Assembly (NCBI GenBank): GCA_032334235.1
Contig: JAVSGI010000005.1
Coordinates: 434,001-498,000 of the forward strand
DNA: 64,000 bases
DNA from: Paracoccaceae bacterium Fryx2
Lineage (GTDB): Bacteria; Pseudomonadota; Alphaproteobacteria; Rhodobacterales; Rhodobacteraceae
Direction: 5' to 3'
In this document: in pieces, positions 1 to 64,000 of the stretch
Layout: the number at the start of each line of letters is the position of its first letter
Position numbering within the stretch: the first letter of the stretch is position 1
Notes under the pieces: generated by a model
The model's database searches: none
Seen by the model: only the letters and a program-made list of their open reading frames with translations
Told to the model about the DNA's origin: nothing
Position numbers and translations under genes: made by a program

Positions 1-1008
1 GTCGATCACCCGGCGGATGTAGGTCACCGGGCGCAGCAGGTCATGCTCGAACTTGCTGTGCCAGCAGCCGATGAAGGCATCGGCCAGCGCAATGCCAAGG
101 CGCGCCAGCACATCGACGCGTTGCTCGATGTCGGCGCCGTCGCGGATCAGGATCTCGGTCGCGATGCTGATCCAGTGCCCGGGCGGGGTTGGCGACAGCA
201 TCGGGTCGTCCGACCAGAAGCGCGCGATCAGGCGCTGTTCGTCGGTCAGGGTGCGGGTAACGGTCACAACCTCCATCGCCTCGGCATGGAAGGCGGACCC
301 CGGGTCTTCGCTGTAGTCGGGCGGGGCGGGCAGCGGGCAGGAAGCCCCGTGCGGCATCGCGAAGGGGCGGTTGTTGCCCCAGCCCGGCAAGAGCGGCACC
401 TGCTGCTGGCGGATCATCGAAGTCGGCACCCAGTGCCCGGGGCCGGGGGTCAGGGCGAAGCTTTCGGGGAAACCCATGTTGGCGACCACCGCGCCGCCAT
501 CGTCCTGCGACCATGCCAGAACATGCGCCGCCACCGCCCGGCCCATCGCGGTGCTGCGCGCCACCACGTCGGCGGGAAGCGCCTCGGCCAGCCTTTGCCC
601 CAGCCGCGATTCCATGGCCGCCATGGCGCGCTGGCCGGTCGGGCCGGTGTTGGCGAAATGCGATTGCGCCGCGGCGGCCATGGCGGCGTGCAGCACCAGC
701 GCCTCGTCATAGGCCGCGCCGGGGTCGCGCGCAGGCAGCGGGGTCAGCCCGTTCAACTGGCCCGCCAGCGAGGCCATACTTCCCGACCCTCCCGCCACGG
801 ATTCGTAGGCGGTGACGCCGATGTAGCCGAAGGCGCGGGCGGCGACCGGGGGCGACTGGGTCGGGGTGTGGCGCACCAGTTCCAGCACAAGCCGGACCCA
901 GGTCGTCAGCACCTCCTCAGGCGCGTCGGCACGCGCGGGGGCAGGCGCGGCCAGGCACAACGTCAGCGTCACGGCCCATAGGACCAGGATGTGTCGAACG
1001 CCGCCCAT
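1..1008 (-). CDS. Vanadium-dependent haloperoxidase/PAP2-like exported protein (C-terminus outside window)
   Basis: The minus frame is open from an ATG at 1008 to the window edge (336 codons), so the stop lies outside. The start is preceded by GGAGGG (about 1014-1019). Residues 1-26 look like a signal peptide (MGGVRHILVLWAV, then an Ala-rich stretch ending ARA), so the protein should be periplasmic. Motifs fit the vanadium haloperoxidase branch of the PAP2 superfamily: YDEALVLHAAMAAAAQSHF, PPGHWISIA, and DAFIGCWHSKFEHDLLRPVTYIRR-type helices (C-W-H-x-K-x5-L-x-P-x-TYIR) near the cut. The vanadate/phosphate-binding His-rich part would lie in the missing region, so haloperoxidase cannot be told from acid phosphatase. 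A 312-codon plus-strand ORF over the same bases is a GC-rich shadow. Confidence 0.8.
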   Translation of the reverse strand, partial: MGGVRHILVLWAVTLTLCLAAPAPARADAPEEVLTTWVRLVLELVRHTPTQSPPVAARAFGYIGVTAYESVAGGSGSMASLAGQLNGLTPLPARDPGAAYDEALVLHAAMAAAAQSHFANTGPTGQRAMAAMESRLGQRLAEALPADVVARSTAMGRAVAAHVLAWSQDDGGAVVANMGFPESFALTPGPGHWVPTSMIRQQQVPLLPGWGNNRPFAMPHGASCPLPAPPDYSEDPGSAFHAEAMEVVTVTRTLTDEQRLIARFWSDDPMLSPTPPGHWISIATEILIRDGADIEQRVDVLARLGIALADAFIGCWHSKFEHDLLRPVTYIRRVID

Positions 1009-1316
1009 GCAGACCCTCCCCGGCCTTGCGCCCCGCGAAGGGCGGAGCAGCCCTTGCGGCATGAATGAATGCATGGCGGGTGCGGCGCGCGCAAGGGGCG
1101 CGGCAGCGACCGCCGCAGACGCCGGGGCTGGGTGGAGTGAACAGGGGAAGACTCCTAAGGAATATAATAAAAACAATGTACTGTGATGCTATCCTTCCAT
1201 TCTGCATTAAGGGCGCGAAGATTGTCGGGTTCGGCGCCGGAGGAACGGACTTCGCTTCTATTCTATAAAAAACAGTATTTTGTGCCATCATGTTGAGGCA
1301 ATTCATGGCCCGCCCT
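1009..1316. promoter_or_regulatory. AT-rich intergenic region upstream of the haloperoxidase-like gene
   Basis: About 308 bp without a convincing gene. Positions 1150-1290 are strikingly AT-rich against the background, for example AATATAATAAAAACAATG near 1160-1180 and TATAAAAAACAGTATTTTG near 1263-1282. The half-sites TACTGT (near 1180) and ACAGTA (near 1271) form a loose inverted pair. As both flanking genes are on the minus strand, this probably carries the promoter of the haloperoxidase-like gene. No single -35/-10 pair stands out. Confidence 0.4.
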
Positions 1317-1787
1317 TCAGGCCACGAAATCGGCCGCTTCCGCGCCGGTGATGCGGTGCAGCACCTGCGGGGGAATCGCGAAGATGTGGCGCGGGGTGCC
1401 GGCCGCCGCCCAGACCAGCGGAAAGGTCAGCAGCCGCCGGTCGATCCAGACCGGCGGCGCGGTCAGGTGCCCCACGGGGGCCACGCCGCCGATGGCAAAT
1501 CCGGTCTCGGCGCGGATCTGCGCGGCCTCGGCCGGGCCCAGCGGCTCGCCCGCGAGGGCTGCCGCGAGGCTGGCACAGATCTGGTTGCCGCCCGCCGTCA
1601 GGAACAGCCGCAGGCGGCCGCTGCTTTCGCCCCGGAACAGGATCGACTTCACGATCTGGTCCAGCGCGCAACCCGCCGCATCGGCGGCCTGCCGGGCGGT
1701 GCGGGTTTCGGTCGCCATCTCGCGCAGATCGACCTCGACTCCGGCCGCTTCAAGCGCCGCGCGCACCCGTTTCAGGCTCTTGCTCAC
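1317..1787 (-). CDS. YbaK/ProX-type aminoacyl-tRNA deacylase family protein
   Basis: This 156-residue protein resembles the stand-alone editing domain of prolyl-tRNA synthetase (YbaK/EbsC/ProX family), which hydrolyses mischarged tRNAs in the cytoplasm. Family signs are the early DLREMATETRTARQAADAAG segment, the lysine in QIVKSILFRG (the equivalent Lys is catalytic in YbaK/INS), and the Gly-rich GFAIGGVAPVGH loop followed by PPVWIDRRLL. The start taken is GTG at 1787 (V-SKSLKRV), with GGAG about 8 bases upstream; an in-frame ATG further upstream is not needed by homology. The specific mischarged substrate cannot be read from sequence. Confidence 0.85.
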   Translation of the reverse strand: MSKSLKRVRAALEAAGVEVDLREMATETRTARQAADAAGCALDQIVKSILFRGESSGRLRLFLTAGGNQICASLAAALAGEPLGPAEAAQIRAETGFAIGGVAPVGHLTAPPVWIDRRLLTFPLVWAAAGTPRHIFAIPPQVLHRITGAEAADFVA

Positions 1788-1886
1788 GTCCGACTCCGCA
1801 TTTTCTGCCTTTATCGGCGGGACATGCGGTCGCGGCAAGCCCTGCGGGGCGTTGACCCTGTGGCGTGGCCCCGCCATGGTGCGCCC

Positions 1887-4691
1887 ATGATGCAGCCTTT
1901 CGCCAACCGTCTGACCCGCCAGCCCATCGCCCATGACCGTGCCGCAGCCGACGGGGTGCTGGCAGACTTTGCCGACCTTGCCCCGGACCTCGCCGGGCTG
2001 CTGGCCGGAGCGGCGGGGTGCAGCCCCTACCTGCGCGGCCTGATGGCGCGCGAGGCGGTCTGGCTGCGCGAGGCGCTGGCGCAGCCGCCCGAGGCGGCGC
2101 TGGCGGTGGTGCTGGGTGCGCTGGACGACGTGCCGGTTGACGGGCTGGGGGTCGCGCTGCGTCTGGCCAAGCGGCGGGTGGCGCTTTTGGCGGCGCTCGC
2201 CGATCTGGGCGGTGTCTGGCCGCTGGAAGCGATAACCGGCGCGCTGACCGCGCTGGCCGACCGGGCGGTGGATCTGTGCGTCAGGCGGCTGGTGGCGGAA
2301 GAGATCCGCCGCGGCAAGCTGCCCGGCCAGCGCCCCGAGGATGCCGATACCGCCGGGGGCATGGTGGTGCTGGCGATGGGCAAGATGGGGGCGGGCGAGC
2401 TGAACTATTCGTCCGACATCGACCTGATCTGCCTGTTCGACGAAAGCCGCTTCGGCACCGACTGGCAAGAGGCGCGGATGGCCTTCATCCGCGTGACCCG
2501 CAAGATGACGGCGCTGCTGTCGGACCTGACCGCCGAAGGCTATGTATTCCGCACCGACCTGCGGCTGCGCCCAGATGCCGCCGTGACGCCGGTTTGCCTG
2601 TCGATGGCGGCGGCCGAGGGGTATTACGAAAGCGTCGGGCGCACCTGGGAACGGGCGGCGTTCATCAAGGCGCGGCCCTGTGGCGGCGACCTTGCGGCGG
2701 GGCAGCGGTTCCTTGGCACCCTGACGCCGTTCGTCTGGCGCAAGCATCTGGATTACGCGGCGATTCAGGATGCCCACGACATGCGGCTGCGCATCCGCGA
2801 CCATCGCGGGCTGCACGGGCCGGTGGTGATAGAGGGCCACAACATGAAGCTCGGCGTCGGCGGCATCCGCGAGATCGAGTTCTTCACGCAGACCCGCCAG
2901 CTGATCGCCGGGGGCCGCGATGCCAGCCTGCGCGACCGCACCACGGTCGGCGGCCTTGCGGCACTGGCGGCGCGCGGCTGGGTGCCGCAGGCCGTGACCG
3001 ACGAGCTGACCGCGCTCTACCGCGCCCACCGCGAAGTCGAGCATCGCTTGCAGATGGTGGGCGACGCCCAGACCCACCTGATGCCCGGCACCGCCGAGGG
3101 CGTGGCGCGCATCGCGCATTTCTGCGGCGAGCCCGACCCGCAGGCGTTCCGCGACGCGCTGCGCGCAAGGCTGGAGCGTGTCGATCAGCTCACCGAAAGC
3201 TTCTTCGCCCCGGCCGCCGCAGAGACGGGGCCGGAGCTGACGGCCGCTTCCCGTGCCATCGTCGATGGCTGGAACAGCTATCCGGCGCTGCGGTCCGACC
3301 GGGCGGTGGCGATCTTCCAGCGCCTGCGCCCGATGCTGCTGCGTTGCCTTGCCCGCGCCGCCAATCCCGACGAGGCGCTGCTGGCCTTCGACGGCTTCCT
3401 GTCGGGGCTGCCCGCGGGGGTGCAGATATTTTCGCTGTTCGAGGCCAACCCGCCGCTGGTCGACCTGATCGTGGACATTGCGGCCACTGCGCCGATGCTG
3501 GCGCGCTACCTGTCGCGCAATGCCGACGTGCTGGATGCGGTGATCGGCGGCAGCTTCTTCGCGCCCTGGCCGGGGGCAGCGGCGCTGACTGCGGCGCTGG
3601 CGGCCAAGATGGCCGAGGTGCCTGACTACGAACGCAAGCTCGACGCCGCCCGGCGCTGGATGAAGGAATGGCACTTCCGCGTCGGGGTGCATCACCTGCG
3701 CGGGCTTATCGAGGCAGTCGAGGCGGGCAAGCTTTATGCCGATCTGGCCGAGGCGGTGGTGGCGGCGGTCTGGCCGGTGGTTGGCGACGAATTTGCCCGC
3801 AAGCATGGGCAGGCGCCGGGCCGCGGCGCGGTGGTGCTGGGGATGGGCAGTCTTGGCGCGGGGCGACTGAACGCCGGGTCCGACCTTGACCTGATCGTGA
3901 TCTATGACGCGGGCGATGCCGAGGCGAGCACGGGCCCGCGCCCGCTTGTTACGCGGCTCTACTTCGCCCGGCTGACGCAGGCGCTGGTGACCGCCCTCAC
4001 CGCCCCGATGGCCGAGGGGCGGCTTTACGAGGTCGACATGCGGCTGCGCCCCTCGGGCCGTCAGGGCCCGGTCGCCACCGCGATCGGGGCGTTTCGCGAC
4101 TACCAGCTGGGCGAGGCCTGGACGTGGGAGCATCTGGCCCTGACCCGCGCGCGTGCGTTGGCCGGCGACCCCGGGCTTGCCGATGAAGTCGAACGCTTCC
4201 GCCGCGAGGTGTTGACCTGCAAGGGGCAGGTGGAGGCGGTGCTGGCCGATGTAGCGGCGATGCGCGCCCGCCTGCAGGCGTTCAAGCCCGGCAACGGCAG
4301 CCTCGACGCCAAGAACGGCCCCGGCCGCCTGATGGACATCGAGCTTCTGGCGCAGACCGCGGCGCTGCGGGCGGGCGATCCGGCACGGCGGGTCGAGGCG
4401 CAGTTGCGCTGCGGCGTGCGCCACGGTTTCCTGTCGCAAACGGATGAGACGGCGCTGCTCGACGCCTACAGGCTGTGCTGGCGGTTGCAGGCGGGAACCC
4501 GGCTGCTGACCGAGGGCGCGCTCGATCTGGAAAAGCTGGGGTTCGGCGGGTGCAGGTTCCTGCTGCGCGAGACAGGCGAGGCCGATGCAGCGGCGCTGGC
4601 GGCGCGGCTCGGGGCGGCGGCGGTGCGGGCGGCGGCGGTGATCGACGCGCGGCTGGGCACAGGGGAAGGGGCGGGCGATGACACTGGATGA
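1887..4691 (+). CDS. glnE: Bifunctional glutamine synthetase adenylyltransferase/deadenylylase
   Basis: GlnE (934 residues) controls nitrogen assimilation by adding AMP to glutamine synthetase or removing it, under direction of PII. It has the expected two nucleotidyltransferase halves. The N-terminal deadenylylase domain has GKMGAGELNYSSDIDLI at about residues 165-181. The C-terminal adenylylase domain has GMGSLGAGRLNAGSDLDLI at about 651-669. Both keep the G-S/x-D-x-D metal-binding signature, and both are followed by an R-L-R-P element (LRLRPDA; MRLRPSG). The start at 1887 (MMQPFANRL) fits the family; the open frame continues upstream to 1290 without homology. The last 14 bases overlap the next ORF. 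Confidence 0.95.
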   Translation: MMQPFANRLTRQPIAHDRAAADGVLADFADLAPDLAGLLAGAAGCSPYLRGLMAREAVWLREALAQPPEAALAVVLGALDDVPVDGLGVALRLAKRRVALLAALADLGGVWPLEAITGALTALADRAVDLCVRRLVAEEIRRGKLPGQRPEDADTAGGMVVLAMGKMGAGELNYSSDIDLICLFDESRFGTDWQEARMAFIRVTRKMTALLSDLTAEGYVFRTDLRLRPDAAVTPVCLSMAAAEGYYESVGRTWERAAFIKARPCGGDLAAGQRFLGTLTPFVWRKHLDYAAIQDAHDMRLRIRDHRGLHGPVVIEGHNMKLGVGGIREIEFFTQTRQLIAGGRDASLRDRTTVGGLAALAARGWVPQAVTDELTALYRAHREVEHRLQMVGDAQTHLMPGTAEGVARIAHFCGEPDPQAFRDALRARLERVDQLTESFFAPAAAETGPELTAASRAIVDGWNSYPALRSDRAVAIFQRLRPMLLRCLARAANPDEALLAFDGFLSGLPAGVQIFSLFEANPPLVDLIVDIAATAPMLARYLSRNADVLDAVIGGSFFAPWPGAAALTAALAAKMAEVPDYERKLDAARRWMKEWHFRVGVHHLRGLIEAVEAGKLYADLAEAVVAAVWPVVGDEFARKHGQAPGRGAVVLGMGSLGAGRLNAGSDLDLIVIYDAGDAEASTGPRPLVTRLYFARLTQALVTALTAPMAEGRLYEVDMRLRPSGRQGPVATAIGAFRDYQLGEAWTWEHLALTRARALAGDPGLADEVERFRREVLTCKGQVEAVLADVAAMRARLQAFKPGNGSLDAKNGPGRLMDIELLAQTAALRAGDPARRVEAQLRCGVRHGFLSQTDETALLDAYRLCWRLQAGTRLLTEGALDLEKLGFGGCRFLLRETGEADAAALAARLGAAAVRAAAVIDARLGTGEGAGDDTG

Positions 4692-4950
4692 GGCGGACCC
4701 GAAAGGGCTGGTGCGCGAAAGCTACCGGATCGACGGCATCACCGACCCCGAATGCCGGTCAATCTTCGTCGATTGGGCGCTGAGCCTGCCGGTCGGGCGG
4801 CCAGAGGCTGCGGCGCTGGCGGTGCTGATCGAAACCTATGCCGAGGTGACCCCCGGCCACCCGATGAACGCGGTGCTTGCGGCCGGCCTTGGCACCGCCC
4901 CGCCACCCCGCCGCCGCGGCGGGCGCGCCTCGCGCGTCGAGGGCGGCTGA
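4678..4950 (+). CDS. Small conserved protein coupled to glnE
   Basis: A 90-residue acidic protein beginning MTLDEADPKGLVRESYRIDG whose ATG lies inside the 3' end of glnE (14-base overlap), so it is probably translationally coupled. I do not recognise a named domain. Features visible are E-C-R-S-I-F-x-D-W-A-L near residue 25 and a basic C-terminal tail (PPPRRRGGRASR). A hypothetical protein in this position is common in related genomes, which hints at a role tied to nitrogen control, but that is inference from position only. It ends 3 bases before the convergent eda stop. Confidence 0.65.
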   Translation: MTLDEADPKGLVRESYRIDGITDPECRSIFVDWALSLPVGRPEAAALAVLIETYAEVTPGHPMNAVLAAGLGTAPPPRRRGGRASRVEGG

Positions 4951-4953
4951 GCC

Positions 4954-5592
4954 TCAGCGCAGCCCGGCCGCCTCGCGGGCCAGCGCGGTGATCCCGGCCC
5001 AGTCGCCCTGTTCCATCAGGCCCCGGGGCGCAACCCAGCTGCCGCCGACGCAGAGCACATTGGCCAGCGCCAGATAGTCGCGCGCATTGCCCAGCCCGAT
5101 GCCGCCGGTCGGGCAGAACATCACCTGCGGCAGAGGCGCGCCGATCGCCTTCAGCGCCGCCGCCCCGCCCGACGCCTCGGCGGGGAAGAACTTCTGCACG
5201 GTGTAGCCGCGCTCCAGCAGCGCCATCACCTCGGTCGCGGTGGCGGCACCGGCCAGCAAGGGCAGGCCCTCGTCCTCGCAGGCATCCAGCAGGCGGTCGG
5301 TGGCCCCGGGCGAAACCCCGAACATCGCCCCCGCCGCCTTGGCCGCCTTGACATCTGCGGGCGTCAGCAGCGTGCCCGCCCCGACCACGCCGCCCGGCAC
5401 CTCGGCCATGGCGCGGATCACGTCAAGTGCAACCGGGGTGCGCAAGGTCACCTCCAGCGCGGGCAGGCCCCCGGCCACCAGCGCCTCGGCCAGCGGGCGG
5501 GCGTGCGCCAAATTGTCGATCACCAGCACCGGCACGACGGGGGCAAGGCGGCAGATATCGGCCGCGCGGCGGCATTGGTCGGCGGGGGTCAT
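4954..5592 (-). CDS. eda: 2-dehydro-3-deoxy-phosphogluconate (KDPG) aldolase
   Basis: Eda (212 residues) splits KDPG into pyruvate and glyceraldehyde-3-phosphate, the last step of the Entner-Doudoroff pathway. The single TIM-barrel domain carries the catalytic Glu in LPALEVTLRT (about residue 46) and the Schiff-base Lys in VQKFFPAE (about residue 132), plus the phosphate-binding CPTGGIG loop. The ATG at 5592 has GAAGG 8 bases upstream; an alternative ATG at 5607 (MKVDPMTP) is less like family N-termini. Edd lies 288 bp upstream on the same strand, with two repeat elements in between, so the two may be separate transcripts or a processed one. Confidence 0.93.
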   Translation of the reverse strand: MTPADQCRRAADICRLAPVVPVLVIDNLAHARPLAEALVAGGLPALEVTLRTPVALDVIRAMAEVPGGVVGAGTLLTPADVKAAKAAGAMFGVSPGATDRLLDACEDEGLPLLAGAATATEVMALLERGYTVQKFFPAEASGGAAALKAIGAPLPQVMFCPTGGIGLGNARDYLALANVLCVGGSWVAPRGLMEQGDWAGITALAREAAGLR

Positions 5593-5634
5593 GGGATCAA
5601 CCTTCATGCGGTGGAGCGGGTGGCAGGGGCGGGA

Positions 5635-5667
5635 GCCTCCGGCGGGGATATTTGAGCCAAGATGAAA
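5635..5667 (-). repeat. Dispersed intergenic repeat, copy 1
   Basis: Minus-strand copy of the window's recurring element: on the plus strand it reads GCCTCCGGCGGGGATATTTG then AGCCAAGATGAAA. It sits between edd and eda, facing copy 2 (5797-5829), so the two could base-pair in a transcript. Confidence 0.75.
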
Positions 5668-5796
5668 GCACAAGGAAGGTCGCGGGGCGCTGCGCCCTGC
5701 CTCGGGCCGCCACTGGCGGGGGAGACAGGGCGCTTTCACCTTGGGCGGTCATCGGCGTCCCCGCCTGTACCGCCCTTGCATCCTGACCCGTGATCC

Positions 5797-5829
5797 TTTC
5801 ATCTTGGTTAAAATATCCTCGCCGAAGGC
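5797..5829 (+). repeat. Dispersed intergenic repeat, copy 2
   Basis: Reads TTTCATCTTGGTTAAAATAT then CCTCGCCGAAGGC, the same element as at 5635-5667 but inverted and slightly diverged. It lies 52 bp downstream of the edd stop. Confidence 0.75.
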
Positions 5830-5880
5830 ATCAAGGTTCTTCTTTCCATGCTTTGGCCCGAAAATCCCGCCGGAGCAGGC

Positions 5881-7686
5881 TCAGACCACCACTGCCGCAC
5901 CTTCGGTTGCGGGGCCAACGGTCTGGCGGAACGCCTCGAACAGCTCGCGGCCAAGGCCGTGGCGGTTGGCCGAAAGGTCGGCCTCGACCGGCTCGCGGTC
6001 CTCGAAACCGGGGGTCAGCACCGACAGCGTTCCCGCGTCGGCATCGAGGCGCACCAGATCGCCATCGCGCAGCCGTGCCAGCGGGCCGCCGCAGGCGGCC
6101 TCGGGCGAGACGTGGATCGCGGCGGGCACCTTGCCCGAGGCGCCCGACATGCGGCCGTCGGTCACCAGTGCGACACGCAGGCCGCGATCCTGCAGGACGG
6201 TCAAGGTTGGGGTCAGCGAGTGCAGTTCCGGCATCCCGTTGGCGCGCGGCCCCTGGAAGCGCACCACCACCACCACGTCCGAGGTGAAGGCCCCGGCCTT
6301 GAAGGCGCGCTTCACGTCCTCCTGATCGTGGAAGATCCGGGCGGGGGCTTCGATCACATGCCGGTCGGCGGCGACCGACGAGACCTTGATCACGCCGCGC
6401 CCGAGGTTGCCCGACAGTTGCTTCAACCCGCCCGAGGGCGCGAACGGATCGGAAACCGGGCGCAGGATGCGGTCGTTCAGGGTGGTTTCGGCGCCCGCCT
6501 GCCAGACCAGCGCGGCGTCGATCAGCTTCGGCTCCAGCCGGTAGTGGCCGATGTCGTCGCCCGCCACGGTGCGGGCGTCGGGGTGCATCAGCCCCGCGTC
6601 GAGCAGGGCGCCGATCATGTAGCCCAGCCCGCCCGCGGCGTGGAAATGGTTCACGTCGGCCAGCCCGTTGGGATAGACCTTGGCCATCAGCGGCACCACG
6701 TCGGAGATGTCGGCGAAATCCTGCAGGTCGAGCAGGATGCCCGCCGCCCGCGCCATGGCGGGCAGGTGCAGCACGAGGTTGGTCGACCCGCCGGTGGCCA
6801 TCAGCCCGACGAGGCCGTTCACGAAGGCGCGTTCGTCGAGGATCTCGCCGGCCGGGCGGAAATCGTTGCCAAGCGCCGTGATGGCAGCGGCGCGTTCCAC
6901 CGCAGCCGTGGTCAGCGCCGCGCGCAGCGGCGTGCCGGGGTTGACGAAGCTGGCGCCGGGCAGATGCAGGCCCATGAACTCCATCAGCATCTGGTTGGTG
7001 TTGGCGGTGCCGTAGAAGGTGCAGGTGCCGGGGCCGTGGTAGCTGGCCATCTCGGCCGCCATCAGCGCCTCGCGCCCGACCTCGCCGGTGGCGAAGGCGT
7101 TGCGCACCCGCGCCTTTTCGTCGTTGGGCAGACCCGAGGGCATCGGGCCCGCGGGCACGAACACCGCCGGGATGTGGCCGAAAGTGGCGGCTGCGATGAT
7201 CAGCCCCGGCACGATCTTGTCGCAGACGCCCAGATAGAGCGCCGCGTCGAAGGTGTTGTGGCTGAGCGCCACACCCGCCGCCAGCGCGATCACGTCGCGC
7301 GAGAACAGCGACAGTTCCATCCCCGGCTGACCCTGCGTCACGCCATCGCACATCGCGGGCACGCCGCCCGCAACCTGCGCCGTGGCCCCGGCGCGGCGGG
7401 CGGCGGTGCGGATCAGGGCGGGGTAATCCTCGTATGGCTGGTGCGCCGACAGCATGTCGTTGTAGGCGGTGACGATGCCGATGTTGGGCAGGCGTGCCGC
7501 GGCCAGCGCCGCCTTGTCCTCGGTCATCGCGGCATAGGCATGGGCCTGGTTGCCGCAACTCAGATGCGCGCGGGCCGGGCCTGCCGCCGCCGCGCGGGCG
7601 ATGCGGTCAAGATAGGGGCCGCGCTGGTCGCGGGAGCGTTCGCGGATGCGGTCGGTCACACGGGCGATGGTGCTGTTCAGCGTCAT
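5881..7686 (-). CDS. edd: Phosphogluconate dehydratase
   Basis: Edd (601 residues, the normal family length) dehydrates 6-phosphogluconate to KDPG in the Entner-Doudoroff pathway. It belongs to the IlvD/Edd Fe-S dehydratase family. Cluster-ligand cysteines are visible at about residue 155 (GVCDKIVPG) and 222 ([15 protein letters not shown]). Other family blocks are [28 protein letters not shown] and [16 protein letters not shown]. The ATG at 7686 follows GAGAGG with good spacing. A perfect 12-bp palindrome at 7749-7760 upstream suggests LacI-family repression. Confidence 0.95.
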
Positions 7687-7748
7687 GGGCAACCTCTCGC
7701 CGGGCCTGTCCCGGCAGCGATGGGCGTCGGCTGGTGCTACCACAGGCC

Positions 7749-7760
7749 GTTAGCGCTAAC
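7749..7760. promoter_or_regulatory. Putative LacI/GntR-type operator upstream of edd
   Basis: GTTAGCGCTAAC is a perfect 12-bp palindrome with the central CG typical of LacI-family operators. It lies 63 bp upstream of the edd ATG, where a repressor could block the promoter. The repressor gene is not in this window. Confidence 0.6.
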
Positions 7761-7954
7761 AACCCCGGACTGTCTGCCGGGCCCTTGCGCAGCGCCGGAA
7801 ACCGCCGGTGCCGAGGTGCGGGCGGCTTGCCCGGCAATTGTTTCCACCCTGTCAGGGATACCACGGAAATGCGCGGCCGTTTTCTCAATTCAGCCATAAT
7901 CGGCACGCAAATACCTCGCATGGCAAGGGGGAGAAACCCCCGGAGGATAGGCAG

Positions 7955-8653
7955 ATGAAAAGGTTCCGCAGTCTTGTCGCACTGGGTCTGGCGCTGGGTC
8001 TCAGCGCCTGCGGGTCGATGGACCCCGCCAGCCGGGGTGTCGCACCCGATACCCTGAGCATGGCCGCTTCAGGCAAGAACGCACCGCGCACCGTGGTGCT
8101 GGCGACCCAGTATCAGGTGGTTGGCATCGAGGTCAGCGTTCCGAAGACCCTGAAGGTTTCGGAAGCCAACATGTATTATCCGATCGCCGACATCGTCTGG
8201 CGCGGCGAGCAGCGCGGCGACCGCCATGCGCAGGTCAAGGCGATCTTCGAGGAAAGCCTGGGCTACGGGACCAGAGGCATGACCAAGGGTCCGAAGGTGG
8301 TGGTCAATGTGGCCGTGACGCGCTTCCACTGTCTGACCGAGAAGGCCCGCTACACCGTCGGCGGGATGCATTCGCTGCACTTCACCCTGACGGTGCGCGA
8401 TGCGGCCAGCGGGGCGGTGATCGACGGGCCGCGCAAGATTTGGGCCGATATCCGGGCCTCGGGCGGGTCGAAGGCGATTGCCGAGGATACGGTTGGCCGC
8501 ACCCAGCGCGTTGTGGTCATCGAAAACCTGGCCGCCACCATCCGGCGCGAGCTTTCGATGCAGCGGCCCGAGCCTGCGCCCGAGCCGGGCATTGTGCCGA
8601 CCTCGCGGCTGGACAGCGATCTGCGCCTGTCGCCGCTTGCGCTGGCCGACTGA
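7955..8653 (+). CDS. Putative lipoprotein (DUF6778-like)
   Basis: A 232-residue protein with a lipoprotein signal peptide: MKRFRSLVALGLALGLSACG, where LSAC is a lipobox with the lipidated Cys at residue 19. It should be anchored to a membrane facing the periplasm. The mature part contains IVWRGEQRGDRHAQVKAIFEE and a central VVVNVAVTRFHCLTEKARY stretch. I match it loosely to the Rhodobacterales lipoprotein family DUF6778; the function is unknown. The start is fixed by CGGAGGATAGGCAG before the ATG. The gene is divergent from edd and 47 bp before the next gene on the same strand. Confidence 0.8.
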   Translation: MKRFRSLVALGLALGLSACGSMDPASRGVAPDTLSMAASGKNAPRTVVLATQYQVVGIEVSVPKTLKVSEANMYYPIADIVWRGEQRGDRHAQVKAIFEESLGYGTRGMTKGPKVVVNVAVTRFHCLTEKARYTVGGMHSLHFTLTVRDAASGAVIDGPRKIWADIRASGGSKAIAEDTVGRTQRVVVIENLAATIRRELSMQRPEPAPEPGIVPTSRLDSDLRLSPLALAD

Positions 8654-8700
8654 CGCGCGGCCCCCTTCCGTCACATCACGCAACGCTGTAGGAGGGGGGC

Positions 8701-9945
8701 ATGACGCCCCCTTCTTCGCATGAGCCCCGCCCCGATGACGCACCGGCAGCCCCCCACGGCCGCCCGGTCGTCCGACTGAAACCCAAGGCCGAGGCCCGGG
8801 CGATCCGGCACGGCTTCCCCTGGGTCTATGCCGACGAACTGGTGACCGACCGGCGCACACAGGGGCTGGCCCCCGGTGCGCTGGCGGTGCTGGAAGATGC
8901 CGACCGCAGGCCGCAGGCGCTGGTCACGGTCAACACCGCGTCGAAGATCATCTGCCGCGTGCTTGACCGCGACCCCGAGGCGGTGATTGATCAGGCATGG
9001 TTCACCCGGCGGCTGGCGCGGGCGCTGGCGCTGCGCGAACGGCTGTTCGATGTGCCCTTCTACCGCGCGGTCCATGCCGAGGCTGACGGGCTGCCCGGCG
9101 TGGTGATCGACCGCTTCGGCGACACCGCCGTGGTGCAGCCCAACGCAGCCTGGGCCGAGACGCATCTCGATGCGCTGGTGGCGGCGCTGGTCGATCTGAC
9201 CGGGGTCACCAATGTCGTGAAGAACGGCACGGGCCGGGCGCGCGGGCTGGAGGGGCTGACCGAGGAAACCGTGCTGCTGCGCGGCCGGGTCGACGCGCCG
9301 ATCGCGGTGCCGATGAACGGGGCGGTGTATCTGGCCGACGTGATGGGCGGGCAGAAGACCGGCCTGTTCTTCGACCAGCGCCCGAACCACGCCTTTGCCC
9401 AGCGTCTGGCCAGGGGCGCGCGGGTGCTGGACATGTTCAGCCACGTCGGCGGGTTTGCGCTGGCGGCCCTTGCGGGTGGGGCGGCGTCGGCGCTGGCGGT
9501 CGATGGCTCGGCCCCTGCGCTGGCACTGGCAGAAGCCGGGGCTGCGGCCTCGGGCGTGGCCGACCGCTTTGCCACCCGGCAGGGCGATGCCTTCACCGTG
9601 CTGGAGGCATTGGGCGCAGAGGCCGCCCAGTTCGATCTGGTCATCTGCGACCCGCCCGCCTTCGCCCCTGCCAAGCCCGCGCTGGAGGCGGGTCTGCGCG
9701 CCTATGAGCGCATTGCCCGGCTGGCGGCACCGCTGGTGGCGCCGGGCGGCTATCTGGTCTTGTGTTCCTGCTCTCATGCCGCGGACCTTTCGGCCTTCCG
9801 CAACGCCTGCGCGCGCGGCATCGGGCGCGGCGGGCGGCGGGCGCAGGCGTTGCACACCGGCTTTGCCGGGGCCGACCATCCCATCCTGCCGCAACTGGCG
9901 GAGTCGGGCTACCTCAAGGCGCTGTTCTTCCGGCTGGACGGGTGA
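8701..9945 (+). CDS. RlmI/RlmK-like class I SAM-dependent rRNA methyltransferase
   Basis: This 414-residue protein has an N-terminal PUA-like RNA-binding region (VVRLKPKAEARAIRHGFPWVY, about residues 22-43), an RlmI-type middle domain (HAEADGLPGVVIDRFGD, then GQKTGLFFDQRPNH) and a Rossmann methyltransferase domain with VLDMFSHVGGFALAA as motif I. The catalytic motif is DPPAFAPAK, and SCSH follows near 356. Family members methylate 23S rRNA (RlmI makes m5C1962); the exact target is inferred. AGGAGG precedes the start. Its TGA overlaps the GTG of a PIN-domain gene, so the two are probably co-translated. Confidence 0.88.
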   Translation: MTPPSSHEPRPDDAPAAPHGRPVVRLKPKAEARAIRHGFPWVYADELVTDRRTQGLAPGALAVLEDADRRPQALVTVNTASKIICRVLDRDPEAVIDQAWFTRRLARALALRERLFDVPFYRAVHAEADGLPGVVIDRFGDTAVVQPNAAWAETHLDALVAALVDLTGVTNVVKNGTGRARGLEGLTEETVLLRGRVDAPIAVPMNGAVYLADVMGGQKTGLFFDQRPNHAFAQRLARGARVLDMFSHVGGFALAALAGGAASALAVDGSAPALALAEAGAAASGVADRFATRQGDAFTVLEALGAEAAQFDLVICDPPAFAPAKPALEAGLRAYERIARLAAPLVAPGGYLVLCSCSHAADLSAFRNACARGIGRGGRRAQALHTGFAGADHPILPQLAESGYLKALFFRLDG

Positions 9946-10493
9946 GGGTCGTCCTCGACGCCTGCGTGCTCTACCCGACCGTGTTGCGCGAGATATTGAC
10001 CGGCGTGGCGCGGGCCGGGCTGTTCGCGCCTCTGTGGTCGGAGCGCATCCTTGAAGAATGGGCGCGCGCGACCCGCAAGCTCGGGCCGGGTGCCGAGGCG
10101 CTGGCGCGGGCCGAAGGGGCGGCGCTGCGCGCGGGTTTTCCGGCGGCGACGATCGCGGCCCAGCCGGGGATCGAGGCCCGCCTGCACCTGCGCGACGAGA
10201 ACGACATCCACGTACTGGCCGTGGCCATCGCGGGCAGCGCCGATGCCATCCTGACCTTCAACGCCGCCGACTTTCCCCGCCACACGCTCGCCGCCGAAGG
10301 CCTTGCCCGCCGCGACCCCGACGGATTCCTGTGGGAATTGTGGTCGCATCACCCCGAAGCCGTGACGGTCGTTATTGAGGCGGTGCGTGCCGAGGCGGGG
10401 CGCCTGTCGGGCCAGCCGCAACCTCGCCGACCCTTCCTGCGCCGCGCCAGCCTGCCGCGCCTTGCCCGCGCGATGGACGCTCAGCCGATCTGA
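9942..10493 (+). CDS. PIN-domain protein (putative ribonuclease)
   Basis: A 183-residue protein starting at GTG 9942, overlapping the methyltransferase stop by 4 bases (GTGA). PIN-domain features: VRVVLDACVLYPTVLRE with the first acidic residue at position 5, E-R-I-L-E-E-W at about 35-41, and the second acidic cluster LRDENDIHVLAVAI followed by ILTFNAADFP. PIN domains bind divalent metal and cleave RNA, and are often toxins. Here no antitoxin gene is adjacent, and the partner is an rRNA methyltransferase, which points instead to rRNA/tRNA quality control (inference). The 3' end overlaps the convergent M48 gene by 13 bases. Confidence 0.82.
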   Translation: MRVVLDACVLYPTVLREILTGVARAGLFAPLWSERILEEWARATRKLGPGAEALARAEGAALRAGFPAATIAAQPGIEARLHLRDENDIHVLAVAIAGSADAILTFNAADFPRHTLAAEGLARRDPDGFLWELWSHHPEAVTVVIEAVRAEAGRLSGQPQPRRPFLRRASLPRLARAMDAQPI

Positions 10494-11170
10494 TTCCAGC
10501 GCGCCTCGCGGGCCTCGATGGCGGCGATGCGCTCGGCGGTCCTGGGGTGGCTCAGCAACCAGGCGGGAGTGCCAGCCCCCTTCGCGCCGGTCAGCACCTC
10601 GAGCTTGCGGAACAGCGACTTCTGCGGCCCGGTGCCGATGCCCGCCTTGACCAGCAGGGCCGAGGCATAGGCATCGGCCTCCTGCTCGTCGCGTCGCGAC
10701 AGGCGCGCGGCCAGCGCGGTGGCGATCAGGTTGGCGATCCAGATGCCCAGGCCGGGGATGAAGCGGTTCAGAAGCGCCGACAGCATCATGAACACCGCAT
10801 TCTGCCCGGTGAAGTCGATCATCCGCCGCCTTGTATGGCCCAGCGCCACATGCCCCAGCTCATGCGCGATCACCGACGAAAGCTCCTCGGCCGTCACCTC
10901 GCCCGCGCGGTATTTCTGCACGAACCCCCGGGTCAGGAAGATGCGCCCGTCGGGGGCCGCCAGCCCGTTCACCGGATCGACGTCGAACACGTTCACCTTG
11001 ATTTCCGGCAGATCGAGCGCCGCAGCCATCCGCCCGGCAAGCCGGGTGAGTTCGGGCTCGCGCAGGGGGCTCGACTGCGCGTCGAGCATCTTTGCGGTCC
11101 GCCAGACCGAAAAGCGATACATCGCGAGAGCGTAGAGGATCGGCAGGATCAGGGGGAGGAATTTCAGCAT
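10481..11170 (-). CDS. M48 family zinc metalloprotease, membrane-anchored
   Basis: A 229-residue HtpX-like peptidase. An N-terminal membrane segment (residues 3-19, FLPLILPILYALAMYRF) precedes the catalytic HELGH motif at about 103-107, with the third zinc ligand in RRDEQEADAYASALLVKAG. A second hydrophobic stretch lies at about 125-158. Shorter than E. coli HtpX (about 290). The M48 family degrades damaged or misfolded membrane/periplasmic proteins. No Shine-Dalgarno is visible before the ATG at 11170 (the upstream bases are CATATATGACAT), so translation may be weak or leaderless. Confidence 0.88.
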   Translation of the reverse strand: MLKFLPLILPILYALAMYRFSVWRTAKMLDAQSSPLREPELTRLAGRMAAALDLPEIKVNVFDVDPVNGLAAPDGRIFLTRGFVQKYRAGEVTAEELSSVIAHELGHVALGHTRRRMIDFTGQNAVFMMLSALLNRFIPGLGIWIANLIATALAARLSRRDEQEADAYASALLVKAGIGTGPQKSLFRKLEVLTGAKGAGTPAWLLSHPRTAERIAAIEAREARWNQIG

Positions 11171-11201
11171 ATGTCATATATGGGGTGACGGTGGGGCGCG
11201 G

Positions 11202-11250
11202 CAAAAGTTTTGCTGCAAAACTTTTGCAAAAATCTTGGTGAAGATTTTTG
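11202..11250. repeat. Paired-hairpin repeat, copy 1 (likely terminator)
   Basis: Two adjacent inverted repeats: GCAAAAGTTTTGC / GCAAAACTTTTGC (11202-11228), then AAAAATCTT-GGTG-AAGATTTTT (11229-11250). It lies just downstream of the VWA gene stop (11269, minus strand). The same two-hairpin structure recurs at 44860-44903 and 54039-54082. Confidence 0.7.
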
Positions 11251-11268
11251 GCGACAGGATCGCGGCCC

Positions 11269-12453
11269 TTACCGCCCCAGATCCTTGATGCCGCGCACGA
11301 TGCCGTCCAGCGTCATCGGCACCATGCGGCCATCGAAAATGTCACGGATCAGGCGGATGGTGTGGCCATGATCCCAGAAGCGTTCCGGCGTCGGGTTGAT
11401 CCAAAGGTGCGACGGCCATTGCGCGCAGGCGCGGTGCAGCCAGACCTGCCCGGCCTCGGCGTTCCAGTGTTCGCTGGCGCCGCCAGGGTGCAGAACCTCG
11501 TAGGGCGACATCGAGGCGTCGCCGACGAAGATGCACTTCCAGTCGGGCCCATAGGTGCGCAGCAGGTCGGCCGTGGCGGTCTGGTCATCCCAGCGCCGCG
11601 CGTTGTCGCGCCAGACGCCTTCATACAGGCAGTTGTGGAAGTAGAACGGCACCAGATGGCGGAATTCGGATTTCGCGGCGGAGAACAGTTCCGCCATCAC
11701 CTTGACGTAAGGGTCCATCGAGCCGCCGACGTCAAGAAACAGCAGCACCTTGACCGCATTGCGCCGTTCGGGGCGGGTCTGCACGTCAAGCCAGCCCTGT
11801 TCGGCGGTGGCGCGGATGGTGCCGTCGAGGTCAAGCTCTTGTTCGGCGCCGTCGCGGGCCCATTTGCGCAGGCGGCGCAGGGCGACCTTGATGTTGCGGG
11901 TGCCAAGCTCGACCGAATCGTCCAGATTTCGGAACTCGCGCTTGTCCCAGACCTTGACGGCGCGCTGGTGGCGGCTTGCGTCCTGGCCGATGCGCACGCC
12001 CTCGGGGTTGTAGCCGTAGGCGCCGAACGGGCTGGTGCCTGCCGTTCCCACCCATTTGTTGCCGCCCTGATGGCGGCCCTGCTGTTCGGCCAGCCGCTGG
12101 CGCAGGGTTTCCATCAGCTTGTCGAAACCGCCCAGCGCCGCGATCTCGGCCTTTTCCTCGTGCGTCAGGTGCTTTTCCGCCAGCTTCGCCAGCCATTCGG
12201 CCGGCAGGTCGATGGCTTCAAGCACCGCCTCGGCCGGGATCGCCTCCAGCCCCCGGAAGCTTTCTGCAAAGGCCCGATCGAAGCGGTCAAGGTGGCGTTC
12301 GTCCTTCACCATCGCGGTGCGGGCAAGGTAGTAGAAACCGTCAATGTCGTAGATCACCAGACCCGAGGCCACGCCTTCGAGAAAGGCGAGGTATTCGCGC
12401 AGCGAAACCGGCACCCCCGCCTTGCGCAATGTCTGGAAGAACGCCAGGAACAC
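11269..12453 (-). CDS. VWA domain-containing CoxE-like protein
   Basis: A 394-residue protein with a helical N-terminal region (RKAGVPVSLREYLAFLEG) and a C-terminal von Willebrand A domain starting near residue 233. The MIDAS-like motif is LLFLDVGGSMDP: it has D-x-G-G-S in place of the usual D-x-S-x-S, a form I associate with this family, so probably not a defect. Proteins of this type work with MoxR AAA+ ATPases in chaperone-like assembly or metal insertion, and a moxR gene lies 2.3 kb upstream on the same strand. The start is GTG at 12453, 3 bases after the preceding small gene. A weak AGGCG is the only ribosome site. Confidence 0.85.
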   Translation of the reverse strand: MFLAFFQTLRKAGVPVSLREYLAFLEGVASGLVIYDIDGFYYLARTAMVKDERHLDRFDRAFAESFRGLEAIPAEAVLEAIDLPAEWLAKLAEKHLTHEEKAEIAALGGFDKLMETLRQRLAEQQGRHQGGNKWVGTAGTSPFGAYGYNPEGVRIGQDASRHQRAVKVWDKREFRNLDDSVELGTRNIKVALRRLRKWARDGAEQELDLDGTIRATAEQGWLDVQTRPERRNAVKVLLFLDVGGSMDPYVKVMAELFSAAKSEFRHLVPFYFHNCLYEGVWRDNARRWDDQTATADLLRTYGPDWKCIFVGDASMSPYEVLHPGGASEHWNAEAGQVWLHRACAQWPSHLWINPTPERFWDHGHTIRLIRDIFDGRMVPMTLDGIVRGIKDLGR

Positions 12454-12456
12454 CGC

Positions 12457-12621
12457 CTATAGCGCGCGTTCGAGGATGATGGTGACAAACAGCCCGAGGA
12501 TGCCGAAGGCAATGCCATAGGCCGCGCCATATTGCAGCGAATCCAGCGCTTTGCCGCCCATCCTGCGGGCTTGCAGCGCGCCGAACATCGCCCCCAGTCC
12601 GATACCCGTGATCACGATCAT
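12457..12621 (-). CDS. Small (54-residue) membrane protein between the DUF2927 and VWA genes
   Basis: This ORF is short enough to be skipped by length filters. It encodes MIVITGIGLGAMFGALQARR, a short polar turn (MGGKALDSLQYGAAY) and a second hydrophobic helix (GIAFGILGLFVTIILERAL). That predicts two transmembrane helices with a basic/polar loop. It sits 33 bp after the DUF2927 gene and 3 bp before the VWA start, all on the same strand, and codon use matches its neighbours, so it is likely real. I cannot assign a function; it may be a membrane partner for the MoxR/VWA pair. Confidence 0.7.
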   Translation of the reverse strand: MIVITGIGLGAMFGALQARRMGGKALDSLQYGAAYGIAFGILGLFVTIILERAL

Positions 12622-12654
12622 GCCCGGCCTTCCCCTGCTGCGAACCGGACCGCC

Positions 12655-14022
12655 TCAGCCCCTGCTGCCGCGCGGGGCCAGCGCAGCGATATCGGCCATG
12701 CGTGCCCGCACCTCGGCGTCCGTGCCGAAGCCATAGCGCGCCCAGCCCAGACTGTCGAGCCGCACCGCCCGCGCCTCGGCCCCGCGGCCCGCCAGATCCA
12801 GCGCCTCGGCCTTGATCAGCATCAGCGTGGCCAGCAGGGCGGCATTCTCGGCCTCTGCCACCGCCGGGATCGCGGCATCGGCCAGCGCCAGCGCCTGCCC
12901 GGCCTGACCGGAAGACAGCGCCAGCGCCGCAAGCTGCATGTCGGCATGGGCGGCGTGGATCTGCCCGCCGGGGAGGCTGCGGTAGATGCGGGCGGCCTCT
13001 GCGAAGGTGGCGGCGGCCTCGGTCGCGTCCTGGCCCAGGCTCATCCGCGCCAGCGCGAACAGGCTGAAGCCAAGCCGGGCGTCCTGCCAGCCCTGCGCGC
13101 GGGCGATGGCCAGCGCGTGTGCCGCAGCCCGCCGCCGCGCCTCTGCCGAACTGCGCGGCCCGAGGGCGGTTTCCACCGCGGTGATCCACTCACGGGGCGT
13201 CGGCTCGTCGGCGGCCGGTCCCGGGCGCTCTCCGGCCGGGTTCAGGCGTGCCAGCAGGCCGGGCAGGGCGGCCGCCACCTGCGCCCGTGTCATGCCGCTG
13301 CGCAGTTCGGGCGCATAATGCAGGCGCAACACCAGCATGTCGAAGCCGGTCAGCACCGTGTGGAAGTTGTCGTCGTTGAACACCGAATCCGGCAGGCGGT
13401 AAAGGTCGTTCAGCGGCCCCAGCGCCTGCGCGGTTTCCTCGTGCAGGCAATCGCGCACCTCTTGCGGGCTGGTGTCGGAGGGCACGAAGATCGCCACCCG
13501 CTCGCGCACGGTCAGGGTCGTCCAGTCGGTGCGTGCCCCGCCGCGCGCGCCGCGGTATTCGGCCCAGGACGAGACGCGCGGCGCCACGAAACAGGCGACA
13601 TTGGCGAAGGTGGCCTGAATCCGTTCGCGCGGCAGGAATTCGACGGTGATCGAGGCGGGGCCCGTGGTCTGCCGGATGTCGATCCCGGCCTCGGTGCGGA
13701 AGCGCTGCACGAGGCGCGCAAGGTCGGCCGCTGCGGTCGGCGGCGCCTGGCCTGCGATGGCCACGGTCACCGGGCCTTCGAACCGGGTGAAGACCGGCAG
13801 GATGCGGCCGCTTTCCATCTGGAATTCCAGATCGAGAAAGTCGCGCGCGATCTGGGCGTTGCTGCGGCCGGGGCTGGCGACCCGCGGCGCGCCGAAGCTT
13901 TTCATCGCGGGCAGGGCGGTGGTCGCCACGGCATCGTGCGGCCTGCCCATCGAGACCTGCGGGGCAGGCGGCGCCGACGCGCAGGCGGTCAGCGCCAATA
14001 CGCAGAAAATGGCAAGACGCAT
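12655..14022 (-). CDS. DUF2927 domain-containing lipoprotein
   Basis: A 455-residue protein with a lipoprotein signal (MRLAIFCVLALTACASAPP; lipobox LTAC, Cys at about 14). The central DUF2927 region (about 60-260) includes IARDFLDLEFQMESGR, FVPSDTSPQEVRDCLHEETAQALGPLND and LPDSVFNDDNFHTVLTGFDMLVLRLHY. The HEET motif within CLHEETAQALG looks zincin-like, though catalysis is unproven. The C-terminal third is Ala/Leu-rich, like TPR-type helical repeats. It starts 1 base after the GNAT stop and so shares a transcript with it. Confidence 0.88.
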   Translation of the reverse strand: MRLAIFCVLALTACASAPPAPQVSMGRPHDAVATTALPAMKSFGAPRVASPGRSNAQIARDFLDLEFQMESGRILPVFTRFEGPVTVAIAGQAPPTAAADLARLVQRFRTEAGIDIRQTTGPASITVEFLPRERIQATFANVACFVAPRVSSWAEYRGARGGARTDWTTLTVRERVAIFVPSDTSPQEVRDCLHEETAQALGPLNDLYRLPDSVFNDDNFHTVLTGFDMLVLRLHYAPELRSGMTRAQVAAALPGLLARLNPAGERPGPAADEPTPREWITAVETALGPRSSAEARRRAAAHALAIARAQGWQDARLGFSLFALARMSLGQDATEAAATFAEAARIYRSLPGGQIHAAHADMQLAALALSSGQAGQALALADAAIPAVAEAENAALLATLMLIKAEALDLAGRGAEARAVRLDSLGWARYGFGTDAEVRARMADIAALAPRGSRG

Positions 14023-14023
14023 G

Positions 14024-14479
14024 TCAGGTCGCCCGGTTGTATTCGATGAAAGCGGTTTTCACGCCCAACTGATCATAAAGCATCCGGCCGGGGTAGTTGT
14101 TTTCGGCCGTCAGCCAGTAGACATCAGGCGCGCCCGCGGCATCGGCCGCCGTGAAGACCGCCTGCATCAGCGCCCGCGCCACACCCTGCCCGCGCGCGGA
14201 GGGCACGGTGTAGATGTCTTGCAGATAGCAGACCGGCCCGGTCTTCCAGCAGGTCGGATGATAAAGGAAATGCACCAGCCCCAGCGCCTGCCCGCCGCGT
14301 TCCGCGATCCGCCCGTGCATCCCGTCGCCGCCCGCCACGACGCGCGCGAAGGTTGCCCGGTAAACGGCTTCCGGCAGGGTGGTGTGGTAGAAGGCCAGAT
14401 AGTCCTGCCACATGGCACGCCAGACGGTCACGTCGGCAGCGGTGACGGGTCGAACGACAAGGGTATCCGTCAGGGGCAT
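14024..14479 (-). CDS. GNAT family N-acetyltransferase
   Basis: A 151-residue acetyltransferase of the GCN5 fold. Visible: the N-terminal LVVRPVTAADVTVWRAMWQDY, strand 4 CYLQDIYTVPSARGQGVARAL with the acetyl-CoA pyrophosphate loop R-G-Q-G-V-A, and YWLTAENNYPGRMLYDQLG in the C-terminal half. Substrate unknown. I chose ATG 14479 (MPLTDTL); a GTG at 14485 would add two residues. Neither has a strong ribosome site. One base separates it from the DUF2927 gene downstream. Confidence 0.85.
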   Translation of the reverse strand: MPLTDTLVVRPVTAADVTVWRAMWQDYLAFYHTTLPEAVYRATFARVVAGGDGMHGRIAERGGQALGLVHFLYHPTCWKTGPVCYLQDIYTVPSARGQGVARALMQAVFTAADAAGAPDVYWLTAENNYPGRMLYDQLGVKTAFIEYNRAT

Positions 14480-14590
14480 CGGCACATCCGCAATGTGGCA
14501 TTGGGTCGATCAAGACAACCGTTCCCGAGTGTCGGCCTCGCGGCAGCTTTGTGTCAAGACTGCGGAAAGGTCGGCATCCGGGTCGGCCGG

Positions 14591-14621
14591 GCAGGAGGCG
14601 GCATCCGGTGCCGCCTCCTGC
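14591..14621. other. Perfect 13-bp inverted repeat (hairpin) between moxR and the GNAT gene
   Basis: GCAGGAGGCGGCA (14591-14603), loop TCCGG, then TGCCGCCTCCTGC (14609-14621). No T-run follows on either strand, so it is either a factor-assisted terminator/attenuator after moxR or a regulatory hairpin before the GNAT gene. An AT-rich stretch with palindrome TGATATCA follows at about 14656-14663. Confidence 0.55.
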
Positions 14622-14706
14622 CCCGCCAGACAGACCCCGAAGCCCGGGCGGGAATGATATCATTGGTTGGATTTAATTACCGAAATCAAAGGCTTGCGGC
14701 AGGTTC

Positions 14707-15558
14707 TTAAAGTGGTCCGCCCTGCCGCCCCCGCGCCATGAAGGCCAGCCGCTCGAACAGATGCACATCCTGTTCGGTCTTCAGCAGCGCGCCATGCAGC
14801 CTGGGCAGCGCCGCCCGGCCGTCGGCCCGCAGATCCTCGGGCGAAAGATCCTCCGCCAGCAGGAGCTTCAGCCAGTCCAGCACCTCCGATGTCGATGGCT
14901 TCTTCTTCAGCCCCGGCGTCTCGCGGATCTCGTAGAACCGGGTCAGGGCGGCGGTCAGCAGCGCCTCCCTGATGCCGGGAAAATGCACGGCGACGATGCG
15001 GCGCAGCACGTCGATGTCGGGAAAGCGGATGAAGTGGAAGAAGCACCGCCGCAGGAAGGCGTCGGGCAGATCCTTCTCGTTGTTCGAGGTGATGATCACC
15101 ACCGGCCGGTGCGTGGCGCGCACCGTCTCGCCGGTCTCGTAGACGTGGAACTCCATCCGGTCGAGTTCCTGCAGCAGGTCGTTGGGAAACTCGATGTCGG
15201 CCTTGTCGACCTCGTCGATCAGCAGCACCACCCGCTCGGGCGCCTCGAACGCCTGCCAGAGCTTGCCCTTGCGGATGTAGTTGGCGACATCCGACACCCG
15301 CGCGTCGCCCAACTGGCTGTCGCGCAACCGGCTGACGGCATCGTATTCGTAAAGCCCCTGCTGCGCCTTGGTGGTGGATTTGACGTGCCATTCGAGGATC
15401 GGCATCCCCAGCGCCGCTGCCACCTGCCGGGCAAGCTCCGTCTTGCCGGTGCCGGGTTCGCCCTTGACAAGCAGCGGGCGTTGCAGCGTGACGGCGGCGT
15501 TGACCGCCATCGTCAGGTCGTCGGTGGCGATGTAGGCGGCTGTCGAGGCGAATTTCAT
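14707..15558 (-). CDS. MoxR-like AAA+ ATPase
   Basis: A 283-residue AAA+ ATPase of the MoxR group. Walker A is GEPGTGKT (33-40), Walker B is LLIDEVDKA, sensor 1 is ITSNNEKDLPDAFLRRC with the arginine finger, and the C-terminal lid runs from about 200. MoxR proteins act with VWA-domain proteins to remodel or activate target enzymes; the VWA gene is in the same block downstream. The start taken is ATG 15558 (MKFASTAAYIATDD); the open frame continues 15 codons upstream without homology. The ribosome site is weak. Confidence 0.92.
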   Translation of the reverse strand: MKFASTAAYIATDDLTMAVNAAVTLQRPLLVKGEPGTGKTELARQVAAALGMPILEWHVKSTTKAQQGLYEYDAVSRLRDSQLGDARVSDVANYIRKGKLWQAFEAPERVVLLIDEVDKADIEFPNDLLQELDRMEFHVYETGETVRATHRPVVIITSNNEKDLPDAFLRRCFFHFIRFPDIDVLRRIVAVHFPGIREALLTAALTRFYEIRETPGLKKKPSTSEVLDWLKLLLAEDLSPEDLRADGRAALPRLHGALLKTEQDVHLFERLAFMARGRQGGPL

Positions 15559-15749
15559 CAGGGCACTTTCACATGGGCTGCGGCGGATGCCGCGTGGCGT
15601 CAAGACCCTAGCACAGGGGGAAATCGTCGCAACCCCGCACCAACGGCTAGTGACAAGCCCCTGGCCTTGCGTTAATGCACCGCCATCAGGAGAGCCCCAT
15701 GACAGAAGCCCACCTGTCGGAGCAATCCGGCCATTTGGAGAGCCAAGCC

Positions 15750-16172
15750 ATGAAAGCAGAGGTCTTTCTGCCCGAAGATTACCGTCCGGCCGAAGACGAG
15801 CCGTTCATGAACGAACGCCAGCTTGAATATTTCCGGCGCAAGCTGATGGTCTGGAAACAGGAACTTCTGGACCAATCCGCCGAAACCATCGAAGGCCTGC
15901 AGGATTCGGGGCGCAACGTGCCCGACATCGCTGATCGTGCCTCGGAGGAAACGGACCGCGCGCTGGAACTGCGCACCCGCGACCGCCAGCGCAAGCTGGT
16001 CAGCAAGATCGACGCGGCGCTGCGCCGGATCGAGAACGCCGAATACGGCTATTGCGAGGTGTCGGGCGAGCCGATCTCGCTGAAGCGGCTCGATGCGCGT
16101 CCGATCGCCACGATGACGCTGGAAGCGCAGGAAAAGCACGAGAGGCGCGAAAAGGTCCACCGCGACGACTGA
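15750..16172 (+). CDS. dksA: DksA/TraR-family transcription factor without a full zinc finger
   Basis: A 140-residue DksA that binds the RNA polymerase secondary channel and acts with ppGpp. The coiled coil covers about 25-95; the tip region contains DIADRASEETDRALELRTRDRQRKL, keeping acidic tip residues. The globular domain has only one of the four usual Cys: YGYCEVSGEPI near residue 101, and ARPIATM where CxxC would be. Rhodobacter sphaeroides has such a zinc-independent DksA. I chose ATG 15750 (MKAEVFLPEDYRP, GGAGAG upstream), which matches family N-termini. ATG 15699, also with GGAGAG, would add 17 residues. Confidence 0.92.
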   Translation: MKAEVFLPEDYRPAEDEPFMNERQLEYFRRKLMVWKQELLDQSAETIEGLQDSGRNVPDIADRASEETDRALELRTRDRQRKLVSKIDAALRRIENAEYGYCEVSGEPISLKRLDARPIATMTLEAQEKHERREKVHRDD

Positions 16173-16223
16173 AGGCCGCGACGGCATGACACTTGCGCGA
16201 CCGGCGGTGGCGCGAAACAACTG

Positions 16224-16249
16224 ACGCCGGGCCATCGCTGGCCCGGCGT
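16224..16249 (+). terminator. Terminator hairpin after dksA
   Basis: ACGCCGGGCCA (16224-16234), loop TCGC, TGGCCCGGCGT (16239-16249): an 11-bp perfect stem followed by CTTGCATTT. It lies 52 bp after the dksA stop and 31 bp before the next gene. Confidence 0.75.
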
Positions 16250-16280
16250 CTTGCATTTGGCGCCCTGAGCGGGGGAAGAC

Positions 16281-17453
16281 ATGAGCCTGATCGGCGCAGA
16301 GATCACGGTGCTGGGGGCCGGCGTGGCGGGACTGGCAGTGGCAAGGGCGCTGGCGCTGCGTGGCGCCCGCGTCACTGTGCTGGAACAGGCCAAGGCGATC
16401 GAAGAGGTCGGGGCCGGCCTCCAGATCAGCCCGAACGGGGCGGCGGTGCTGCACGCACTCGGCCTCGGCGCGGCGCTGGAGGCCGCCTCGACCCGCAGCC
16501 AGGCGGTGGAACTGCGCGACGGCATCGACGGCGCCACCGTGCTGCGGATGGACCTTGCCCGCCTGCGGCCGGGGCAGGGCTATCACCTGCTGCACCGCGC
16601 CGACCTGATCGACCTGCTGGCCACCGGCGCGCGCGAGGCCGGCGTCGAGATCCGGCTGCTGCAACGGGTGGAAACGGTCGACTTGTCCGGCCCGCGCCCG
16701 AAACTGGTGACGCTGCAGGGCGCGCAATCCACGCCGCCGCTGCTGATCGGCGCCGACGGGCTGCATTCCAAGGTGCGGGCGGCCCTGAACGGGGCGGTTG
16801 CGCCGTTCTTCACTCATCAGGTCGCGTGGCGCACGGTGATTCCTGCCGAACCGGGTGCCGCCCCGGTGGCCGAGGTTCACATGGGCCCCGGCCGCCATCT
16901 GGTCAGCTATCCGCTGCGCGGCGGCAGCCTGCGCAACATCGTGGCCGTCGAGGAACGCCGCCGCTGGGTGCAGGAAGGCTGGAACCTGAAGGACGATCCG
17001 GTGGAAATGCGTCTGGCGTTCGAAGGCTTCGGCCCCCGGGTGCGCGGCTGGCTCGACGCGGCGCAGGAGGTCTGGCTCTGGGGCCTGTTCCGCCATCCGG
17101 TGGCGAAGCACTGGCACGGGCAGGGTGCCGCGATCCTAGGCGACGCCGCCCACCCGACGCTTCCCTTCCTGGCACAGGGCGCCAACATGGCGCTGGAGGA
17201 TGCCTGGGTGCTGGCCGCATCCCTTGCCGCGCATGACACACCCGAGGTGGGCCTTGCCGCCTATCAGGCCGCCCGCGCCCGGCGCTGCGCCGCCATCGTG
17301 CAGGCCGCCAACACAAACGCGCGCCTCTACCATCTCGACGGCATCGCGCGCGACGCCGCCCACCTCGGGCTGCGCTTCGGCGGCCGCATGGCCCCCGGTC
17401 TGGCCCTGAAACGCTTTGACTGGATCTACGCCCACGACGCGACGAAGGCCTGA
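16281..17453 (+). CDS. FAD-dependent aromatic-type monooxygenase (salicylate hydroxylase-like)
   Basis: A 390-residue flavoprotein hydroxylase of the PHBH/UbiH group. N-terminal FAD-binding GAGVAGLAVARALALRG (13-30) is followed by E-V-G-A-G-L-Q-I-S-P-N-G, a block typical of salicylate hydroxylase-like enzymes. The second FAD contact is ILGDAAHPTLPFLAQGANMALEDA (about 290-313). The DG motif is LLIGADGLHSKVR. The family uses NAD(P)H and O2 to hydroxylate aromatic rings; this one's substrate is not evident. GGGGAAG precedes the ATG at a good distance, and the gene appears to be monocistronic. Confidence 0.85.
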   Translation: MSLIGAEITVLGAGVAGLAVARALALRGARVTVLEQAKAIEEVGAGLQISPNGAAVLHALGLGAALEAASTRSQAVELRDGIDGATVLRMDLARLRPGQGYHLLHRADLIDLLATGAREAGVEIRLLQRVETVDLSGPRPKLVTLQGAQSTPPLLIGADGLHSKVRAALNGAVAPFFTHQVAWRTVIPAEPGAAPVAEVHMGPGRHLVSYPLRGGSLRNIVAVEERRRWVQEGWNLKDDPVEMRLAFEGFGPRVRGWLDAAQEVWLWGLFRHPVAKHWHGQGAAILGDAAHPTLPFLAQGANMALEDAWVLAASLAAHDTPEVGLAAYQAARARRCAAIVQAANTNARLYHLDGIARDAAHLGLRFGGRMAPGLALKRFDWIYAHDATKA

Positions 17454-17461
17454 CCTACGGC

Positions 17462-17494
17462 TTTCTTCTGTTTCCAAATATCCCCGCCGGAGGC
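17462..17494 (+). repeat. Dispersed intergenic repeat, copy 3
   Basis: Reads TTTCTTCTGTTTCCAAATAT then CCCCGCCGGAGGC. It begins 8 bp after the monooxygenase stop, in the gap before the convergent xthA. Confidence 0.75.
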
Positions 17495-17528
17495 ACCCGC
17501 CCGCCGGGCAATCCCGGCGGCGCAGACC

Positions 17529-18308
17529 TCAGGCCGCCAGATCCACCCAGACCGGCACATGGTCCGACGGCTTGTCGCCCGCCCGCACCTCGCGGTCGAT
17601 CCGCGCCTCGCTCAGCAGGTCCGCCGCCTGCGGCGACAGCAGAACGTGGTCGATGCGGATGCCATTGTTGCGCGACCACGCCCCTGCCTGATAGTCCCAG
17701 AAGGTATAATGCCCCGGCGCGGGCTCCCGGGCCCGGAACGCATCCAGATAGCCCAGATGCAGCACCCGGCGAAACGCGGCGCGCGTGGCGGGTAGGAACA
17801 GCGCATCCTCAACCCAGGCGGAAGGCTTCGCCGCATCTTCGGCCTGCGGAATCACGTTGTAGTCGCCCGCCATGACCACCGGCTCCTCGGTCGCCAGCAG
17901 GTCGCGCGCCCGGTCCAGCAGGCGCGCCATCCAGGCCAGCTTGTAGTCGTATTTCGGCCCCGGCGCCGGGTTGCCGTTGGGCAGGTAAAGGCCGCAGACC
18001 CTGACAGCCCGTGCCCCGATCACCGTCGCCTCGATCCACCGCGACTGTTCGTCGGCGGCGTCGCCGGGCAGGCCGCGCACCACATCCTCCAGCGGCAGGC
18101 GCGACAGGATCGCCACGCCGTTGAACCCCTTCTGGCCATGGGTCTCCACCCGGTAGCCCATCTCCTCGAACAGCGCGCGCGGGAAGTCCTTGTCCTGCGA
18201 CTTGATCTCCTGCAGCAGCACAACATCGGGCATGGCATTGCGCAGCCAGTCGGGCAGGGCCTCGATCCGCGCCTTGATGCCGTTGATGTTGAACGTGGCG
18301 ATTTTCAT
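17529..18308 (-). CDS. xthA: Exodeoxyribonuclease III
   Basis: A 259-residue apurinic/apyrimidinic endonuclease and 3'-5' exonuclease for base-excision repair. It matches the ExoIII/EEP fold from end to end. MKIATFNINGIKAR at the start gives the Asn ligand, VVLLQEIKSQDKDFP the catalytic Glu (about 34), GLYLPNGNP the central Tyr block, VVMAGDYNVIP the Asp/Asn pair, and IDHVLLSP and KPSDHVPVWVDL the terminal Asp-His pair. The ATG is at 18308. The gene is normal in length and has no obvious operon partner. Confidence 0.95.
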   Translation of the reverse strand: MKIATFNINGIKARIEALPDWLRNAMPDVVLLQEIKSQDKDFPRALFEEMGYRVETHGQKGFNGVAILSRLPLEDVVRGLPGDAADEQSRWIEATVIGARAVRVCGLYLPNGNPAPGPKYDYKLAWMARLLDRARDLLATEEPVVMAGDYNVIPQAEDAAKPSAWVEDALFLPATRAAFRRVLHLGYLDAFRAREPAPGHYTFWDYQAGAWSRNNGIRIDHVLLSPQAADLLSEARIDREVRAGDKPSDHVPVWVDLAA

Positions 18309-18387
18309 CGTCGCAGACCTTTCGCAGCGGATGGCCGCAGCCTATGGGCTGGCCGGTGCCGGGGCAAGCGCCCGCTCGGGCGCACCC

Positions 18388-19107
18388 TCAGGCACTCCGG
18401 GCCAATGCCGGCCGGGCCGCGGCCAGCCACAGCGCATCGAGCGCGCGGAGTTCTGCGGCATCGAAGCGCGCGGCTTCCTCCCAATACCGCCCCGAGGGCA
18501 CGAAATAGCCAAGCTCCGCCTCGCGCTGCAGGGCCTGCGCCGCCAGTGCACCGTCGAACGGCAGCGGTCGGGCGCGAGCGACCGAGTCCGGTCGCATCCG
18601 GGGGAAGACCAGCCGCGAAGGCCCCTCCGACAGGTTGACGAAGGCACAGCCCTGCCGCGCCCCCAGCACCATCAGCCGCGCGGCCTTGGCCTCCAGCGAT
18701 TGCAGCGTGATGTCGGGGCGCAGCGGGTCGGGGCTGCCCGTGCCGTAGAAATGCGTGCGCCCGACGGCCGGGTAATGCATGTCGCAGCCCAGCAGGGCAA
18801 TCACCTTCGGGGCATGGGCAAACAGCGCCCAGTATGCGGCGGTGAAGGCCATGGTGCCCCCGGCATAGACGAAACCGCCAAGGGCATTCTGGGCCGGAAC
18901 GAAATCCTCCTGAGTCACCAGCCGCTGCCCGGGGCCGGGCTGGGGGCGGCGATCTTCTGGAAAATCATGCGGATGGATCAGCGCATCCCAGTCCGGCCGC
19001 ACCCGCCAGGCGTTGTTGATCGCCAGCACATGATCGAACGGAGGGCGCGGCCAGTTGGCGGCGCGGGTGACGGACGGGCCGGAGCCGAGGATCAGAATGT
19101 GCCGCAT
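18388..19107 (-). CDS. Unknown conserved protein with a Rossmann-like N-terminus
   Basis: A 239-residue protein that I do not recognise by name. It begins MRHILILGSGPSVTRAANWP, a glycine-rich G-S-G-P-S loop after a beta strand, followed by HVLAINNAWRVRPDWDALIHPHDFPED. Later come GGFVYAGGTMAFTAAYWALF and KVIALLGCDMHYP. The G-x-G-P-S, I-N-N-A-W and G-x-D-M-x-Y pattern recalls DUF115/sialyltransferase-like folds that read a nucleotide-sugar, but this is only a resemblance. I chose ATG 19107; the frame is open to 19176 upstream without conserved-looking sequence. Confidence 0.7.
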   Translation of the reverse strand: MRHILILGSGPSVTRAANWPRPPFDHVLAINNAWRVRPDWDALIHPHDFPEDRRPQPGPGQRLVTQEDFVPAQNALGGFVYAGGTMAFTAAYWALFAHAPKVIALLGCDMHYPAVGRTHFYGTGSPDPLRPDITLQSLEAKAARLMVLGARQGCAFVNLSEGPSRLVFPRMRPDSVARARPLPFDGALAAQALQREAELGYFVPSGRYWEEAARFDAAELRALDALWLAAARPALARSA

Positions 19108-19192
19108 CGCCGTGCCCCCATTGTGTCCTCGTGGAACTAGGGCGGGGCGGACGCGGGGCGAGGTCCCCACCGGCATTTCTGCCGAAGATCGC

Positions 19193-19211
19193 GATTTTTC
19201 TACGAAAAATC
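19193..19211. repeat. GATTTTTC-TAC-GAAAAATC palindrome, copy 1
   Basis: An 8-bp stem with a 3-base loop. A second copy lies inverted at 19248-19266, and a third at 22936-22954. It falls between the erpA stop and the start of the unknown gene (both minus strand). Confidence 0.7.
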
Positions 19212-19247
19212 ACCGCTGCGCGGATGCGGCTGAATCGTGGGTTGACC

Positions 19248-19266
19248 GATTTTTCGTAGAAAAATC
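19248..19266. repeat. GATTTTTC-GTA-GAAAAATC palindrome, copy 2
   Basis: Same element as copy 1 with the loop reading GTA, that is, in inverted orientation. It lies 14 bp past the erpA stop and may act as a terminator for erpA. Confidence 0.7.
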
Positions 19267-19279
19267 GTGCGGCGGCCGG

Positions 19280-19612
19280 TCACATCGAGAACGACGTTCC
19301 GCACCCGCATGAGCTGGATGCATTGGGGTTCCGGATCACGAAGCGCGCACCGATCAGTTCCTCGGAATAGTCGATCACCGCGTTCGACAGGAAGGGCAGC
19401 GACACCGCGTCAACCAGCACCTTCTGCCCGTCCTTTTCCAGCACCAGATCGTCGGCAGCCGGATCGTCGAGCCGGATGTCGTACTGGAAGCCCGAGCAAC
19501 CGCCGCCTTCGACCGCGACGCGCAAGGCGCGCCCGTCGCCGGTGCTGGCGGCAATCTTGGCCAGCCGGGCAAAGGCCCGGTCGGTCACGCGGGGGGGAAG
19601 CGTCAGATCCAT
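19280..19612 (-). CDS. erpA: A-type iron-sulfur cluster insertion protein (ErpA-like)
   Basis: A 110-residue HesB/IscA-family carrier that passes Fe-S clusters to apo-enzymes in the cytoplasm. The three conserved Cys are present: EGGGCSGFQYDI (about residue 39) and SSCGCGTSF at the C-terminus. The FVIRNPNA element before the CxC is typical of ErpA/IscA. It begins at ATG 19612 and is divergent from dgt across a 76-bp gap. ErpA rather than IscA is inferred, because no isc/suf genes adjoin it. Confidence 0.9.
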   Translation of the reverse strand: MDLTLPPRVTDRAFARLAKIAASTGDGRALRVAVEGGGCSGFQYDIRLDDPAADDLVLEKDGQKVLVDAVSLPFLSNAVIDYSEELIGARFVIRNPNASSSCGCGTSFSM

Positions 19613-19688
19613 TGCTTACAAAACCCGTGTCATTCCGGTTACCGATTACATATAGGAGGATGCAATTGCCCACACAAGCACAGGCGAC

Positions 19689-20879
19689 ATGATGTTGGCA
19701 CCCTATGCCTGCCAGCCCGAACAAAGCCGAGGAAGGCTTCATACCGAGCGGATGTCGAGCTTTCGCTCGGATTTTCAGCGCGACCGGGACCGGATCATCC
19801 ATTCCAGCGCCTTCCGGCGGCTGAAGCACAAGACGCAGGTCTTTGTCGAGCATGAGGGCGACTATTACCGCACTCGCCTGACGCACTCGATCGAGGTGGC
19901 ACAGGTGGCGCGCACCATCGCGGGCGTGCTGGGGCTGAACACCGATCTGGCCGAGGCGGTGGCGCTGGCGCATGATCTGGGCCACACGCCGTTCGGCCAT
20001 ACCGGCGAGGATGCGCTGGGGGCGCTGATGCAGCCCTACGGCGGGTTCGACCACAACGCGCAGGCGATCCGCATCGTCACCCGGCTGGAACGGCACTATG
20101 CCGATTTCGACGGGCTGAACCTGACCTGGGAAACGCTGGAGGGCATCGCCAAGCACAACGGCCCGCTGCTGGTGCTGGGCCCGGACGGGGTGCCGGTCGG
20201 CGACCCGCTGCCCTTCGCGCTGGCCGAGGCCAATGCCGAATGGGATCTGGAACTTGACACCTTTGCCTCGGCCGAGGCGCAGGTGGCGGCGATTGCCGAC
20301 GATGTTGCCTATTCGCACCACGACCTGCACGACGGACTGCGCTCGGGCCTGTTCACCGAGGCCGACCTGATGGAGCTGCCGGTGACCGGCCCGGCCTTTG
20401 CGGCCGTCGACGCGCTCTACCCTGGGCTGGAGCCGATGCGGCGGCGGCACGAGGCGCTGCGGCGGGTGTTCGGACGCATGGTCGAGGACGTGATCGCGGT
20501 GGCAAAGAACCGGCTCGATGCGGCGCAGCCGAAGTCGGTGGCCGAGATCCGGGCGCTGGGGGCGACGGTGATCCGCTTTTCCAAGCCGCTCTATCAGGAA
20601 CTGAAGGTGATCCGGTCGTTCCTGTTCCACCGGATGTATCGCGCGCCCTCGGTGATGTTGGAACGGGCGCGGGTGACGCTGGTGGTCAACGACCTGTTCC
20701 CGCTGTTCCTGTCGCAGCCCGGGCTTTTGCCCGCCGAGTTGCAGGCCGATGTGGCGCGGGCCGACGGGCAGGTGGCGCTGGCGCGGATCGTGGCCGATTA
20801 TGTGGCGGGCATGACCGACCGCTTCGCCTTGCAGGAACATGCGCGGCTCTGCGGCGGCACAGCGGGGGACCGCGGCTAG
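19689..20879 (+). CDS. dgt: Deoxyguanosinetriphosphate triphosphohydrolase-like HD protein
   Basis: A 396-residue HD-domain dNTPase that hydrolyses dNTPs to deoxynucleoside and triphosphate. The metal site is visible as RTRLTHSIEVAQVARTI, then HDLGHTPFGHTGEDAL (the HD pair, about residues 98-114) and a distal Asp in IADDVAYSHHDLHDGLRSG. QRDRDRIIHSSAFRRLKHKTQVF is the family N-terminal block. Two in-frame ATGs (19689, 19692) open the gene, and there is only weak AGGCGAC before them. A strong AGGAGG lies 29 bases upstream, before a tiny ORF that ends inside the start codon. The stop is 1 base from the convergent dsbB. Confidence 0.92.
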   Translation: MMLAPYACQPEQSRGRLHTERMSSFRSDFQRDRDRIIHSSAFRRLKHKTQVFVEHEGDYYRTRLTHSIEVAQVARTIAGVLGLNTDLAEAVALAHDLGHTPFGHTGEDALGALMQPYGGFDHNAQAIRIVTRLERHYADFDGLNLTWETLEGIAKHNGPLLVLGPDGVPVGDPLPFALAEANAEWDLELDTFASAEAQVAAIADDVAYSHHDLHDGLRSGLFTEADLMELPVTGPAFAAVDALYPGLEPMRRRHEALRRVFGRMVEDVIAVAKNRLDAAQPKSVAEIRALGATVIRFSKPLYQELKVIRSFLFHRMYRAPSVMLERARVTLVVNDLFPLFLSQPGLLPAELQADVARADGQVALARIVADYVAGMTDRFALQEHARLCGGTAGDRG

Positions 20880-20880
20880 G

Positions 20881-21360
20881 TCAGCGCCGGGCCGGGGCCA
20901 GCGCCGCGGCCAGCCAGATCGCCGCCAGCCCGACCGAGGCCACCGCATTCCAGCTGGCCATCGACAGGGTGAACAGCTCCCACGCCACCTCGTCGCAGCG
21001 CACGATCGGGGCGGCGAGGATCTGGTTCAAGAGGTCGGCCGGGTCCAGGCCCGCGACGCTGCCCGTGGTGCAGGAGGTCGGACCCTGCCACCAGCCACGC
21101 TCGACGCCGGTGTGATACATCCCGATCCCCGCCGTGGTCAGCGCCGCCGCCGCGCCGAGCACGGGCAGGGTGCGTCCCCTCAGCGCCAGCGCCAGCACGC
21201 CGATGCCCACTGCCGCCGCGTGGGGCCAGCGTTGCCACAGGCACAGCGGGCAGGGCGCCATGCCGCCCAGATACTGGAAGCCAAATGCCCCCAGAAGCAT
21301 CAGGGCTGAACCGCCCGCCGCCAGCAGGATCAGGGTCGTGCGTGTCAATGTGCGTGTCAT
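20881..21360 (-). CDS. dsbB: Disulfide bond formation protein B
   Basis: A 159-residue inner-membrane protein of the DsbB family, which reoxidises periplasmic DsbA and passes electrons to quinone. Four transmembrane helices are evident. The first redox pair is APCPLCLWQRWPH (C-P-L-C at about residues 37-40), with the family Gln-Arg after it. The second pair is in the second periplasmic loop: PTSCTTG and IVRCDEV. The start ATG (21360) overlaps the TGA of the VTT-family gene upstream (ATGA), so the two are co-translated. Confidence 0.92.
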   Translation of the reverse strand: MTRTLTRTTLILLAAGGSALMLLGAFGFQYLGGMAPCPLCLWQRWPHAAAVGIGVLALALRGRTLPVLGAAAALTTAGIGMYHTGVERGWWQGPTSCTTGSVAGLDPADLLNQILAAPIVRCDEVAWELFTLSMASWNAVASVGLAAIWLAAALAPARR

Positions 21361-21935
21361 AGATACCTCACCAGTGCAAAGCCGCCCAGCAGCAGCAGCA
21401 CCGCCAGCGTGAACAGGATCCCGAGGCGGCGCTCGATGAAGTCGCGGATCGGCGCGCCGAATTTCCACAGCAGCGCCGCCAGCACGAAGAACCGGAAGCC
21501 GCGCGCCACGATCGAGGCCACGATGAACACCGGCAGCGACAGGCCGGTCATCCCCGACAGGATGGTGATGACCTTGTAGGGGAAGGGGGTGATGCCTGCA
21601 ATCAGCACCGCCCAGGCGCCCCAGTCGTTGTAGTTCTGCTCGAACACCGCGAACTTGTCGGTCATGCCGTAGAAGGCCAGCACCGGCTGCCCGACCGTTT
21701 CGAACAGCAGCGCGCCGATGCCATAGCCCGCCAGCCCGCCCAGCACCGAACTGACGGTGCAGACCGTGGCGATCAGGAAGGCGCGCGACGGGGCGGCGAT
21801 GATCATCGGGATCAGCAGCAGATCGGGCGGGATCGGAAACACCGAGCTTTCGATGAACGAGACGAAAGCCAACGCCCAGAGCGCATGGCGGTGCTGCGCC
21901 AGCGACAGGGTCCAGTCATAAAGCGAGCGTATCAT
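21357..21935 (-). CDS. YqaA/DedA-like VTT-domain membrane protein
   Basis: A 192-residue membrane protein of the SNARE-associated/VTT (DedA, YqaA) family, with about five hydrophobic segments. Diagnostic parts are FIESSVFPIPPDLLLIPMIIA (the re-entrant E-x-x-x-P-x-P loop, about 28-48), the G-x-x-x-G helix SVLGGLAGYGIGALL and ITPFPYKVITILSGMTGL. Members help maintain membrane potential and carry undecaprenyl phosphate or phospholipids. ATG 21935 with GGAGACC upstream is preferred over longer in-frame starts. It overlaps dsbB by 4 bases. Confidence 0.88.
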   Translation of the reverse strand: MIRSLYDWTLSLAQHRHALWALAFVSFIESSVFPIPPDLLLIPMIIAAPSRAFLIATVCTVSSVLGGLAGYGIGALLFETVGQPVLAFYGMTDKFAVFEQNYNDWGAWAVLIAGITPFPYKVITILSGMTGLSLPVFIVASIVARGFRFFVLAALLWKFGAPIRDFIERRLGILFTLAVLLLLGGFALVRYL

Positions 21936-22089
21936 GAAGGTCTCCTGAAATCCGGGCGGTTGCACCATGGAACGGGGCGCGAGGTCAAGGGCGGATGGAG
22001 GCTTACCGATGCGGGCAGGCTCGGCTACTGTGCGGGAACCACGGGCGGCCGGGCGCGTTGCCGGGTGGCGGGGTTTCTGGGGGATCGGC

Positions 22090-22932
22090 ATGAAGTGGCA
22101 GGGCAGGCGCGGCAGCCGAAACATCGAGGACCGGCGCGGCATGTCGGCCGGACGGGTTGGCGGGGTCGGCGGCATCGGCGTGGTGGCGGTGCTGCTGATC
22201 GGGTATTTCTTCGGGATCGACGTGACACCGCTGCTGCAGGAAGGCGGCAGCGAACCGGGCACGCCCGTCGAACTGACCGCAGAAGACGTGGCTGCGGGCG
22301 AATTCGTCTCGGTCACGCTGGCCGATACCGAGGAGGTCTGGGCACAGGTGTTCCGCGATCAGGTCGGCCGGGCCTACCGCCCCGCGACGCTGGTGCTGTT
22401 CAAGGACGTGACGCAGTCGCCCTGCGGCGGGGCATCAGGGGCCACCGGGCCGTTCTACTGCCCGGCAGACCGCAAGGTGTATCTGGATACCGCCTTCTTC
22501 ACCACGCTGGAGCAGCGTCTCGGCGCGGCCGGCGACTTTGCCGCCGCCTATGTGGTGGCGCACGAGATCGGGCACCATGTGCAGCATGAACTGGGCATCC
22601 TGGGACAGGCCGGCGAACAGCGCGCTGCCATGTCCGAGGCCGACAGCAACGCGGTGTCGGTGCGGGTCGAGCTTCAGGCCGACTGTTTCGCGGGGATCTG
22701 GGCGCGCGAGGCGCAGGCGCGCTTCGGGTCGATCAGCGCGGCCGATCTGGAGGAGGCGGTGAACGCCGCGCGCCAGATCGGTGACGACACGCTGCAGCGC
22801 AACGCAGGCCGACGCCCGATGCCGCACACCTTCACCCACGGCACCTCGGCGCAGCGGTCCGACTGGTTCGAGCGCGGCTACCAGACCGGCGACATGGCGC
22901 AATGCGACACTTTCGCCGCGTCGCGGCTGTAG
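22090..22932 (+). CDS. YpfJ-type neutral zinc metallopeptidase
   Basis: A 280-residue protein of the putative neutral zinc metallopeptidase family (YpfJ). A short basic N-terminus (MKWQGRRGSRNIEDRRG) leads to one transmembrane helix (VGGIGVVAVLLIGYFFGI, about 25-42). The catalytic motif is VVAHEIGHHVQH (HExxH at about 158-162), with a third ligand likely in VELQADCFAGIWA. C-terminal NAGRRPMPHTFTHGTSAQRSDWFERGY is also characteristic. The start at 22090 fits the family; the frame is open to 21967. A hairpin repeat follows the stop. Confidence 0.92.
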   Translation: MKWQGRRGSRNIEDRRGMSAGRVGGVGGIGVVAVLLIGYFFGIDVTPLLQEGGSEPGTPVELTAEDVAAGEFVSVTLADTEEVWAQVFRDQVGRAYRPATLVLFKDVTQSPCGGASGATGPFYCPADRKVYLDTAFFTTLEQRLGAAGDFAAAYVVAHEIGHHVQHELGILGQAGEQRAAMSEADSNAVSVRVELQADCFAGIWAREAQARFGSISAADLEEAVNAARQIGDDTLQRNAGRRPMPHTFTHGTSAQRSDWFERGYQTGDMAQCDTFAASRL

Positions 22933-22935
22933 GGC

Positions 22936-22954
22936 GATTTTTCTACGAAAAATC
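22936..22954. repeat. GATTTTTC-TAC-GAAAAATC palindrome, copy 3
   Basis: Identical to the copy at 19193-19211 and placed 3 bp after the metallopeptidase stop, where it may serve as a terminator. Confidence 0.7.
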
Positions 22955-22970
22955 GGCGGTGGCGCGGGTT

Positions 22971-23040
22971 CCCGTGCCGGGATGCCCGTGCCGGGATGCC
23001 CGTGCCGGGATGCCCGTGCCGGGATGCCGGTGCCGGGATG
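22971..23040. repeat. 14-bp tandem repeat, five units, upstream of tRNA-Leu
   Basis: CCCGTGCCGGGATG is repeated exactly four times from 22971, and a fifth unit (23027-23040) differs by one base (CCGGTGCCGGGATG). The array stops 7 bp before the -35 hexamer proposed for the tRNA promoter. Confidence 0.9.
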
Positions 23041-23047
23041 CCGATGA

Positions 23048-23076
23048 TTGACGCCGCGTTGCGGCCGCGGTAAATG
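23048..23076 (+). promoter_or_regulatory. Putative sigma-70 promoter for tRNA-Leu
   Basis: TTGACG (23048-23053), a 17-bp spacer, and a weak TAAATG (23071-23076) place transcription start at about 23083, just before the mature tRNA 5' end at 23086. Confidence 0.5.
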
Positions 23077-23085
23077 GCAGCCGTG

Positions 23086-23169
23086 GCCCGAGTGGCGGAA
23101 CGGTAGACGCAGGGGATTCAAAATCCTCCGCCGAGAGGTGTGCGAGTTCGAATCTCGCCTCGGGCACCA
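23086..23169 (+). tRNA. tRNA-Leu (anticodon CAA)
   Basis: The acceptor stem GCCCGAG (23086-23092) pairs with CTCGGGC (23159-23165), followed by discriminator A and an encoded CCA (23167-23169). The anticodon stem GGGGA/TCCTC encloses loop TTCAAAA, giving CAA, which reads UUG. A variable arm and the T-arm GCGAG-TTCGAAT-CTCGC follow. No duplicated 3' end was seen downstream, so it is not obviously an integration site. Confidence 0.96.
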
Positions 23170-23953
23170 TCCCCAACGCATGAGATCCTGCGTGAGTTGT
23201 GCGGCATACGTGGCAGTGCCGGGTGGTGATTCGGGCTTTCTTAAGCTTAACAGTGGATTGAACGGCACCGAAGGCCGGTTTCGGCCCGGATTGATGCGCA
23301 TCCGTGAACGGCCTGCGGGCAAAGGGGGCGAAATCTGGGCAGTATCCGGAGCCTGGTTAACCGGCTCTTGCGCCCGGCCACCTGTTTCCGCCACGTCAAC
23401 AGTCATCTTCCCCGGCCGGCCATGGATTCTGAATCCTGCCACGGAATCCGGGGTTTGGCGGGTCGGCGGGGGCGCCGATCTGCCCGGGCCGGAAACAATC
23501 CTGAACCATGGGCTGAGACTCAGGCCGCGATTTCTGCCAGATGCAGGGGGGGGTGCCGCCAAGTTGCCACCAGCCTGCCGTTTTTCACTTTCCGGAAGGC
23601 TTAATCAAAGGTAGTGATTCAGGAGTCTTGCTGGGTAAGACAGATTGGCCGTGGGGGCGGTCGTTCAGTGGTGGTGCGCCGGTTGGCGCGGGAGAAGTCG
23701 TGAACATGCTGCCAGTTACCGGATTGGTTTCCGGGTGCGTCGATCCGGGGCATCTCCGGGATTGACCGGGCTGCGTCCGCTTCTTGCGGGCGGCAATTCT
23801 GTTCCTCCTCGCAATTGACGACAGGTCTCCAGGTGCAGCGGTCCGGCGAGTCCGGTCCGGTGCCGACCGTGCGTTTCCCGCCCGCGGGAGGCGGAGAGCT
23901 TTGGATCGGGTGCAGCCGGGCGACGGGTGTGCTGCTGACGTAAGGATATGGAT
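23170..23953. other. 784-bp region without a convincing gene
   Basis: ORFs here in either direction lack homology-like sequence or ribosome sites; the ones seen are a read-through of the tRNA (to 23614) and a shadow of the RTX gene. Base composition is less uniform than elsewhere. Features seen: a palindrome TTAAGCTTAA (near 23240), a G-run GGGGGGGG near 23547, and AT-richer sequence near 23590-23640. The promoter of the first RTX-Hint gene must lie in the right part, but no clear hexamer pair is visible. Confidence 0.5.
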
Positions 23954-26260
23954 ATGCCGGTAATTGCGCTCTACAACTTCGACGAGACGACGGGAACGAC
24001 GGTCCATGACTCCGCTCTGGGCAACGGGGCGCAGAACGGGATGTACATCAACGGGGCCTCGCCCGCAGGGGGGGAGGCGATGCTGGATGGCAGGAACGAT
24101 CTGGTAAAGATCCTTGCCAACCCGGTGTTCCAGATGGACAGCGGCACCCTGAACATCGCGTTTTCCCAGAGCTCGGCAAGCGGCTGCCGTCCTGAAACCA
24201 TCCTGTCGCGCGACAGCGCCGGCGTGACGCAGGGCGGGTTCCGCATCGAGATCCTGGCCAGTGGGGCGATCGTCATCGCGCATGAAGGCGCGGCCGGCAC
24301 CGAGACCTTCGGCACCGGGCCGGGCTTCATGGCGCCGGGTGATGACATCAAGCTGAGCTACAGCTGGGACGAGGGCGGGACCGGCGGCAAGCTGGTGATC
24401 GAAAACACCACCGCGGGCACCGCATTCGCAGACGACGTGCCCAACAGCCTGACGATGGACATGGGCGCCATCAACCAGCCCTGGATCGTGGGTGCCGGGC
24501 AGTCGCTGTCGTCCCCGGCGATCCTGAACGACATCAACCAGCATTTCCACGGCACGGTTTCGATGTTCTCGATCTCGGACACGGTCGACAACCTCGGCAC
24601 CGTCAACGACGGAATCGTTTCGGGCACGGAAGGCGACGACCTGATCGACCTTGCCTATACCGGCGACCCCGATGGCGACCGGATCGACCGCGGCGACGCG
24701 ATCATCGCCGGTCAGGGCCCCGATGACGACATCGTGGTGGCGGGAGGCGGCAACGACACCGTGCTGGCCGGGCTCGGAAACGACCTGATCTACGGCGGTG
24801 GCGGGAATGACGTGATCCATGGCGGCCCCGGCGATGACACGATCGACGGCGGCGACGGCAATGACACCCTTCATGGCGGCAACGGCAGCGATCTGGTGGA
24901 CGGCGGCGACGGCGATGACCTGATCGACACCAGCGGCAGCAGGGCACCGTTGCCCGACCGCGGCTATCCGGGGCTTTATCCGGCCGATGGCGACCCGATG
25001 AACGACCGTGACACGGTCTACGGCGGGGCCGGCAACGACACGATCACCACCGGCGATGACAACGACCTGATCTTCGGCGGTTCGGGCAACGACTTGATCG
25101 ACGGCGGAATCGACGACGACACCATCCATGGCGGCAGTGGCGACGACACGATGATTGGCGGCGAAGGCTCCGATGTGGTGTTTGGCGGCGACGGCAACGA
25201 TCTGATCTATGGCGGGCTCAGCCCCGAGTTTCCCGACGCGATCAACATTCCCGACGCCACCGACCTGCGCCCCGACAATGGCCGGGACACGCTGTTCGGC
25301 GGCGCGGGCAACGACACCATCTTCGGCATGGATGATGACGACATCCTGCGGGGGGGCGACGGCAACGACTACCTCGATGGCGGGATCGACGACGACACCC
25401 TTCATGGCGACGAGGGCAATGACACCCTGATCGGCGGAGAAGGTACCGACGTGATGTTCGGCGGGGCCGACCGCGACACATTCATCGGTGCCACCGCGGG
25501 CGATCAGATCGACGGCGGCGAGGAGGGCGACGACTATGACACGCTCGATCTGCGTGGCCTCGGTCCGCGGCAGGTGATCTACGACCCGGCCAACTCGGAA
25601 AACGGCACGGTCAACTTCCTCGACAGTGACGGAAACCTTACCGGCACGATGGCTTTCGTGAACATCGAGAATGTGGTGTGCTTTACGCCCGGCACGATGA
25701 TCGCCACGCCGAAGGGCGAGGTTCCGGTAGAAAATCTGCGCCCCGGCGACAAGGTGATCACCCGCGACAACGGCATTCAGGAAATCCGCTGGACCGGCCG
25801 GAAGGTGATGGACTGGCGCGCCCTGACGGCAAACCCGCATCTGAAGCCGATCCTCGTTCGCCAGGGTGCGCTTGGCAACGGCCTGCCGGAACGCGACATG
25901 ATGCTGAGCCCGAACCACCGGGTTCTGGTCGCCAACGACCGCACGGCGCTTTACTTCGACGAACACGAGGTGCTGGTTGCGGCCAAGCATCTGGTCGGCG
26001 GCGCGGGCATCCATGAGGTCGACAGCATCGGCACCACCTACCTGCACTTCATGTTCGACCGCCACGAGGTCGTTCTGTCGAACGGGGCCTGGACCGAAAG
26101 CTTCCAGCCGGGCGACTACACGCTGAAAGGCATGGGCAATTCGCAGCGCAACGAGATATTCGAGCTGTTCCCCGACCTGAAGACACCGGCCGGGCTGGAC
26201 GCATACGGTGCCGCCCGCAAGACGCTGAAACGGCACGAGGCGCGCCTGCTGGTCCAGTAA
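23954..26260 (+). CDS. RTX calcium-binding protein with C-terminal Hint domain (first of a tandem pair)
   Basis: A 768-residue protein, probably exported by a type I system. Residues 1-215 look like a LamG/concanavalin-like beta-sandwich (MPVIALYNFDETTGTTVHDS). Residues 216-535 hold many RTX nonapeptides (GGxGxDxhx; for example GGGGNDVIHGGPGDDTI) that bind Ca2+ outside the cell. At about 575 a Hint (Hedgehog/intein-like) domain begins with Cys: VCFTPGTMIATPKGEVPVE, with the SPNHRVLV histidine block; it ends near 720 in WTESFQPGDYTLKGM. No signal peptide. ATG 23954 is favoured over 23948 because AAGGA (23942-23946) is then 7 bases away. No secretion ATPase is adjacent. Confidence 0.88.
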   Translation: MPVIALYNFDETTGTTVHDSALGNGAQNGMYINGASPAGGEAMLDGRNDLVKILANPVFQMDSGTLNIAFSQSSASGCRPETILSRDSAGVTQGGFRIEILASGAIVIAHEGAAGTETFGTGPGFMAPGDDIKLSYSWDEGGTGGKLVIENTTAGTAFADDVPNSLTMDMGAINQPWIVGAGQSLSSPAILNDINQHFHGTVSMFSISDTVDNLGTVNDGIVSGTEGDDLIDLAYTGDPDGDRIDRGDAIIAGQGPDDDIVVAGGGNDTVLAGLGNDLIYGGGGNDVIHGGPGDDTIDGGDGNDTLHGGNGSDLVDGGDGDDLIDTSGSRAPLPDRGYPGLYPADGDPMNDRDTVYGGAGNDTITTGDDNDLIFGGSGNDLIDGGIDDDTIHGGSGDDTMIGGEGSDVVFGGDGNDLIYGGLSPEFPDAINIPDATDLRPDNGRDTLFGGAGNDTIFGMDDDDILRGGDGNDYLDGGIDDDTLHGDEGNDTLIGGEGTDVMFGGADRDTFIGATAGDQIDGGEEGDDYDTLDLRGLGPRQVIYDPANSENGTVNFLDSDGNLTGTMAFVNIENVVCFTPGTMIATPKGEVPVENLRPGDKVITRDNGIQEIRWTGRKVMDWRALTANPHLKPILVRQGALGNGLPERDMMLSPNHRVLVANDRTALYFDEHEVLVAAKHLVGGAGIHEVDSIGTTYLHFMFDRHEVVLSNGAWTESFQPGDYTLKGMGNSQRNEIFELFPDLKTPAGLDAYGAARKTLKRHEARLLVQ

Positions 26261-26290
26261 GGATCAGGCGGCGCCGGCAATCGACGGATC

Positions 26291-26315
26291 AGGGGCTCCT
26301 CGCGGGGCCCCTTTT
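26291..26315 (+). terminator. Terminator after the first RTX-Hint gene
   Basis: AGGGGCTCC, loop TCGC, GGGGCCCCT (9-bp stem with one G-T pair), followed directly by TTTCCTT. It lies 30 bp past the stop, so the second RTX gene has its own promoter. Confidence 0.8.
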
Positions 26316-26525
26316 CCTTGGCGGCGGGACAATCCGGCCGCAGGGAAGGGATTGTTTCGGGTTTGAGGGCGAAGGCCCGCAACCCCCGCAGCCTGTTACG
26401 GGAATTCGGCAAAGCAGCCCAATTTGCACATATTTCAGCCACCTTCCGTTGCCAGAAGCGGGGTTGACCGAACCGCGGCTCAAGCCTTTGCCGCGCGCCC
26501 CCGAAGCCCCCGGCAGGAGATGACG

Positions 26526-26606
26526 ATGGCCCGCCTGCTTGCCAGACCCCACGCCCGCGACTTCGGCCGCATGTCATTCCCGCCCGTCTTCCCTGCCGCA
26601 GCCTGA
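26526..26606 (+). CDS. Possible 26-residue leader ORF before the second RTX-Hint gene
   Basis: ATG 26526 has a strong AGGAG 6-7 bases upstream and encodes MARLLARPHARDFGRMSFPP then VFPAAA, ending 10 bp before the RTX gene start. It may be a coupling or regulatory leader peptide. No homolog comes to mind, and chance occurrence cannot be excluded. Confidence 0.35.
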   Translation: MARLLARPHARDFGRMSFPPVFPAAA

Positions 26607-26616
26607 GGGTCACACC

Positions 26617-29600
26617 ATGCCGAGAGCAGATGCGCTGAAGATCCTTGATGCCGCTGCCCCCGGCAAGGGCGAAGCTGCGGATGGCCTGTCCCCGATCAGG
26701 GCCGCCGACGCTGCCCCTGACGGGACCGTGTCGGCCACCGATGGCGACGTGGGTCCGGCCGTGGCCGGTGATGAAAGGGTGCTGGCCGGGGCCGGGGATG
26801 ACAGTGTCGAGGGCGGCAGCGGCGACGACACGCTGGCGGGCGGTGCCGGGGCCGATGCGCTATTCGGCGGCGCGGGTGACGACCTGCTGCTGGCGGCCGG
26901 CGATCCGGCCGATCTGATCGGCAACGGCGGTTTCGAGCAGACCGGCGGCATGGCCGCGACCGGGACCGGCCATCTCGGCTACGATGGCACGGCCCCCGGC
27001 GGCTGGGTCGCCGGGCCGGGCGGCGTGGTCGAGATTGTCTCTGCCGGCGCGGGCGGCAACTCGCTCGACACCGAAGGCCCGTTCGGCACCGGCAGCATCA
27101 GCCAGCAGATCGCGGGCGTGGTCGATGGCGCACCGTATGAGATCACCTTCGACGCCATCGACGGATTGAGCGACGACAACACTCTGGACGTGTTCTGGAA
27201 CGGCATTCTGGTCGGCACGGTCGATCCCGGCAGCGCCGCGCACACCACCTACCGCATCGCGGTGACGGGGGGCGAGGGCGACGGCAGCAACACCCTGACC
27301 TTCCAGAGCACCGGCCCGCAGGACGGGGCGGGGATGCTGCTTGACAACGTGCAATTCTGGGGCGCCGGCAGCCTGACGGACGATGCCGATGCCGACACCT
27401 TGTCGGGCGGCGACGGGCGCGACGCCGTCGTGGCGGCGGGCGGCGACCTGGTCGATGGTGGCGACGATGCCGACACGCTGGTGGTCAACGGCGTGCTGTC
27501 GATCGCCTTCGACCCCGACAATGCCGAGAATGGCACCATCACCTTCATCGACGCCTCGATCCTGACCTTCGCAAATATCGAGGCGATGGTCGTCGATGGC
27601 GGCGCGGATGACATCGTGCGCGGCACGGCGGGCGATGACCTGATCGGCGCGGGCCATGCCGACCTTGACGGCGACCGGATCGACGGCAACGACGCCCTGC
27701 TGCCCGGCGAGGGTGCGAACGACGACATCGTTCTGGCGGGCGGCGGGAACGACACGGTCGCGGGCGGCCTCGGTGCCGACGAGGTGTTCGGTGGCGCCGG
27801 GAACGACAGCCTGAACGGCGAGGATGGCGACGACAGCCTGCTGGGCGGCACCGGCGACGACACGCTGATCGGCGGCGGCGGCGACGACACCCTGCGCGGC
27901 GGCGACGGGCGCGACCTGCTGCTGGGGGTCGATGGCGCCGACCTGATGTTCGGCGAGGTGGGCGACGACGAACTGGTCGGCTCGGTCGGGGATGACACGC
28001 TGCACGGCGGTGCGGGCAACGATACCCTGCGCGGCGACGAGGGCAACGACACGCTTTACGGCGGCGACGATGCCGACCGGCTGTATGCCGGGTCGGGGGC
28101 CGGGTTTGTCGATGGCGGCGAGGGCGGCGACGACGACGACACGCTCAATGTCAGCGATCTGGCCGGGGTGGTCCATGATCCGGCGAACGGCGAGAACGGC
28201 ACCGTCACCTTCCTAGATGGCAGCACGCTGGGTTTCGTCAACATCGAGCATCTGGTCTTCAACGGCGGCCCGGACGGCATCATATACGGCACCGACCGGG
28301 CCGACCTGATCGACGCCGCCTATGTGGATCGCAACGGCGACCGGGTCGACGCGGGCGATGCGGTGTTTGCCGGGGCAGGGCCCGACGACGACGAGGTGTT
28401 CGCGGGTGGCGGCGATGACACGATCCTGTCGGGTGCCGGGCGCGACTATGTCTATGGCGGCGACGACCGGGACCGGATCGCAACCGGGGACGGCGACGAC
28501 TACGCGCAGGGCGACGCCGGCGACGACACCGTTCTGGGCGAGGATGGCGACGATTTCCTGCGCGGCGATGCGGGCAACGACATCGTGCAGGGCGACGGCG
28601 GCAGCGATACGGTCTATGGCGGGCTGGGCGAGGACACGATCTTCGGCGGGATCGGCAACGACTACGCCTATGGCGGCTATGGCAACGACTTCGTCTACGG
28701 CGGCGACGGGGCCGACACCATCACCGGCAGCGATGGCGATGACGTGGTTCATGGCGGCGCGGGCGACGATCAGGTGCTGGGCTCGAACGGCAACGACACG
28801 CTCTATGGCGGCGCGGGGCGCGATGCGCTGTTCGGCGATTTCGACCGCGACGTGATCCATGGCGAGGCCGGCGATACCGTCGATGGCGGCAAGGGGGGCG
28901 ACGATTTCGACACGCTCCACGTCGCGGATGTGGCCGCAATCGACTATGATCCGGCCAACGGCGAAAACGGCACCGTCACCTTCAACGACGGCGGAACGCT
29001 GGGTTTTTTCGGAATCGAAAGCACTGTCATCGACAGGGCGGCATCGCGGAACGGCGTCGTGTCGGGCACCGCCGGGGATGACCTGATCGACACGGCCTAC
29101 TCCGACGACCCCGAGGGCGACCGGATCGACGCCGCAGATGCGCTGCCCGGCGCCGGGCCCGACGATGATCTGGTCAAGGCCGGGGATGGCCACGATACCG
29201 TGCTGGCCGGGGCTGGCGCCGACCAGGTGTTCGGCGGCACCGGCAATGACAGCCTTTCGGGCGAAGGCGGCAACGACCTGCTGCACGGCGAGGACGGCAA
29301 CGACCACCTGTCGGGCGGCGCCGGGGATGACGAGCGTTTCGGCGGTGCGGGCAACGACACGCTGACCGGCGACGCCGGCGCCGACCGGATGCAGGGCGGC
29401 GATGACCGCGACACCTTCTTCGACGGCCCGGGTGACACCATCGACGGCAACGAGGGCGGCGACGACTTCGACACGCTCGACCTGCGCGCGTGGGGCAAGG
29501 CGGGCACCACCATCCGCTTCGACCCGCTGAACGGCGAAAACGGCTCGGTCGAGTGTCTGGATGCCGATGGCGCGGTGACCGGCACGATCGCATTCAGTAA

Positions 29601-30198
29601 CATCGAACAGGCGGTGCCCTGCTTCACCCCCGGCAGCCTGATCCTGACCGAACGCGGCGAGGTCAGGGTCGAGGCGCTGGTGGCGGGCAACACCGTGGTG
29701 ACCCGCGACAACGGCCATCAGCCGGTGCGCTGGACCGGGCGGCGCGATCTGGCGCGGGCCGACCTGATGGCGCAGCCCCGGCTGTCGCCGGTCCGCATCG
29801 CGGCGCGGGCGCTGGACGGGATCTTGCCGCAGCGCGACATGCTGGTGTCGCCGCAGCACCGGATGCTGATGACCGGGCCGCGCGCCGAGATGTTCTTTGG
29901 CGAACCCGAGGTTCTGGTGGCCGCCACCCATCTGGTGGGAGAGGCGGGCATCGACCGGGTGTTTCCCGATGGCATCAGCTACATCCACATCCTGTTCGAC
30001 CGGCACGAGATCATCAGCGCCGACGGGGCCTGGACCGAAAGCTTCCAGCCGGGCGACCTGACGCTGGCGGGCATGGATGGCGAACAGCGCGCCGAAGTGC
30101 TGGCGATCTTTCCCGAACTGGCGGAACCCGGCAGCCGCTTCGCCGCCGCCCGCCTGACGCTGAAGCCGCACGAGGTCAAGGTGATGCTGTCAGACTGA
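26617..30198 (+). CDS. Large RTX calcium-binding protein with C-terminal Hint domain (second of the pair)
   Basis: A 1193-residue paralog of the preceding gene. After an N-terminal stretch with a few RTX motifs, residues 102-251 resemble a DUF642/carbohydrate-binding beta-sandwich (NGGFEQTGG, GGWVAGPGGVVEIV, GSISQQIAGV, MLLDNVQFWG). RTX blocks fill about 260-960, interrupted several times by a spacer with DPANGENGTVTF-like sequence. The Hint domain begins at Cys about 1001 (PCFTPGSLILTERGEVRVE, VSPQHRMLM) and ends with WTESFQPGDLTLAGM, as in the first protein. ATG 26617 follows GAGGGT. The 3' end overlaps the convergent MocA-like gene by 9 bases. Likely secreted; role in adhesion or biofilm is inference. 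Confidence 0.88.
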   Translation: MPRADALKILDAAAPGKGEAADGLSPIRAADAAPDGTVSATDGDVGPAVAGDERVLAGAGDDSVEGGSGDDTLAGGAGADALFGGAGDDLLLAAGDPADLIGNGGFEQTGGMAATGTGHLGYDGTAPGGWVAGPGGVVEIVSAGAGGNSLDTEGPFGTGSISQQIAGVVDGAPYEITFDAIDGLSDDNTLDVFWNGILVGTVDPGSAAHTTYRIAVTGGEGDGSNTLTFQSTGPQDGAGMLLDNVQFWGAGSLTDDADADTLSGGDGRDAVVAAGGDLVDGGDDADTLVVNGVLSIAFDPDNAENGTITFIDASILTFANIEAMVVDGGADDIVRGTAGDDLIGAGHADLDGDRIDGNDALLPGEGANDDIVLAGGGNDTVAGGLGADEVFGGAGNDSLNGEDGDDSLLGGTGDDTLIGGGGDDTLRGGDGRDLLLGVDGADLMFGEVGDDELVGSVGDDTLHGGAGNDTLRGDEGNDTLYGGDDADRLYAGSGAGFVDGGEGGDDDDTLNVSDLAGVVHDPANGENGTVTFLDGSTLGFVNIEHLVFNGGPDGIIYGTDRADLIDAAYVDRNGDRVDAGDAVFAGAGPDDDEVFAGGGDDTILSGAGRDYVYGGDDRDRIATGDGDDYAQGDAGDDTVLGEDGDDFLRGDAGNDIVQGDGGSDTVYGGLGEDTIFGGIGNDYAYGGYGNDFVYGGDGADTITGSDGDDVVHGGAGDDQVLGSNGNDTLYGGAGRDALFGDFDRDVIHGEAGDTVDGGKGGDDFDTLHVADVAAIDYDPANGENGTVTFNDGGTLGFFGIESTVIDRAASRNGVVSGTAGDDLIDTAYSDDPEGDRIDAADALPGAGPDDDLVKAGDGHDTVLAGAGADQVFGGTGNDSLSGEGGNDLLHGEDGNDHLSGGAGDDERFGGAGNDTLTGDAGADRMQGGDDRDTFFDGPGDTIDGNEGGDDFDTLDLRAWGKAGTTIRFDPLNGENGSVECLDADGAVTGTIAFSNIEQAVPCFTPGSLILTERGEVRVEALVAGNTVVTRDNGHQPVRWTGRRDLARADLMAQPRLSPVRIAARALDGILPQRDMLVSPQHRMLMTGPRAEMFFGEPEVLVAATHLVGEAGIDRVFPDGISYIHILFDRHEIISADGAWTESFQPGDLTLAGMDGEQRAEVLAIFPELAEPGSRFAAARLTLKPHEVKVMLSD

Positions 30199-30798
30199 CC
30201 GGCCGGGCCCCGCGGCCCGCCAGGCGGCCCAGTCCTCGGGCGTATCCAGATCGGTGACGGCGGCGTTGCCCGGCAGCGCAACCAGACGCGTGCGCCCGGC
30301 ATGGCGGGCCAGCAGGTCGCGCGCCCCCGCATCCCCCGACAGCGCGGCCAGATCAGCCCGCGCCCAGGCGGGGAAGATAACCGGGTGACCGGGCTTCCCC
30401 GCCGCCGAGCCTGCCCGCAGGATACTCCCGGGCGTTTCGCGAAACGCGGCAAGCATCATCGCCAGATCGGCCGCCGCGATCTCGGGCAGGTCGGCCAGCA
30501 GCAAGAGCAGCGGGCCGGGCGGCAAGGTGCCCTCCGCCGCCCGGATCGAGGCCGCGATCCCTTCCGCCGCATCGGGCACCGGGATCAGCGTCACCGCCAG
30601 CCCCGCCAGCGCCCGCGCCCGCGCGGGCCGGTCGGTCGGCAGCGTCACCGCCACCGGACATCCGGTTGCCTGTCCCGCCAGTGCTGCCCGCCGGATCTGG
30701 GGGATGCCGCCGATCGTCTCCATCAGCTTGTCGGCCCCGCGCATCCGGCTGGACGATCCGGCGGCGAGGATCACGATCTGCGGCATCGGCATCGGCAT
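30190..30798 (-). CDS. MocA/MobA-like nucleotidyltransferase
   Basis: A 202-residue NTP-transferase of the MobA-like family (MocA type), which attaches CMP to molybdopterin for xanthine dehydrogenase-class enzymes. The signature PQIVILAAGSSSRMRGADKLM (about 6-26) has the L-A-A-G-x-S-x-R-M-x-G nucleotide loop. LLLLLADLPEIAAADLAMML gives the metal-binding Asp, and GKPGHPVIFP the substrate loop. Three in-frame ATGs (30798, 30792, 30786) come from a CATCGG repeat; 30798 fits GAAGGG upstream best. No molybdenum hydroxylase genes adjoin it, so the client enzyme is unknown. Confidence 0.85.
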   Translation of the reverse strand: MPMPMPQIVILAAGSSSRMRGADKLMETIGGIPQIRRAALAGQATGCPVAVTLPTDRPARARALAGLAVTLIPVPDAAEGIAASIRAAEGTLPPGPLLLLLADLPEIAAADLAMMLAAFRETPGSILRAGSAAGKPGHPVIFPAWARADLAALSGDAGARDLLARHAGRTRLVALPGNAAVTDLDTPEDWAAWRAAGPGRSV

Positions 30799-30830
30799 CG
30801 TCGGGGCCCTTCCATGCTCAGCGACCTTGC

Positions 30831-31125
30831 GCGCCCCTTCCGGCCCGTTGCTTGCGCAACGTGCGTTCGGCGCTGACGATCTTCCACCGGAAGATCGTCC
30901 GGGCGCGCCCCTTCCGGCCCGTTGCTTGCGCAACGTGCGTTCGGCGCTGACGATCTCCACCGGAAGATCGTCCGGGCGCGCCTCTTCCGGCCCGTTGCTT
31001 GCGCAACGTGCGTTCGGCGCTGACGATCTTCCACCGGAAGATCGTCCGGGCGCGCCTCTTCCGGCCCGTTGCTTGCGCAACGTGCGTTCGGCGCTGACGA
31101 TCTTCCACCGGAAGATCGTCCGGGC
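30831..31125. repeat. Tandem repeat array, four units of about 74 bp with internal hairpins
   Basis: Units begin at 30831, 30905, 30978 and 31052 (74, 73, 74 and 74 bp). They are nearly identical: the second lacks one T, and the first two begin GCGCCCC where the others have GCGCCTC. Each unit contains a small hairpin GTTGC-TTGC-GCAAC and a larger one, GACGATCTTCC-ACC-GGAAGATCGTC (11-bp stem). The array fills the gap between the MocA-like gene start and the stop of the DMGDH-like gene. Confidence 0.93.
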
Positions 31126-31130
31126 GCGCC

Positions 31131-33548
31131 TCACCCACGCATCCGGGTGCCGTCGGCGTCGAACAGCGGTTCGGTCACCAGCACGGCGGGGCGGCGCTCG
31201 CCGAGAATCTCGATTTCCACCGCCAGACCATCGGCCACCCGGTCAGACGGCACGAACCCCAGCGCCACCGACTTCTGCGTGTGGTGCGAGTAGCCACCCG
31301 ACGTGCAATAGCCCGCCACCGTGCCGTCAAGCCAGATCGGCTCCCACGCCACCACATCCGCCCCATTGGCATCGACCACGAAGGCGCAGAGCATGCGTTT
31401 CGCGCCCGCCGCCTTTTCCGCCATCGCCGCCGCCTTGCCGATCCAGTCGGACGGCTTGTTCCAGCGGATGAAGCGGTCAAGCCCGGTTTCCGCAGGCGTG
31501 TAGTCGGGGGTGAACTCGCGCCCCCAGGACCCGAAGAACTTGTCGAGCCTGAGGCTCATCATCGCCCGCATCCCGAACGGGCGCAGGCCCAGCTCGGCCC
31601 CCGCCACCGACAGGGTTTCCCACAGATGCCGCACCGACATGTGGTCGGAATAGATCTCGAACCCAAGATCGCCGGTATAGCTGACACGCTGCACGATGCA
31701 GTCGGCCATGCCGACCGTCATCCGCCGCACGTCCATGAAGCGGAACGCGTCTGCCGACACGTCGGCCCGCGTCACCCGCGCCAGCAGGTCGCGCGCGGCC
31801 GGCCCCGCGATCTGGAAACCGCTGCGCGCGTCCGAGATGTTCTCGACCCGAACCCCCGGCTCCGCGTGCTGCGCGAACCAGCGGCCGTGCCAGCCCTGCG
31901 CGCCATAGCTGGCGGTCAGCTGGAATTCGGTGTCCGACAGGCAGGACACGGTGAAATCGCCGATGATCCGGCCGCTTTCCGCCAGCATCGGCGTCAGGGA
32001 AAGCCGCCCCGGTTTCGGGATCAGCCCCGCCATCATCCGGTCCAGCCACGCCCGCGCCCCGGGGCCGGTGACGCGATACTTGCCGAAGTTCTGCACCTCG
32101 TTGATGCCGACGCCACCGCGCACCGCCGCCACCTCGGCCGCCGTCGCCTCCCAGGCGTTCGAGCGGCGGAAGGTCGGCGTCTCGTACAGCGGCTCGCCGG
32201 GCAGGGCGTGGTAGTTCACCACCTCCAGCCCGTATTGCTGGCCCCAGACCGCGCGCATCGCGCTGAATGTGTCATACATCGGCGTGGTGCGGAAGGGCCG
32301 CGCGGCGGACTTTTCCTCGTTCGGGAACGCCACCGAAAAGCGGGTCTGGTAGTTCTCGATCACCTTGGGCACGGTATAGCCCGGCGTCGTCCAGCTCCCG
32401 AACCGCGCAACGTCGAAGCCGCGCGGGTCGCGCTCCACCTCGCCCTCGATCATCCACTGCGCCAGCGCCAGCCCCATGCCGCCGCCCTGCGAAAAGCCCG
32501 CCATCACCGCGCAGGCCGACCAGTAGTTGCGCAGGCCCGGCACCGGCCCGATCAGCGGGTTGCCGTCGGGGGCGAAGGTGAAGGGGCCGTGGATCACCCG
32601 CTTGATCCCCGCGCGCTGCAGCGCCGGAAAGCGGCGGTAGGCGAACTCGATGCTGTCGGCGATCTTGTCGTATTGCTCGTTGAACAGCTCCTGCCCGAAC
32701 TCCCACGGCGTGCCGTCCAGCGACCAGCCCTCGCAGGGTTTCTCGTAGAACCCGATGCAGAAGCCGCGCCCCTCCTGCCGCAGGTAGCTTTCGCCGCCCG
32801 GGTCCATCACATGCGGAAACTCGCGGCCGCGCGCCACGATTTCGGGAATGTCCTCGGTCACCAGATACTGGTGCGCCATCGGCAAGAGCGGCAGGTAGAC
32901 CCCGGCCATCGCGCCCACCTCGCGCGCCCAGAGCCCGCCCGCGTTCACCAGATGCTCGGCGATAATGGTGCCCTTCTCGGTCACCACCTGCCACGAGCCG
33001 TCGGGCAGCGGGTTGGTTTCCAGCACCCGGTTGTGCAGCACGATCTCGGCCCCGCCCATCCGCGCCGCTTTGGCATAGGCGTGGGTTGTGCCGTAGGGGT
33101 CCAGATGCCCGTCGAGCGGGTCGAACAGTGCCCCCAGAATCCCGTCGGTGTTCACCATGCCGTCGGTCATCGCCTCGACCTCGGCCGGGGTCAGGATCGC
33201 GGTGTCCAGCCCCATGTATCGGTGCTTGGCACGTTCGGCCTTCAGCATGTCGAAGCGTTCGCGGTTGTCGGCAAGGGTGATGCCGCCGACATGGTGCAGC
33301 CCGCAGGACAGGCCGGTGATCGCCTCCAGCTCCTTGTAAAGCCGGATGGTATAGCCCTGCAGCGCCGCCATGTTGGTGTCGCCGTTCAGCGTGTGAAACC
33401 CGCCCGCCGCGTGCCAGGTCGAGCCCGAGGTCAGCTCCGACCGCTCCACCAGCATGACATCCGACCAGCCGAGCCTGGTCAGATGGTAAAGCACCGAACA
33501 GCCTACGACGCCGCCGCCGATGACCAGAACGCGGGTATGGGTTTTCAT
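31131..33548 (-). CDS. Dimethylglycine/sarcosine dehydrogenase-like FAD enzyme with GcvT domain
   Basis: An 805-residue two-domain enzyme. The N-terminal DAO-type FAD domain starts RVLVIGGGVVGCSVLYHLTRLGW (6-28) and has SGSTWHAAGGFH (covalent-flavin-type His region) and GPFTFAPDGNPLIGPVPG. From about 430 comes an FAO_M linker, then a GcvT-like folate-binding domain (YGAQGWHGRW, MDVRRMTVGMADCIVQRVSY, AGYCTSGGYSHHTQKSVALGFV). This is the layout of dimethylglycine and sarcosine dehydrogenases, which demethylate methylated amines onto tetrahydrofolate. The exact substrate is inferred. ATG 33548 follows GGAG. It lies upstream of nothing on its strand but downstream of the liv-type genes, 168 bp away. 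Confidence 0.88.
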   Translation of the reverse strand: MKTHTRVLVIGGGVVGCSVLYHLTRLGWSDVMLVERSELTSGSTWHAAGGFHTLNGDTNMAALQGYTIRLYKELEAITGLSCGLHHVGGITLADNRERFDMLKAERAKHRYMGLDTAILTPAEVEAMTDGMVNTDGILGALFDPLDGHLDPYGTTHAYAKAARMGGAEIVLHNRVLETNPLPDGSWQVVTEKGTIIAEHLVNAGGLWAREVGAMAGVYLPLLPMAHQYLVTEDIPEIVARGREFPHVMDPGGESYLRQEGRGFCIGFYEKPCEGWSLDGTPWEFGQELFNEQYDKIADSIEFAYRRFPALQRAGIKRVIHGPFTFAPDGNPLIGPVPGLRNYWSACAVMAGFSQGGGMGLALAQWMIEGEVERDPRGFDVARFGSWTTPGYTVPKVIENYQTRFSVAFPNEEKSAARPFRTTPMYDTFSAMRAVWGQQYGLEVVNYHALPGEPLYETPTFRRSNAWEATAAEVAAVRGGVGINEVQNFGKYRVTGPGARAWLDRMMAGLIPKPGRLSLTPMLAESGRIIGDFTVSCLSDTEFQLTASYGAQGWHGRWFAQHAEPGVRVENISDARSGFQIAGPAARDLLARVTRADVSADAFRFMDVRRMTVGMADCIVQRVSYTGDLGFEIYSDHMSVRHLWETLSVAGAELGLRPFGMRAMMSLRLDKFFGSWGREFTPDYTPAETGLDRFIRWNKPSDWIGKAAAMAEKAAGAKRMLCAFVVDANGADVVAWEPIWLDGTVAGYCTSGGYSHHTQKSVALGFVPSDRVADGLAVEIEILGERRPAVLVTEPLFDADGTRMRG

Positions 33549-33656
33549 GCGGAACTCCAGGCAATGTGTGCCGCACATTGGCCCATGCCACGCCGCAGGA
33601 TCATGCCCGGTTGCGACAGTGAATGTCGCTTCGGAAGGCTCAGCCTTCCCTTCCCT

Positions 33657-33691
33657 CTTCTTCTGTTCCCAAATATCCCGGGGGTCCGGGG
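33657..33691 (+). repeat. Dispersed intergenic repeat, copy 4
   Basis: Reads TTCTTCTGTTCCCAAATATC then CCGGGGGTCCGGGGG, the variant right half also seen at 36789-36826. It lies between the permease stop and the DMGDH-like start. Confidence 0.7.
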
Positions 33692-33716
33692 GCTGGCCCC
33701 CGGCCTGTCCGCAAGA

Positions 33717-35045
33717 CTATTTTTCGGGAATCAATCCCCGCGGGCTGAACCGCAGCACCAGAAGCAGGATGATCCCCATCGTCAGAAGCCGCATGTGCGC
33801 CGCCGAGTCGGTCAGATGCACCTTCAGCCAGGACCCGTCCGCCATGCCCGCCGTGACGCCCTGGATGAACATCAGTCCGATCGGCTCCACCATCACCCAC
33901 AGCCACCAGATCAGAAAGCCGCCCAGCACCGCGCCCCAGTTGTTGCCCGACCCGCCGACGATCACCATCACCCAGACCAGGAAGGTGAAGCGCAGCGGCT
34001 GATAGGTGCCCGGAGTCAGTTGCCCGTCGAGCGTGGTCATCATCGCCCCTGCAACGCCGATCACCGCCGAGCCCAGCACGAAGATCTGCAGGTGCCGCTT
34101 CTTGACATTCTTGCCCATCGCGGCCGCGGCGGTTTCATTGTCGCGGATTGCGCGCATCATCCGCCCCCAGGGGGAGTTCAGCGCAAGTTCCGACAGCACG
34201 ATCACCCCGAGCAGAACCGCGCCGAACAGCCCGGCATAGAGAAGCTTTACCACGATCGACGAGGTGGTGACGGGGTCCAGCCCCCAGTCGGCGGTAAAGG
34301 CCAAAAACCGTTCACTTTTCTGCAGGTTGACCTCGTAGGGCACCGGGCGCGGCAGCGAGATCACGTTCTTCACGCCGCGCGCCAGCCAGTCCTCGTTCTT
34401 CAGCACCGAGATGATGATTTCCGCAATGCCCAGCGTGGCAATCGCCAGATAGTCCGACCGCAGCCCCAGCGCGGTCTTGCCGATCGCCCAGGCCGCAATC
34501 GCTGCCAGCACGCCGCCCATCGGCCAGGCCAGCAGGATCGGCAGCCCAAGGCCGCCAATGTTGCCAGCCGCCGACGGGTTCACCGCCTCGATGGCAGAGA
34601 CCGCCGGATCGAACACCCAGCGAAACAGGAAAAACCCGCCCGTCAGCAGCGCGACCATCGCCAGATTGCGCAGCCGCCCCGCCGCCATCTGCCGGTAAAG
34701 AACAACCGCCGCCCCGATGGTGGCCGCGCCCAGAACCAGCGCCAGCACGATGCCGGGGCCACCCGCCCGCCACGCCTCGGGCACCGGCGCGGCCGAGGTG
34801 ATGACCACCGCCAGCCCCCCCAGCGCCACGAAGCCCATCACGCCGGTGTTGAAAAGCCCGGCATAACCCCATTGCAGGTTGACCCCCAGCGCCATGATCG
34901 CCGAGATCAGCGCCATGTTCAGGATGCCCAGCGACGAGTTCCAGCTTTGCAGCACGCCCGTTGCGATGAACAGCACCGCCACGGCGCCGAACAGGAAAAG
35001 GTTCTTGGCGCGCGAGTTGGCTGCGCTCCGGTTGCCGCCGCTCAT
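33717..35045 (-). CDS. livM: Branched-chain amino acid-type ABC transporter permease (LivM family)
   Basis: A 442-residue inner-membrane permease with about ten hydrophobic helices. It has the LivM family core: NLQWGYAGLFNTGVMGFVALGG (about 57-78), GLRSDYLAIATLGIAEII, and the ATPase-contact EAA-like region RMMRAIRDNETAAAAMGKNV (about 290-310). It is larger than E. coli LivM because of an insert with extra helices (about 110-180). Its ATG overlaps the livH TGA (ATGA). Related systems carry amides, urea or polyamine-like substrates as well as branched-chain amino acids. Confidence 0.9.
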   Translation of the reverse strand: MSGGNRSAANSRAKNLFLFGAVAVLFIATGVLQSWNSSLGILNMALISAIMALGVNLQWGYAGLFNTGVMGFVALGGLAVVITSAAPVPEAWRAGGPGIVLALVLGAATIGAAVVLYRQMAAGRLRNLAMVALLTGGFFLFRWVFDPAVSAIEAVNPSAAGNIGGLGLPILLAWPMGGVLAAIAAWAIGKTALGLRSDYLAIATLGIAEIIISVLKNEDWLARGVKNVISLPRPVPYEVNLQKSERFLAFTADWGLDPVTTSSIVVKLLYAGLFGAVLLGVIVLSELALNSPWGRMMRAIRDNETAAAAMGKNVKKRHLQIFVLGSAVIGVAGAMMTTLDGQLTPGTYQPLRFTFLVWVMVIVGGSGNNWGAVLGGFLIWWLWVMVEPIGLMFIQGVTAGMADGSWLKVHLTDSAAHMRLLTMGIILLLVLRFSPRGLIPEK

Positions 35046-36052
35046 ACCGATTTCCCCTTGAACAGACCCGTCGGCATGAAGATCAGCACGATGATCAGGA
35101 TGGTGAAACTGACGGCGAACTTGTAGTCGGTCGACATCAGCTGGACAAGACTGTCGGGCGCCAGGCTGTCGGGCAGGGCATAGCTCAGCACCTTCTTCCA
35201 GGCATAGGTCACCGTCACCTCGCTGAACGCGATGACGAAGCCGCCCGCAATCGCCCCCAGCGGATTGCCCAGCCCGCCGACGATGGCCGCAGCAAAGATC
35301 GGCAGCAGCAGCTGGAAATAGGTGAAGGGCTTGAACGACTTGTCCAGCCCGTAAAGCACCCCGGCAATCGTCGCCAGCGCCGCGGCGATGATCCAGGTCA
35401 CCTGCACCACCCGCTCGGGGTTGATGCCCGACAAGAGCGCCAGATCCTCGTTGTCGGAAAAGGCCCGCATCGACTTGCCGGTGCGGGTGCGGCCCAGAAA
35501 CCAGAACAGCGCCGCCACCACCACCGCCGCCGTCACCACCGTGATGCCCTGCGTGGTCTTGATCGCCAGCCCCTCGGCCAGCCCGGTCGCGGCGCGGAAC
35601 TCGCCCGCCGTGATCAGGAAGCGCCCGCCATCACTGAAGTTCTGCTCGTTTACCCCGATGATGAAGCGGGTGATGCCGTTCATGATGAACATCACCCCCA
35701 GCGACACGATCACCAGAATGGTCGGCGCCGCCTTCTGCTTGCGGTAGAAGCGATACACCGCCCGGTCGGTTGCCAGCACGAAGATTGCGGTGATCGCGAT
35801 GCCGAAGGGCAGGGCCAGCAGCGCGGTCGGCAGCACGCCGAACCCGATGCCCACCGACTGAAAACCCCATGTGATCAGGATGGTGACCATGGTGCCGAAG
35901 GCCATGGTGTCGCCATGCGCGAAGTTGGAAAAGCGCAGGATGCCGTAGATCAGCGTGACCCCCAGCGCCCCCAGCGCCAGCTGCGCGCCGTAAGCGAGGC
36001 CGGGAACGAAGACGAAATTGGTGAAAGCGACAATGGCGTTGAGCAGATCCAT
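35042..36052 (-). CDS. livH: Branched-chain amino acid-type ABC transporter permease (LivH family)
   Basis: A 336-residue permease with eight or nine membrane helices. LivH traits are GAQLALGALGVTLIYGILRFSNFAHGD (about 21-47), SLGVMFIMNGITRFIIG, and the cytoplasmic loop GKSMRAFSDNEDLALLSGIN that docks to the ATPases. FAAAIVGGLGNPLGAIAGG near the C-terminus is also typical. It starts 1 base after the livF stop and overlaps livM by 4, so livF-livH-livM are translated together. Confidence 0.92.
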   Translation of the reverse strand: MDLLNAIVAFTNFVFVPGLAYGAQLALGALGVTLIYGILRFSNFAHGDTMAFGTMVTILITWGFQSVGIGFGVLPTALLALPFGIAITAIFVLATDRAVYRFYRKQKAAPTILVIVSLGVMFIMNGITRFIIGVNEQNFSDGGRFLITAGEFRAATGLAEGLAIKTTQGITVVTAAVVVAALFWFLGRTRTGKSMRAFSDNEDLALLSGINPERVVQVTWIIAAALATIAGVLYGLDKSFKPFTYFQLLLPIFAAAIVGGLGNPLGAIAGGFVIAFSEVTVTYAWKKVLSYALPDSLAPDSLVQLMSTDYKFAVSFTILIIVLIFMPTGLFKGKSV

Positions 36053-36053
36053 C

Positions 36054-36764
36054 TCAGCCCCCCAGAAAGCTGCGGCGGACCTCGGGGTCGGCCATCAGCG
36101 CCGCCCCGGTGTCAGTGAAACGGTTCGAGCCCTGAACCAGCACATAGCCCTTGTCCGCAATCATCAGCGCCTGACGGGCGTTCTGTTCCACCATCAGGAT
36201 GGAAATCCCGGTGCGCGCCACCTCGATGATGCGGTCGAACAACTCGTCCATCACGATCGGCGACACGCCGGCCGTGGGTTCATCCAGCATCAGAACCTTG
36301 GGCTGGGTCATCAGCGCGCGCCCCACCGCGACCTGCTGGCGCTGGCCGCCCGAAAGCTCGCCCGCCGCCTGATAGCGCTTGGTCTTGAGGATCGGGAACA
36401 GGTGATAGACCTGTTCCATCGTGCCCCGGATGTCGTCGCGCCGCAGGAAGGCGCCCATTTCCAGATTTTCCTCCACCGTCATCGAGGTAAAGATGTTGTG
36501 GGTCTGCGGCACGAAGGCCATGCCCTTGGCCACGCGGTCCTGCGGCGAAAGCGCCGTGATGTCCTCGCCTTCCAGCAGCACACGGCCGCCGCGCAACTTC
36601 AGCATCCCGAAAACCGCCTTCATCGCGGTGGACTTGCCCGCCCCGTTCGGGCCGACGATCACCGCGATCTGACCCTTCTCCACGGCAAGGGTGCAGCCAT
36701 GCAGGATGTCGGCGGCCCCATAGCCGCCCGTCATGGCATCGCCGATCAGGAAGGGCTCAGCCAT
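36054..36764 (-). CDS. livF: Branched-chain amino acid-type ABC transporter ATPase (LivF family)
   Basis: A 236-residue ABC ATPase. Walker A GPNGAGKST (about 38-46), Q-loop FVPQTHNIF, signature LSGGQRQQVAVGRAL, Walker B VLMLDEPTAGVSP and an H-loop region ILMVEQNARQAL are all intact. It powers the LivHM permeases together with LivG. Since livG just upstream is frameshifted, this could be the only working ATPase of the set. The gap from livG (98 bp) holds a repeat element. Confidence 0.93.
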   Translation of the reverse strand: MAEPFLIGDAMTGGYGAADILHGCTLAVEKGQIAVIVGPNGAGKSTAMKAVFGMLKLRGGRVLLEGEDITALSPQDRVAKGMAFVPQTHNIFTSMTVEENLEMGAFLRRDDIRGTMEQVYHLFPILKTKRYQAAGELSGGQRQQVAVGRALMTQPKVLMLDEPTAGVSPIVMDELFDRIIEVARTGISILMVEQNARQALMIADKGYVLVQGSNRFTDTGAALMADPEVRRSFLGG

Positions 36765-36788
36765 GCCGCACCCTCCGCCCCGAAACGG

Positions 36789-36826
36789 CTTTCATCTTGG
36801 CAAAAATATCCCCGGGGGTCCGGGGG
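36789..36826 (+). repeat. Dispersed intergenic repeat, copy 5
   Basis: Reads CTTTCATCTTGGCAAAAATA then TCCCCGGGGGTCCGGGGG. It lies in the livG-livF gap, in antisense orientation to the operon. Confidence 0.7.
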
Positions 36827-36862
36827 CAGGCAGCCCCCGGCTTCCGGCATCCCGCGCAGCCG

Positions 36863-37644
36863 TCAGCCATGCGCCACCACCTTGTTCTTCAGCCCGGTGC
36901 CGAGGTAGGCCTCGATCACCCGTTCATCGTTCTTCACCTCGTCCACCGTGCCCTGCGCCAGCACCTTGCCCTCGGCCATGCAGATCACCGGGTCGCAAAG
37001 CCGCGCGATGAAATCCATGTCGTGCTCGATGACGCAGAAGGTATAGCCCCGCTCGCGGTTCAGCCGCACGATGGCATCGCCGATGGTGTTCAGCAGCGTG
37101 CGGTTCACCCCGGCGCCGACCTCGTCGAGAAACACGATCCGCGCATCGACCATCATGGTGCGGCCAAGCTCCAGCAGCTTCTTCTGCCCGCCCGAGATGT
37201 TGGCGGCGCGTTCCTCGGCCAGATGGCTGATCGTCAGGAACTCAAGCACCTCGTCGGCCTTGTCGCGGATGCGGCGTTCTTCGGCGGAAACGGTGCCGCG
37301 GCGGAACCATGCGTTCCACAGCGTTTCGCCGACTGCCGGGCGGGCACCATCATCAGGTTCTCGCGCACGGTCATCGAGCCGAATTCGTGGGCGATCTGGA
37401 AGGTGCGCAGCAGCCCCTTGTGGAACAGCTCGTGCGGGGCCAGGCCGGTGATGTCCTCGCCCGCCATGGTCACCCGGCCGGATGTCGGCGGCAGGCGGCC
37501 CGCGATCACGTTGAACAGCGTGGTCTTGCCCGCGCCGTTCGGTCCGATCAGACCGGTGATCGACCCGGACCTGATCTCGATGGATGCACCGTCGACGGCC
37601 CGGAAGCCGCCGAAATGCCTGTGCAGATTCTCGACCACGATCAT
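36863..37644 (-). pseudogene. livG: livG-type ABC ATPase, split by a one-base frameshift
   Basis: The 5' frame (from ATG 37644) gives MIVVENLHRHFGGFRAVDGA, Walker A GPNGAGKTT and VRENLMMVPARQS, then runs into nonsense (AKRCGTHGSAAAP) and stops at 37234. The expected continuation, GETLWNAWFRRG then TVSAEERRIRDKADEVLEFL, appears in another frame and goes on to ISGGQKKLLELG (signature) and IVFLDEVGAG (Walker B) up to 36863. One G is missing in CAGTC-GG-CGAA (plus 37329-37330). Adding it back gives a 260-residue protein, the normal LivG length. Everything else is intact, so this is either a recent mutation or a sequencing/assembly error. Confidence 0.9.
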
Positions 37645-37712
37645 CTGGTTGTTTCCCCTTTGCCCTTGCCGTTTCGCAGCGTTGCCGCAGCGCCGTCGGG
37701 GCTGTTGTTCAA

Positions 37713-37748
37713 GGCAACGGCCCGGGGATGGTTGCCCGGGCCGTTGCC
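37713..37748 (-). terminator. Strong hairpin between the binding-protein gene and livG
   Basis: GGCAACGGCCCGGG (37713-37726), 8-base loop, CCCGGGCCGTTGCC (37735-37748): a perfect 14-bp stem 21 bp past the binding-protein stop. On the transcribed strand it is followed by TTGAACAAC, not a long T-run. It may let part of transcription through and protect the upstream message, so the binding protein is made in excess. Confidence 0.75.
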
Positions 37749-37769
37749 GATATCACAGCGGTCCGGCGA

Positions 37770-38954
37770 TCAACGGAACTTCACGGTGTTGATCTTGCCG
37801 TCGCCGATCTCGATTTCGCGGTAGTTGCCCGCGGATTCGCCGGCCCCGATCAGTTCCACGGCAGTCGCGCCGACATAGTCGATGTCGGTGCCCGCCGCGA
37901 TCAGGTCAAGCGCCTTGGCCAGTTCGCCCGGGAAGATCTGCTCGCCCGGCGCGTTCGCCAGATCCATCACCTTGGTCGACCAGTCCTTCGAGCTGGTCGA
38001 ATTGGCGGCGGCCATCGCCAGCATGATCAGCGCGGCGGCGTCATAGCTTTCCGGCGCGAAGGCCGAGGTGCCGTCGAAGCCCGCCGTGGCGGCCATGCCC
38101 TGGAACAGCTCGGCACCCGCCGAATCCGTGCCGGGGTATTGCCCGAACGACCCGTTCAGCCCCGGCCCGATGCTGTCGACCAATGCCTGGCCCACCATGC
38201 CGTCGGGCAGCACGAACTGCGAGAAGGCACCCGAGTCGAGCGAGGCCTGGATGATGCCCTTGCCGCCCTGGTCGGTGTAGCCCGCCACGACCAGAATCTC
38301 GCCGCCCGCCGCCGCCAGCGCCGCCACCTCGGCGGAATAGTCGGCCTTGCCGTCCTCATGTGACGCCGAGATGGTGATCTTGCCGCCCGCCGCCTCGAAA
38401 GCGGCCTGGAAGGCATCGGCCAGACCCTTGCCGTAATCGTTGTTGGTGTAGGTCAGGGCCACGGTCTTGAAACCCTTGTCCATGATGACTTCGGTCATCA
38501 CGACGCCCTGGCGCGCATCCGACGGGGCGGTGCGGAAGAAAAGCCCGTCATCATCGGCCGACGACAGCGCGGGCGAGGTGGCGGAAGGCGAGATCATCCC
38601 GACCCCGTTCGGCCGCGCCACGTTCTGCAGGATGGCCCCTGTCACGCCGGAACAGTCTGCCCCCATCAGCGCCATCACCTTGTCGGAGGTGATCAGGCGT
38701 TCGGCGGCAGCGGTCGCGGCGGCGGCATCGACGCAGGTGCTGTCGCCCCGCACCGGCACGACGGTCGATCCGCCCATCAGCTTGCCCGACTCGGTCACTT
38801 CCTTCATCGCCAGCTCGGCCCCCGCCGCCATCGCGGGGGTGATCGATTCCAGCGGGCCGGTGAAGCCGAGGATGATGCCGATCTTGATCTCTTCCGCGCC
38901 TGCGGCGCCGGCAAGCAGGGCGGTCGCGGTGGTGGCCAGCAGCAGTTTTTTCAT
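37770..38954 (-). CDS. Branched-chain amino acid-type ABC transporter substrate-binding protein
   Basis: A 394-residue periplasmic binding protein (Peripla_BP_6/LivJ class). The signal peptide is MKKLLLATTATALLAGAAGA, cleaved before EEIKIG. The mature protein begins IKIGIILGFTGPLESITPAM, the family's first strand and loop; LMGADCSGVTGAIL and MISPSATSPALS line the ligand pocket, and VALTYTNNDYGKGLADAF starts lobe 2. GGGAG precedes the ATG. As the first gene of the operon it is followed by a strong hairpin. The ligand is unknown; the neighbouring DMGDH-like gene suggests a methylated amine or amino acid derivative. Confidence 0.92.
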   Translation of the reverse strand: MKKLLLATTATALLAGAAGAEEIKIGIILGFTGPLESITPAMAAGAELAMKEVTESGKLMGGSTVVPVRGDSTCVDAAAATAAAERLITSDKVMALMGADCSGVTGAILQNVARPNGVGMISPSATSPALSSADDDGLFFRTAPSDARQGVVMTEVIMDKGFKTVALTYTNNDYGKGLADAFQAAFEAAGGKITISASHEDGKADYSAEVAALAAAGGEILVVAGYTDQGGKGIIQASLDSGAFSQFVLPDGMVGQALVDSIGPGLNGSFGQYPGTDSAGAELFQGMAATAGFDGTSAFAPESYDAAALIMLAMAAANSTSSKDWSTKVMDLANAPGEQIFPGELAKALDLIAAGTDIDYVGATAVELIGAGESAGNYREIEIGDGKINTVKFR

Positions 38955-39260
38955 TTTTAACTCCCTTGTTGGATCGCAATCCTCATCAGAACCTAGAGGT
39001 CCGCGCATCAAAAGAAAAGCGCCCTTGACGCGCGCGCGGGGTGCGGAATTGGGTGCGGGACCACGGGTTCTGCCCGACGTTCAACCCAGAGTTTTCCCGA
39101 CCGCCCGGCCATCGCGGCCCGGCCCGCCCGCAGGCGGAAGCGCCAACCTCCCCGCGCGCTGACCGCCCGGCCCCCCCGCGCAGCCGAATCTGCCGCACCG
39201 CGCTGCCCCCTTGTGTTTCTTCTTGGCTCAAATACCCATGCAGCATCGGCCACGCGCCCC
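38955..39260. other. 306-bp gap between the regulator and the binding-protein gene
   Basis: No convincing gene: ORFs in this stretch are proline/arginine-rich shadows. It should contain the promoter for the transporter operon (both flanking genes are on the minus strand) and the 3' end of the GlxA-type regulator transcript. A dispersed repeat copy lies at 39216-39241. Confidence 0.5.
39216..39241 (+). repeat. Dispersed intergenic repeat, copy 6 (short form)
   Basis: Reads TTTCTTCTTGGCTCAAATAC then CCATGC, ending 19 bp before the regulator stop. It shares the left half of the element and, with copy 7, lacks the CCGCCGGAGGC half. Confidence 0.65.
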
Positions 39261-40283
39261 TCAGATCGACAGCCGCACCCCGGTGCCCACGGCACCTTGC
39301 GTGCCGCGCTCGCGGTAGGGGGTGGTGTTGTAATGCGCCCGGTAGCATTTCGAGAAATGCGAAGGGCTGGCAAAGCCGCAGGCGAGTGCGACGTTGATCA
39401 CGCTCATGTCGGTCTGCATCAGCAGGTTGCGCGCCTTCTGCAGCCGCAACTCCATGTAATAGCGCTTGGGGCTGCGGTTAAGGTAACGGCGGAACAGCCG
39501 TTCCAGCTGCCGGGTCGACATGCCGACCTCTTCGGCCAGATCGGCCGGGCTCATCGGGTCTTCGATGTTGCCTTCCATCATCTGGATGACCTGGCTCAGC
39601 TTGGGGTGGCGCACGCCGATCCGGGTCGGGATCGACAGGCGCTGCGTGTCCTGGTCGGTGCGGATCGCGGAATAGATCAGCTGGTCGGCCACGGTGTTGG
39701 CCAGTTCGTCGCCGTGGTCGGTGGCGATGATCTTCAGCATCAGGTCGATCGACGAGGTGCCCCCTGCGGTGGTCAGCCGGTTGCCGTCGATCACGAACAC
39801 CGACTTGGTCAGCTTCACATCCTCGAATTCCTCAAGGAAGCCGTCCTGGTTTTCCCAATGGATCGTCGCCTTCTTGCCGTCCAGCAGCCCGGCCTTGGCC
39901 ACGGCATAGGCCCCGGTGCAAAGGCCGCCGATGATCACGCCGCGCCGCGCCTCGCGCCGCAGCCAGCCGATCACCGCGCGGCTGGAGGCGCGCTGCACGT
40001 CGATGCCGCCGCAGACCAGCACGGTGTCGTCGCGGTCGATCTCGTCCAGCCCCATGTCCAGCTTGAAACTGGCACCGTTGGAACAGGCGATGGCGTCGCC
40101 GCCTTCGCCCGCCAGCGCCCAGCGGTAGAGGTTTTCGCCCGAAACCCGGTTGGCGATGCGCAGGGGTTCGATCGCCCCGGCAAAGGACAGCAGCGTGAAA
40201 CGGTCCAGCAGCAGAAATACAAAGCGCCGCGCCACGGCGTCCTTGCTGGTCTGGGTGGCTTTGCGCGGCGGGCTGGACATCAT
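39261..40283 (-). CDS. GlxA-family AraC-type regulator with DJ-1/PfpI domain (GbdR-like)
   Basis: A 340-residue transcription regulator. The N-terminal DJ-1/PfpI-like sensing domain (about 20-190: [51 protein letters not shown]) is joined to a C-terminal AraC DNA-binding domain with two HTHs ([20 protein letters not shown] and [20 protein letters not shown], about 230-325). GbdR and CdhR, which control glycine betaine/dimethylglycine and carnitine catabolism, have this layout. Adjacency to the DMGDH-like and transporter genes supports that role, but it is inference. ATG at 40283, a second at 40280. Confidence 0.88.
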
Positions 40284-40435
40284 GCGACCTGTTTGCGTCG
40301 TTTATGAGATACCGATACAGGGTTTCGCGCCCCCTTCAAGGGCCATCGCTGTGTCGCTCCTGCCTTTCGCCCTTTGCTTTCGCCACCGACATCCCCTATA
40401 CCGCGCCCGATACCGCTCACCTTCGGAGAAGACCC

Positions 40436-41806
40436 ATGACCAAGGGCTGGAAGAAATCGGACTGGCGCGCGAAACCGCGGGTGCAGATGCCCGATTACCC
40501 GGATACCCCGGCACTGAACGCCGTCGAGGCGCAGCTTGCCAAGTATCCGCCGCTGGTCTTTGCCGGCGAGGCGCGGCGGCTGAAGAAGCTGCTGGGCCAG
40601 GTGGCCGAAGGCAAGGCGTTCCTGCTGCAGGGCGGAGACTGCGCCGAAAGCTTTGCCGAATTCAGCGCCGACAACATCCGCGACACCTTCCGCGTGATGC
40701 TTCAGATGGCGGTGGTGCTGACCTATGGCGCCAAGGTGCCCGTGGTGAAGGTCGGGCGCATGGCCGGGCAGTTCGCCAAGCCGCGTTCCGCCCCGACCGA
40801 GGTGATCGACGGGCTCACGCTGCCGTCCTACCGCGGCGACATCATCCACGGCTTCGAGCCGACCGAGGCGGCGCGCCGCCCCGACCCGCAGCGCATGTTA
40901 CAGGCCTATACCCAGGCGGCGGCCAGCCTTAACCTGCTGCGCGCCTTTTCGACCGGCGGCTTTGCCGACATCCACCGGGTGCATTCCTGGACGCTGGGTT
41001 TTGCCGAGAACGACAAGGCCGAACGCTACCGCGAGTTGTCGAACCGGATTTCCGACGCTCTCGACTTCATGTCGGCGGCGGGCGTCGATGGCAGCAACGT
41101 GCATCAACTGGCCACGGTGGATTTCTATACCAGCCACGAGGCGCTGCTGCTGGAATACGAAGAGGCGCTGTGCCGGACCGACAGCCTGACCGGCCAGCAA
41201 CTTGCGGGCTCGGGCCACATGATCTGGATCGGTGACCGCACCCGGCAGATCGACGGTGCGCATGTCGAGTTCTGCCGGGGGGTGATGAACCCGATCGGCC
41301 TGAAGTGCGGCCCCTCCATGACGGCCGAAGACCTGAAGGTGCTGCTGGCGACGCTGAACCCGGAAAATGAACCGGGGCGTCTGTCGCTGATCGTGCGCTT
41401 TGGCGCGGGCAAGGTGGCCGAGCATCTGCCGCGACTGATCCAGACCGTGCGCGGCGAAGGCGCCAATGTCGCCTGGATCTGCGATCCGATGCACGGCAAC
41501 ACCATCAAGTCCGACTCGGGCTACAAGACGCGGCCGTTCGACAAGGTGCTGCGCGAGGTGCGCGAGTTCTTCGGCGTCCACAAGGCCGAGGGCACCATCC
41601 CCGGCGGCGTGCATTTCGAGATGACCGGCAAGGACGTGACCGAATGCACCGGCGGCCTGCGCGCTGTGACCGACGAGGATCTGTCGAGCCGCTACCACAC
41701 CGCCTGCGACCCGCGTCTGAACGCCAGCCAGTCGCTGGAACTGGCCTTCCTCGTGGCCGAGGAACTTTCGGAACTGCGTGCCGAAAAGCGCCGGATGGCG
41801 CTGTAG
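40436..41806 (+). CDS. Class II 3-deoxy-7-phosphoheptulonate (DAHP) synthase
   Basis: A 456-residue plant/microbial type II DAHP synthase, joining phosphoenolpyruvate and erythrose-4-phosphate in the first step of aromatic amino acid synthesis. Family landmarks: [14 protein letters not shown] (metal Cys, about 62-75), [54 protein letters not shown] and [14 protein letters not shown] 40436 has GGAGAAG upstream; longer in-frame starts back to 40304 lack support. Divergent from the GlxA-type gene. Confidence 0.95.
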
Positions 41807-41819
41807 CCAGGCCGGTCAG

Positions 41820-41840
41820 GGCGGGGCTGCGTGCCCCGCC
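41820..41840. terminator. Hairpin between convergent DAHP synthase and PAS genes
   Basis: GGCGGGGC (41820-41827), loop TGCGT, GCCCCGCC (41833-41840), directly abutting the PAS-gene stop. No T-run, so termination efficiency is uncertain. Confidence 0.5.
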
Positions 41841-42476
41841 TCACTCGTCCGATTTCACCAGCCGCAGGTTGGGCTTGCCGCGCGGCGGGGCCGGGCGGAA
41901 GGGCGCCGCCGCTTCGGACATGCCGGTCACGGCGGCGGGCTTGCGCAGCGGCCGGGCGTCGGGCTGCGGCGCGGGCCGGACCGGCACCGGCGACTGCAGC
42001 CGTTCCACAAGCTGGCTGGCGATGGCAAAGCGGCGCGGGCTGCGCCCGATCTGGCCTTCGCAGGCAAGGCAGCCCAGCGCCAGGTCCACCGGCCCCCGTT
42101 CGGACCGCAGCGGCAGCAGCAGCATCCGCGCCTCCAGCGCCGGGCGGCCCAGGCTGCGCTCGGCCTCCAGCCGCAGTTCGAGTGCGCCGGGCAGGCTGAA
42201 GACCTGCTCCAGCCCCTCGGCCATCCGGTTGCGCGAGCCCGGCTCGAAGAAAGAGGACAGCGGCATCCCGCGCACCTCCATCCCCATCAGGTCGTTCAAC
42301 TGCATTCCCGCCAGACGGAACCGGGCGATGCCCGGTGCGACGCGTTCCAGCAGAAAGGCGCTTTCCAGCGCCCCTTCGATGCCGCGCGGGTCGATCTGCG
42401 CCCGGCGCGGCAGGTCTGCCCCGTCACGCAGCGCCTCCCAATAGGCGCGGACTTCGGCGATCATTGCAAAGCCCAT
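41841..42476 (-). CDS. PAS domain-containing protein
   Basis: A 211-residue cytoplasmic protein of the alphaproteobacterial PAS_5 type. The PAS-like part is about 5-150: AMIAEVRAYWEALRDGADLP, an ALESAFLLERVAPGIARFRL strand pair, the LNDLMGMEVRGMPLSSFFEP block and the C-terminal strand PVDLALGCLAC. The tail (about 165-211) is Pro/Arg-rich and probably disordered. No output domain is present, so it may sense or bind a partner. ATG 42476 has GGGGAAAG upstream. Several palindromes lie in its upstream region. Confidence 0.82.
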   Translation of the reverse strand: MGFAMIAEVRAYWEALRDGADLPRRAQIDPRGIEGALESAFLLERVAPGIARFRLAGMQLNDLMGMEVRGMPLSSFFEPGSRNRMAEGLEQVFSLPGALELRLEAERSLGRPALEARMLLLPLRSERGPVDLALGCLACEGQIGRSPRRFAIASQLVERLQSPVPVRPAPQPDARPLRKPAAVTGMSEAAAPFRPAPPRGKPNLRLVKSDE

Positions 42477-42777
42477 GGCTTTCCCCGTTCCAGTCCTGCC
42501 GACGGAGAGTGGCCAGCGCCACCCGCCGCCGATGTCAGTTTTCTCCATTTCACACACTCCAGAACCGCTGATGTTCCGGTTTGGTCCGGTTGCCGCCTCT
42601 CGGCGCCTCTGATACCCAAGCCCGGAAGTTCCGGGCAATGGCGACAACAGGGTTAACCCTAGAACAACACTTGTTACTCAATTCTTAAGATACACGGTTC
42701 CGCCCGGTTGTGGCAGAAATCTGCAAGTATGGTAAACCCGGCCGGCGGCGGCCGGCAGCAACACAGGAACAGGCGGG
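42477..42777. promoter_or_regulatory. Divergent promoter region with several palindromes
   Basis: A 301-bp gap between the PAS gene (minus) and yicC (plus). It contains GCCCGGAAGTTCCGGGC (42620-42636), a perfect hairpin; AGGGTTAACCCT (42649-42660), a perfect 12-bp palindrome; and AACAA-CAC-TTGTT just after it. The surrounding sequence at 42650-42700 is AT-rich. No gene is visible. Confidence 0.6.
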
Positions 42778-43674
42778 ATGATCACCTCGATGACCGGATT
42801 TGCCAGCCGCAAGGCGCAGGGCGCCGGATACGAATGGCTCTGGGACATCCGGTCGGTCAATGGCAAGGGGCTGGACCTGCGGCTGCGCCTGCCCGACTGG
42901 ATCGACGGGCTGGAGGCGCCGCTGCGCGCCGAAGTGACCCGCGCCATGTCTCGGGGAAATGTCAATCTGACGCTGAAGGTCAACCGCATCGCAGGCGACG
43001 GGGCCGAGGCGCTGCGGGTCAATACCGCCACGCTGCGCGCCGTGCTGTCGGCGCTGGCCGAGGTCGAGGCGGCGGCGATGGACCGGGGCCTGACGCTGTC
43101 GCAGGCCAGCCAGGCCGAGGTGCTGGGGATGCGCGGCGTGCTGGAAATGGCCGCCCCCGAGGATGATACCGCCCCGTTGCGCGCCGCCCTGCTGGCCGAC
43201 CTGCCGGGGGCGATGGCCGAGCTTGCGGCAATGCGCAGGGCCGAAGGTGCGGCGCTGGCCCAGGTGATCGCGGCACAGCTAGACCGCATCGCCGCCCTGA
43301 CGGCCGATGCGGCGCACGAGGCCGAAGCCCGGCGCGACGCGGCGGCGGCCAGCCTGCGCGAGGCGCTGGCGCGGCTCTTGTCGGCCGCCGAAGGGCTGGA
43401 TGCGACGCGCATCGCGCAGGAACTGGCGCTGCTGGCGGTGAAGTCGGATGTGACAGAGGAGCTTGACCGGCTGGCGGCCCATGTCGCGGCGGCGCGGGCG
43501 CTGCTGGAAGAACCGGGGCCGGTCGGGCGCAAGTTCGACTTCCTGATGCAGGAATTCATGCGCGAGGCCAATACGCTGTGTTCCAAGGCGCAGGCGCTGG
43601 CGCTGACCCGCATCGGGCTTGACCTGAAGACGGTCATCGATCAGATGCGCGAACAGGTTCAGAACGTGGAATGA
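42778..43674 (+). CDS. yicC: YicC/YloC family endoribonuclease
   Basis: A 298-residue protein of the YicC family. The N-terminal [15 protein letters not shown] and [20 protein letters not shown] blocks (1-45) and the C-terminal DUF1732 part with [20 protein letters not shown] and [21 protein letters not shown] are diagnostic. YicC is an RNA-degrading enzyme in E. coli, linked to stationary phase and sRNA turnover. The middle is Ala/Glu-rich helical (about 150-225). Its TGA overlaps the gmk ATG (ATGA), so the two are co-translated. Confidence 0.93.
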
Positions 43675-44324
43675 CCATGCCCCAGACCCCCAGCCGCCGC
43701 GGGCTGCTGCTCATCCTGTCGTCGCCGTCGGGGGCGGGCAAGTCGACGCTGGCGCGGCGGCTGATGGCGTGGGACCCGGGCATCCGCTTTTCGGTCTCTG
43801 CCACCACCCGCGCCCCGCGCAGCGGCGAGCTCGATGGCCGCGAATACTATTTCCGCTCGCGCCCCGATTTCGAGGCGATGGTGGCGACCGGCGACATGCT
43901 CGAACATGCCGAGGTGTTCGGCAACCTCTACGGCTCGCCGCGCGGCCCGGTGGAACAGGCGCTGCTCGACGGGCGCGACACGCTGTTCGACATCGACTGG
44001 CAGGGCGGCCAGCAGATCCGCAACTCTGCCCTCGGCCGCGACGTGGTGTCGATCTTCATCCTGCCGCCGTCGATCTCGGAACTGGAGCAGCGCCTGCGCG
44101 GCCGCGCCCAGGACAGCGACGCGGTGATCGCCGAGCGGATGGAAAAAAGCCGTGACGAGATCAGCCACTGGGCCGAATATGACTATGTGCTGGTCAACCG
44201 CGACATCGACGATGCCGAGACTGCGCTGCGCACCATCCTGTCGGCCGAACGCCTGCGCCGCGACCGCCAGCCGGCCCTGACCGATTTCGTGCGGGGCCTG
44301 AACAAGGAGTTCGAGACGCGATGA
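43671..44324 (+). CDS. gmk: Guanylate kinase
   Basis: A 217-residue kinase that converts GMP and ATP to GDP. P-loop [15 protein letters not shown] (about 15-29), GMP-binding [21 protein letters not shown] with the S-x-T-T-R-x-P motif, [17 protein letters not shown] and the lid [13 protein letters not shown] are all present. It lies between yicC and the carbonic-anhydrase-like gene, overlapping each by 4 bases, so the three form one tightly coupled unit. Confidence 0.96.
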
Positions 44325-44839
44325 TCTATGCGCTGGAAGGGCTGGTGCCCGAGATCGACCCCGAGGCTTGGGTTGCCCCCGATGCCAACCTGATCGGGCG
44401 GGTGAAGCTGGCGGCCGGTGTCTCGATCTGGTTCGGCGCCACCCTTCGCGGCGACAACGAGCCGATCCTGGTCGGGGCCGGGTCGAATGTGCAGGAGTCA
44501 TGCGTGCTGCACACCGACATGGGCTACCCGCTGACCATCGGGGCAGATTGCACCATCGGGCACCGGGCGATGCTGCACGGCTGCACCATCGGCGACGGCT
44601 CGCTGATCGGCATGGGCGCCACGGTGCTGAACGGCGCGGTGATCGGCCGCGGCTGCCTGATCGGGGCGGGGGCACTGGTGACCGAGGGGAAAGAGATCCC
44701 CGATGGCTCGCTGGTGATGGGCGCGCCGGGCCGGGTGGTGCGGGTGCTGGACGCGCAGGCGCAGGCGCGCCTGCTGGCGTCGGCGGCAGGCTACCGCGCC
44801 AACATGCGGCGGTTCCGGGACGGGCTGCGGCCGGTTTGA
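44321..44839 (+). CDS. Gamma carbonic anhydrase family protein
   Basis: A 172-residue left-handed beta-helix protein of hexapeptide repeats. The family blocks are [40 protein letters not shown], a metal-site His in SCVLHTDMG, and [20 protein letters not shown] with the two further His. [11 protein letters not shown] follows the helix. Gamma-CAs hydrate CO2 or serve as acyltransferase-like scaffolds; activity is not certain for this branch. It overlaps gmk by 4 bases and ends just before a double-hairpin repeat. Confidence 0.92.
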
Positions 44840-44859
44840 CCGCGGACGGGGCCGGGAGC

Positions 44860-44903
44860 GCAAAAGTTTTCCAAAACTTTTGCAAAATCCTTCGAAGGAT
44901 TTT
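44860..44903. repeat. Paired-hairpin repeat, copy 2 (likely terminator)
   Basis: GCAAAAGTTTT-CC-AAAACTTTTGC (44860-44883) is followed at once by the perfect palindrome AAAATCCTTCGAAGGATTTT (44884-44903). It is 20 bp past the carbonic-anhydrase-like stop. Confidence 0.75.
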
Positions 44904-44993
44904 GGTCCTCGCCGCCCGCCGGCAGCCTGTGCGGGGTGTGGGCTTGAGGTGCCGCGCGGGGCGTGCGACGAATGGTGCCAAAGGAGATTGCAG

Positions 44994-46181
44994 ATGTCCG
45001 ACATTCCCGAAAACCTGGTGCGCCGCACGCCCTGGCCCGAAAGCGTCAGCCGCCCGGTCGGCACGCCGCTGCAACCCTCGGTGGTCTATGCCTCCGACAG
45101 CCCCGACCAGCTTGATGCGCAATATGCGGGGCAGGTGAAAGGCTACACCTATGCCCGCGAGGGGCACCCCAATGCCGAGGTGCTGGCGGCCAAGATCGAC
45201 GCGCTGGAGGGGGCCACGGGCGGTCTGATCGTCGGGTCGGGCATGGCGGCGGTGACGGCCTGCCTGATGGGGCTGCTGTCGGCAGGCGATCATGTGCTGG
45301 GCGGCGACACGCTTTACGGCCGGTCGCTGCGGCTGATGACGCAGGATCTGGCGCGCTTCGGCATCGCGACCAGCCTTGCCGACCCGACCGATGTCGCGGC
45401 GATGGCGCGGGCGCTGCGGCCTGAAACGAAGATGGTGCTGATCGAGGTGGTATCCAACCCGACGCTGCGGGTGGCCGATCTGGCCGGCATCGCCGCGCTC
45501 TGCGGCGAGCGGGGCGTGTTGCTGGCGGTGGACAGCACCTTCTGCACGCCGCGCGGCCTGCGCCCGTTCGAGCATGGCGCGGATGTGGTGATCCATTCGG
45601 TGACCAAGCTGCTGGCCGGGCATTCCGACGTGACGCTGGGCTATGTCGCCTGCCGGGATGCCGGCCATCGCAAGGCAGTCTATGACTTCGCGGTCACCAC
45701 CGGCCTGACGCCAAGCCCGTTCGACTGCTGGCTGGCCGAGCGCGGGCTTTACAGCTTTCATCTGCGCTATGACCGGGCGGAGGAGAATGCGGCGGCCCTG
45801 GCCAGCCATCTGGCGGGGTTGCGCGGCATCAGGCGGGTGATCTATCCGTTGCGCCCCGATCATCCCGACCATGCGCGGGCCGTGGCGCTGCTTGGCACGC
45901 GGGGCGGCAACATGCTGTCATTCGAGCTGGACGGCGGGCGCGAGGCGGCCAATGCCCTGACCCGCGCCATGCCCGGCCTGGCGTTTGCCCCGACGCTGGG
46001 CGATGTGGGCACCACGCTTTCGCACCCCGCATCCAGCAGCCACCGGGCGGTGCCCGAGGCGGCGCGGGCCGCGGTGGGGATCAGCGAAGGGTTCTTCCGC
46101 ATCTCGGTCGGGGTCGAGGACATCGCGCTGCTGACGCGCGATTTCAGCGCCGGGGTGGCTGCCGCGCTGGCCGCAGGCTAG
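44994..46181 (+). CDS. Cys/Met-metabolism PLP-dependent enzyme (cystathionine gamma-synthase/lyase family)
   Basis: A 395-residue trans-sulfuration family enzyme (fold type I). KGYTYAREGHPNAEVLAAKI (about 44-63) is the family Y-x-R block. GGLIVGSGMAAVTA holds the phosphate-binding loop, and LLAVDSTFCTPRGLRPFEHGADVVIHSVTKLLAGHSDV gives the PLP Asp and Schiff-base Lys (HSVTK, about 205). The C-terminal THPAS-like motif is SHPASSSHR. Members make or break cystathionine or sulfhydrylate homoserine esters; I cannot choose among these. ATG 44994 follows AAGGAG. Confidence 0.88.
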   Translation: MSDIPENLVRRTPWPESVSRPVGTPLQPSVVYASDSPDQLDAQYAGQVKGYTYAREGHPNAEVLAAKIDALEGATGGLIVGSGMAAVTACLMGLLSAGDHVLGGDTLYGRSLRLMTQDLARFGIATSLADPTDVAAMARALRPETKMVLIEVVSNPTLRVADLAGIAALCGERGVLLAVDSTFCTPRGLRPFEHGADVVIHSVTKLLAGHSDVTLGYVACRDAGHRKAVYDFAVTTGLTPSPFDCWLAERGLYSFHLRYDRAEENAAALASHLAGLRGIRRVIYPLRPDHPDHARAVALLGTRGGNMLSFELDGGREAANALTRAMPGLAFAPTLGDVGTTLSHPASSSHRAVPEAARAAVGISEGFFRISVGVEDIALLTRDFSAGVAAALAAG

Positions 46182-46184
46182 CGG

Positions 46185-46580
46185 TCAGGCCGACCGCAGT
46201 TCCACGATGTGGAAGTTCAGACCGGGCGCATGGGCGCGCAGTTCGCGTTCGACCATGGCACGGTCGGGCAGCGGGCCGGTGACGGCGCAGGCCAGGCCCC
46301 CGTAGCCCAGGCCGTTCAGCAGGACGACCATGTGCAGCGCATCGAACCCGGTGCCGACCAGCGGAAACACCACCCGGTCGGGCGCCACGCGCGCCAGCAG
46401 GTCGCGGTCGAGCGAGCCGTGGCGGGCCACCACCACCGATGGCCGGTCCGGCAGCAGCCGGATCAGCGCCAGGGCTTCGGGGGATTCGATGACAAGACAG
46501 ACTTCTGGACCGGCGCCTTCCGGGCTTGATGCCCCGGGGCGGAAGGGCGGAAAGCTACCCTTGCTGCCAGTAGCGGCCAT
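46185..46580 (-). CDS. Unknown protein convergent with the PLP enzyme
   Basis: A 131-residue protein without a family that I recognise. After a polar, low-complexity N-terminus (MAATGSKGSFPPFRPGAS) it reads VCLVIESPEALALIRLLPD, VVVARHGSLDRDLLARVAPD, RVVFPLVGTGFDALHMVVLLNGLGY, then ELRAHAPGLNFHIVEL. The alternation of strands and helices, with acidic residues after the first strand, resembles a degenerate response-regulator receiver fold. It is divergent from phoR over 230 bp, but a link with phosphate signalling is only a guess. The start is uncertain: the frame is open to 46673. Confidence 0.6.
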   Translation of the reverse strand: MAATGSKGSFPPFRPGASSPEGAGPEVCLVIESPEALALIRLLPDRPSVVVARHGSLDRDLLARVAPDRVVFPLVGTGFDALHMVVLLNGLGYGGLACAVTGPLPDRAMVERELRAHAPGLNFHIVELRSA

Positions 46581-46810
46581 GTCGGGTCCAGAATCGGTGT
46601 GGCATGTGGACGTCCAGGGTGATGTGGCGGGAAAGCGGGCGAACGATACACCCTTGGATTGGCAAGCAGTCACGCGCTACACGTCAAAGGGTAATTCGGG
46701 TCATCAGCACTGGCAAGCCCCCATCCTGCGCCGTTATTAAGATGCGGTTAAGGGGCACCCGGCAAGCCGCAACGGGCGCCAGGGGCGATGTGAAGGGAAG
46801 GGCTGAAGCC

Positions 46811-47851
46811 ATGGACGGGCAGCTTGTACGCACGATGCTGGAGGCGGTGCCGCTGCCGCTGGTGCTGATCGGCCAAAGCGAGAAGATCGTGGCGGCAAAC
46901 GCGCCGGCGGTGGAACTGTTCGGGGCGGGAATCGTCGGTCGGCATCATGTGATCGCCATGCGCCAGCCCGGCCTGCAGTCGGTGATCGAGGGCGCGCTGA
47001 TGCGGGGCGAAGCCGGGCAGGCGCGGCATCTGGTCACCGGACCGACGCACGAGATCACCTACCGTGTCACCGTGACGCCGGTGGCGGGCGAGGGGCTCAG
47101 CGGCGCGCTGTGCGTGTTCGAGGATATCACCGAGCAGCAGCAGATCGGCCAGATGCGCCGCGATTTCGTGGCCAATGTCAGCCACGAGCTGCGCACGCCG
47201 CTGACCGCGCTGGTCGGATTCATCGAGACGCTGAAGGGCGCCGCGCGCGACGATGCGGTGGCGCGCGCCCGGTTTCTGACCATCATGGAACGCGAGGCCG
47301 GCCGGATGAACCGGCTGGTGCGCGATCTGCTGCAGCTGAGCCGGGTCGAGGCCGAGGAACGCCAGCGCCCGACCGAGCGGATCGACCTTGCGGCGATCCT
47401 GGGCATGGCCGTGACCGCGCTGCGCCCGATGGCCGAGGAAGCAGGCGTGGTGATCGAGGTGACCGGGATCGCGGGGCCGCTGATCCTGCCCGCCGACGCC
47501 GACCAGATGACGCAGGTTTTCCAGAACCTGATTGAAAACGCCGTGAAATACGGCGGGCCGGGCAAGCCGGTCACCATCGATGTCAGCCGGGGGCAGCGCG
47601 ATCCGGCCCTGCGCGGCCCGGCGGTGCGGATCGACGTGATCGACCGTGGCGAGGGCATCGACGAGGTGCATCTGCCGCGCCTGACCGAGCGGTTCTACCG
47701 GGTCGACAACCACCGCTCGCGCGAGAAGGGCGGCACCGGGCTGGGGCTGGCGATCGTCAAGCACATCGTCCACCGCCACCGCGGCCGCTTCCGCATCGAG
47801 TCGGTGCGCGGCAAGGGCAGCCGTTTCACCGTGATCCTGCCGGAAAATTGA
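46811..47851 (+). CDS. phoR: Phosphate regulon sensor histidine kinase PhoR
   Basis: A 346-residue kinase. A PAS domain (about 1-110: LVLIGQSEKIVAANAPAVEL) precedes HisKA with the phospho-acceptor in FVANVSHELRTPLTALVGF (His about 124) and a HATPase_c domain with N-box FQNLIENAVKYGG, G1 VIDRGEGI, and G2 GGTGLGLAIVKHI. There is no clear transmembrane helix, as is common for alphaproteobacterial PhoR, so it may work through PhoU and the Pst complex at the membrane. It heads the pho cluster. ATG 46811 is chosen for its AAGGG region and family fit. Confidence 0.92.
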   Translation: MDGQLVRTMLEAVPLPLVLIGQSEKIVAANAPAVELFGAGIVGRHHVIAMRQPGLQSVIEGALMRGEAGQARHLVTGPTHEITYRVTVTPVAGEGLSGALCVFEDITEQQQIGQMRRDFVANVSHELRTPLTALVGFIETLKGAARDDAVARARFLTIMEREAGRMNRLVRDLLQLSRVEAEERQRPTERIDLAAILGMAVTALRPMAEEAGVVIEVTGIAGPLILPADADQMTQVFQNLIENAVKYGGPGKPVTIDVSRGQRDPALRGPAVRIDVIDRGEGIDEVHLPRLTERFYRVDNHRSREKGGTGLGLAIVKHIVHRHRGRFRIESVRGKGSRFTVILPEN

Positions 47852-47887
47852 CCGGCGCGGCGGGTCGGGCGGGCGGCCTTCATGAAA

Positions 47888-47905
47888 CTGTTACAAAACC
47901 GTCGC
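47888..47905 (+). promoter_or_regulatory. PHO box upstream of pstS
   Basis: CTGTTAC-AAAA-CCGTCGC, two 7-bp half-sites repeating with an 11-bp period, as in alphaproteobacterial PhoB sites. It lies 82 bp upstream of the pstS ATG and 37 bp after the phoR stop, so pst genes should be induced under phosphate starvation. Confidence 0.75.
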
Positions 47906-47986
47906 AAAAGCGTGTCCAAGGCCACCTAGACGCAGGGTCGGGATCGCCAGTCAGGCGGTCGCTCTGACCCATACCAGGAGAAATCC

Positions 47987-49033
47987 ATGTCCTTCATGAA
48001 ACTCACCGTATCGACGCTGGCCATTGCCGCCGCGTCCGTGACCGCCGCCGCCGCGCGCGACCAGGTCCGCGTTGTCGGTTCCTCGACCGTGTTCCCCTAC
48101 AGCCAGGCCGCTGCCGAGAACTTCTCCAATGACACCGGCATGGCGGCTCCCGTCGTCGAATCGACCGGCACCGGCGGTGGCTTCAAGGTGTTCTGCGAAG
48201 GCGTGGGCGAAGGTTTTGCCGATGTTGCCGGCGCATCGCGCGCCATCAAGAAATCGGAATACGACCTTTGCATCAAGAACGGCGTGACCGACATCTCCGA
48301 ACTGATGATCGGCTATGACGGCCTGTCGCTCGCCATTTCGCGCGCCACCCCGCACGACTGGGCGCTGACCGAAAAGCAGATCTACCAGGCGCTGGCCGCC
48401 GAGGTTGAAGTGGACGGCGCCTGGGTTGCCAACCCCTACATGAAATGGTCGGAAATCGACCCCTCGCTGCCGGACGTGGCGATCCTGGCCTATGGCCCGC
48501 CGCCGACCTCGGGCACCCGCGATGCCTTCGTCGAACTGGCCCTGCATGACGGCTGCAAGGAGTTCGACTACGTCAAGGCGATGGACAAGGAAGCCCAGGC
48601 CAAGTTCGTCACCGAATCCTGCTCGCGGATGCGCCAGGACGGCCCGTTCGTCGAAGCCGGCGAGAACGACAACCTGATCGTGCAGCGCCTTGAAGCCGAC
48701 CCGACCGCCGTCGGCATCTTCGGCTATTCGTTCCTCTACGAGAACAACGACAAGCTGATGGGCATCTCGATCAACGGCGTGGCCCCCTCGGAAGAAACCA
48801 TTGCCGACTTCACCTATGGCGTGGCGCGTCCGCTCTATGTCTACATCAAGAACGCCCACCGTGGCGTCATCCCGGGCCTGAACGAATTCGTCACCGAATT
48901 CGTGTCGGACGAGGCGATGGCAGCGGGCGGCTACATGGAAGAGCGTGGCCTGACCCCGCTGGGTGCCGACCTGATCGGCGGCGTGCAGACGGTCGCCCTC
49001 GACGCCGTGAACATGACCGCGCCCGAAAAGTAA
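47987..49033 (+). CDS. pstS: Phosphate ABC transporter substrate-binding protein PstS
   Basis: A 348-residue periplasmic phosphate-binding protein. The signal peptide is MSFMKLTVSTLAIAAASVTA. The mature protein opens RVVGSSTVFPYSQAAAENF, the S-S-T-V-F phosphate-binding segment. STGTGGGFKVFCEG, ASRAIKKSEY and PPPTSGTRDAFVELAL also contact phosphate. It belongs to the longer PstS group found in alphaproteobacteria. A PHO box precedes it and a strong terminator-like hairpin follows, which should keep the binding protein in excess over PstC/A/B. Confidence 0.95.
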   Translation: MSFMKLTVSTLAIAAASVTAAAARDQVRVVGSSTVFPYSQAAAENFSNDTGMAAPVVESTGTGGGFKVFCEGVGEGFADVAGASRAIKKSEYDLCIKNGVTDISELMIGYDGLSLAISRATPHDWALTEKQIYQALAAEVEVDGAWVANPYMKWSEIDPSLPDVAILAYGPPPTSGTRDAFVELALHDGCKEFDYVKAMDKEAQAKFVTESCSRMRQDGPFVEAGENDNLIVQRLEADPTAVGIFGYSFLYENNDKLMGISINGVAPSEETIADFTYGVARPLYVYIKNAHRGVIPGLNEFVTEFVSDEAMAAGGYMEERGLTPLGADLIGGVQTVALDAVNMTAPEK

Positions 49034-49050
49034 GCCGATCCGAACCGACC

Positions 49051-49081
49051 GGCCGCCCGCGATTCCCGCGGGCGGCCTTTT
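49051..49081 (+). terminator. Intrinsic terminator/attenuator between pstS and pstC
   Basis: GGCCGCCCGCG (49051-49061), loop ATTCC, CGCGGGCGGCC (49067-49077), then TTTT. The 11-bp GC stem with T-run is a good partial terminator. Confidence 0.85.
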
Positions 49082-49106
49082 CAGACCATCAACCGGGGCT
49101 CTGCGC

Positions 49107-50483
49107 ATGACCGGCCTGGCTTTCCTGCTGCTTCTTACCGCCTCTCTGCTGGGCTTCATCCTGAACCGCCGGGCGGCACGGTCGATCCGCGCAACCGGCG
49201 CGCCGATGCACTCCCTGACCAATTACCACGGCGGCTTTTCAAGCCTGCTGGTGCTGGTTCCGGGCTTCGTGTTCCTTGTGCTCTGGATCCTGTTCCAGGG
49301 CACCGTCATCAACCAGATGGTGATGGGCAGCCTGCCCGCCGATGTGCTGAGCGGGCTTGACGACGGGGCGGTCAATCTGGTGCTGACCGAGATTTCCTCG
49401 CTGGCGGCTGGAAGGGTTTTCGGCACGCCCGCGCCGTGGAAGATCGAGGCCGCCGAGTACATGACCGCGCTGCGGGCCGCCGCAAGCTGGCTGATGATCG
49501 CGGGCCTTTCGGCCATCATCGCCGCCGCGCTGTTCTTTGCCTTCTCGCGGGTCAGGGCCGACTTCCGCGCCCGGCAGGGGGTGGAGCGTATCATCCTCGG
49601 GCTGATGATCTTCTGTTCCTCGGTCGCGATCTTCACCACGGTCGGCATCGTGCTGTCGCTGGTGTTCGAAAGCTACCGCTTCTTCAGCATGGTTCCGGTG
49701 ACCGAGTTCCTGTTCGGCACCAACTGGGAACCGCAGATCCCGATGCGCGCCGACCAGATCGCGGGGGCAGGGGCCTTCGGCTGGCTGCCGGTCATCCTGG
49801 GCACCATGGTGATCACCGTGATCTCGATGGCGATCGCGACGCCCATCGGGCTGTTTTCCGCGATCTACCTGAACGAATTCGCCTCACCGGGATTCCGGTC
49901 CTTTGCCAAGCCGCTGCTGGAGATTCTCGCGGGCATTCCGACCGTGGTTTACGGCTTCTTCGCGGTGCTGACCGTGGCCCCGGCCCTGCGCGCCGGCGCT
50001 GCCGACTGGGGCATCGCCATGTCGCCCAACACCGCGCTTGCGGCCGGGGGGGTGATGGCGATCATGCTGATCCCGTTCATCTCGTCCTTTGCCGATGACG
50101 CGCTTTCGGCGGTGCCGCGGTCCCTGCGCGACGGCAGTCTGGCACTGGGGGCCACCCGGGCCGAAACCGTGCTGAACGTGCTGTTCCCGGCCGCCATTCC
50201 GGGCATCGTGGGCGGCATCCTGCTGGCCGTCAGCCGCGCCGTGGGGGAAACCATGATCGTGGTGATGGCCGCGGGTCTGATCGCCACCATGACCATCAAC
50301 CCTCTGGACAGCGTGACCACCGTCACCGTGCAGATCGTCACGCTGCTGATCGGCGACACCTCTTTCGACAATCCCAAGACGCTGGCGGCCTTCGCCCTTG
50401 GCCTGATGCTGTTCATCGTGACGCTGGGCATCAACATCTTCGCGCTGCGGATCGTCCGCAAATACCGCGAAATCTACGATTGA
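49107..50483 (+). CDS. pstC: Phosphate ABC transporter permease PstC
   Basis: A 458-residue inner-membrane permease, longer than E. coli PstC because of an N-terminal extension (about 1-150) with two or three extra helices, typical of alphaproteobacteria. The BPD_transp_1 core covers about 225-455: SMAIATPIGLFSAIYLNEFA, EILAGIPTVVYGFFAVLTV, and the EAA loop ADDALSAVPRSLRDGSLALGATRAETVLNVLFPAAIPGI. The gap to pstA is 10 bp. Confidence 0.94.
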   Translation: MTGLAFLLLLTASLLGFILNRRAARSIRATGAPMHSLTNYHGGFSSLLVLVPGFVFLVLWILFQGTVINQMVMGSLPADVLSGLDDGAVNLVLTEISSLAAGRVFGTPAPWKIEAAEYMTALRAAASWLMIAGLSAIIAAALFFAFSRVRADFRARQGVERIILGLMIFCSSVAIFTTVGIVLSLVFESYRFFSMVPVTEFLFGTNWEPQIPMRADQIAGAGAFGWLPVILGTMVITVISMAIATPIGLFSAIYLNEFASPGFRSFAKPLLEILAGIPTVVYGFFAVLTVAPALRAGAADWGIAMSPNTALAAGGVMAIMLIPFISSFADDALSAVPRSLRDGSLALGATRAETVLNVLFPAAIPGIVGGILLAVSRAVGETMIVVMAAGLIATMTINPLDSVTTVTVQIVTLLIGDTSFDNPKTLAAFALGLMLFIVTLGINIFALRIVRKYREIYD

Positions 50484-50493
50484 GGACGCCAAG

Positions 50494-51783
50494 ATGACCG
50501 ACATCACCCCCGACGGCGCGGCCGACAAACCCTGGGCCTCGCCCCGCGCGGCGGCCAACGTCAAGAAGCGCCACCGCTCGGAACTGGTGCTGAAATCGCT
50601 GGGCCTTGGCGCGATGGGCATCGCCTTCCTGATGCTGTTCCTGCTGGTCTCGTCGCTGGTTTCGACCGGCTGGCGGGCCTTCACCCAGACCCATGTCACC
50701 ATCGACTTTCCGGTGACGGAGGATCGGGTGAAAGCCGACCAGATCGCGAGAGGCAACTATCGCGGGCTGATGCAGGATGCGATGACCGCCACCCTGCCGA
50801 CCTTTTCCGAAGCCAGGCCGAAGGATCTGGCCGACATCCTGTCGAACGCGGCACAGTTCTCGCTGCGCGACCGCGTGGTTGCCGACCCGACCCTGATCGG
50901 GCGGACCATAACGATGAAGGTGCCGGTGTCCGACCCCTACGACCAGTTGAACAAGGGCCTGATCGACCGCGAAACGCCCGAACAGAACCGCCGCCTGTCC
51001 AACGCCCAGATCGCCGCCTTCGACGCGCTGGTGGCAGACGGGCGGGTGTCGAAGCCGTTCAACTGGGCGCTGTTCACCAACGCCGACAGCCGCTTTCCCG
51101 AACTGGCGGGCCTGAAGGGCGCGCTGGTCGGTTCGTTCTATGCGCTGATGACCTGTTTCCTGCTGTCCTTCCCGATCGGGATCGGCGCGGCGATCTACCT
51201 CGAGGAATTCGCGCCCAAGAACAAGATCAGCGATTTCATCGAGATCAACATCAACAACCTTGCAGCGGTGCCCTCGGTGGTGTTCGGTCTGCTGGCGCTG
51301 GCGGTGTTTCTGGGCTGGTTCGGGATGCCGCGGTCAGCCCCCTTCGTGGGCGGGCTGACGCTGGCGCTGATGACGCTGCCGACCATCATCATCGCCACCC
51401 GGGCCGCGCTGAAGGCCGTGCCGCCCAGCATTCGCGAAGCGGCGCTGGGGGTGGGGGCCAGCAAGCAGCAGGTGGTGTTCCACCACGTCTTGCCGCTGGC
51501 GCTTCCCGGCATCCTGACCGGCACCATCATCGGCCTGGCACAGGCGCTGGGGGAAACCGCGCCGCTTCTGCTGATCGGGATGAACGCCTTCATCACCGCC
51601 GCCCCGGGCACGCCCTTCGACAGCGCCACCGCCTTGCCGACCCAGATCTTCATCTGGGCCGACAGCCCCGAGCGCGGCTTCGTCAGCCGCACGTCCGCCG
51701 CGATCCTGGTCCTGCTGGGTTTCCTGATCGCCATGAATGCCCTCGCCATTTTCCTGCGCTCGCGTTTCGAGCGGAAGTGGTAA
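50494..51783 (+). CDS. pstA: Phosphate ABC transporter permease PstA
   Basis: A 429-residue permease. It has a DUF3333-type N-terminal part (about 20-190: [19 protein letters not shown], one helix, then a periplasmic domain) before the BPD_transp_1 core: [40 protein letters not shown], and the EAA loop [34 protein letters not shown]. It pairs with PstC. GAGGA precedes the start; pstB begins 16 bp after the stop. Confidence 0.94.
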
Positions 51784-51799
51784 GACAGGAGCCTGCCCG

Positions 51800-52597
51800 A
51801 TGAACGACATGCGAATTCTGGAGAGAGACGTGGACGTGAGCCGCACCAAGATCATGGCACGCAACGTGCAAGTGCATTACGGCACCAACCATGCGCTGAA
51901 GGATGTGAACGTCGACGTGCTCGACAAGACGGTGACCGCCTTCATCGGCCCGTCGGGCTGCGGCAAGTCCACCTTCCTGCGCTGCCTGAACCGCATGAAC
52001 GACACCATCGATTCCTGCCGGGTCGACGGGTCGATCACCATGGACGGCAACGACATCTACGACCCGCGCATCGACCCGGTGCAACTGCGGGCACGGGTCG
52101 GCATGGTGTTCCAGAAGCCGAACCCCTTCCCCAAGTCGATCTATGAGAATGTCTCCTATGGCCCCAAGATCCACGGCCTGACCCGCAACAAGGCGGAAAT
52201 GGACGAGATCGTTGAAAAGTCGTTGCGCCGCGCCGCCCTGTGGGGCGAGGTCAAGGACCGGCTCGACAGCCCCGGCACCGGCCTGTCTGGCGGCCAGCAG
52301 CAGCGCCTGTGCATCGCGCGCGCCATCGCCACCTCGCCCGAGGTGCTGCTGATGGACGAACCCTGCTCGGCGCTCGACCCGATCGCCACCGCCCAGGTCG
52401 AGGAACTGATCGACGAGCTGCGCAGCCAGTTCTCGGTGGTGATCGTCACCCACTCGATGCAGCAGGCGGCACGGGTCAGCCAGAGGACCGCCTTCTTCCA
52501 CCTCGGCTATCTGGTGGAATACGGCGAGACGGGGCAGATATTCACCAATCCCAAGGACCCGCGCACCGAATCCTACATCACCGGCCGGATCGGCTGA
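51800..52597 (+). CDS. pstB: Phosphate ABC transporter ATPase PstB
   Basis: A 265-residue ATPase with Walker [10 protein letters not shown] (about 50-58), a Q-loop [19 protein letters not shown], the signature [16 protein letters not shown], Walker [14 protein letters not shown] and H-loop IVTHSMQQA. The P-N-P-F-P-K-S-I-Y-x-N block is diagnostic for PstB. ATG 51800 has AGGAG about 10 bases upstream; longer starts in the frame are unlikely. Confidence 0.96.
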
Positions 52598-52605
52598 GGG
52601 AGACC

Positions 52606-53328
52606 ATGATGCACAACGAACAGCACATCGCCTCGGTCTTCGACCGGGATCTGGAAGCGATCCAGGCCATGATCATGAAGATGGGCGGGCTGGTCGAGGC
52701 CGCCCTGCTCGACGCCGCCCAGGCACTGGAAACCCGCGACGAGGAACTGTCGGAACGGGTGCGCCGTGGCGATGCCGCGATCGACACGCTGGAAGACCAG
52801 GTCAACACCGAATGCGCGCGGGTTATCGCCCTGCGCGCCCCCACGGCGGGCGATCTGCGCACCGTGCTGACAGTGATGAAGATATCGGCCAGTCTGGAAC
52901 GCTGCGGTGACTATGCCAAGAATCTGGCGAAACGCTCGACGGTGCTGGCGCAGATGGCGCCGATCGGCGGCTCTGCCGGGTCTATCCGCCGGATGGCCAA
53001 GACCGTGACCCTGCAGCTGAAGGACGCGCTCGACGCCTATATCCAGCGCGACGCCGAACTGGCGGCCGACGTGCGGATGCGCGACAAGGACGTGGACCAG
53101 ATGTACAACGCGCTGTTCCGCGAATTCCTGACCCACATGATGGAAGACCCCCGCAACATCACCGCCTGCATGCACCTGCATTTCATCGCCAAGAACATCG
53201 AACGCATGGGCGACCATGCCACCGGAATCGCCGAACAGGTGATTTACCTCGTGACCGGATCGCTGCCGGAAGAAGCCCGGCCGAAAGCCGACCTGATGGC
53301 AATGGGCCGTTCCGGCCTCGGCGAATGA
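52606..53328 (+). CDS. phoU: Phosphate signalling protein PhoU
   Basis: A 240-residue helical protein with two PhoU three-helix bundles (about 20-110 and 120-215). Metal-binding E/D-x-x-x-D-type motifs are seen at ISASLERCGDYAKNLAKR and IAKNIERMGDHATGIAEQ. PhoU couples the Pst transporter to PhoR to signal phosphate sufficiency. Two adjacent ATGs (52606, 52609) follow GGGAG. Its TGA overlaps the first phoB ATG. Confidence 0.95.
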   Translation: MMHNEQHIASVFDRDLEAIQAMIMKMGGLVEAALLDAAQALETRDEELSERVRRGDAAIDTLEDQVNTECARVIALRAPTAGDLRTVLTVMKISASLERCGDYAKNLAKRSTVLAQMAPIGGSAGSIRRMAKTVTLQLKDALDAYIQRDAELAADVRMRDKDVDQMYNALFREFLTHMMEDPRNITACMHLHFIAKNIERMGDHATGIAEQVIYLVTGSLPEEARPKADLMAMGRSGLGE

Positions 53329-54035
53329 GCAGGGTGCAGGGCATGGCTGGCGCGGAACAACCCCTGGTGCTGCTGGTCGAGGACGAACCGGCCCAGCGCG
53401 AAGTGCTGTCCTACAACCTGGAAGCCGAAGGCTACCGGGTGGCGCGCGCCGAGAATGGCGAGGAGGCGCTGCTGCTGGTCGACGAGATGGCACCCGACCT
53501 GATCGTGCTGGACTGGATGCTGCCCAACGTCTCGGGCATCGAAGTCTGCCGCCGGCTGAAGACCCGGCCGGAAACGCGCGGCGTGCCGATCATCATGCTT
53601 TCCGCACGGTCAGAGGAGGTGGACCGGGTGCGCGGGCTGGAAACCGGCGCCGACGACTATGTGATCAAGCCCTATTCGGTGGTCGAACTGATGGCGCGGG
53701 TTCGGGCGCAACTGCGCCGCACCCGGCCCTCGGCGGTGGGGGTAGTGCTGGAGTTTGCCGACATCCGGCTGGACGCCGAAACCCACCGGGTGTTCCGCGC
53801 CGACAAGGTGCTGAAGCTGGGTCCGACCGAGTTTCGCCTGCTGACCACCTTCATGGAAAAGCCGGGCCGGGTCTGGAGCCGCGAACAACTGCTGGACCGG
53901 GTCTGGGGCCGCGACATCTATGTCGACACCCGCACGGTCGATGTGCACATCGGCCGGCTGCGCAAGGCGCTGTGCCAGTTCGGCGGCGACGACCCGCTGC
54001 GCACGGTGAGGGGCGCCGGCTACGCGCTGGGGTAG
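53325..54035 (+). CDS. phoB: Phosphate regulon response regulator PhoB
   Basis: A 236-residue OmpR/PhoB-type regulator. The receiver domain has LLVEDEPAQREVL acidic pair, phospho-acceptor Asp in LIVLDWMLPNVSG (about 63 from this start) and Lys in DDYVIKPYSVVELMARV. The winged-helix domain (about 135-235) has LGPTEFRLLTTFMEKPGRV and RTVDVHIGRLRKAL. The first ATG overlaps phoU (ATGA); ATG 53343 (MAGAEQPLVLLVEDE) fits homologous N-termini better and may be the true start. The gene ends the cluster, followed by a double hairpin. Confidence 0.95.
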   Translation: MSRVQGMAGAEQPLVLLVEDEPAQREVLSYNLEAEGYRVARAENGEEALLLVDEMAPDLIVLDWMLPNVSGIEVCRRLKTRPETRGVPIIMLSARSEEVDRVRGLETGADDYVIKPYSVVELMARVRAQLRRTRPSAVGVVLEFADIRLDAETHRVFRADKVLKLGPTEFRLLTTFMEKPGRVWSREQLLDRVWGRDIYVDTRTVDVHIGRLRKALCQFGGDDPLRTVRGAGYALG

Positions 54036-54038
54036 GGC

Positions 54039-54082
54039 GCAAAAGTTTTCAAAAACTTTTGCAAAATCCTTAGAAGGATTTT
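54039..54082. repeat. Paired-hairpin repeat, copy 3 (likely terminator of the pho cluster)
   Basis: GCAAAAGTTTT, spacer, AAAACTTTTGC (54039-54062), then AAAATCCTT-AG-AAGGATTTT (54063-54082). It begins 3 bp past the phoB stop and faces the convergent nucleoside hydrolase gene. Confidence 0.75.
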
Positions 54083-54112
54083 GGCGCGGGATGCGGGGTG
54101 CCCGCGCCCGCG

Positions 54113-55057
54113 TCACAGCCTCCCGATCCGTTCCGTCAGCAGGGCATAGAAGCCGACAGCATCGACATCGCCGATGAACAGCGCGTTGGCCGCGCGGTCG
54201 GTGACGCCCCACCAGTCGGCCACCGTCATGCCCAGCGTGAGCTCGCTTTGAGTCTCGATCTCGACGTTGATGTGGCGGCCGGTGAACAGGTCGGGGCGGA
54301 TCAGGTAGGCGATCACGCAGGGGTCATGCAGCGGTGCGCCGTCGCTGCCATATTTGCGCATGTCGAAGCGTTCGAAGAAATCGGTCCATTCCGCCACCAT
54401 GCGGCCGGGTTCGGTGCCCAGGGCGCGGAGTGCCTCGATCCGGGCGCGGTTGGTCAGGGCCTTGTGGGTGGCGTCGAGCGGCAGCACCACCAGCGGCACG
54501 CCTGACTTGAACACGATCTCGGCGGCTTCCGGATCGACGTAGATATTGAACTCGGCGGCGGGGGTGGTGTTGCCGACCTCGAAATACGCCCCCCCCATCA
54601 GCACGACCTGCTGCACCCGCCCGATGATGTCGGGCGCGCGGCGAAATGCCGTGGCGATGTTGGTCAGCGGCCCCAGCGGGCAGAGCGTCACGCTGTGTGC
54701 CGGTTCGCGCCGCAGGGTCTCGATGATGAAATCGACGCCATGCATGTCTTGCAGCGGCATCACCGGGTCGGCCAGTTGCGGCCCGTCGAGCCCGGTCTTG
54801 CCATGCACCTGCTCTGCCGTGACCAGCTTGCGCTGCATCGGGGCATCGCAGCCCGCGAACACCGGGGTTTCCGGGCGACCGGCCAGTTCGCAGATGATGC
54901 GGGCGTTGCGCTGGGTCAGCGGCAGCGGCACGTTGCCCGCCACGGCGGTGATGCCCAGCACCGTCAGATCCTCGGGGCTGGCCAGCGCCAGCAGGATGGC
55001 CACGGCGTCGTCCTGTCCGGGGTCGGTGTCGATGATGATCTTGCGGGCTTTTGTCAT
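54113..55057 (-). CDS. Nucleoside hydrolase (IunH family)
   Basis: A 314-residue ribonucleoside hydrolase that cleaves the N-glycosidic bond of nucleosides for salvage. The N-terminal KIIIDTDPGQDDAVAI (6-21) is the D-x-D-x-x-x-D-D calcium site. VLGITAVAGNVPL, CPLGPLTNIATAF, VVLMGGAYFEVGNTTPAAEFN and the distal HDPCVIAYL complete the family pattern. Pyrimidine versus purine preference cannot be read. ATG 55057 has AGGAG upstream. Confidence 0.93.
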   Translation of the reverse strand: MTKARKIIIDTDPGQDDAVAILLALASPEDLTVLGITAVAGNVPLPLTQRNARIICELAGRPETPVFAGCDAPMQRKLVTAEQVHGKTGLDGPQLADPVMPLQDMHGVDFIIETLRREPAHSVTLCPLGPLTNIATAFRRAPDIIGRVQQVVLMGGAYFEVGNTTPAAEFNIYVDPEAAEIVFKSGVPLVVLPLDATHKALTNRARIEALRALGTEPGRMVAEWTDFFERFDMRKYGSDGAPLHDPCVIAYLIRPDLFTGRHINVEIETQSELTLGMTVADWWGVTDRAANALFIGDVDAVGFYALLTERIGRL

Positions 55058-55173
55058 GGCGGTCTCCTGTCGCGGGCAGGAAAGCGCAAGGGGCGGGGTT
55101 TGTCCATCCGGCAAACCCCGCCCCCCGGTGCAAACGGTTTGGCAGGCGCTGTTTCCGGCGCCTTGCCAGCGGC

Positions 55174-56181
55174 TTAGCCGTCGAAGTTCACTTCCTCGAT
55201 CAGCTTCAGCGCGGCGGGCCGCTGGGCGGCCACGTCCGACAACCCGAGGCTGTCGGGCGTGAAGCTGCCCCAGCCGGCCACCAGCGCCGACAGCGGCACG
55301 CCGGGTTTCACCGGAAACTCGTGGTTGGTTTCGGCATAGATCGCTTGTGCTGCATCCGACGACAGCCATTCCATCAGCGTCAGCGCCGCCGGCTTGTTCG
55401 GCGCGGCCTTGGTCATCGCGACGCCCGAGATGTTCATGTGGGTGCCATCCCCCTCGAACACCGGAAACACGATGCGGACCGAGTCTGCCCAGGCCTTCTG
55501 TTCTTCGGACCCCATCATCTGCCCCATGTAGTAGGTGTTGCCGAGGCTGATATCGCATTCCCCGGCCCAGATCGCCTTGACCTGATCGCGGTCGCCGCCG
55601 TCGGGTTTCTTGGCGAGATTGGCCTTCAGCCCCTCCAGCCAGGTCTTCGTCGCCTCGGGCCCCTTGTGGGCCAGCATCGCGGCGGCCAGCGCCACGTTGT
55701 AGTCGTTGGTGCCCGACCGGGTGCAGAGCCGCCCCTTCCATTTGTCCGACGCCAGGTCTTCGTAGGTCGTCACCTCGCCATCCGCCACGCGGTCCCTGGC
55801 GGCATAGACGATGCGGGCGCGGCTGGTCAGGCCGAACCACTGGTCGGCCGGGTCGCGGAAGGCGGAGGGGATGTTGGCCTCCAGCACGTCGGACTGCACG
55901 GCTTGCGTCACCCCGGCATCGACCACCTGCATCAGGCGGGCGATGTCGACGGTCAGCACCAGATCGGCCGGGCTGCGGTCGCCCTCGGCCACCAGCCGTT
56001 CGACCATGCCCTTGTCAACAAAGGCCACGTTCACCGCGATGCCGGTTTCCGCCGTGAAGGCGTCGATCAGCGGTTGCAGCAGTTCGGGCTGCCGGTGGGA
56101 ATAGATGTTCACCTCGTCTGCCAGCACGGGCAGCGCGGTCGAGCAGAGCGCAAGGGCAAGAAGTGGCGTGCGAAGGGTCAT
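55174..56181 (-). CDS. Fe(3+) ABC transporter substrate-binding protein (FbpA/FutA type)
   Basis: A 335-residue periplasmic ferric-ion binding protein. The signal peptide MTLRTPLLALALCSTALPVLA ends before DEVNIYSHRQPELLQPLIDAF, the usual first strand with the Tyr/His ligand region. The double Tyr near the C-lobe is present: SLGNTYYMGQMM. ADLVLTVDIARL and FGLTSRARIVYAARD are also typical. No permease or ATPase genes are adjacent in this window, so it would serve a transporter elsewhere. A promoter is visible at 56215-56243. Confidence 0.9.
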   Translation of the reverse strand: MTLRTPLLALALCSTALPVLADEVNIYSHRQPELLQPLIDAFTAETGIAVNVAFVDKGMVERLVAEGDRSPADLVLTVDIARLMQVVDAGVTQAVQSDVLEANIPSAFRDPADQWFGLTSRARIVYAARDRVADGEVTTYEDLASDKWKGRLCTRSGTNDYNVALAAAMLAHKGPEATKTWLEGLKANLAKKPDGGDRDQVKAIWAGECDISLGNTYYMGQMMGSEEQKAWADSVRIVFPVFEGDGTHMNISGVAMTKAAPNKPAALTLMEWLSSDAAQAIYAETNHEFPVKPGVPLSALVAGWGSFTPDSLGLSDVAAQRPAALKLIEEVNFDG

Positions 56182-56214
56182 TACCGGAGACCTTTAGTCG
56201 GGAATATGGGCGAG

Positions 56215-56243
56215 GTTAAACATGAGTCGTTTCAACGGGTCAA
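56215..56243 (-). promoter_or_regulatory. Putative sigma-70 promoter for the Fe(3+)-binding protein
   Basis: On the minus strand, TTGACC (plus 56238-56243), a 17-bp spacer and TTTAAC (plus 56215-56220). The ATG is 33 bp downstream of the -10. AACGGGT/TTGAAACGACTCA nearby gives no convincing Fur/RirA box. Confidence 0.6.
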
Positions 56244-56272
56244 TAGTTGAGTGAAGTGGTAAGGTAAAAAAA

Positions 56273-56353
56273 GAGCCTCCGGCGGGGATGTTTTGGCCAA
56301 GGTGAAGCCGGAACCTCCCTTCATCTTGGCCAAAACATCCCCGCCGGAGGCTC
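56273..56353 (-). terminator. Giant hairpin from two inverted copies of the dispersed repeat
   Basis: Arms 56273-56307 and 56319-56353 are each 35 bp and complementary apart from one G-T pair, with an 11-base loop. Each arm is a copy of the dispersed element (GGCGGGGATGTTTTGGCCAA on one side, the reverse on the other). On the minus strand the stem is followed by TTTTTTTACC (plus 56264-56272), so it forms a strong terminator for mazG. Confidence 0.88.
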
Positions 56354-56379
56354 TGAATCGGCAACAGGCGCGGCGCGGG

Positions 56380-57222
56380 TCAGCGCATCCGTTCCTCGGC
56401 CTTGGCGCGGTTCCACAGCGCGTCCATTTCGGCCAGATCGCTGTCGGCCGGGGTCTTGCCGTCTTCGGCCAGCCAGTCCTCGATGCGGCCGAAGCGGCGG
56501 GTGAACTTGGCGTTGGCGGCGCGCAGCGCGGCCTCGGGATCGACCTTCAGGTGGCGGGCGAGGTTGGCCATGACGAACAGCAGGTCGCCGAACTCCTCTG
56601 CCACCTCGGCCTCGGTCATGCTGTCGCGGGCCTGCACCAGTTCGGCGGCCTCTTCCATCATCTTGTCGAGCACCTGATCGGTTGACGGCCAGTCGAACCC
56701 GACCCGTGCCGCGCGCTTTTGCAGTTTCACCGCGCGGGTCAGGGCGGGCAGGCCCAGCGCCACGCCGTCGAGCACCCGGCCCTCGGCGCGCCCGGCGCGT
56801 TCGGCGGCCTTCAGCCGTTCCCAGTCGGCGGTCTGCTGGTCGGGGGTCTTGTCGCGGCTTTCGGCGCCGAACACATGCGGATGGCGCGCCACCATCTTGT
56901 CGGCAATGCTGCGGGTGACGCTGTCGAAGCTGAACAGACCGGCCTCGGCGCCGATCTGCGCGTGATAGACGGTCTGCAGCAGCAGGTCGCCCAGCTCGCC
57001 CTCCAGATCGGCCCAGGCGCGGCGGTCGATGGCGTCGGCGACCTCGTGCGCTTCCTCGATGGTATAGGGCGCGATCGAGGCGAAATCCTGCGCGATGTCC
57101 CAGGGGCAGCCGGTCTCGGGGTCGCGCAGGCGGGACATGATTTCCAGCAAGCGCGGCACACCACCCTCGGGATCGGCGATCAGGGCCGCGCTGGCAGGCA
57201 GGGGCAGGGGGCGATGGGGCAT
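56380..57222 (-). CDS. mazG: Nucleoside triphosphate pyrophosphohydrolase MazG
   Basis: A 280-residue house-cleaning NTP pyrophosphatase with two MazG domains. The first contains LRDPETGCPWDIAQDFASIAPYTIEEAHEV and LEGELGDLLLQTVYHA (E-x-x-E...E-x-x-D metal site, about 55-78). The second has MMEEAAELVQARDSMTEAEVAEEFGDLLFVMANLARHL (about 190-228). Length is close to E. coli MazG (263). The ATG is at 57222. It is divergent from the M20 gene and followed by the giant hairpin. Confidence 0.95.
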   Translation of the reverse strand: MPHRPLPLPASAALIADPEGGVPRLLEIMSRLRDPETGCPWDIAQDFASIAPYTIEEAHEVADAIDRRAWADLEGELGDLLLQTVYHAQIGAEAGLFSFDSVTRSIADKMVARHPHVFGAESRDKTPDQQTADWERLKAAERAGRAEGRVLDGVALGLPALTRAVKLQKRAARVGFDWPSTDQVLDKMMEEAAELVQARDSMTEAEVAEEFGDLLFVMANLARHLKVDPEAALRAANAKFTRRFGRIEDWLAEDGKTPADSDLAEMDALWNRAKAEERMR

Positions 57223-57285
57223 TGCGGCGGCTCCGGATTTGCGGTTCTGTCATCTCCTAGCCATGTCCGAGCCAAGGAGTCCATC

Positions 57286-58461
57286 ATGCCCGTCGTCAAC
57301 CGGATCGCCGCCTATGCGGAAGAGATGAAGGGCTGGCGGAGGCATCTGCACCAGCATCCGGAACTGGAGTTCGACTGCCACGCCACGGCGGCCTTCATCA
57401 CCGAACGGCTGCGCGCCTTCGGGGTGGACGAGATTCACACCGGCATCGCGACCTCGGGGGTGGTGGCGATCATCCGGGGGCAGGGCGGGGCGGCGGATGG
57501 CGGGCCGACCATCGGCCTGCGCGCCGACATGGATGCGCTGCCGATTGTCGAGATCACCGGCAAGCCCTATGCCTCGCAGGTGCCGGGGCGGATGCACGCC
57601 TGCGGCCATGACGGCCATGTGACGATGCTGCTCGGTGCGGCGAAATACCTGTGCGAGACGCGGCATTTTTCCGGCCGGGTGGCGCTTCTGTTCCAGCCCG
57701 CCGAGGAGGACGGCGGCGGCGGCGAGGTGATGGTGCGCGAAGGCGTGATGGACCGTTTCGGGATCAGCCAGGTCTATGGCATCCACAACGCGCCCAACGT
57801 GCCGTTCGGCAAGTTCGTCACCACGCCGGGGCCGCTGATGGCGGCGGTCGATACCGCCTGGGTTACCCTGGCGGGCAAGGGCGGGCATGGCGCCACGCCG
57901 CACGAATGCATCGACCCGATTCCGGCGGCGGTGGGGATGATCGGCGCCTTGCAGACCATCGTCAGCCGCAACGTCTTTGCGCTGGACGAACTGGTGGTGT
58001 CGGTGACGCAGATCCATTCCGGCACCGCCTCGAACATCATCCCGGAAGAGGCGTGGTTCTGCGCCACGATCCGCAGCTTTTCGCCCGAGGTGCGCAAGCT
58101 GGCCGAAAAGCGGTTCCGCGAGATCGTGGCGGGCCATGCGGCGGCCTATGGGGTTCAGGCGCGGGTGGTTTATGAACTGGGCTATCCGCCGACCGTCAAC
58201 CATCCCGACCAGACCGAGTTTGCCGCCGGGGTGGCACGGGAAATCTCGGGCACGGGCGGCGTCGATGCGCAGGCGACACGCGAAATGGGGGCGGAGGATT
58301 TTTCCTACATGCTCGAGGCGCGGCCGGGGGCCTACCTGTTTCTCGGCACCGGGCCGGGGGCGGGGCTGCACCATGCCGCCTTCGATTTCAACGACGAGGC
58401 CGCCCCGATCGGCGCCAGCTTCTTTGCCCGTCTGGTGGAACGGGCGCAGCCGCCGGTCTAG
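57286..58461 (+). CDS. M20 family amidohydrolase (hippurate hydrolase/N-acyl amino acid amidohydrolase type)
   Basis: A 391-residue zinc aminoacylase-like enzyme. HLHQHPELEFDCHATAAFI (about 22-40) and LRADMDALPIVE are typical of the amidohydrolase subgroup; metal ligands are seen in GRMHACGHDGHVTMLLGAA (about 104-122) and LFQPAEEDGGGGEVMV (catalytic Glu). The dimerisation insert holds GKGGHGATPHECIDPI. REMGAEDFSYM and a C-terminal LHHAAFDFND supply the last ligand. It cleaves N-acyl amino acids; the natural substrate is unknown. ATG 57286 follows AAGGAG. It overlaps the convergent membrane protein by 4 bases. Confidence 0.9.
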   Translation: MPVVNRIAAYAEEMKGWRRHLHQHPELEFDCHATAAFITERLRAFGVDEIHTGIATSGVVAIIRGQGGAADGGPTIGLRADMDALPIVEITGKPYASQVPGRMHACGHDGHVTMLLGAAKYLCETRHFSGRVALLFQPAEEDGGGGEVMVREGVMDRFGISQVYGIHNAPNVPFGKFVTTPGPLMAAVDTAWVTLAGKGGHGATPHECIDPIPAAVGMIGALQTIVSRNVFALDELVVSVTQIHSGTASNIIPEEAWFCATIRSFSPEVRKLAEKRFREIVAGHAAAYGVQARVVYELGYPPTVNHPDQTEFAAGVAREISGTGGVDAQATREMGAEDFSYMLEARPGAYLFLGTGPGAGLHHAAFDFNDEAAPIGASFFARLVERAQPPV

Positions 58462-58850
58462 CGCCCGGCCCGCAGGCGGGGGATCAGGGCAAAGCCGATC
58501 TGCCCCGCCAGCCCGATCAGCCCCGCCGGGCGCAGCATCGCGGCCAGATAGGCGCCGAATGGCACGCCGAAGACCAGGACCGACAGCAGGGCCTCGCCCG
58601 CCATAAGCATCATGAAGGCCAGCGCGACCATGCCGAGCGCCGCCCCGGGCCGCGCCACACCGGGCCAGCGCCGCAGGGTATGCCCCGCGACCACCCATGA
58701 AATCGCCAGCACCAGCGGCACTTCCAGCAGCACCGCCGCCACCTCGCCGATCCGCGGTGCCACGACCAGCACCCGAAGAACCCCCAGCGCGAAGGCCGCC
58801 GCGAACACGATGGCAAGATAGCGAAAGGCGGCAGTCAGCAGGACGGGCAT
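58458..58850 (-). CDS. Small multi-pass membrane protein of unknown function
   Basis: A 130-residue hydrophobic protein with four predicted helices: LTAAFRYLAIVFAAAFALGVL, VAAVLLEVPLVLAISWVVAG, AALGMVALAFMMLMAGEALL and MLRPAGLIGLAGQIGFALIP. I do not recognise a named family. GGGGAAG lies close before ATG 58850. The frame extends to 59066 upstream, but that part does not look coding. It converges on the M20 gene with a 4-base overlap of stops. Confidence 0.7.
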   Translation of the reverse strand: MPVLLTAAFRYLAIVFAAAFALGVLRVLVVAPRIGEVAAVLLEVPLVLAISWVVAGHTLRRWPGVARPGAALGMVALAFMMLMAGEALLSVLVFGVPFGAYLAAMLRPAGLIGLAGQIGFALIPRLRAGR

Positions 58851-59016
58851 CGACTTCCCCGTTTCAACGATGGGCCTGCCCCGATCAGACGCCGCGCTGC
58901 GGCAACAGTCAACGCCCGCGCAGGCCCCGGCCTGTGGACATTGCCGCCAAGACGCAAGAAACTGCTCGAAAGGTCGGGATGCACGATCCCGCGCAACCGC
59001 AAGCGAGGCCCCAACA

Positions 59017-59976
59017 ATGGCGATGGAAGATGCGAAACACGAGGTCGACGCCGCCTTCACCCGCAAGGGTCTGCGCGGCTATGCCTTCGAGAATGCCTTC
59101 GGCGGCGCCACCAGCTTCCTGCGCCGCACCTATACCAAGGATCTTACCGGCGTCGATCTTGCCATCACCGGCGTGCCCTTCGATCAGGCGGTGACCCACC
59201 GCACCGGCACCCGCTTCGGCCCCCGCGCGATCCGCGAGGCGTCGAGCCTGCAACCCTATGATCCGCCGCATGGCTGGGGCACCCACCCGCTGGAGGAGCT
59301 GTCGATCATCGACTACGGCGATCTGGCGTTCGACTACGCGAAGGTTTCCGACTTCCCCGACGCGTTGACCGCCCATATCCGCACCATCCTTGCGGCGGGG
59401 GCAGGGACCGTGACGCTGGGGGGCGACCACTACATCACCTACCCGATCCTGAAAGCCTATGCCGAAAGGTTCGGCCCGATGAGCGTGATCCACTTCGACG
59501 CCCATTCCGACCTGTGGCAGGATGACGACTTTTCCCGCATCGACCACGGCACGATGATGTACAAGGCGGTGAAGCAGGGGCTGGTGGACCCGGGCCGCTC
59601 GGTCCAGATCGGCATCCGCACCCATTGCGACGACTACCTTGGCATGAACGTGATCGACGCCCGCGAGGTGCACGAAAAGGGCGCCGCGGCCGCCGTGGCC
59701 CGCGCCCGCGGGATCGTGGGCGACCTTCCGGTCTACCTGACCTTCGACATCGACGCGCTCGACCCCGCCTTCGCCCCGGGCACCGGCACCCCGGTCTGGG
59801 GCGGGCTGGCAAGCTGGCAGGCCTCGGCGATGCTGCGCGATCTGGCCGGCATCAATCTCGTCGGCGGCGATGTCGTCGAGGTCTCGCCGCCCTATGACAC
59901 CACGGGGGCCACGGCAATTGCCGGTGCCCACGTCGCCCATGACCTGATCTGCCTCTATGGATGGACCCGCCGATGA
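59017..59976 (+). CDS. speB: Agmatinase (ureohydrolase family)
   Basis: A 319-residue ureohydrolase with the binuclear Mn site fully present: VTLGGDHYITYP (His), VIHFDAHSDLW (D-A-H-x-D) and YLTFDIDALDPAFAPGTGTP (D-x-D). ITGVPFDQAVTHRTGTRFGPRAIREAS at about 50-76 is the family entry block. It removes urea from agmatine to give putrescine; related guanidino-acid hydrolases share these motifs, so the substrate is probable rather than certain. Start ATG 59017 has GAGG upstream. The stop overlaps the DUF1499 gene start (ATGA). Confidence 0.9.
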   Translation: MAMEDAKHEVDAAFTRKGLRGYAFENAFGGATSFLRRTYTKDLTGVDLAITGVPFDQAVTHRTGTRFGPRAIREASSLQPYDPPHGWGTHPLEELSIIDYGDLAFDYAKVSDFPDALTAHIRTILAAGAGTVTLGGDHYITYPILKAYAERFGPMSVIHFDAHSDLWQDDDFSRIDHGTMMYKAVKQGLVDPGRSVQIGIRTHCDDYLGMNVIDAREVHEKGAAAAVARARGIVGDLPVYLTFDIDALDPAFAPGTGTPVWGGLASWQASAMLRDLAGINLVGGDVVEVSPPYDTTGATAIAGAHVAHDLICLYGWTRR

Positions 59977-60422
59977 AAACCCTTGCCGTGATACTTGGGC
60001 TTGTCGTCGTCCTGCTGGGCGCCGTCGCCGTCTGGGTGCGCGTCGCCCCGACCGATACCGCCGTCTGGCACGTCGACCCGGCGACTGCCGCCAAACCGGA
60101 CAAGCCGAACCACTGGCTTTTGCGCGCGGACGGCGAAGCGCCTGCGCTGCAACTGGCCCTGCCGCCCGATCAGGCGGCGGCCCGGCTGGCCGAAATCGCC
60201 GCCGCCACGCCGCGCACGATTGTGCTGGCGGGGCAGGGCGACCATGTTACCTGGGTGACCCGCAGCGCGCTGTTCGGCTTCCCCGACTACACGTCGGTCC
60301 GCATCACGCCGACCGCCGCCGGGTCGGAAGTGACCATCTTCGCCCGCGCGCGCTTCGGCTATTCCGACATGGCGGTGAACCGCAAGCGGGTCGAGGACTG
60401 GGCGGCGCGCCTGGCTCCCTGA
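59973..60422 (+). CDS. DUF1499 domain-containing protein
   Basis: A 149-residue protein with an N-terminal membrane anchor (MKTLAVILGLVVVLLGAVAV WVRV, residues 1-24) and a periplasmic DUF1499-like domain: TVWVTRSALFGFPDYTSVRI-type strand (VTWVTRSALFGFPDYTSVRI) and FARARFGYSDMAVNRKRVEDW. Function unknown. It is translationally coupled to speB by a 4-base overlap. Confidence 0.82.
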   Translation: MKTLAVILGLVVVLLGAVAVWVRVAPTDTAVWHVDPATAAKPDKPNHWLLRADGEAPALQLALPPDQAAARLAEIAAATPRTIVLAGQGDHVTWVTRSALFGFPDYTSVRITPTAAGSEVTIFARARFGYSDMAVNRKRVEDWAARLAP

Positions 60423-60426
60423 CAGT

Positions 60427-60455
60427 TTCTTCTTGGCCCAAATACCCATCCTGCC
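60427..60455 (+). repeat. Dispersed intergenic repeat, copy 7 (short form)
   Basis: Reads TTTCTTCTTGGCCCAAATAC then CCATCCTGC, starting 5 bp past the DUF1499 stop. It closely matches the short form at 39216-39241. Confidence 0.65.
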
Positions 60456-60530
60456 TTTGTGCCATGGGCAGGCGGTGCAGGTCACGCCCACCCCTTGACC
60501 CATCGGCCGCCTTGCGCCACACCGCAGCCC

Positions 60531-61589
60531 ATGCTGCCGATGGAAAAACTTGACCAGATCACCCGACGCTTCGAGTTTCTCGAAGCCCGGCTTGCTGCCG
60601 GGGCGTCGCATGGTGAAATCGCCAGCCTCAGCCGCGAACATTCCGATCTGGCCCCGGTGGCGCGCGACATCGCCGCCTACCGCCGCGCGCTCGACGATCT
60701 GGCCGAGGCCGAGGCGATGCTGGCCGACCCCGAGATGCGCGCGCTGGCCGAGGATGAGCTGCCCCGCCTGCGCCTCCGCATCCCCGAGATGGAACAGACC
60801 CTGCGGCTGGCCCTGTTGCCCCGCGATGCCGCCGACGCCCGCCCGGCGATTCTCGAAATCCGCCCCGGCACGGGGGGCGAGGAAGCGGCGCTGTTCGCGG
60901 CCGACCTCTTGCGGATGTATCAGCGCTTTGCCGAAAGCCAGGGCTGGACCTTCGAGATCCTCAGCCAGCAGGACAGCGATCTGGGCGGCATCCGCGAGGT
61001 CACGGTCAACGTGCGGGGCGAGGGGGTCTTTGCCCGGCTGAAATACGAATCCGGCGTGCACCGGGTGCAGCGCGTGCCCGAAACCGAGGCTGGCGGGCGC
61101 ATCCACACCTCGGCCGCCACGGTGGCGGTGCTGCCGGTGGCCGAAGAGGTCGATCTGGTGATCCCGGCGTCCGACATCCGCATCGACACGATGCGCGCCA
61201 GCGGGGCAGGCGGCCAGCATGTCAACACCACCGATTCGGCGGTGCGGATCACCCACCTGCCGACCGGCATGATCGTGACCAGCGCCGAAAAATCGCAGCA
61301 CCGCAACCGCGACATCGCCATGCAGGTGCTGCGCGCCCGGCTCTACGATCTGGAGCGGGCGCGGATTGACGGGGAACGCGCCGCCGACCGCAAGTCGCAG
61401 GTCGGCTCGGGCGACCGCTCGGAACGCATCCGCACCTACAACTTCCCGCAGGGCCGCATCACCGACCACCGGATCAACCTGACGCTTTACGCGCTGCCGC
61501 AGGTGCTGGCGGGCGACCTGACCGAGATCATCGACGCGCTGACCGCGCATGACGTGGCAGGCAAGCTGGCCGAGATGGAGGCGTCGTGA
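60531..61589 (+). CDS. prfA: Peptide chain release factor 1
   Basis: A 352-residue class I release factor for UAA/UAG. The GGQ motif is in [20 protein letters not shown] (about 222-241). The N-terminal helical domain and the [17 protein letters not shown] start of domain 2 (about 105) are normal. [22 protein letters not shown] near the C-terminus is also typical of RF1. ATG 60531 ([10 protein letters not shown]) fits homologs; ATG 60540 is an alternative. There is little Shine-Dalgarno. prmC, encoding the enzyme that methylates this GGQ, overlaps its stop. Confidence 0.95.
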
Positions 61590-62416
61590 CACTGGGCGAG
61601 GCCCTGCGCGCCGCCACCGCCCGGCTGGCAGCTGCCGGGGTGCCCGACCCGGCCCGCGATGCCCGCCACCTGCTGGCCCATGCCGCCAGATTGCCTGCTG
61701 ACCGCCTGACCCTGCACCTGTCCGATACCCTGACGCCCGACGCCGCCGACCGTCTCGACGCGGCGCTCGCCGCCCGCGCCCAGCGCCAGCCAGTCAGCCA
61801 GATCGTCGGGCACCGCCTGTTCTGGGGGCGACGTTTCGGGGTCACGCGCGACACGCTCGACCCCCGCCCGGAAACCGAGGCGCTGATCGCCGCCGCGCTG
61901 GCCGAACCCTTTGCCCGCGTGCTCGACCTCGGCACCGGCACCGGGGCCATTTTGCTGACCCTGCTGGCCGAACGCCCCGCCGCGCGCGGTGTTGCCACAG
62001 ACATATCGGCTGCGGCGCTGGAGGTGGCGCGGGGCAACGCGGCCGGCATGGGTCTGGCAGATCGCGCCGACTTCCTGCTGTCGGACTGGTTCGCTTGCGT
62101 GACCGGTCGCTTCGATCTGGTCGTCGCCAATCCGCCCTACATCGCCGCAGCCGAGATGGCAGACCTGTCGCCCGAGGTGCGCGACTGGGAACCGCATCTT
62201 GCCCTGACCCCGGGTGGCGACGGGCTGGCGGCCTATCGCGCGATTGCCGCCGCTGCACCGGCCCATCTTGCCCCCGGCGGGCGGCTGATGGTCGAGATCG
62301 GGCCGACGCAGGGCGCCGCCGTCTCGGCCCTGTTCGCCACCGCCGGGCTGACCGGGATTGCGGTGCTGCCCGATCTTGACCGCCGCGACCGGCTGGTGCT
62401 GGGCCGGATGCCGTGA
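61586..62416 (+). CDS. prmC: Release factor glutamine methyltransferase
   Basis: A 276-residue SAM-dependent methyltransferase that modifies the Gln of the GGQ motif in release factors. N-terminal helical domain (1-75), [16 protein letters not shown], then motif [17 protein letters not shown] (about 112-127) and the catalytic [13 protein letters not shown] (N-P-P-Y, about 178). The start is GTG 61586 overlapping the prfA TGA, so the enzyme and its substrate are co-translated. Confidence 0.95.
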
Positions 62417-62451
62417 TCGCTGCGGGAATTTCGCCACACCGCAGCGAAACC

Positions 62452-62469
62452 CTGTCAAAAAACTGTCAG
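62452..62469 (+). promoter_or_regulatory. Near-perfect PHO box upstream of the DUF4167 gene
   Basis: CTGTCAAAAAACTGTCAG: the exact hexamer CTGTCA twice with an 11-bp period, an A-rich spacer and no mismatch. This is closer to the alphaproteobacterial PhoB consensus than the pstS site at 47888. It lies 36 bp after the prmC stop and 219 bp before the DUF4167 ATG. Confidence 0.7.
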
Positions 62470-62687
62470 ATACGGGCAAAACTGCCGCATGCGACCAGAA
62501 TCGGCTTGTCAGCGCCCCGGTCCTCTGTGTAGTCAGGGTATACGCGATGAGGGGATGGCTTCGGGTTTCCGGCCCATTTACCGCGCGCTCAAGCCAAAAA
62601 TGCTCCACACGCCCCAGATTGGGCGCAGCGCGGCGTAGTGCCGCTGGCGTGCGGGCAAAGCCAGAACATTCTGGATACAAGGACAAC

Positions 62688-63647
62688 ATGAGATCCTCCA
62701 AGTCCCGCTCGCGTTCGAAATCGAACCGCCCGCGCACGATCGGCAACATCGTGAACCGCGTTTTCGACAGTTCAGGCCCCGATGGCAAGGTGCGCGGCAC
62801 GCCGCAGCAGATCATCGAGAAATACCTGGTTCATGCGCGCGACGCGCAGCTGTCGAATGACCGTGTCGCGGCCGAGAACTTCCTGCAGCACGCCGAGCAT
62901 TATACCCGGATGCTGGGCGAGGCGCAGCGTGAACTCGCCGCCGAAATGGACGCCCGCCCGCCGCAGCAGGAGCAGCGCCCGCAGCAGGAACAGCGCCCGC
63001 AGCAGGAACAGCGCCCGCAGCAGGAGCAACGCCCGCAGCAGGAGCAACGCCCGCAGCAGGCCCACCAGCAGCGTGATCGGCAGTCCAACGGCAACGGCAA
63101 TGGCCAGCCGCGCGACGACCGGCCCGATTACCGCCCCGAATACCGGTCCGACGACCGCAACGACCAGCGCGGCGACCAGCGCACCTACGGGCGGGGCGAC
63201 CAGCCGTCCGACGCGCGCCCCGAGCCGCGGGATGACCGGCCGGAGCCTTCACCCTATCGCCGCAGCACCGAGGTGATCGACCTCGCCGATGTCGCAGACG
63301 ATACGGGTCTGGTGGAAACGCCGGAAAGCCGCCGCGCCCCCGACATCCGTCAGACCGAGCCGCGCCAACCCGAGCAGCGTCAACCCGACCAGCGCAAATC
63401 CGAAGGGCGGCAGCACCGCGCAGCCGATGCAGCGCCCAAGGCCACGACGCGCGCGCCGCGCCGGGCACCGGAGCCCAAGCCGGAAGGCCAGGGTGCCGCG
63501 GATCAGGTCGCGGTTGCCGGTCCGGATCAGGCGGATGCGCCGAAGCCCGCTGCGAAAACCCGCAGCCCGCGCAAGCCGCGCGGCGAGAAGCCGCAAGCCG
63601 AAGGCGATGCCCCGGCCAATGGCAATCCGCGCGCAGCCGCCGAATAG
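62688..63647 (+). CDS. DUF4167 domain-containing protein
   Basis: A 319-residue highly charged protein. The conserved part is the N-terminal DUF4167 domain (about 1-85): SKSNRPRTIGNIVNRVFDSS, GTPQQIIEKYLVHARDAQLSN and AENFLQHAEHYTRM. After it come five exact PQQEQR repeats (about 92-121) and a long disordered, Arg/Asp/Gln-rich tail with PREP-like segments to the end. Domain function is unknown; the basic N-terminus suggests nucleic-acid or RNP association. AAGGA precedes ATG 62688. Gene order prfA-prmC-DUF4167 is common in the group. Confidence 0.9.
   Translation: MRSSKSRSRSKSNRPRTIGNIVNRVFDSSGPDGKVRGTPQQIIEKYLVHARDAQLSNDRVAAENFLQHAEHYTRMLGEAQRELAAEMDARPPQQEQRPQQEQRPQQEQRPQQEQRPQQEQRPQQAHQQRDRQSNGNGNGQPRDDRPDYRPEYRSDDRNDQRGDQRTYGRGDQPSDARPEPRDDRPEPSPYRRSTEVIDLADVADDTGLVETPESRRAPDIRQTEPRQPEQRQPDQRKSEGRQHRAADAAPKATTRAPRRAPEPKPEGQGAADQVAVAGPDQADAPKPAAKTRSPRKPRGEKPQAEGDAPANGNPRAAAE
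62961..63060 (+). repeat. 18-bp coding tandem repeat in the DUF4167 gene
   Basis: Five in-frame units of CCGCAGCAGGARCARCGC from 62961 to 63050 plus a partial sixth. They encode PQQEQR and differ only at silent positions (GAG/GAA, CAG/CAA). Confidence 0.92.
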
Positions 63648-63680
63648 GCGGCAAGGCGGGGCCTTTCCCGGCCCCGCACC

Positions 63681-64000
63681 TCACCCCGCAGCGACCTGCC
63701 GGGCCAGCGCGCAGAACTTCTCCAGCGAGATCTCCTCGGCCCGCTGGGTGGGCTCTATCCCGGCGTCGCGCAGCCAGTCCTCGATCCCGGCACCCAACCC
63801 CTTCAGGCTTGATCGCAGCATCTTGCGGCGCTGGTTGAAGGCCATCGCAGTCACCCGCGCCAGCACATCGGCGTCGGCCGGATAGCGCGGCGCGTCCAGC
63901 CGGGTCAGATGCACCACGGCCGAATGCACCCTGGGGGCAGGGGTGAAGGCTTCGGGCGGCAGGGTCAGCACGATCCTCGCATCGCAACGCCATTGCGCCA
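63681..64000 (-). CDS. rsmA: 16S rRNA dimethyladenosine transferase RsmA/KsgA, C-terminal part
   Basis: The stop is at 63681 and the frame stays open to the window edge (about 106 codons), so the N-terminal methyltransferase half is outside. What is seen is [20 protein letters not shown] then [11 protein letters not shown], the P-x-A-F-x-P-x-P-x-V-x-S element of KsgA/Dim1, then [18 protein letters not shown] and the helical end. RsmA dimethylates A1518/A1519 in the small subunit. ATG 63971 within the frame is not the real start. Confidence 0.9.

Follow-up and report, generated by a model that had tools for sequence, protein, structure and literature searches.

A PHO-box-like repeat, a conserved promoter and a predicted structured leader RNA upstream of a DUF4167 gene in Rhodobacteraceae

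The window analysed here, a stretch of 64,000 nucleotides from Paracoccaceae bacterium Fryx2 (contig JAVSGI010000005.1, positions 434,001 to 498,000), includes a gene encoding a DUF4167 protein that is located downstream of prmC on the same strand. The region between the two genes holds a PHO-box-like direct repeat, a conserved promoter and a predicted leader RNA; a pair of overlapping PHO boxes upstream of pstS, in the same window, was used for comparison. The features are as follows:

47877-47905, plus strand: comparison, two overlapping PHO boxes before pstS, CCTTCATGAAACTGTTACAAAACCGTCGC, with CCTAG about 20 bp downstream
61586-62416, plus strand: prmC, the upstream neighbour
62452-62469, plus strand: PHO-box-like direct repeat CTGTCAA-AAAA-CTGTCAG, 11-bp period; not conserved
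62498-62502, plus strand: GAATC, a GANTC motif and possible CcrM site, just before the -35 element
62506-62511, plus strand: -35 element TTGTCA (within CTTGTCA), conserved
62529-62534, plus strand: -10 element GTAGTC, preceded by TG at 62526-62527 and lacking a final T; spacer of 17
62542-62687, plus strand: predicted 5' leader RNA of about 146 nt, from a putative transcription start
62543-62587, plus strand: leader hairpin H1, arms 62543-62558 and 62574-62587
62602-62656, plus strand: leader element H2, outer stem 62602-62613 / 62646-62656 enclosing two inner hairpins
62661-62674, plus strand: leader hairpin H3, CCAGA-acat-TCTGG
62679-62683, plus strand: Shine-Dalgarno-like AAGGA in the conserved AAGGACAA, directly before the ATG
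62688-63647, plus strand: DUF4167 protein gene, 319 aa (Pfam PF13763, E 3e-29)

In the alignment of DUF4167 proteins, residues 1-85 are conserved and the C-terminal part is of low complexity; tandem repeats of about 18 bp at 62963-63060 encode, in frame, QQEQRP units within the latter. In the AlphaFold model, residues 1-95 (pLDDT 79) form a beta hairpin and two helices, and a Foldseek search with this model yielded no significant match (best E 1.1); likewise, no PDB relative was detected by sequence and no NCBIfam model was found for DUF4167. In the literature, DUF4167 appears in no title or abstract and is only mentioned in the text of 4 papers, and no paper was found that unites Rhodobacter, small RNA, leader and prmC. 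The conserved N-terminal part of the protein is very basic (MRSSKSRSRSKSNRPR), and therefore, RNA binding combined with feedback on its own mRNA is a reasonable guess at what this protein might do. At the other end of the intergenic region, the prmC stop codon is immediately followed by a 9-bp perfect inverted repeat (TCGCTGCGG / CCGCAGCGA, 62417-62447) that lacks a T run and possibly represents a processed or stabilised end of the prmC mRNA.

The 18 bases at 62452-62469 (CTGTCAAAAAACTGTCAG) are located between the prmC stop (62416) and the DUF4167 ATG (62688), 218-219 bp from the latter. An earlier, sequence-only reading of this DNA described a perfect direct repeat, CTGTCA-N5-CTGTCA, with an 11-bp period, and the sequence at 62452-62468/9 is exactly that. 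With two CTGTCA-type units at this period and an A/T-rich 4-bp spacer (AAAA, as in the pstS set described below), this is, by its letters, a good PHO-type sequence. The whole 5.47-Mb genome contains 2 perfect CTGTCA-N5-CTGTCA sites, and the box at 62452-62469 is the sole perfect match genome-wide to the A-rich form, CTGTYANAAAACTGTYA, with pstS coming next at 2 mismatches; it is thus the top PHO-pattern match of the genome. Matches to CTGTYANAAAACTGTYA with three mismatches, among which are the ugpB and phnC sites, number 19+8 genome-wide vs 14+13 for a reversed-pattern control, so that these weaker matches are uninformative by themselves.

To score the box, we used an 18-position weight matrix derived from 22 pstS-promoter sites of relatives, each with at least 10 of the 12 repeat letters. 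The box scores 21.2, and the two overlapping sites before the organism's own pstS (that is, three tandem units) score 21.0 and 19.6; accordingly, the box is level with either of the pstS sites, and the proposal that it is better than them holds only to that extent. Besides the box and the pstS pair, no site in the 64-kb window scores above 11.5. The exact score distribution gives, at 21.2 and 68% GC, a chance expectation of about 0.5 sites per genome, or about 0.006 in a window of 64 kb; for a single given upstream region of 300 bp, the expectation is 3e-5 to 6e-4, varying with the local GC content. The box is therefore unusual in the window and not beyond chance genome-wide; when two genome-equivalents were simulated with a Markov model, no site reached its score. 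The box carries A at position 7 and G at position 18, whereas all 22 pstS sites have C or T at both positions.

Several other PHO-box-like sites were identified in the same genome. Those located before ugpB and phnC (L208:1501-1518; L213:1501-1518; L214:1501-1518), along with a third site included among them, CTGTCACGAAAGTTTCAC, at a distance of about 7 kb from that of phnC, are likely to be ordinary phosphate-regulon promoters. The second perfect CTGTCA-N5-CTGTCA, CTGTCACACCTCTGTCAC (L002:1501-1518), scores 21.7 and is located upstream of a pyruvate kinase gene, at a distance of about 211 bp; it could be either a second candidate or a second chance match. The identified near-perfect repeats elsewhere in the genome precede genes that are unrelated to phosphate, namely those for pyruvate kinase and for proteins of the HupE/UreJ and TctC families.

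For analysis of conservation, DUF4167 genes with their upstream DNA were gathered from a contig collection and from whole genomes, which yielded 127 non-identical upstream regions. The box was found in none of the 126 orthologous regions, all of which, including the nearest relatives compared, come from other genera, so that all that can be said is that the box is limited to a genus-level lineage. In the first round, 450 bp were searched at each of 80 loci, and none of these loci contains a site with two or fewer mismatches. Among the 127 regions, with both strands considered over 320 bp, the second-best matrix score is 16.1, reached on the minus strand in one species; in the 120 bp preceding the conserved -35 element, the best score elsewhere is 8.8 vs 21.2 for the box. 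In the closest relative, the matching spot (gctgaaaaatccagcaaa) is an A-rich tract without repeats. The sequence-only reading had assigned DUF4167 to the phosphate regulon and had itself named lack of conservation of the box as an outcome that would speak against this assignment; with the box present in 0 of 126 orthologous upstream regions, the claim is unsupported.

What the orthologs do share is a promoter. Anchored on CTTG, the pattern CTTG[TC]C-N15-TG occurs at the same place in 81 of the 127 upstream regions, followed by a conserved N-TTANTC, and the homology with the nearest relatives detected by blastn starts at 62541-62542, where transcription is expected to start. The element has the makeup of an alphaproteobacterial sigma-70 promoter (a conserved TTG -35, a spacer within the range of 16-18 bp, a -10 element of the kind that comes with or without -7T), and a promoter and terminator scan that required E. 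coli-type hexamers came up empty, since these hexamers do not resemble those of E. coli. The -7T is commonly absent from alphaproteobacterial promoters, a feature that has been linked to CarD (PMC8407463); the DUF4167 promoter resembles CarD-activated promoters of this type in its TTG -35, spacer of 17 and -10 element without the final T, and we found no difference from them. A gap of 2 bp separates the GAATC at 62498-62502 from the CTTG of the -35 element. GANTC is found at exactly the same offset in 26 of 81 aligned promoters, with 7.5 expected from column composition (shared ancestry being uncorrected in this comparison), and GANTC is absent from the adjacent offsets. Since the genome also encodes a GcrA-family protein, cell-cycle control of DUF4167 is worth considering.

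The box is centred at about -82 relative to this promoter and ends 36 bp upstream of the -35 element. In a standard PHO promoter, the box stands in for the -35 element; in most pstS promoters, CCTAG or a similar -10 follows the last repeat by about 20 bp, and ugpB has a TATC-like element; in contrast, neither CCTAG nor a TAT-like sequence is present in 62470-62505. The box thus shares with the PHO boxes of pstS, ugpB and phnC the pair of CTGTCA units 11 bp apart and the A-rich spacer, but differs from them in having purines at positions 7 and 18 where they have a pyrimidine after CTGTCA, in lacking a -10 at the usual downstream distance, in lying ahead of an independent -35 element, and in the lack of conservation in orthologs. 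Judged by its surroundings, its position is not that of a standard PhoB site.

These comparisons bear on the possibility that the box functions as a PhoB operator that this lineage has gained. Phosphorylated PhoB, bound near -82, would then activate or repress DUF4167 and bring it into the phosphate regulon. The sequence, number and arrangement of PHO boxes are known to differ among promoters (PMC4415409), the genome has the ordinary PHO targets pstS, ugpB and phnC, and a real PhoB site at 62452-62469 is conceivable given that this is the genome-top match, with a matrix score level with pstS, on the coding strand and between genes. Nevertheless, considering the absence of the box from the orthologous regions, the A and G at the pyrimidine positions, the missing -10 at PHO spacing next to a conserved promoter that stands on its own, and a chance expectation of one such site in every two genomes, we view such an operator as doubtful. 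Binding of PhoB to the box in vitro is a more modest proposition, for which the odds appear even.

Direct repeats with an 11-bp period are common to the OmpR/PhoB family of response regulators, and a different member of this family could read the box, in line with the bases at positions 7 and 18, where it deviates from PHO boxes; however, the A-rich spacer matches that of the local PHO boxes, and we rate the chances of this alternative as very slim. It seems most plausible that the repeat, which lies upstream of the promoter in a fast-changing A-rich stretch, arose in this lineage through a few substitutions; under the reading we favour, it would not be the main control of DUF4167 and would, at most, contribute PhoB input that is specific to this lineage and comes from a non-standard position.

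The 219 bp between the box and the ATG had been taken for a long leader that might hold an unannotated RNA. We rejected a single RNA of this length because of the conserved promoter that lies within it and the start of homology at 62541-62542; the 219 bp combine upstream DNA, the promoter and about 146 nt of predicted transcript leader. The suggestion of an unannotated RNA stands for this shorter segment, which is conserved, appears structured and belongs to no Rfam 15 family: the leader has no Rfam 15 match above the gathering score, and at a permissive threshold, only chance-level matches were obtained.

The fold was derived with RNAalifold, under several settings, from a sequence-only alignment of 7 close leaders. 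The settings agree on one fold that includes H1, H2 with its two inner hairpins, and H3 preceding the AAGGACAA-ATG segment. In this alignment (n=7), which is also the one the structure was derived from, two-sided changes are observed in 13 of 36 pairs vs 5.8 +/- 1.8 in shuffled alignments, with 0 of 500 shuffles reaching the observed number, and the signal is lost when the pair partners are slid; larger covariation counts come from model-fitted alignments, which are biased towards the structure. A covariance model (R1) detects leaders outside the seed (E values of 1e-11 for L065, 2e-11 for L059 and 3e-9 for L057) and outscores a sequence-only model built from the same alignment (R2) in all 19 shared non-seed leaders, by 3-23 bits, or about 10.6 on average. 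With a refined model, R3, further leaders (L079, L055, L067, L171 and L078) are reached; among 40 whole genomes, R3 matches in 27, at one place each, and 25 of these 27 matches are directly before DUF4167, the remaining 2 being weak (E 0.002 and 0.03). In Pseudorhodobacter turbinis, a DUF4167 gene with this leader (L228:2386-2536, R1 53.2 bits) resides on a plasmid-labelled replicon of 1.58 Mb, NZ_CP039965.1.

An alignment-free test, in which 72 leaders with less than 80% mutual similarity were folded and compared with shuffles, gave a mean z of -1.32 (s.e. 0.12) for H1, the first 45 nt, vs -0.40 for DNA upstream of the promoter. For the whole leader, the z of -0.86 equals that of an upstream control of similar length (-0.87), and the leader in the window taken alone reaches only -0.75. 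When 38 leaders were aligned with plain MAFFT, RNAalifold returned no consensus fold, the leaders being misaligned; working with subsets and a covariance model solved this. These results would fit a leader that is not a functional RNA, its apparent structure reflecting GC-rich sequence and alignment fitting. We consider this improbable, given that the two-sided changes on the sequence-only alignment exceed all 500 shuffles, that H1 differs from the upstream DNA, that the structure model wins in all 19 non-seed leaders found by both models, and that the matches are restricted to DUF4167 leaders. Thus, H1 is well supported, the predicted H2 and H3 are supported mainly by covariation, and the comparative data show the promoter and the predicted fold to be conserved across many Rhodobacteraceae genera, with covarying base pairs in the leader.

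The retention of base pairs through two-sided changes and the linkage to one downstream gene are the marks of a cis-acting leader. A hairpin at the 5' terminus commonly shields mRNA from 5'-dependent decay, and translation can be tuned by a hairpin adjacent to the ribosome-binding site; the DUF4167 leader is probably a cis-acting element of one of these two kinds, affecting the stability or translation of the mRNA. In being single-copy, attached to one gene and ending its covarying stems at the ribosome-binding site, it resembles the feedback leaders of the ribosomal-protein type; it differs from these in having no Rfam family, and feedback by DUF4167 is speculation. A fuller scheme, in which the leader is a new Rhodobacteraceae family of cis-regulatory RNA bound by DUF4167 for feedback and a new PHO box adds phosphate control, strikes us as highly improbable.

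Our preferred reading, to which we assign a probability of roughly two in three, is that DUF4167 is transcribed from a conserved promoter with a structured leader that would act in cis, and that the box is not the main control. Transcription would proceed from the housekeeping-type promoter (-35 TTGTCA, -10 GTAGTC), starting near 62542; in the resulting leader of about 146 nt, the 5' hairpin would be followed by a branched stem in the middle and, immediately ahead of the ribosome-binding site, by a small hairpin.

The repeat illustrates that a motif matching a regulon consensus can be the best in its genome and yet fail tests of conservation, spacing and base preference. The assignment to the phosphate regulon is unsupported, and of the earlier suggestions, that of an unannotated RNA within the leader most deserves to be followed. 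DUF4167 proteins are widespread in alphaproteobacteria and have no known function; a conserved, gene-specific leader offers a concrete handle on them, a short RNA with which binding by the DUF4167 protein and control of its own mRNA may be addressed.
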